Below, piece after piece: positions 1-16,461 of a stretch of 16,461 nucleotides of DNA. The notes under the pieces were generated by a model that ran no database searches, was not told the origin of the DNA, and saw only the letters and a program-made list of their open reading frames with translations. The position numbers and the translations under genes are program-made. The DNA lies in the NCBI GenBank assembly GCA_026988735.1, contig JALSKR010000261.1, positions 1-16,461 on the forward strand. The letters are read 5' to 3'. This DNA comes from Sulfurimonas sp. (GTDB taxonomy: Bacteria > Campylobacterota > Campylobacteria > Campylobacterales > Sulfurimonadaceae). Each line of letters starts with the position of its first letter. The stretch's first letter is position 1.

Positions 1-140
1 CCGGCAAAGTCAATCCCGTAATTAAGTCCTTTTGTTGCCAAAATCGCATACGAGGCCAAGATAAGAATAATTGAAACTGCCATTGCAATTTTTGATTTTC
101 CCATAAAATCAATGGGCTGTTTATATTTAAAAAATTCCAT
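1..140 (-). CDS. secF: Protein translocase subunit SecF, N-terminal part (cut by window edge)
   Basis: Only about the first 46 codons are in the window. The protein begins MEFFKYKQPIDFMGKS, followed by one hydrophobic membrane helix and then the SecF signature GIDFAG at the start of the periplasmic domain. SecF pairs with SecD in the inner membrane and uses the proton gradient to help pull proteins through SecYEG. The ATG lies 2 nt after the secD stop and is preceded by AAAGGA with good spacing, so the two genes are co-translated. The identification rests on both the signature and the position after secD. Confidence 0.93.
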   Translation of the reverse strand, partial: MEFFKYKQPIDFMGKSKIAMAVSIILILASYAILATKGLNYGIDFA

Positions 141-142
141 GA

Positions 143-1708
143 TTATCCTTTAATCCCAAACCAGAAACGGTAATTTTTACTTTTACCCATTTTAGGTTCA
201 AGCATCTGATAAATTCCGTGCGTTCCAAGAATTGCCGTGAGCATTGATGCCAAAATACCGATACTCATCGTAATAGCAAAACCTTTAATCGCTCCCGTAC
301 CATACACATACAGTACAACAGAAGCGATCAGCGTCGTGATATTTGCATCCAAAATTGCCGTCATAGCATTTGCATAGCCTTCTTCTATGGCTTTATGCAT
401 AGATTTTCCCTCATAAATGAGTTCACGGATTCTTTCGGTAATGATAACATTCGCATCAACCGCCATACCGACTGTCAATACAATACCTGCCATACCCGGC
501 AGTGTCAATGTCGCACCAAAAAGACTCATAACAGCTAAAAGAATTAGCAGGTTGGCAATCAGGGCAATATTTGCAATCACCCCTGCCATGCGATAATAAA
601 CCATCATAAAAACAATAACAAGAATAAAACCGCCTATAAGCGCTATCATGGAAGCTTTAATACTGTCAGCACCAAGACTGGGACCCACAGAGCGTTTTTC
701 CATCATATATATAGGTGCAAGCAAAGCCCCTGAACGCAGAGCAATAGCCAAATCTTTTGCCTCAAGCACTGTATAGTTTCCGGAAATCTGTCCGCTGCCT
801 CCACCAATGCGTTCATTGATATTTGGCGCAGAGTAAACTTTTCCGTCAAGCACAACTGCCAGACGTTTGCCTACATTTTTACCGGTAAAGTCACCGAATA
901 TGTCGGCACCTTCGGCATTGAGTTTAAAATTAATGACCGGACGGTTGTTTTGGTCGAAACCGACATTTGCACCGGTAAGCATTCCGCCGTCTAAAATAGG
1001 AATTTCATGCACAAGATATTTGATTTTAGGATTTTTGACATCTTCTAAAATCACATCTCCGTATGCGGCGGCATCAGCATCACTCATATTGTAAACCCGT
1101 GCATTTCTGGCTTCATCAACGGCCATCATTTCAAGTTTTGCAGCACGGGAAATCAACTCACGGGCACGCTGTTCTTCCTGTGGTGTTTTAATACCTGCAA
1201 GTTCCACAAGAATCTTGTCTTTTCCCTGACGGGCTACTATAGGTTCGGAGAGTCCAAACTGATCAAGTCTGTTTCTGATGGTTTCAATTGCCTGAGAAAC
1301 TGCCTGCTGTTTTGTTTTTTCGATTTCTTTGGGTGTAAGTTGCAATGTTATTACAGAACCCTTGTGTATAACACTTACACCTTCAAGTTTTGACAAAAAA
1401 GTATCAAAGTTTTTAATTTCATCAGAATCCAAAACTTCAAAAGTAACGCTTTTATCATCAAAAGTCAATCCGTCTATTAAAATATCATTACGCTCTGCAA
1501 AGTGTTTGATACTTGCTGCTATTGATTTTATACGTGACTTTGTTGCTTCCTCGGTTTTAACACCGAGCAACATATGCAGACCACCCTGTAAATCAAGACC
1601 TAAGGTTATTTTTTTGCCGCTTTGGGTCTGTAAAAGTGATGGGAGGGAAAATACAATTCCAAACACTATTGCCAGAGCAAAGATGACTATGCGATAATTA
1701 AGCTTCAT
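143..1708 (-). CDS. secD: Protein translocase subunit SecD
   Basis: SecD, the larger partner of SecF in the RND-like accessory complex of the Sec translocon. I chose the ATG at 1708 (521 residues, MKLNYRIV...) over an in-frame TTG 18 nt upstream, which adds six residues that are not family-like. The ATG overlaps the yajC stop by 11 nt. Visible parts are a first membrane helix (about 4-25), the GLDLQGG motif at 37-43, a periplasmic domain to about 340, and five C-terminal helices. The proton-relay motif GMAVDANV carries Asp418, with ITERIRE just after it and DANITT at 454-459. It is shorter than the E. coli protein (615) but normal for compact SecDs. Confidence 0.97.
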   Translation of the reverse strand: MKLNYRIVIFALAIVFGIVFSLPSLLQTQSGKKITLGLDLQGGLHMLLGVKTEEATKSRIKSIAASIKHFAERNDILIDGLTFDDKSVTFEVLDSDEIKNFDTFLSKLEGVSVIHKGSVITLQLTPKEIEKTKQQAVSQAIETIRNRLDQFGLSEPIVARQGKDKILVELAGIKTPQEEQRARELISRAAKLEMMAVDEARNARVYNMSDADAAAYGDVILEDVKNPKIKYLVHEIPILDGGMLTGANVGFDQNNRPVINFKLNAEGADIFGDFTGKNVGKRLAVVLDGKVYSAPNINERIGGGSGQISGNYTVLEAKDLAIALRSGALLAPIYMMEKRSVGPSLGADSIKASMIALIGGFILVIVFMMVYYRMAGVIANIALIANLLILLAVMSLFGATLTLPGMAGIVLTVGMAVDANVIITERIRELIYEGKSMHKAIEEGYANAMTAILDANITTLIASVVLYVYGTGAIKGFAITMSIGILASMLTAILGTHGIYQMLEPKMGKSKNYRFWFGIKG

Positions 1709-1964
1709 CCTCGAACTTCTTTGCAATGGAATCTTTTGTAATTTTAACTAATGTGTCATCATTGAGTTTCACTGTCAAAAAGTTATCTTCAACCTTGTGA
1801 ACTACAACGATAAACCCACCGTTAGTAATGACTTTGTCACCTTTTTTAAGAGACTCTATCATCTCTTTTTTAGCCTTGGCCTCTTTTTGCTGCGGGCGAA
1901 TAATTACGAAATACATAATTGCAATTAAAAATACAAACGGTAGTAGTTGGGAGATAATTTCCAT
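1698..1964 (-). CDS. yajC: Sec translocon accessory protein YajC
   Basis: An 88-residue protein with one N-terminal membrane helix (about 5-22), then the family motif IRPQQKE and a small basic cytoplasmic domain with KKGDKVITNGG at about 41-51. YajC associates with SecDF in the inner membrane. The ATG is preceded by AAGGAAG at good distance. It is the first gene of the yajC-secD-secF operon, and its 3' end overlaps secD by 11 nt. The promoter lies in the 84-nt gap shared with the divergent lnt gene. Confidence 0.95.
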   Translation of the reverse strand: MEIISQLLPFVFLIAIMYFVIIRPQQKEAKAKKEMIESLKKGDKVITNGGFIVVVHKVEDNFLTVKLNDDTLVKITKDSIAKKFEDEA

Positions 1965-1998
1965 ATCTTGTGCTTCCTTCTCTTATAAAATTGCAGCG

Positions 1999-2015
1999 AT
2001 TATACAAAAATTATA
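1999..2015 (-). promoter_or_regulatory. Candidate -10 boxes for yajC-secD-secF
   Basis: On the minus strand two perfect TATAAT hexamers lie in tandem at 2010-2015 and 1999-2004; the second directly follows TTTTTG, as is common in Campylobacterota promoters. They sit 35-50 nt upstream of the yajC ATG. No convincing -35 hexamer is visible. They share DNA with the -10 box for lnt on the other strand. Confidence 0.6.
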
Positions 2016-2017
2016 CT
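2012..2017 (+). promoter_or_regulatory. Candidate -10 box for lnt
   Basis: TATACT on the plus strand, 31 nt before the lnt ATG, with an A-rich tract upstream. A start of transcription near 2024 would give a leader of about 25 nt. It overlaps one of the yajC -10 boxes on the opposite strand. Confidence 0.45.
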
Positions 2018-2048
2018 AATAAGCTCTTAAATTCAGTACAATTTCAAA

Positions 2049-3257
2049 ATGAATTCATTAACAAAAAATATTTTACTCGCAATTGTTACGGCTGCACTTT
2101 TCAGTGCTTTTATCTATTTGGAATATTTTGGGATAGAAAATAAATTTCTTAACACCATTTTTGGACTTGGAGCAATTGCACTGCTTTTGAGTATTCCTAA
2201 AAAAGCTGTTCTTTTTACAGGTTTTTTCATTGGACTGTTTTGGTTCTACTGGATTGGCTTTAGTTTTAAATATCAGGGTGTCGGATATATGGAACCTGTG
2301 GTCACCCTTGGCTTTGGTATTATTTATCTTCTCTTTTTTGCACCGCTTGCCTTTACAGACAAACCTTATATACGGGCCATACTGCTTTTTGGACTCAGTT
2401 TCATAGAACCACTGGGCTGGAACTGGATGAAAATCGAACTTTTGTTTGTCAACAGTTATATAGGTGTTTACAAGTATCAATTGGCAGCCGTTTTGCTTGC
2501 CCTTTCTCTGCCCTGGCTGATAAAAAATAAAAAATACAGATATCTGCCTTGGGTATTGCTCATTTTTGCATATAACTACGGTTATCCGCAGCAGCATGAT
2601 GCACCTCTGAAAATAAAGCTGGTACAAACAGAAATTCCCCAAAATCGCAAATGGCAAAGAAGCAGTCTTTATCCCACGGTTGCTATGATTTTTCAAGAAA
2701 TACGCCAAGCACAGGCAGATGGCTATGATGTTATCGTTTTTCCAGAGTCTGTTTTTCCTCTGTTTATGAACGAAATGCCAAAGCTGATGCAGGAACTCAA
2801 AAAAGCTTCTGAAAAAATCACTGTCATAGCCGGTGCACTGATGCGTGAAAACAATCTTAATTACAATGTTACCTATATGTTTGACAAAGGAAAATACAAA
2901 GTTGCCAAAAAACTCATTCTTGTCCCTTTTGGAGAGTATATTCCGCTGCCAAAATTTGCACAGAAGTTTATCAACGATACTTTTTTTCAAGGGGCAAGTG
3001 ACTTTGTTACAGCAAAAAAGCCTACAGATTTTGTCATAAAAGGCATCAGGTTCAGAAATGCCATCTGTTATGAGGCTACATGTAAAGAACTCTACAATGG
3101 TGATGTAAAGTATCTGATTGCTTCAAGTAACAATGCCTGGTTTACCCCTTCCATTGAGCCAACCTTACAAAAACTGCTTTTAGAATATTATGCCCGAAAA
3201 AACGGTGTAACAATCTACCATGCAGCAAATATGAAAGGCACAGGCGTAATCAAATAG
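2049..3257 (+). CDS. lnt: Apolipoprotein N-acyltransferase Lnt (short form)
   Basis: Adds the third acyl chain to the N-terminal cysteine of lipoproteins in the inner membrane. The 402 residues start with about six to seven hydrophobic segments (to about 175), followed by a nitrilase-like periplasmic domain. The expected catalytic triad is present: Glu233 (VFPES), Lys288 (KLILVPFGEY) and Cys340 (AICYEA). No clear Shine-Dalgarno precedes the ATG at 2049, but no better start exists. The protein stops at GTGVIK, the point where E. coli Lnt (512 residues) continues with about 60 more residues and a last membrane helix. Divergent placement next to yajC matches what I recall from Campylobacter jejuni. 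Confidence 0.9.
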   Translation: MNSLTKNILLAIVTAALFSAFIYLEYFGIENKFLNTIFGLGAIALLLSIPKKAVLFTGFFIGLFWFYWIGFSFKYQGVGYMEPVVTLGFGIIYLLFFAPLAFTDKPYIRAILLFGLSFIEPLGWNWMKIELLFVNSYIGVYKYQLAAVLLALSLPWLIKNKKYRYLPWVLLIFAYNYGYPQQHDAPLKIKLVQTEIPQNRKWQRSSLYPTVAMIFQEIRQAQADGYDVIVFPESVFPLFMNEMPKLMQELKKASEKITVIAGALMRENNLNYNVTYMFDKGKYKVAKKLILVPFGEYIPLPKFAQKFINDTFFQGASDFVTAKKPTDFVIKGIRFRNAICYEATCKELYNGDVKYLIASSNNAWFTPSIEPTLQKLLLEYYARKNGVTIYHAANMKGTGVIK

Positions 3258-3263
3258 TAATAA

Positions 3264-3285
3264 TTTCTTTGCTATAATAAAGAAA
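3264..3285 (+). promoter_or_regulatory. Candidate ppk promoter inside a small inverted repeat
   Basis: TATAAT at 3273-3278 lies 32 nt before the ppk ATG and follows a T-rich stretch. It is flanked by a 7-bp inverted repeat, TTTCTTT at 3264-3270 and AAAGAAA at 3279-3285, so the -10 box sits in the 8-nt centre. The arms are pure A/T plus one C/G pair, so chance is possible. Confidence 0.5.
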
Positions 3286-3310
3286 AAAACAATATAGAAA
3301 GTGAAAAAAT

Positions 3311-5410
3311 ATGCTAAATCTTAAAAATCCCAATCTTTATTTAAATCGTGAACTTTCATGGCTACAGTTCAATACAAGGGTCCTCAAACAGGCACAGGAT
3401 GAGTCTTTGCCTCTGCTTGAACGCTTAAAATTTCTTGCCATCTACGGTACAAATCTCGATGAGTTCTATATGATTCGCGTAGCCGGTCTAAAAAAGCTTT
3501 TTGCAGCGGGGATTATTGTCTCAGGTGCTGACAGACTGACACCTTTGCAACAGCTTCGTGAAATCAGAAGCTATCTGCATCAGGAACAACAGGTTGTCGA
3601 GCACTGCAGAAGTGAAATTTTTAAAAAACTTGAGCCGCATGGTATCAGTGTAAAAACCTATGATGAAGTCAACAATCAGGACAAACACAAACTCAACCAG
3701 TATTTCAATGAAAACATCTATCCGGTCATTATTCCCATTGCCATAGATGCCACACACCCTTTTCCACACCTCAACAATCTGAGTTTCGGGCTTATCGTAA
3801 AACTTCGTGATATGGACAACGAAAACATAGAACGTTTTGGAATCATACGTGTTCCCCGTGTTCTCAACAGATTTGTAGAGCTTGGAAACGGAACCTATGT
3901 TCCGATAGAGAGTGTTGTTGAAAAACATGTTGATGAACTTTTCCCGGGATATGAGCTTATAAAATATGCTCCGTTTCGTGTCACGAGAAATGCCGATATT
4001 GCTATAGAGGAAGAGGAAGCCGATGACTTTATGGAGATTCTTGAAGAGGGCTTAAAGCTTCGCCGTAAAGGAGAAATGGTACGCCTGGAAGTCGGCTCGA
4101 ATGCTGATGATGAAATCATTAACTTTTTTAACCGTCATGCGCATATCTATAAAGATGATATTTACAGATACCATACTTTTTTAAATCTTTCAAGTCTTTG
4201 GCAGATAGTATCCAACAAAAACTTTGCACATCTTTTGGCACCGGCATTTCAACCAAAAAACCTGCCGCCTTTTGAAAACAATGAAGATATTTTCTCTATC
4301 CTGGAAAAGCAGGATGTCTTGATGTACCATCCTTATCAAAGCTTTGACCCTGTCGTCAATCTCATACAGCATGCGGCAAAAGATCCTGACGTTGTTTCCA
4401 TAAAAATGACACTTTACCGTTCCGGTACAAAATCACCCATAGTCAAATCTTTGATGGATGCAAGTGAATCAGGGAAACAGGTTACGGTTATGGTGGAGCT
4501 TAAAGCGCGATTTGATGAAGAGAACAATCTTATCTGGGCAAAAGCACTTGAAAAATCAGGAGCCCATGTTATTTACGGTATTCAGGGTTTTAAAGTACAT
4601 GCAAAAGCCGCTTTGATTACAAGAAGAAAAAACGGAAAACTCAAACAGTATGCACATTTGGGAACAGGAAACTATAACCCTTCCACTGCAAAAATATACA
4701 CTGATATGAGCTATATGACTAGTAAAGACACTGTTACCAATGACTTGACACGGTTTTTTCACTTTTTGACAGGTTTTAGCAAAAAAGGAAAACTCAACGA
4801 GTTGTATATGTCTCCTTCACAAATCAAACCAAAACTCCTTTCACTCATTCACAATGAAACAAGACAGGGGAAAAACGGACAAATCATTGCAAAGATAAAC
4901 TCACTTGTTGATGATGATGTCATCAGAGCACTCTATAAAGCTTCTATGGCAGGTGTAAAGATTGATCTTATTGTCCGCGGTATCTGCTGTTTGAAACCAG
5001 GCATCAAAGGTATAAGTGAAAATATCAGAGTTGTTTCTATTTTGGGAAAATATTTGGAGCATGCCCGTACTTTTTATTTTAAAAATGATGCTTCAAAAGT
5101 CTATATTTCCAGTGCAGACTGGATGCCTAGAAACCTTGTACGGAGAATAGAGCTTTTAACGGCCATTAAAGATGAAGATGCCAAAAAGAAAATTATACAG
5201 ATTCTCAAACTGCAATGCTCTGACAATGCACTTGCACATGAACTCCAAAGTGACGGATCTTATATAAAAATCAAACCTAAAGAGGGGCAAAAAGTTATCA
5301 ACAACCACAAACTCCTTGAAGATTATGTCAACCGCATTGCAAAAGCAACAAAAAAAGAGACCTCTACCTATGTGCAACAACTGGTAAACCGTCTTTTTAT
5401 TGAAAGCTAA
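3311..5410 (+). CDS. ppk: Polyphosphate kinase 1
   Basis: Reversibly polymerises the gamma-phosphate of ATP into inorganic polyphosphate. At 699 residues it is full length for PPK1. In order are the N-terminal helical domain (LNRELSWLQFN at 11-21, GTNLDEFYMIRVAG at 46-59), a middle domain with HPFPHLNNLSFG (149-160), and two phospholipase-D-like catalytic domains. The autophosphorylated histidine is expected to be His430 (GFKVHAKAAL) and the second catalytic histidine His584 (YLEHARTFYF). GTGNYNPSTAK at 451-461 is also typical. The ATG is preceded by a modest AAAGTGA. The next gene follows after 12 nt, so the two are likely co-transcribed. Confidence 0.97.
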   Translation: MLNLKNPNLYLNRELSWLQFNTRVLKQAQDESLPLLERLKFLAIYGTNLDEFYMIRVAGLKKLFAAGIIVSGADRLTPLQQLREIRSYLHQEQQVVEHCRSEIFKKLEPHGISVKTYDEVNNQDKHKLNQYFNENIYPVIIPIAIDATHPFPHLNNLSFGLIVKLRDMDNENIERFGIIRVPRVLNRFVELGNGTYVPIESVVEKHVDELFPGYELIKYAPFRVTRNADIAIEEEEADDFMEILEEGLKLRRKGEMVRLEVGSNADDEIINFFNRHAHIYKDDIYRYHTFLNLSSLWQIVSNKNFAHLLAPAFQPKNLPPFENNEDIFSILEKQDVLMYHPYQSFDPVVNLIQHAAKDPDVVSIKMTLYRSGTKSPIVKSLMDASESGKQVTVMVELKARFDEENNLIWAKALEKSGAHVIYGIQGFKVHAKAALITRRKNGKLKQYAHLGTGNYNPSTAKIYTDMSYMTSKDTVTNDLTRFFHFLTGFSKKGKLNELYMSPSQIKPKLLSLIHNETRQGKNGQIIAKINSLVDDDVIRALYKASMAGVKIDLIVRGICCLKPGIKGISENIRVVSILGKYLEHARTFYFKNDASKVYISSADWMPRNLVRRIELLTAIKDEDAKKKIIQILKLQCSDNALAHELQSDGSYIKIKPKEGQKVINNHKLLEDYVNRIAKATKKETSTYVQQLVNRLFIES

Positions 5411-5422
5411 AGGAGTCAATAT

Positions 5423-5950
5423 ATGTTACATGTATACAAAAATATCACTCCCTCTATAGGAGCAAAAAGCTGGATAGCACCTTCTGCGGATGTCATAGGG
5501 GATGTAACCTGTGGAGAAGATTGTTCTATCTGGTTTGGCTGTGTCGTTCGCGGCGATGTGCATTACATAAAAATCGGAGACCGTGTCAATATTCAGGATT
5601 TGAGTATGATACATGTAACGCATTACAAAAAGAATGATAAAAGTGACGGTAATCCTACAATAATCGGTGATGATGTGACAATAGGACATCGTGTCATGCT
5701 GCATGGTTGTACTATAGAAAAAGCCTGTCTTATCGGAATGAGTGCTACTATTTTAGATGGTGCTGTGATAGGAAAAGAGAGCATCATCGGTGCAGGTTCA
5801 CTTGTTACAAAAAACAAAGTTTTTCCACCCCGTTCACTCATTATGGGAAGCCCCGCAAAAGTCGTCAGAGAACTCAGTGAAGAGGAGATAAAAGAACTCT
5901 ATGCCTCAGCATCACGTTATGTGGAGTTTAAAAACGGCTATGTCCGATAG
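5423..5950 (+). CDS. Gamma-carbonic-anhydrase-like hexapeptide-repeat protein
   Basis: A 175-residue left-handed beta-helix protein of the gamma-carbonic anhydrase / YrdA / PaaY family, built from repeated (I/V)G-type hexapeptides. Family metal ligands appear as His64 (SMIHVTHY), His89 (IGHRV) and His94 (MLHGC), with the RGD motif (Arg43, Asp45) in place. A trimer with zinc or iron at the subunit interface is expected. Whether it is an active carbonic anhydrase cannot be told from sequence, as many YrdA-like members show weak or no activity. AGGAG stands 9 nt before the ATG, directly after ppk. The last 13 nt overlap the 3' end of argJ on the other strand. Confidence 0.88.
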
Positions 5951-7116
5951 TCCGCATTAATTTTGACATATTCATAACCCAAGTCACAGCCAAAGGCTGT
6001 GAACTTGCCCTCACCTATACCTAAATCACAAGAGATTGTAAAAGCTTCTCTTTTCATTATTTCAGCGGCTTTTTGTTCCATCTCTTCATCAAAATAGAGT
6101 TCTCCTCTGTCGTAAACACAGACATCTTCAAAAGAGATCTTTAAACGCTCTTCATCAGCTTCTGCCCCGCTTGCTCCAACTGTTGAAGCTATTCTGCCCC
6201 AGTTTGGATCTTCGCCATAGAGTGCTGTTTTGACAAGCAGAGAATTCGTCAGTGCTTTTGCAACTACTTCTGCTTCTTCATCATTTTTAGCACCAGATAT
6301 TTCATATGTCACAAGCTTTGTCGCACCCTCTCCATCTCGAACCATTTCCCGTGCTAAAAATCGCATAATATGATAGAGTGCTTCACTAAATGCTTCTTCA
6401 TGATATGCTCCGCTTTTTCCATTACTGAGCAACATCACTGTATCATTTGTAGAAGTATCTCCATCTACACTGGCTGCATTAAAAGTAGTTTTTACATGTA
6501 AATTAAGAATATCTTGCATTTGTTTTTTACTTACTTTTGCATCAGTCGTTATAAAACAAAGCATTGTTGCCATTGCAGGATTAATCATCCCCGCACCTTT
6601 TGCCATAGCACCTATATGAAAACTACTGCCATCTTCAAGTACAACTTTATAGGCAATCTGTTTTGAAAAGGTATCAGTTGTCATAATTGCACAAGCAGCT
6701 GCATTATTGTCTTTTTTTGTCAAATCAAAAAGTTTTGCTCCGGCAATTATCTTCTCTTTTGGCAGTCTGACACCGATTACGCCAGTAGAACTCATCACAG
6801 GATTGACAATTTCTTTAGGCAGAGTAGCCAAAATCTCATCTATATCTTTTATACCGGCTTTTCCAGTCATGGCATTGGCATTTTTTGAGTTAATCAATAC
6901 AAAATTTGTTTGAAACTCCCCTTTTGCTTTAAAATGACGTATTGGAGCTGCTGTCATTTTATTTGTTGTAAATGTAAAAGCTATTTCACATAAAGTATCG
7001 CTGTATACAAATGCCATATCCTTTGCATTGTTCGGTTTTAAGCCAGCACTGATACCATCTGCATAAAAACCTTCTGCTGCACAAACGCCACAATCAACTT
7101 TTATCAACTTATACAA
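5938..7116 (-). CDS. argJ: Bifunctional ornithine acetyltransferase / N-acetylglutamate synthase
   Basis: Transfers the acetyl group from N-acetylornithine to glutamate, recycling acetyl in arginine synthesis; many family members also make N-acetylglutamate from acetyl-CoA. The 392-residue precursor is expected to cut itself between Ala183 and Thr184 in [10 protein letters not shown], with Thr184 becoming the nucleophile of the beta chain. [17 protein letters not shown] is the conserved C-terminal block. The start appears to be TTG at 7116, with AAGGAG 7 nt upstream, overlapping the kch stop by 8 nt. It is the last gene of rpmB-kch-argJ. Bifunctionality is a family-level inference. Confidence 0.95.
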
Positions 7117-7864
7117 ATTTCAACTCCTTAGGTTTGACTCTTTTTGAAATCAAATCTTTTGTTATTTTAATGCCTTCTTGTGTGCCTATCACCAAAAGTT
7201 TGGATTCACTTGTAACCAGGGTATCTCCCTTTGGCATAGCTACCAGTTTCCCGTCTTTTCTCGTAATCCCTACAACAGACGTATTTGCAATTTCACGTAT
7301 ATGTGTCTCTTTGAGCTTTTTCAAAACTGCCCAACTATAGCGAGGTACAATTATCTCCTGCATATCCAAAGGGTTGTCACTTTTATATAAAAACTCTTCA
7401 AGCAGATTTTCCATATCGGGACGGGCTGCCATTGCCGAGACTCTCTGTGCTGTAAGCTTTGTCGGAGAAACAACAGTATCAGCTCCGAGTTTTTTCAGTT
7501 TTTCCACATCACTCATCGTCTCTGCTGAGGATATAATATAATAGGGACGGGGCAAAAAGTGTTCTTTTTCAAAAAGTCGGACCGAAGCAATCAAGGCAAT
7601 ATTGTCCGCAATGGAACTCGACAAAGTGATTAAACCTTTTGCAGAAGAAAGATGCGCTTTGAGCATTGAAAGTTCAGCATGGGGCTGTGCCTGTAAAAAG
7701 TGGGGGTATTTATGTTCTATCGCCCACTCATGAATTTCATCTCTTGGATCAATCACAATAAAAGGGATATGGTTTTTTCTTAACTGTTTTGTTACTTCTA
7801 TGGTGTAATCATTGTGATAACATACAACAAAATGTTTTTTGAGTCTTGCTATTTTATACAGCAT
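7109..7864 (-). CDS. Candidate internal translation product of kch: soluble RCK subunit
   Basis: Within kch, AAGGAG (7871-7876 on the plus-strand numbering) is followed by 6 nt and then the ATG of Met126 at 7862-7864. This is as good a Shine-Dalgarno as any in the window. It lies just after the second membrane helix and ten residues before the first RCK strand. Starting here would make a 251-residue protein with both RCK lobes and no pore. RCK channels such as MthK and E. coli Kch are known to make RCK-only subunits from internal methionines. Here it is an inference from the site alone; the same bases encode Lys-Glu in the long protein. Confidence 0.5.
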
Positions 7865-8239
7865 TCTTCTCTCCTTCATAATGGCAACAATATGCCCCTT
7901 GTTCAACTCTGAAACTAAAATACCTATAGCGCTTGAAAATACTGCAAAACCTGCAATAATCAAATTAATGGTAAAAATTCTTCCTGCATTTGAAATAGGA
8001 GCAATTTCACCAAAACCAACAGTTGTAAAAGTAATGGCTGTCTGATAAATTGCATCCATGATTGTAAAATCATCTATAAGAACATATCCGGATGTTCCTA
8101 TTAACATTACAAACACTGTTAAAATTAAGGGAAGACGAAAAGCTTTGAGGTGGGAATAAACTTCAGGAAGAAGCTTGGGATCAGGTTTGGGAGGGCTCTC
8201 CCAATTTAGGAACTTACGAATCCTTGGTAAAAGATTCAA
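7109..8239 (-). CDS. kch: Two-helix potassium channel with RCK (TrkA-like) domain, HpKchA/Kch type
   Basis: A 376-residue inner-membrane K+ channel. Two helices (about 35-55 and 88-112) flank a pore loop with the selectivity filter TVGFG at 73-77. A cytoplasmic RCK N-lobe follows from 136 and an RCK C-lobe from about 295 to 355. The first Rossmann strand reads [11 protein letters not shown] (136-146), so the usual GxGxxG nucleotide loop is absent. The start is TTG at 8239 with AGGA about 7 nt upstream, 16 nt after the rpmB stop. From memory, the H. pylori channel HpKchA (HP0490) also lies beside the L28 gene, supporting orthology. A strong internal ribosome-binding site could give a soluble RCK form (see 7109-7864). 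Confidence 0.92.
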
Positions 8240-8255
8240 AACTGATTCCTATAGT

Positions 8256-8444
8256 CTACGAATTTTTCTTAAGTGTGCGTAATTCTCTTGCAGAAATCTT
8301 AATCTTCTTCGTTGTACCATCTTCTAATGTAATACGAACTGTTCTTAGGTTTAATAAAAAACGACGCTTTGTTCTGTTTTTTGCATGAGAAACATTGTTC
8401 CCACTCATAGGGCCTTTGCCACTGATAGCACATCTTCTTGCCAT
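8256..8444 (-). CDS. rpmB: 50S ribosomal protein L28
   Basis: A 62-residue basic protein starting [20 protein letters not shown], the typical L28 N-terminus, then [12 protein letters not shown] and a C-terminal TLKKNS. L28 is part of the large ribosomal subunit. The ATG at 8444 has AAGGA 7 nt upstream. A longer in-frame TTG start exists at 8486, but its extra residues run into the inverted-repeat arm and are not family-like. It is the first gene of the rpmB-kch-argJ set. Its upstream region is occupied by the structured element from 8468 onward. Confidence 0.96.
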
Positions 8445-8467
8445 TTGAGTATCCTTGAATGATATTG

Positions 8468-8736
8468 AAGTGCCAGACCACAGCAAATGTCATAATGTAA
8501 TAAAAAGAGAGGTTACAAGATGCAAGGCAAAAGCTTGAAGGAACTACTAGTAGTTTCAAAAACTTTTAACGCTGTCAGATTGTGGTCTCTCTTTTTACCC
8601 GAAGGGCAAGTTTTTAAAAGGCTCATTTTCTGCGTTGAATTTCACTCAACAATGCTAGTATTGCTAAGTAAAACTCGCCTTGAAACTAAACCTTTTAAAA
8701 ATTGTTACATATGATATTTACTATGGTCTGGCACTT
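8468..8736. repeat. 269-nt structured element with terminal inverted repeats (MITE-like or structured RNA)
   Basis: The outer arms pair 8468-8500 with 8705-8736: the first 13 bp (AAGTGCCAGACCA) are perfect, and the whole arm has about 30 pairs, two mismatches and one bulge. Directly inside, 8501-8517 pairs fully with 8581-8597 (17 bp, three G-U on the plus strand). CCCGAAGGG at 8598-8606 forms a tiny hairpin. Then 8609-8621 pairs with 8691-8703 (13 bp, one G-U). The helices abut almost without spacers, giving a four-way junction. Each long arm carries a CTAG-centred palindrome (8542-8555 perfect, 8650-8663 near-perfect). No transposase, no significant ORF and no clear target-site duplication were found. 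It may be a non-autonomous mobile repeat, a structured RNA or a leader; only one copy is in the window. Confidence 0.75.
8492..8497 (-). promoter_or_regulatory. Candidate rpmB promoter inside the element's left arm
   Basis: On the minus strand the arm reads TTACATTATGAC, giving a -10-like CATTAT about 48 nt before the rpmB ATG, with the T-rich CTCTTTTTATTA just upstream. No other -10-like hexamer lies closer to rpmB. If used, the element supplies the promoter for rpmB-kch-argJ. The hexamer is imperfect. Confidence 0.35.
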
Positions 8737-8872
8737 AAAGTTGCGAATTGTATCAAATTAAAGCAAAACTGCAACTTAAGCCTGTTTGATTTTTTTGATA
8801 ATAAATTTTCTTTATTTGAATTTTATCTTATTCTAGTTAAAATATACAACATTCAACATAAAGCAGTAAAAT
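8737..8872 (+). other. Intergenic DNA between the element and the HDOD gene
   Basis: Very AT-rich. AAGTTGC at 8738-8744 and GCAACTT at 8771-8777 form a 7-bp inverted repeat with a long loop. Alternatively ATCAAA (8752-8757) pairs with TTTGAT (8785-8790), which runs straight into a T tract to 8796 and could be a weak terminator for plus-strand transcription through the element. Candidate -10 sequences for the downstream gene lie at 8838-8848. No gene is seen. Confidence 0.4.
8838..8848 (+). promoter_or_regulatory. Candidate -10 region for the HDOD/CheX operon
   Basis: The overlapping hexamers TAAAAT (8838-8843) and TATACA (8843-8848) lie 25-35 nt before the TTG start at 8873, after a long T-rich run. 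There is no clear -35. This is a weak call based on position and composition. Confidence 0.35.
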
Positions 8873-9670
8873 TTGATTACAATACAACAAATAGACTCAT
8901 TTATAGAAAAAATACCGCCATCACCAAAAATTCTACAAGAGACACTCTCTTTACTCAATCAGGGAGAACTGATAAAAGCGGCAAAAGTGGCACAGAATGA
9001 TTCTGCTCTGAATGCTTACTTAAAAGAGCTTGTCAATAAACCTGTTTATGGATTCAAAAATGAAATAAATGAAATTTCTCAAATTTTTGGCATTCTTGGT
9101 GTATCCGGTTCACAACAGGCGGCGTATAACTATATGATCTCGCTGCTCTCTCCCGCCAAATGGAAACTCTTCAAACTGAACAAATCCTCTTTTTATGATT
9201 TACAGGCCGGACTCTCTGCTGAGTGGCAAAAAATCACTACCTACTTAAAGATTAAGGATAAAGATGTTCAAAGTGCCGTTGCTTTGCTTCCTGCAAGTAT
9301 TATAGTGTCAGAAGCACTTTTTTGTGAAAGACTCAACGATGTAAAACTTCTTAGAAGTGTTGATGAGATTGACCTTAATACAATTTTGCAAAGACTGTGC
9401 AGTATGGATTTGTTTGACATATCCCAAAGAATTGCTCAAAAATGGGAAATGCCTCAAAAAATTGCCGGTATCATTCAGGCATCTTCCGGTGTCAAACCCT
9501 CTGCAGATGAAACAACTGATTTACTCGGAAAATGGATGCACCTGCTCCTTTTTTACACCTTGTCAAAACCTGCTTATATAGAAGCCGGGTTAAATGACTT
9601 TATAGACTTTCAGATTGACTATGTAAGTGATATCTATGAAGATTTTACAAAACTGATGGAGATTTCATGA
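8873..9670 (+). CDS. HDOD-domain protein
   Basis: 265 residues that fit the HDOD signalling domain. The N-terminal part has IEKIPPSPKILQETLSLL, then the NDSALNAYLKELVNKPVYGF block (42-61) and an IFGILGVSG segment (71-79). The C-terminal part has KWEMPQKIAGIIQASSG, the position where many HDOD proteins have W-LP-ai-HH; here the histidines are absent, so phosphohydrolase activity is unlikely. The only usable start is TTG at 8873, two codons after an in-frame stop and with no good Shine-Dalgarno. HDOD proteins usually act as signalling partners, but the partner here is unknown. The stop overlaps the next gene's ATG by 4 nt, so the two are coupled. Confidence 0.75.
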   Translation: MITIQQIDSFIEKIPPSPKILQETLSLLNQGELIKAAKVAQNDSALNAYLKELVNKPVYGFKNEINEISQIFGILGVSGSQQAAYNYMISLLSPAKWKLFKLNKSSFYDLQAGLSAEWQKITTYLKIKDKDVQSAVALLPASIIVSEALFCERLNDVKLLRSVDEIDLNTILQRLCSMDLFDISQRIAQKWEMPQKIAGIIQASSGVKPSADETTDLLGKWMHLLLFYTLSKPAYIEAGLNDFIDFQIDYVSDIYEDFTKLMEIS

Positions 9671-11061
9671 GAGCGGTAATAAGAGACGGTATCGGAGTGT
9701 TTCATCCTCAAGGATTTTTGGACGGATCTTCAGGAAGTTCATTTTTAAGTATAGAAGATATAGATGCAACCCTCAAAAGCAATGCTTCCATGATTTTGGT
9801 TTCATTAAAAAAGGTCATTTTTTTCAACAGAAACGGACTGGACACCTTTGTGAAAATGTTTCAAAAAGTCAGAAGTGAAAATCATATCATCGTTGGTTTT
9901 TGCGATTATGACAAAAAAAAATATGATGCTTTTAAAAAATTTTATAATAATGATTTAACTTTTTCGCTCTTTAAAACCCAGGAAATTGCCTCTCTTTTTG
10001 CTGATGGCTTTAAAGAAAAAAACAAAAATGTTCTCCTCTACAGTGAGGACAAGTCACAAAGAGCAGCTTTGGCTATTGAATTACATGACAACGGGCACAA
10101 TCCCATAGTCGCACAAACACAAGAAGAGTTTGTGCAAAAAACCAAGGTTAAAGGTGCTTATGATGTCATAATAGAAAATACCTATCTTGGACAAACGGGA
10201 CAAAAAGTTGCAACAAGAGTAACCGGCAATGCTATAATTTATACAGTATCCTCTTTTTTAGATGCTGAAATTGGCAATACCTTTAATGTTGCTTACCATA
10301 ACAATTCTTTAAATGTAGGCTTTCGGCTTTTCATATTTGATGCCTACAAAGTAGTCAGCATGAATATTCATGCATTAAACTTCTTTTCAAAACTCGCATC
10401 TTCTTCTGCAGAATACAATGCTACAATCTGTTTTGTAGGTATGTCTTTTGACAAAACACCCCTTGCTTTTAAAGAAACACTTGAAGATGCCGGCATTATG
10501 TTTTTTGCACAGATGGATGATATTTTACAAAATAAAAAGCTTTTAGAAGAACTCGGAGCCAGCAGTATGGCTGCTGTAAAAAACAAACGTGCACTCAATA
10601 AAGTTCTCGTAACAGAACTGCCAAGATTTATCGATGCAGCTGTAACCACTATAGAGATGATGACAAACTCAAAAGCAGTGAAAGATGCAGCAAAAGTAGA
10701 CAAAATTGAAATTCCCGATAAAGACGACAAAATAGCAAGTTCTATAGGTTTTTACGGAGATATTGACGGCATGGTCATGCTTGTTTTTCCGCTTGGTATA
10801 GCAAAAAAGGCATGTGAACTGCTCATAGGCGAAAGTACGGATGACAAAGAACTGATCCTGGATACCTTGGCCGAACTTGTCAATATTGTCGGAGGTAAAG
10901 TAAAAACACTTTTGGCTGATGAGCACATCAGTGTAGACATCACCCTTCCAAGAACATACCATAATGTTGACGGACTGCTTGAGGTTGCTGCAGGGAAAAA
11001 AGGTGTTCAGGTTGATTTATCCTTTGACAATGACAAGTTTTTGTTTTTCTTAACAAGATAA
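9667..11061 (+). CDS. STAS-like / degenerate receiver / CheX-type phosphatase fusion protein
   Basis: 464 residues. Residues 1-110 resemble a STAS fold (VFHPQGFLDG, then the FFNRNGLDTFVKMF helix). Residues about 120-200 resemble a response-regulator receiver: NVLLYSEDKSQRAAL in the first strand and helix, and AYDVIIEN where the phospho-acceptor Asp is expected, which is Glu170 or Asn171 here. Residues about 225-300 may be a second STAS-like unit. Residues 315-464 match CheX, with helix LPRFIDAAVTTIEMM and the active-site ExxN as Glu403 and Asn406 in ELVNIVGG. CheX proteins dephosphorylate CheY-P. The ATGA overlap couples it to the HDOD gene. The CheX call is firm; the other domain calls are inferred from pattern only. 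Confidence 0.72.
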   Translation: MRAVIRDGIGVFHPQGFLDGSSGSSFLSIEDIDATLKSNASMILVSLKKVIFFNRNGLDTFVKMFQKVRSENHIIVGFCDYDKKKYDAFKKFYNNDLTFSLFKTQEIASLFADGFKEKNKNVLLYSEDKSQRAALAIELHDNGHNPIVAQTQEEFVQKTKVKGAYDVIIENTYLGQTGQKVATRVTGNAIIYTVSSFLDAEIGNTFNVAYHNNSLNVGFRLFIFDAYKVVSMNIHALNFFSKLASSSAEYNATICFVGMSFDKTPLAFKETLEDAGIMFFAQMDDILQNKKLLEELGASSMAAVKNKRALNKVLVTELPRFIDAAVTTIEMMTNSKAVKDAAKVDKIEIPDKDDKIASSIGFYGDIDGMVMLVFPLGIAKKACELLIGESTDDKELILDTLAELVNIVGGKVKTLLADEHISVDITLPRTYHNVDGLLEVAAGKKGVQVDLSFDNDKFLFFLTR

Positions 11062-11075
11062 AAGCTACTCTGGAT

Positions 11076-11081
11076 TATAAT
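11076..11081 (+). promoter_or_regulatory. Candidate -10 box for rpe-trpF-dnaQ
   Basis: A perfect TATAAT, preceded by TGGAT, lies 25 nt before the rpe ATG in the 44-nt gap after the CheX-fusion gene. It suggests that rpe-trpF-dnaQ has its own promoter rather than depending only on read-through. Confidence 0.55.
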
Positions 11082-11105
11082 TGCACAATAAATTAAAGGA
11101 ACATA

Positions 11106-11747
11106 ATGCAAGTAGCTCCCAGTATTCTCTCAGCAGACTTTGGAAATTTGGCACGTGATGTACAAGAGATATGTAAAGCGGGATGTGATCTGGTACATGT
11201 AGATGTCATGGACGGACATTTTGTACCCAACCTGACAATAGGACCGGTTGTGGTCTCAGCAGTTGCCAAAGCTGCAACAAAACCGCTTGACATTCATCTT
11301 ATGGTACAAAATAATACATTTTTTGTTGAACTTTTCGCACCGCTAAAGCCTCAGTATATCTCTTTTCACATTGAAGAGGAGAAACATCCGCACAGACTTA
11401 TACAAAAAATTCGTTCTCTTGGAATCAAGCCCTGTATTGTACTTAATCCCAATACTATTCCCGAAGAGCTTGAATATCTTCTTGCTGATTTGGATATGGT
11501 ACTTCTAATGAGTGTCAACCCGGGTTTTGGCGGACAGAGTTTTATAGATTCTGTACTTCCTAAAGCAAAAAAACTCGATGCTATGAGAAAAAGGCTCAAT
11601 CCTGCATGTCTCATACAGGTGGACGGCGGGGTAAGTGATAAAAACATCCATACACTCAAAGAAGCCGGTGTAGATGTTGTTGTTGCGGGAAGCTATGTTT
11701 TTAAACACGAAGACAGAGCCAAAGCGATAAAGAGTCTTCAGATATAA
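11106..11747 (+). CDS. rpe: Ribulose-phosphate 3-epimerase
   Basis: Interconverts ribulose 5-phosphate and xylulose 5-phosphate in the pentose phosphate and Calvin-type pathways. The 213-residue (beta/alpha)8 protein starts MQVAPSILSADF. Metal ligands and catalytic residues are in place: His31 and Asp33 (HVDVMDGHFVPN), His64 (DIHLMV) and Asp173 (QVDGGV). The phosphate-binding MSVNPGFGGQSF is at 135-146. AAAGGAA precedes the ATG. The stop codon shares one base with the trpF start (TAATG). Confidence 0.97.
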   Translation: MQVAPSILSADFGNLARDVQEICKAGCDLVHVDVMDGHFVPNLTIGPVVVSAVAKAATKPLDIHLMVQNNTFFVELFAPLKPQYISFHIEEEKHPHRLIQKIRSLGIKPCIVLNPNTIPEELEYLLADLDMVLLMSVNPGFGGQSFIDSVLPKAKKLDAMRKRLNPACLIQVDGGVSDKNIHTLKEAGVDVVVAGSYVFKHEDRAKAIKSLQI

Positions 11748-12331
11748 TGCGTACAAAAATCTGCGGTATAACCTCATATGAAGATGCAATGGTAGCGATT
11801 GATGCCGGAGCCGATGCACTCGGATTTGTATTTTATGAAAAATCCCTACGATTCTTGACACCCTTGCAAGCCAAGGAAATTATTCATAAGCTTCCTCCCT
11901 TTGTTGAGAAAGTAGCACTCTTTGTCAATGTCGATGCACAAACAGTCAATACTACATGTAAAGAGGTTGGCGCAACACTTGCCCAGATTCATTTTGAAGC
12001 AGACAAGGCATTTTATGACGCACTTGAAGTCCCTTATATCAAAGTAGTACGAGCGCAAAAGAAGGAAGATATACTCCGATATGCTGATGAGTACAGACTT
12101 GTTGATGCCTACTGTGAAGCATACGGCGGTGCCGGAAAACAGCTGAATGCAGAATGGTTTGAAGGAATTGAGTGTTCTAAAATAATCCTGGCAGGCGGAT
12201 TAAACCCCGACAATATACAGGCCCTGAAAAAATATGGTTTTTACGCTTTTGATGTCAGCAGCGGTGTAGAAATATCGCATGGTAAAAAAGATGCAGCAAA
12301 AGTAAGAGAGTTTATACAGAATGCTCACTGA
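11747..12331 (+). CDS. trpF: Phosphoribosylanthranilate isomerase
   Basis: Catalyses the Amadori rearrangement of phosphoribosylanthranilate in tryptophan synthesis. At 194 residues it is normal for a stand-alone TrpF. The catalytic cysteine is Cys6 (KICGIT) and the acid Asp120 (LVDAYCEAYGGAGK). The phosphate-binding ILAGGLNPDN and the closing FDVSSGVE are present. The usual QLHG segment reads QIHFEAD. It sits away from other trp genes, between rpe and dnaQ, overlapping rpe by 1 nt and dnaQ by 11 nt, so translation is coupled. Confidence 0.95.
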   Translation: MRTKICGITSYEDAMVAIDAGADALGFVFYEKSLRFLTPLQAKEIIHKLPPFVEKVALFVNVDAQTVNTTCKEVGATLAQIHFEADKAFYDALEVPYIKVVRAQKKEDILRYADEYRLVDAYCEAYGGAGKQLNAEWFEGIECSKIILAGGLNPDNIQALKKYGFYAFDVSSGVEISHGKKDAAKVREFIQNAH

Positions 12332-13127
12332 TAATTTTAATCTCGATGCCAAAAGTATTTCACGGCTCTCCTCACGCGGACTCTCTTTAAAAACACTCAA
12401 AGAGCAACTCAACGAAGAACTCGAACTTTCCATAGAACTATGGAAAGCACAGGGTTTACATGTAGTCAAACACCAGGGATATTACTATTTTGATACAAAA
12501 TTCATCCCTGTCCATCAGGCAGAATTTTGTATTGTTGATATCGAAACAAACGGTTCAAAAATAGAAAAACACCAAATCATTGAACTTGCTGCCATAAAAG
12601 TAAAAAACGGACTGATAATAGACAGGTTTGAATCTTTGGTTCATACAAAAGAGATTAATCCTCATATTACAGAGATAACAGGTATAGCCGCTGATGATAC
12701 AACAAATGCGCCTCCGCTCAAAGATGTCCTGCAGCGATTTAAACTTTTTTTGGGCAATGCCGTATTTGTTGCACATGATGTCAAATTTGATTACAGCTTT
12801 ATATCAAAAAGCCTGCAAAAAATCGGTTTGGAACCGCTGTTAAACAGAAGTCTCTGCTCTCTTGCCCTGGCTGAGAGAACTATTGTCTCTTACAGATATG
12901 CGCTTTCTTATCTGAATGAAACACTGCAATTAAACCCGGAGGCAAGGCATCACAGAGCCATGAGTGATGTAATTACAACCTATGGACTGTTTTTACTAAG
13001 CCTGGAAAATTTAGATGAAGATATAAAAACGGTGGAAGATTTAATTAAGTTTTCCAAAGAGGCTCCAAGGCTGAAGCGTCCGAAATTCGACCCTCTTTTA
13101 GAGTTGAAAAGAGAGGAAGAAGAGTAA
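12321..13127 (+). CDS. dnaQ: DnaQ-family 3'-5' exonuclease (DNA polymerase III epsilon-like)
   Basis: 268 residues with a DEDDh exonuclease domain. Asp73 and Glu75 are in VDIETNG (motif I), Asp157 in HDVKFDY (motif II), and His211 and Asp216 in HHRAMSD (motif III). It probably proofreads for DNA polymerase III. About 65 residues of charged, helical sequence precede the nuclease domain, longer than in E. coli epsilon, and the C-terminus is acidic and basic (ELKREEEE). It starts inside the trpF end. It meets accA tail to tail with 2 nt between the stops. Placement near rpe matches what I recall from C. jejuni. A repair nuclease of the same family cannot be excluded. Confidence 0.88.
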   Translation: MLTDNFNLDAKSISRLSSRGLSLKTLKEQLNEELELSIELWKAQGLHVVKHQGYYYFDTKFIPVHQAEFCIVDIETNGSKIEKHQIIELAAIKVKNGLIIDRFESLVHTKEINPHITEITGIAADDTTNAPPLKDVLQRFKLFLGNAVFVAHDVKFDYSFISKSLQKIGLEPLLNRSLCSLALAERTIVSYRYALSYLNETLQLNPEARHHRAMSDVITTYGLFLLSLENLDEDIKTVEDLIKFSKEAPRLKRPKFDPLLELKREEEE

Positions 13128-13138
13128 GACTACTCTTT
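13119..13138. terminator. Small hairpin across the convergent dnaQ and accA stop codons
   Basis: AAGAGTA (13120-13126) and TACTCTT (13131-13137) form a 7-bp stem with a 4-nt loop, extended by one G-U pair. It contains the dnaQ TAA and the accA TAG. Neither strand has a T run after the stem and the stem is AT-rich, so it is at best a weak bidirectional terminator. Confidence 0.3.
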
Positions 13139-14065
13139 AAAAGCGCCTGGTTTTGTAAGTTTTGCATAACGTGCTGCCATTCGCTCTTCCTCGCTCATGG
13201 CTTTTAGTTCGTCTACTTTTTGCAAAAAGTACTCTTTAAGGACCTGTGCTGCTTTTTCTTTTTCTCTGTGTGCCCCAATCAAAGGCTCATCTATGATATC
13301 ATCAATCAAATCAAGCTCTTTTAAATCTGCACTGGTAATTTTAAGTGCGTTTGTAGCAGTTTCTACTTTTTTAGGGTCATTCCACAGAATTGCAGCACAA
13401 CCCTCAGGTGAAATAACACTGAATATGGAATAACGCATCATTGCAAATTTATCGGCAACACCGATGGCAAGAGCACCACCGGAACCACCCTCTCCTATAA
13501 CAATAGAGACCGTAGGAATTTTCAACTCTGCAAGTTCGAGCAGATTTCTGGCAATTGCCTCACTCTGATTTCTCTCTTCTGCCCCTATACCTGGGTAGGC
13601 ACCCGGAGTATCTACAAGCATAAGAAGCGGGATATCAAACTTTTCTGCTAATTTGGCGGCACGGAGTGCTTTTCTGTAACCTTCAGGATGCGGCATACCA
13701 AAATTTCGCTTGAGCTTGTTTTTTGTTCCGCGCCCTTTTTGCTCACCGATTACCATAACTTTTTGATTGTCAATATAGCCAATATAACAAAGAATAGCGG
13801 CATCATCACGGAAATGTCTGTCTCCGTGAATTTCATACTTGTCTCTCATAATAAGATTAATATAATCAAGCGCATATGGACGGTCAAGATGGCGTGCCAG
13901 TTGAAGCTTTTGAAAGTCAGAAAGATTTTTGTATATCTTTGTAACTTCTTTGTCTAATTTCTTTTTTAACTCTTCAACTGCGCCTTGATCATGACGAACC
14001 TGTGCAGAGATTATATCTTCTTGAATAGCTTTTATTTTATATTCAAAGTCTAAGTATGTAGCCAA
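13130..14065 (-). CDS. accA: Acetyl-CoA carboxylase carboxyltransferase subunit alpha
   Basis: With AccD it transfers CO2 from carboxybiotin to acetyl-CoA, making malonyl-CoA for fatty-acid synthesis. The 311 residues are typical in length. Seen are the N-terminal helical part, [12 protein letters not shown] (58-69), HGDR (80-83), GRGTK, the VDTPGAYPG motif (151-159) and [12 protein letters not shown] (191-202), which belong to the crotonase-fold CoA and oxyanion site. The start is TTG at 14065, with AAGGA 6 nt upstream. It is the last gene of fabG-acpP-fabF-accA, 16 nt after fabF. Confidence 0.97.
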
Positions 14066-14081
14066 ATTAAATCCTTGTCAA

Positions 14082-15299
14082 TTAGATTTTTTTGAATATA
14101 AGAACGCCGTTTGTTCCGCCAAAACCAAATGAGTTACTCATAACAATGTTTAAATCTGCTTTTCTTGCACCCTCGGTAACATAATCCAAGTCACAGTTTT
14201 CATCAGGTGTTTCATAGTTGATTGTCGGAGGGATGATACCGTCTCGCATAGCCATCAAACATGTAACAGCCTCTATACCGCCTGCTGCACCAAGACAGTG
14301 ACCGATCTGCCCTTTGATGGAACTCATCGGAGGACAGTTTTCTTTTCCGCCTAAAAGATCTTTCAGCGCTGCTGTTTCATTTTTGTCATTCACCGGTGTA
14401 CTGGTTCCATGTGCATTCACATAGTCAAGTTTTGGTTCGCCCGCCATTTTATAAGCAGCTTTCATCGCACGGGCAGGACCGTCAAGTGAAGGAGTTGTGA
14501 TGTGATTTGCATCACCACTTTCACCAAAACCGATAATTTCACCATATATTTTTGCACCGCGTGCCACAGCGTCTTCATATGTTTCCAAAACAAGTGCCGC
14601 TGCACCCTCACCCATTACAAAACCGTCACGATTTGCGTCAAAAGGACGGGATGCATGTTTAGGATCATCATTTCTCGTTGAGAGTGCTTTCATAGCGGCA
14701 AATCCTCCAACACCCACACCTGTTATAGCAGATTCTGCTGAAACAACCAGCATTTTATCTGCACCACCGCATATAATAGTTTTCACTGCTTCACTGATTG
14801 CATGTGTTCCTGCCGCACAGGCCGTTACACTTGAAAGATTCGGTCCCTTTGTTCCGTGTTCTATAGAAACAAATCCTCCCAACATATTTACAAGTGCCCC
14901 GGGAATAAAAAACGGAGAAATTCTTCTCGGTCCGCGTGTTTCTAAAATAACAGAACTTTTCTCAATTGAAGGAAGCCCACCGATTCCTGAACCTGCACTG
15001 ATTCCGAATCGTTCCATGTCTGTATCTTCAGGAAGTGCAGCATCTTCCATCGCTTCTTGGGCAGCTTTGAGTCCAAGGTGAATAAATCTGTCTGCTTTTT
15101 TTACTTCTTTTGGAGGCATAACAGATGCCGGATCAAAGTCCTTGACTTCTCCGGCAATTTTTACACTGAATTTTTCAGGGTCAAATATAGTGATAGTATC
15201 AATTCCACATTCACCATCACATATCGCTTTAAAGGAACTCTCTTTATCGTGACCTACTGAATTTATCATTCCCAGACCTGTAACTACCACTCTTTTCAT
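14082..15299 (-). CDS. fabF: Beta-ketoacyl-ACP synthase II
   Basis: Condenses malonyl-ACP with acyl-ACP during fatty-acid elongation. The start is the ATG at 15299 (405 residues, MKRVVVTGLGM), with GGAGA 7 nt upstream; a TTG 42 nt further upstream is less likely. The thiolase-fold triad is Cys161 (VTACAAG), His297 (NAHGTSTPVND) and His334 (GQIGHCLGAAG). GFVMGEGAAALVLE and NSFGFGGTNG are also typical. It follows acpP after a 114-nt gap with a hairpin and AT-rich DNA, so it may be partly regulated on its own. Confidence 0.97.
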   Translation of the reverse strand: MKRVVVTGLGMINSVGHDKESSFKAICDGECGIDTITIFDPEKFSVKIAGEVKDFDPASVMPPKEVKKADRFIHLGLKAAQEAMEDAALPEDTDMERFGISAGSGIGGLPSIEKSSVILETRGPRRISPFFIPGALVNMLGGFVSIEHGTKGPNLSSVTACAAGTHAISEAVKTIICGGADKMLVVSAESAITGVGVGGFAAMKALSTRNDDPKHASRPFDANRDGFVMGEGAAALVLETYEDAVARGAKIYGEIIGFGESGDANHITTPSLDGPARAMKAAYKMAGEPKLDYVNAHGTSTPVNDKNETAALKDLLGGKENCPPMSSIKGQIGHCLGAAGGIEAVTCLMAMRDGIIPPTINYETPDENCDLDYVTEGARKADLNIVMSNSFGFGGTNGVLIFKKI

Positions 15300-15373
15300 T
15301 GAATATTCTCCATAAAATAATAAAATACTTTTAAAAATCAATAAAAAAATTAACTATTAAAAATATTTGCTTC

Positions 15374-15396
15374 CAAAGAGATGCAAAACCTCTTTG
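15374..15396 (-). terminator. Hairpin between acpP and fabF
   Basis: CAAAGAG (15374-15380) and CTCTTTG (15390-15396) form a 7-bp stem with a 9-nt loop; on the minus-strand RNA further U-G and U-A pairs extend it to about 11 bp. It starts 18 nt past the acpP stop. A short U-rich stretch follows only after several bases. It could be a partial terminator or an mRNA-stabilising structure that keeps acpP transcript above fabF. Confidence 0.4.
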
Positions 15397-15413
15397 AAAA
15401 ATTAAAAAACTGA

Positions 15414-15641
15414 CTACTTGTTTTCGATATAGTTTACAACATCTTGAACAGTTTGAATCTTTTCAGCTTCATCATCAGGAATCTCGATGTCAAATTTTTC
15501 TTCAAGAGCCATTACCAATTCTACAACATCAAGGCTATCTGCACCTAAATCTTCTACGAATTTTGAATCCGGTTTTACTTCATCTGGGTTAACGCTTAAC
15601 TGCTCAACTACTACTTCTTTAATATCATCTAAAAGTGCCAT
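15414..15641 (-). CDS. acpP: Acyl carrier protein
   Basis: A 75-residue acidic four-helix protein that carries acyl chains on a phosphopantetheine arm during fatty-acid and lipid A synthesis. The attachment site is Ser36 in [20 protein letters not shown] is 7 nt before the ATG. It lies between fabG and fabF and has its own candidate promoter (TATAAT at 15676-15681 on the minus strand), in line with its usual very high expression. Confidence 0.98.
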
Positions 15642-15675
15642 TATAGCTCCTGTTTTTTAAGTTTAAAATCCTGTA

Positions 15676-15681
15676 ATTATA
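15676..15681 (-). promoter_or_regulatory. Candidate extended -10 promoter for acpP
   Basis: On the minus strand ATGCTATAAT gives a perfect TATAAT with the TGn extension, 34 nt before the acpP ATG. An inverted repeat lies directly upstream, over the spacer and -35 region. Confidence 0.6.
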
Positions 15682-15709
15682 GCATAAATATCTTAGAGGA
15701 CATTTATGC
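15682..15709. repeat. Inverted repeat at the fabG stop and acpP promoter
   Basis: GCATAAAT (15682-15689) and ATTTATGC (15702-15709) are perfect 8-bp arms around 12 nt. One arm holds the fabG stop codon, and the other touches the acpP -10 box and supplies its TG extension. No U run follows on the minus strand, so it fits an operator better than a Rho-independent terminator. Confidence 0.45.
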
Positions 15710-16450
15710 CATGTTCATTCCGCCATTAACTTTTAAAGTTTCTCCCGTGATGTAACTTGCATGGTCTGAAAGTAAAAAAGCAGTTGCCTCAGCTACTTCA
15801 CTTGCATCTCCAAAGCGGTTCATAGGAATCTTGTCCGTAAAGCTTTTTTTCACCTCATCGCTTAGCACTTCTGTCATCTCTGTAGCAATAAATCCCGGTG
15901 TGACGGTATTGTATCGAATACCACTGGTTGCCGCTTCAATCGCAAAACTTTTTGTCATTGCAATAACTCCGCCTTTACTTGCCGCATAGTTTGTCTGTCC
16001 GCCGTTTCCTGTTTCGCCTACAATTGAAGCTATATTTACCACCGAACCGAATTTTTTCTTTCGCATAACTTTCATAGATTCACGACATCCTATAAAAGCA
16101 GATGTCAGGTTGGCATTGATTACATCCAGAAAATCTTGGGTTTTCATACGCAGTGCCAGTTTGTCTTTTGTAATGCCTGCATTGTTAACAAGATAAGAGA
16201 GTTCTCCGTCTGCATCAACAATGGTTTTGATTCCATCTATAAATGCTGCTTCATCTGTTACATCAAATCCTATAACTGCAGCACTCCCACCATTAGCTTC
16301 AATTGCTTCTTTGACAGCATCAGCTTCTTTAGCCCCGCTTCTGTAGTTTATCCATACTTTCAAACCAAAACCAGCCAGAGTTTTTGCTATCTCCGCACCT
16401 ATTCCACGACTTGCACCTGTTACTAAAACATTTTTTCCGCTAAATTTCAT
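15704..16450 (-). CDS. fabG: 3-oxoacyl-ACP reductase
   Basis: NADPH-dependent reductase of the second step in the fatty-acid elongation cycle. A 248-residue short-chain dehydrogenase with the Rossmann motif TGASRGIG (11-18), NNAG (89-92), catalytic Asn114, Ser142, Tyr155 and Lys159 (NYAASKGG), and PGF at 185-187. Context beside acpP and fabF makes FabG much more likely than another SDR. AAGGAA precedes the ATG. Any promoter upstream lies outside the window. Confidence 0.96.
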   Translation of the reverse strand: MKFSGKNVLVTGASRGIGAEIAKTLAGFGLKVWINYRSGAKEADAVKEAIEANGGSAAVIGFDVTDEAAFIDGIKTIVDADGELSYLVNNAGITKDKLALRMKTQDFLDVINANLTSAFIGCRESMKVMRKKKFGSVVNIASIVGETGNGGQTNYAASKGGVIAMTKSFAIEAATSGIRYNTVTPGFIATEMTEVLSDEVKKSFTDKIPMNRFGDASEVAEATAFLLSDHASYITGETLKVNGGMNMA

Positions 16451-16461
16451 CTATTTTCCTT

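Follow-up and report, generated by a model that had tools for sequence, protein, structure and literature searches.

A short mobile repeat between rpmB and an HDOD gene of Sulfurimonas carries two inverted copies of a conserved hairpin

The window analysed here is a stretch of 16,461 nucleotides from a Sulfurimonas sp., whose genome is available as a draft, 80% complete. In the window an element of 267 bp has rpmB on its left, on the minus strand, and an HDOD gene on its right, on the plus strand, and therefore lies between divergent genes. It is laid out as a nested palindrome, in the order outer arm, hairpin 1, CCCnnnGGG, hairpin 2, outer arm (Table 1). A reading made from the letters alone (the sequence-only reading) had described a structured 269-nt unit with little coding capacity and no transposase nearby; only short, mechanically called ORFs cross the 267 bp, and the 10 window proteins scanned contained no transposase domain. 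No Rfam family reached its gathering score in the whole window, and ARAGORN recognized no tRNA in it.

Table 1. Features of the element and its surroundings; positions are those of the window.
Feature	Position	Strand	Basis or remark
rpmB (ribosomal protein L28), downstream of the element	8256-8444	-	PF00830, E 3.3e-23
Left target-site copy	8467-8468		Now GA; TA expected from empty sites
Left outer arm / terminal inverted repeat, type A	8468-8500		First base is target site; fold, copies
Mobile element proper, 267 bp (AGTGCCAGACC...GGTCTGGCACT)	8469-8735		Missing from 29 of 29 fetched orthologous loci; other copies
Hairpin 1, strand-specific module with conserved internal loop AAGGC/AACGnnG	8501-8600	+	R1 88.3 bits, E 6.2e-20 (this unit is one of the 61 model rows); covariation
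CCCGAAGGG mini-hairpin, centre of the quasi-palindrome	8598-8606		Fold
Hairpin 2, opposite-strand homologue of hairpin 1	8604-8704	-	R1 49.7 bits, E 1.3e-9 (absent from the model rows)
Right outer arm / terminal inverted repeat	8705-8736		Last base is target site; fold, copies
Right target-site copy TA	8736-8737		Empty/filled comparison
Putative -10 box TACAAT of the rpmB promoter, outside the element	8747-8752	-	Conserved in rpmB loci

The pairing was re-read from the sequence, and the helices of a four-way junction at 8468-8736 were present as the sequence-only reading had listed them. In the outer stem (8468-8500 with 8705-8736), whose arms of 32-33 nt are unequal by one base, 13 uninterrupted pairs are followed by two A-C and one G-T oppositions and by an interrupted inner end. 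The base of hairpin 1 (8501-8517 with 8581-8597) has 17 pairs including three G-T, and that of hairpin 2 (8609-8621 with 8691-8703) has 13 pairs including one G-T; CCC at 8598-8600 pairs with GGG at 8604-8606, and in most copies inspected both triplets are retained and the three-base loop is variable. Folded as RNA, positions 8468-8736 gave z-scores of -9.3 on the plus strand and -11.5 on the minus strand, and folded as DNA a z-score of -6.6 on the plus strand; in each case 0 of 200 shuffled sequences was as stable; that reading had not expected such packing by chance. Between copies the sequences of the arms vary, and their complementarity is kept, contrary to the refuting outcome named in the sequence-only reading (arms not conserved as pairs).

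The 267-bp repeat is a non-autonomous, MITE-like mobile element. Of 60 genomes of the genus, 57 gave a match to the stretch around rpmB, and among the 30 loci fetched only that of the host carries the element. The closest genomes read GATATT(T)TAAAGTTGCG at the empty site; the filled site of the host reads GATATTGA, then the element (AGTGCC...GGCACT), then TAAAGTTGCG. Comparison of the two indicates that 267 bp (8469-8735) were inserted at a TA, the left copy of which has since been altered by one base. The 269-nt unit thus stands as a structure, and the mobile unit proper is two bases shorter. A TA target site is also that of MITEs derived from IS630/Tc1-mariner elements. AAGT...ACTT ends are present in 34 of 35 distinct type A/B copies, and 29 of those 34 are preceded by T and followed by A. 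A further insertion was captured in two genomes with 96%-identical flanks (loci L186 and L187): an additional element of the sister subfamily C, bordered left and right by TTAA, occurs in one of them, inserted precisely at the border of an older type A element; this filled/empty pair shows a 4-bp TTAA duplication. The repeat therefore has several generic features of a MITE, being short and noncoding, with terminal inverted repeats, a target duplication matched by an empty site, and scattered copies; the suggestion of a non-autonomous mobile repeat in the sequence-only reading was confirmed on the same grounds.

BLASTN against the host genome returned four full-length copies including that of the window, to which the other three are 74-75% identical, and the covariance model described below placed the family at no fewer than nine loci of the same genome. 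At E<=1e-6, BLASTN with the element matched 14 of 60 genomes, namely the host and 13 of 36 other members of the genus, and 0 of 23 genomes outside the genus. The exact hairpin motif occurred in at least 116 stretches of named records; among the 80 motif matches listed, 55 were titled Sulfurimonas and the other 25 bore names such as Helicobacteraceae, Campylobacterales, Nitratifractor and Sulfuricurvum, which we take to belong to the same phylum. Plasmids, phages and viral contigs yielded no match at the thresholds used, phages having been queried with the window's element only. In genome G468, 17 of 23 end matches were an identical TAAGTACCTATCCAAAAAGAAC, some of them near contig edges, probably owing to a recent amplification that breaks the assembly.

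Copies can decay after insertion, since hairpin 1 in one of the orthologous copies at L186 and L187 is short by 11 nt. At other sites only arms were seen, with the terminal repeats close together and the core gone (L178 70-116, L177 173-219, L176 214-275 and L174 298-336). Two other candidates were rejected: L059, considered as an element with an inserted gene, was read as pieces of two neighbouring elements around host genes, and L174, considered as a 1.1-kb IS, is a remnant and a second end flanking host genes.

For the core of the element, a covariance model (R1) was built from an alignment (A1) of 61 hairpin-1 units, that is, 64 collected units less L059, L141 and L148 (cut or deleted) and L075, plus the unit of the window. 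R1 matched hairpin 1 on the plus strand of the window and hairpin 2 on the minus strand, indicating that the two hairpins are homologous and inverted. The model was run over the window and 80 of the 116 loci L058-L173, and over a phylum sample of one genome per species, many of them drafts, with at most 10 candidates scored per genome; it matched 35 of 397 phylum genomes (host included) and 15 of the 68 genera sampled, often as a plus and a minus match separated by a few bases. In the copies of subfamilies C and D that were inspected, the second hairpin is of another kind, and R1 does not recognize it. At L063 (about 6877-7052, type D), hairpin 2 bears an extra nested stem-loop of some 50 bases.

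Across the 61 units, 93.9% of the cells of hairpin 1 are paired, and 28 of 36 pairs show changes on both sides. Cells changed on both sides numbered 593 against a shuffled mean of 182, with 0 of 500 shuffles as high, in a test that kinship among the units inflates; the covariation score was 0.674, and at most 0.165 when the helix was slid by 1-3 columns, a comparison that leans towards the unslid helix, the structure having come from the same alignment. The size of the effect is well beyond that of kinship and same-alignment bias. CTAC/GTAG occurs at the apex of the collected hairpins, in part because the search pattern required it; as that pattern set the apex of the units, invariance there carries no meaning.

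Wobble pairs were then counted by strand. The scoring treats G-T and A-C alike, and column pairs for the 61 units were taken from A1 with a wobble-allowing consensus structure. In the stem of hairpin 1 beside the conserved internal loop (the inner part of the lower stem) G-T outnumbered A-C by 93 to 3, and in the upper stem by 67 to 3; the outer half of the lower stem was unbiased (12 G-T, 21 A-C). A second set of 35 type A/B elements, obtained from 46 full-length matches above 200 bits by dropping identical cores, was read throughout on the plus strand. In these, hairpin 1 gave 45 G-T to 7 A-C in the lower stem and a mixed 85 to 57 in the upper stem, hairpin 2 gave 11 to 66 in the lower and 40 to 124 in the upper stem, and the outer arms gave 18 to 16, without strand bias. 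Hairpin 2 of subfamilies C and D (n = 12) gave 1 G-T to 26 A-C in its lower stem and a mixed 21 to 12 in its upper stem, and ten F-like pairs showed a weak bias (26 to 17 in hairpin 1, 26 to 33 in hairpin 2). From these counts the middle of hairpin 1 seems to be maintained as a plus single strand and that of hairpin 2 as a minus single strand. The outer arms appear to behave as double-stranded DNA palindromes do. As to the "structured RNA" offered by the sequence-only reading, covariation and strand-specific wobble support it for the inner hairpins, where RNA and single-stranded DNA both fit.

The ends around this core are of clearly different types. Comparison of 91 elements distinguished arms of the types AAGTGCC(A/T)GAC, AAGTACCTCTCC, AAGTAAGAGGGC, GGGCACCTCTAAAAACC, TTGAGACCTCTGA or TTGAACCCTCTGA, TTGCCA...CTTAAGCATACCAG, and ATACCAATCCC, with a few further types; in 88 of the 91 both arms form a long inverted repeat (score at least 38), the exceptions L042, L059 and L148 being deleted or cut. 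Four end types surround hairpin 1 in the host genome itself: type A, type C, the ATACCAATCCC type and a AAGTCCTTAGTC type. Target sites seem to differ with the type of end, being TA for type A and four bases for type C, and six ATACCAATCCC copies read by eye have a T-N-A target. The type E copies at L071, L088 and L168 have common inner arms (ACTTAAGCATACCAG), and their outermost bases vary yet stay complementary. Common hairpins within different ends suggest that the hairpins are a portable working part. Either the terminal ends evolve very fast together with their transposases, or the hairpin has passed between transposon families; in both cases the hairpin would be kept for its own sake.

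A probable source of mobility was found for one subfamily. An IS whose 342-aa transposase belongs to the IS5 family (DDE_Tnp_1; NF033581, E 4.8e-82) has ends that agree with those of subfamily C, GGGCACCTCTAAAAAC, at 15 of 16 positions, and this IS is likely to drive the subfamily C repeats. It is present at L175 315-1566 (G064 C9:8914-10165) with an uninterrupted 342-aa frame and ends GGGCATCTCTAAAAAC/GTTTTTAGAGATGCCC. R1 detected no hairpin module in the IS5-family IS with type C-like ends. For type A, searches with the end pattern returned element-length pairs and short remnants, and among the matches listed no pair about 1-2 kb apart around a transposase gene. No type A ends were present at the best inverted repeats of 15 examined loci (32 fetched) with PF13358 or PF01609. 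The IS630-type transposase domain PF13358 was found in 2 of 14 genomes, once over the cut-off, and not in the 80%-complete host; PF12762 was found in 1 of 14, in an element whose ends were likewise not of type A, and PF01609 in 7 of 14, six over the cut-off. In G014 an IS1595 transposase lies next to an AAGTGCC palindrome; it was rejected as the type A partner, as the IS to which it belongs carries ends of its own and a separate 8-bp duplication, with the palindrome outside. The duplication of this IS1595-family element (L221, about 1265-2325; G014 C51) reads TTACAGAA, and the element directly adjoins the type A-like palindrome.

The promoter block of rpmB is conserved. All 30 Sulfurimonas-type loci compared carry TAyAATTCGC upstream of rpmB; the motif is followed by AACTTT in 29 of 30, and is preceded by TTGnAG at a distance of 14-18 nt in 24 of 30; in the window the conserved promoter block occupies 8738-8785. 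A mechanical promoter scan did not include this promoter (8747-8752) among those listed. The element starts about 10 nt past the conserved -10 sequence and is thus probably inside the rpmB 5' leader, so that the rpmB transcript should enter it within a few bases of its start and read it on the minus strand. Across the family, none of 62 distinct elements is contained in an ORF of at least 90 codons; 29 lie in divergent, 28 in co-directional and 5 in convergent gaps, compared with 69 divergent pairs among 415 neighbouring gene pairs in the same loci, an enrichment that is modest and that the greater length of divergent gaps accounts for in part.

The explanation that we consider somewhat probable is a superfamily of MITEs which carries a strand-specific hairpin module that would act in RNA, is mobilised in trans and is tolerated in leaders. 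The terminal repeats would be cut by a DDE transposase supplied in trans, which in subfamily C could come from the IS5-family IS whose ends match. The hairpin would act as RNA, and since its two copies face opposite ways, a transcript arriving from either side would contain one correctly folded copy, nearest its 5' end. The element could then sit in leaders and promoter-proximal regions, here the rpmB leader, without shutting the gene off, for instance if the hairpin shielded the transcript, led to its processing or eased the passage of RNA polymerase. As the hairpin module outlasts changes of the terminal repeats, it behaves as a separate part, possibly passed between transposon types. More tentatively, and possible rather than probable, the hairpin may be an uncatalogued RNA module conserved in the Campylobacterota, a selfish or symbiotic passenger whose inverted pair protects the transcript and renders insertions harmless; were this so, transposons with unrelated ends would carry it, and antitermination, stabilisation or processing would be what makes the element successful.

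The same mobile element could instead use its hairpins as single-stranded DNA, each extruded on its own strand in replication or transposition and bound by a transposase or a host factor, a proposal that we regard as doubtful but worth keeping in view. G-T is the better-tolerated mismatch in DNA as well, so the preference over A-C also fits single-stranded DNA; hairpins on opposite strands suit a symmetric DNA process, and the strand-neutral outer arms and the excess stability in DNA folding are in keeping with it. However, 0 of 30 fetched Y1-transposase loci carry the module at E<=0.01, and PF01797, which has a match in 16 of the 30 genomes searched, has none in the host. The combination of terminal repeats and a target duplication points rather to double-strand (DDE) transposition, and a sequence-conserved internal loop with wobble pairs common beside it is more like an RNA motif. 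It is also conceivable that the structure is mainly a mutational by-product, in which template switching copies one arm of a palindrome onto the other with no selection for pairing. Between L186 and L187, four of eight substitutions amount to two perfect arm-to-arm compensations in the outer stem, even though one of the two copies has a broken hairpin 1, and the outer arms are free of strand bias; template switching is likely to contribute to these arms. As an account of the whole structure it is unlikely, for it would erase G-T and A-C alike and leaves unexplained both the 93 to 3 excess and its reverse in hairpin 2.

The position of the element between the rpmB promoter and start codon, together with its best fold on the minus strand, would suit a regulatory RNA leader belonging to rpmB. 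We give this almost no credence: other copies lie elsewhere, Rfam returned no match, and the uniform lack of the element from the 29 other fetched orthologous loci refutes a conserved ancestral leader. An element of REP/REPIN type, in which a Y1 tyrosine transposase (RAYT) mobilises a pair of inverted palindromes, is scarcely more credible, even though each unit has two inverted hairpins, the apex reads CTAC/GTAG (in part through the search pattern), a Y1 transposase match was obtained in 16 of 30 genomes, and GTAG and CGTC REP repeats are recorded in the related Sulfurovum sp. NBC37-1 in the part of PMC3733652 consulted. The host has no Y1 transposase match, the 30 Y1 loci fetched (from 34 matches listed) gave 0 module matches, and a module of about 100 nt with terminal repeats and target duplication stands against REPs of 20-40 bp (PMC3733652).

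A MITE with an RNA-acting hairpin module, as we favour, has counterparts among known systems. The Correia elements (CREE/NEMIS) of Neisseria also have a TA target site. Like the window element they are short MITEs beside genes, often immediately upstream, and their transcript is cut by RNase III at the terminal repeats; one lies just downstream of the mtrCDE promoter, according to the accessible text of PMC10969869. Compared by description, the paired inverted strand-specific module and the change of ends around a constant core would distinguish the window's family, and neither is described for Correia elements in that portion of PMC10969869. BOX and SPRITE of Streptococcus pneumoniae are repeats with potential T-box-like or terminator-like motifs, for which the same text, again compared by description, mentions no inverted duplicate of one module (PMC10969869). 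IS5-family ISs and MITEs resemble the present family in the subfamily C ends and the 4-bp duplication; the differences are that R1 recognizes no module inside the IS and that the window's element has type A ends and a TA site. In BIMEs, REPs occur in alternating orientation, so that REPINs and BIMEs, as outlined in excerpts of PMC2817692, share two inverted hairpins in one unit with the window element, which differs in its much longer hairpins, its terminal repeats with target duplication and the lack of any RAYT link found. The put RNA of phage HK022, a nascent RNA element that works in cis to suppress both pausing and termination (PMC9378689, in part), is of phage origin and is offered as an analogy for mechanism only, illustrating one way in which the module could protect a transcript. 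Among the titles and abstracts listed by searches of open-licence PMC papers, no such element was described for Sulfurimonas or its relatives.

MITEs are usually viewed as passive leftovers of insertion sequences. Here a hairpin spans 15 of 68 sampled genera while the ends differ widely, and this combination calls for a function of the hairpin separate from transposition. Such a function is testable on more than 100 natural insertions, many of them beside gene starts; some of the genera that carry them are in culture. If the core does shield transcripts, it would help to explain how these repeats are tolerated in compact genomes, and would represent a new class of portable RNA insulator.
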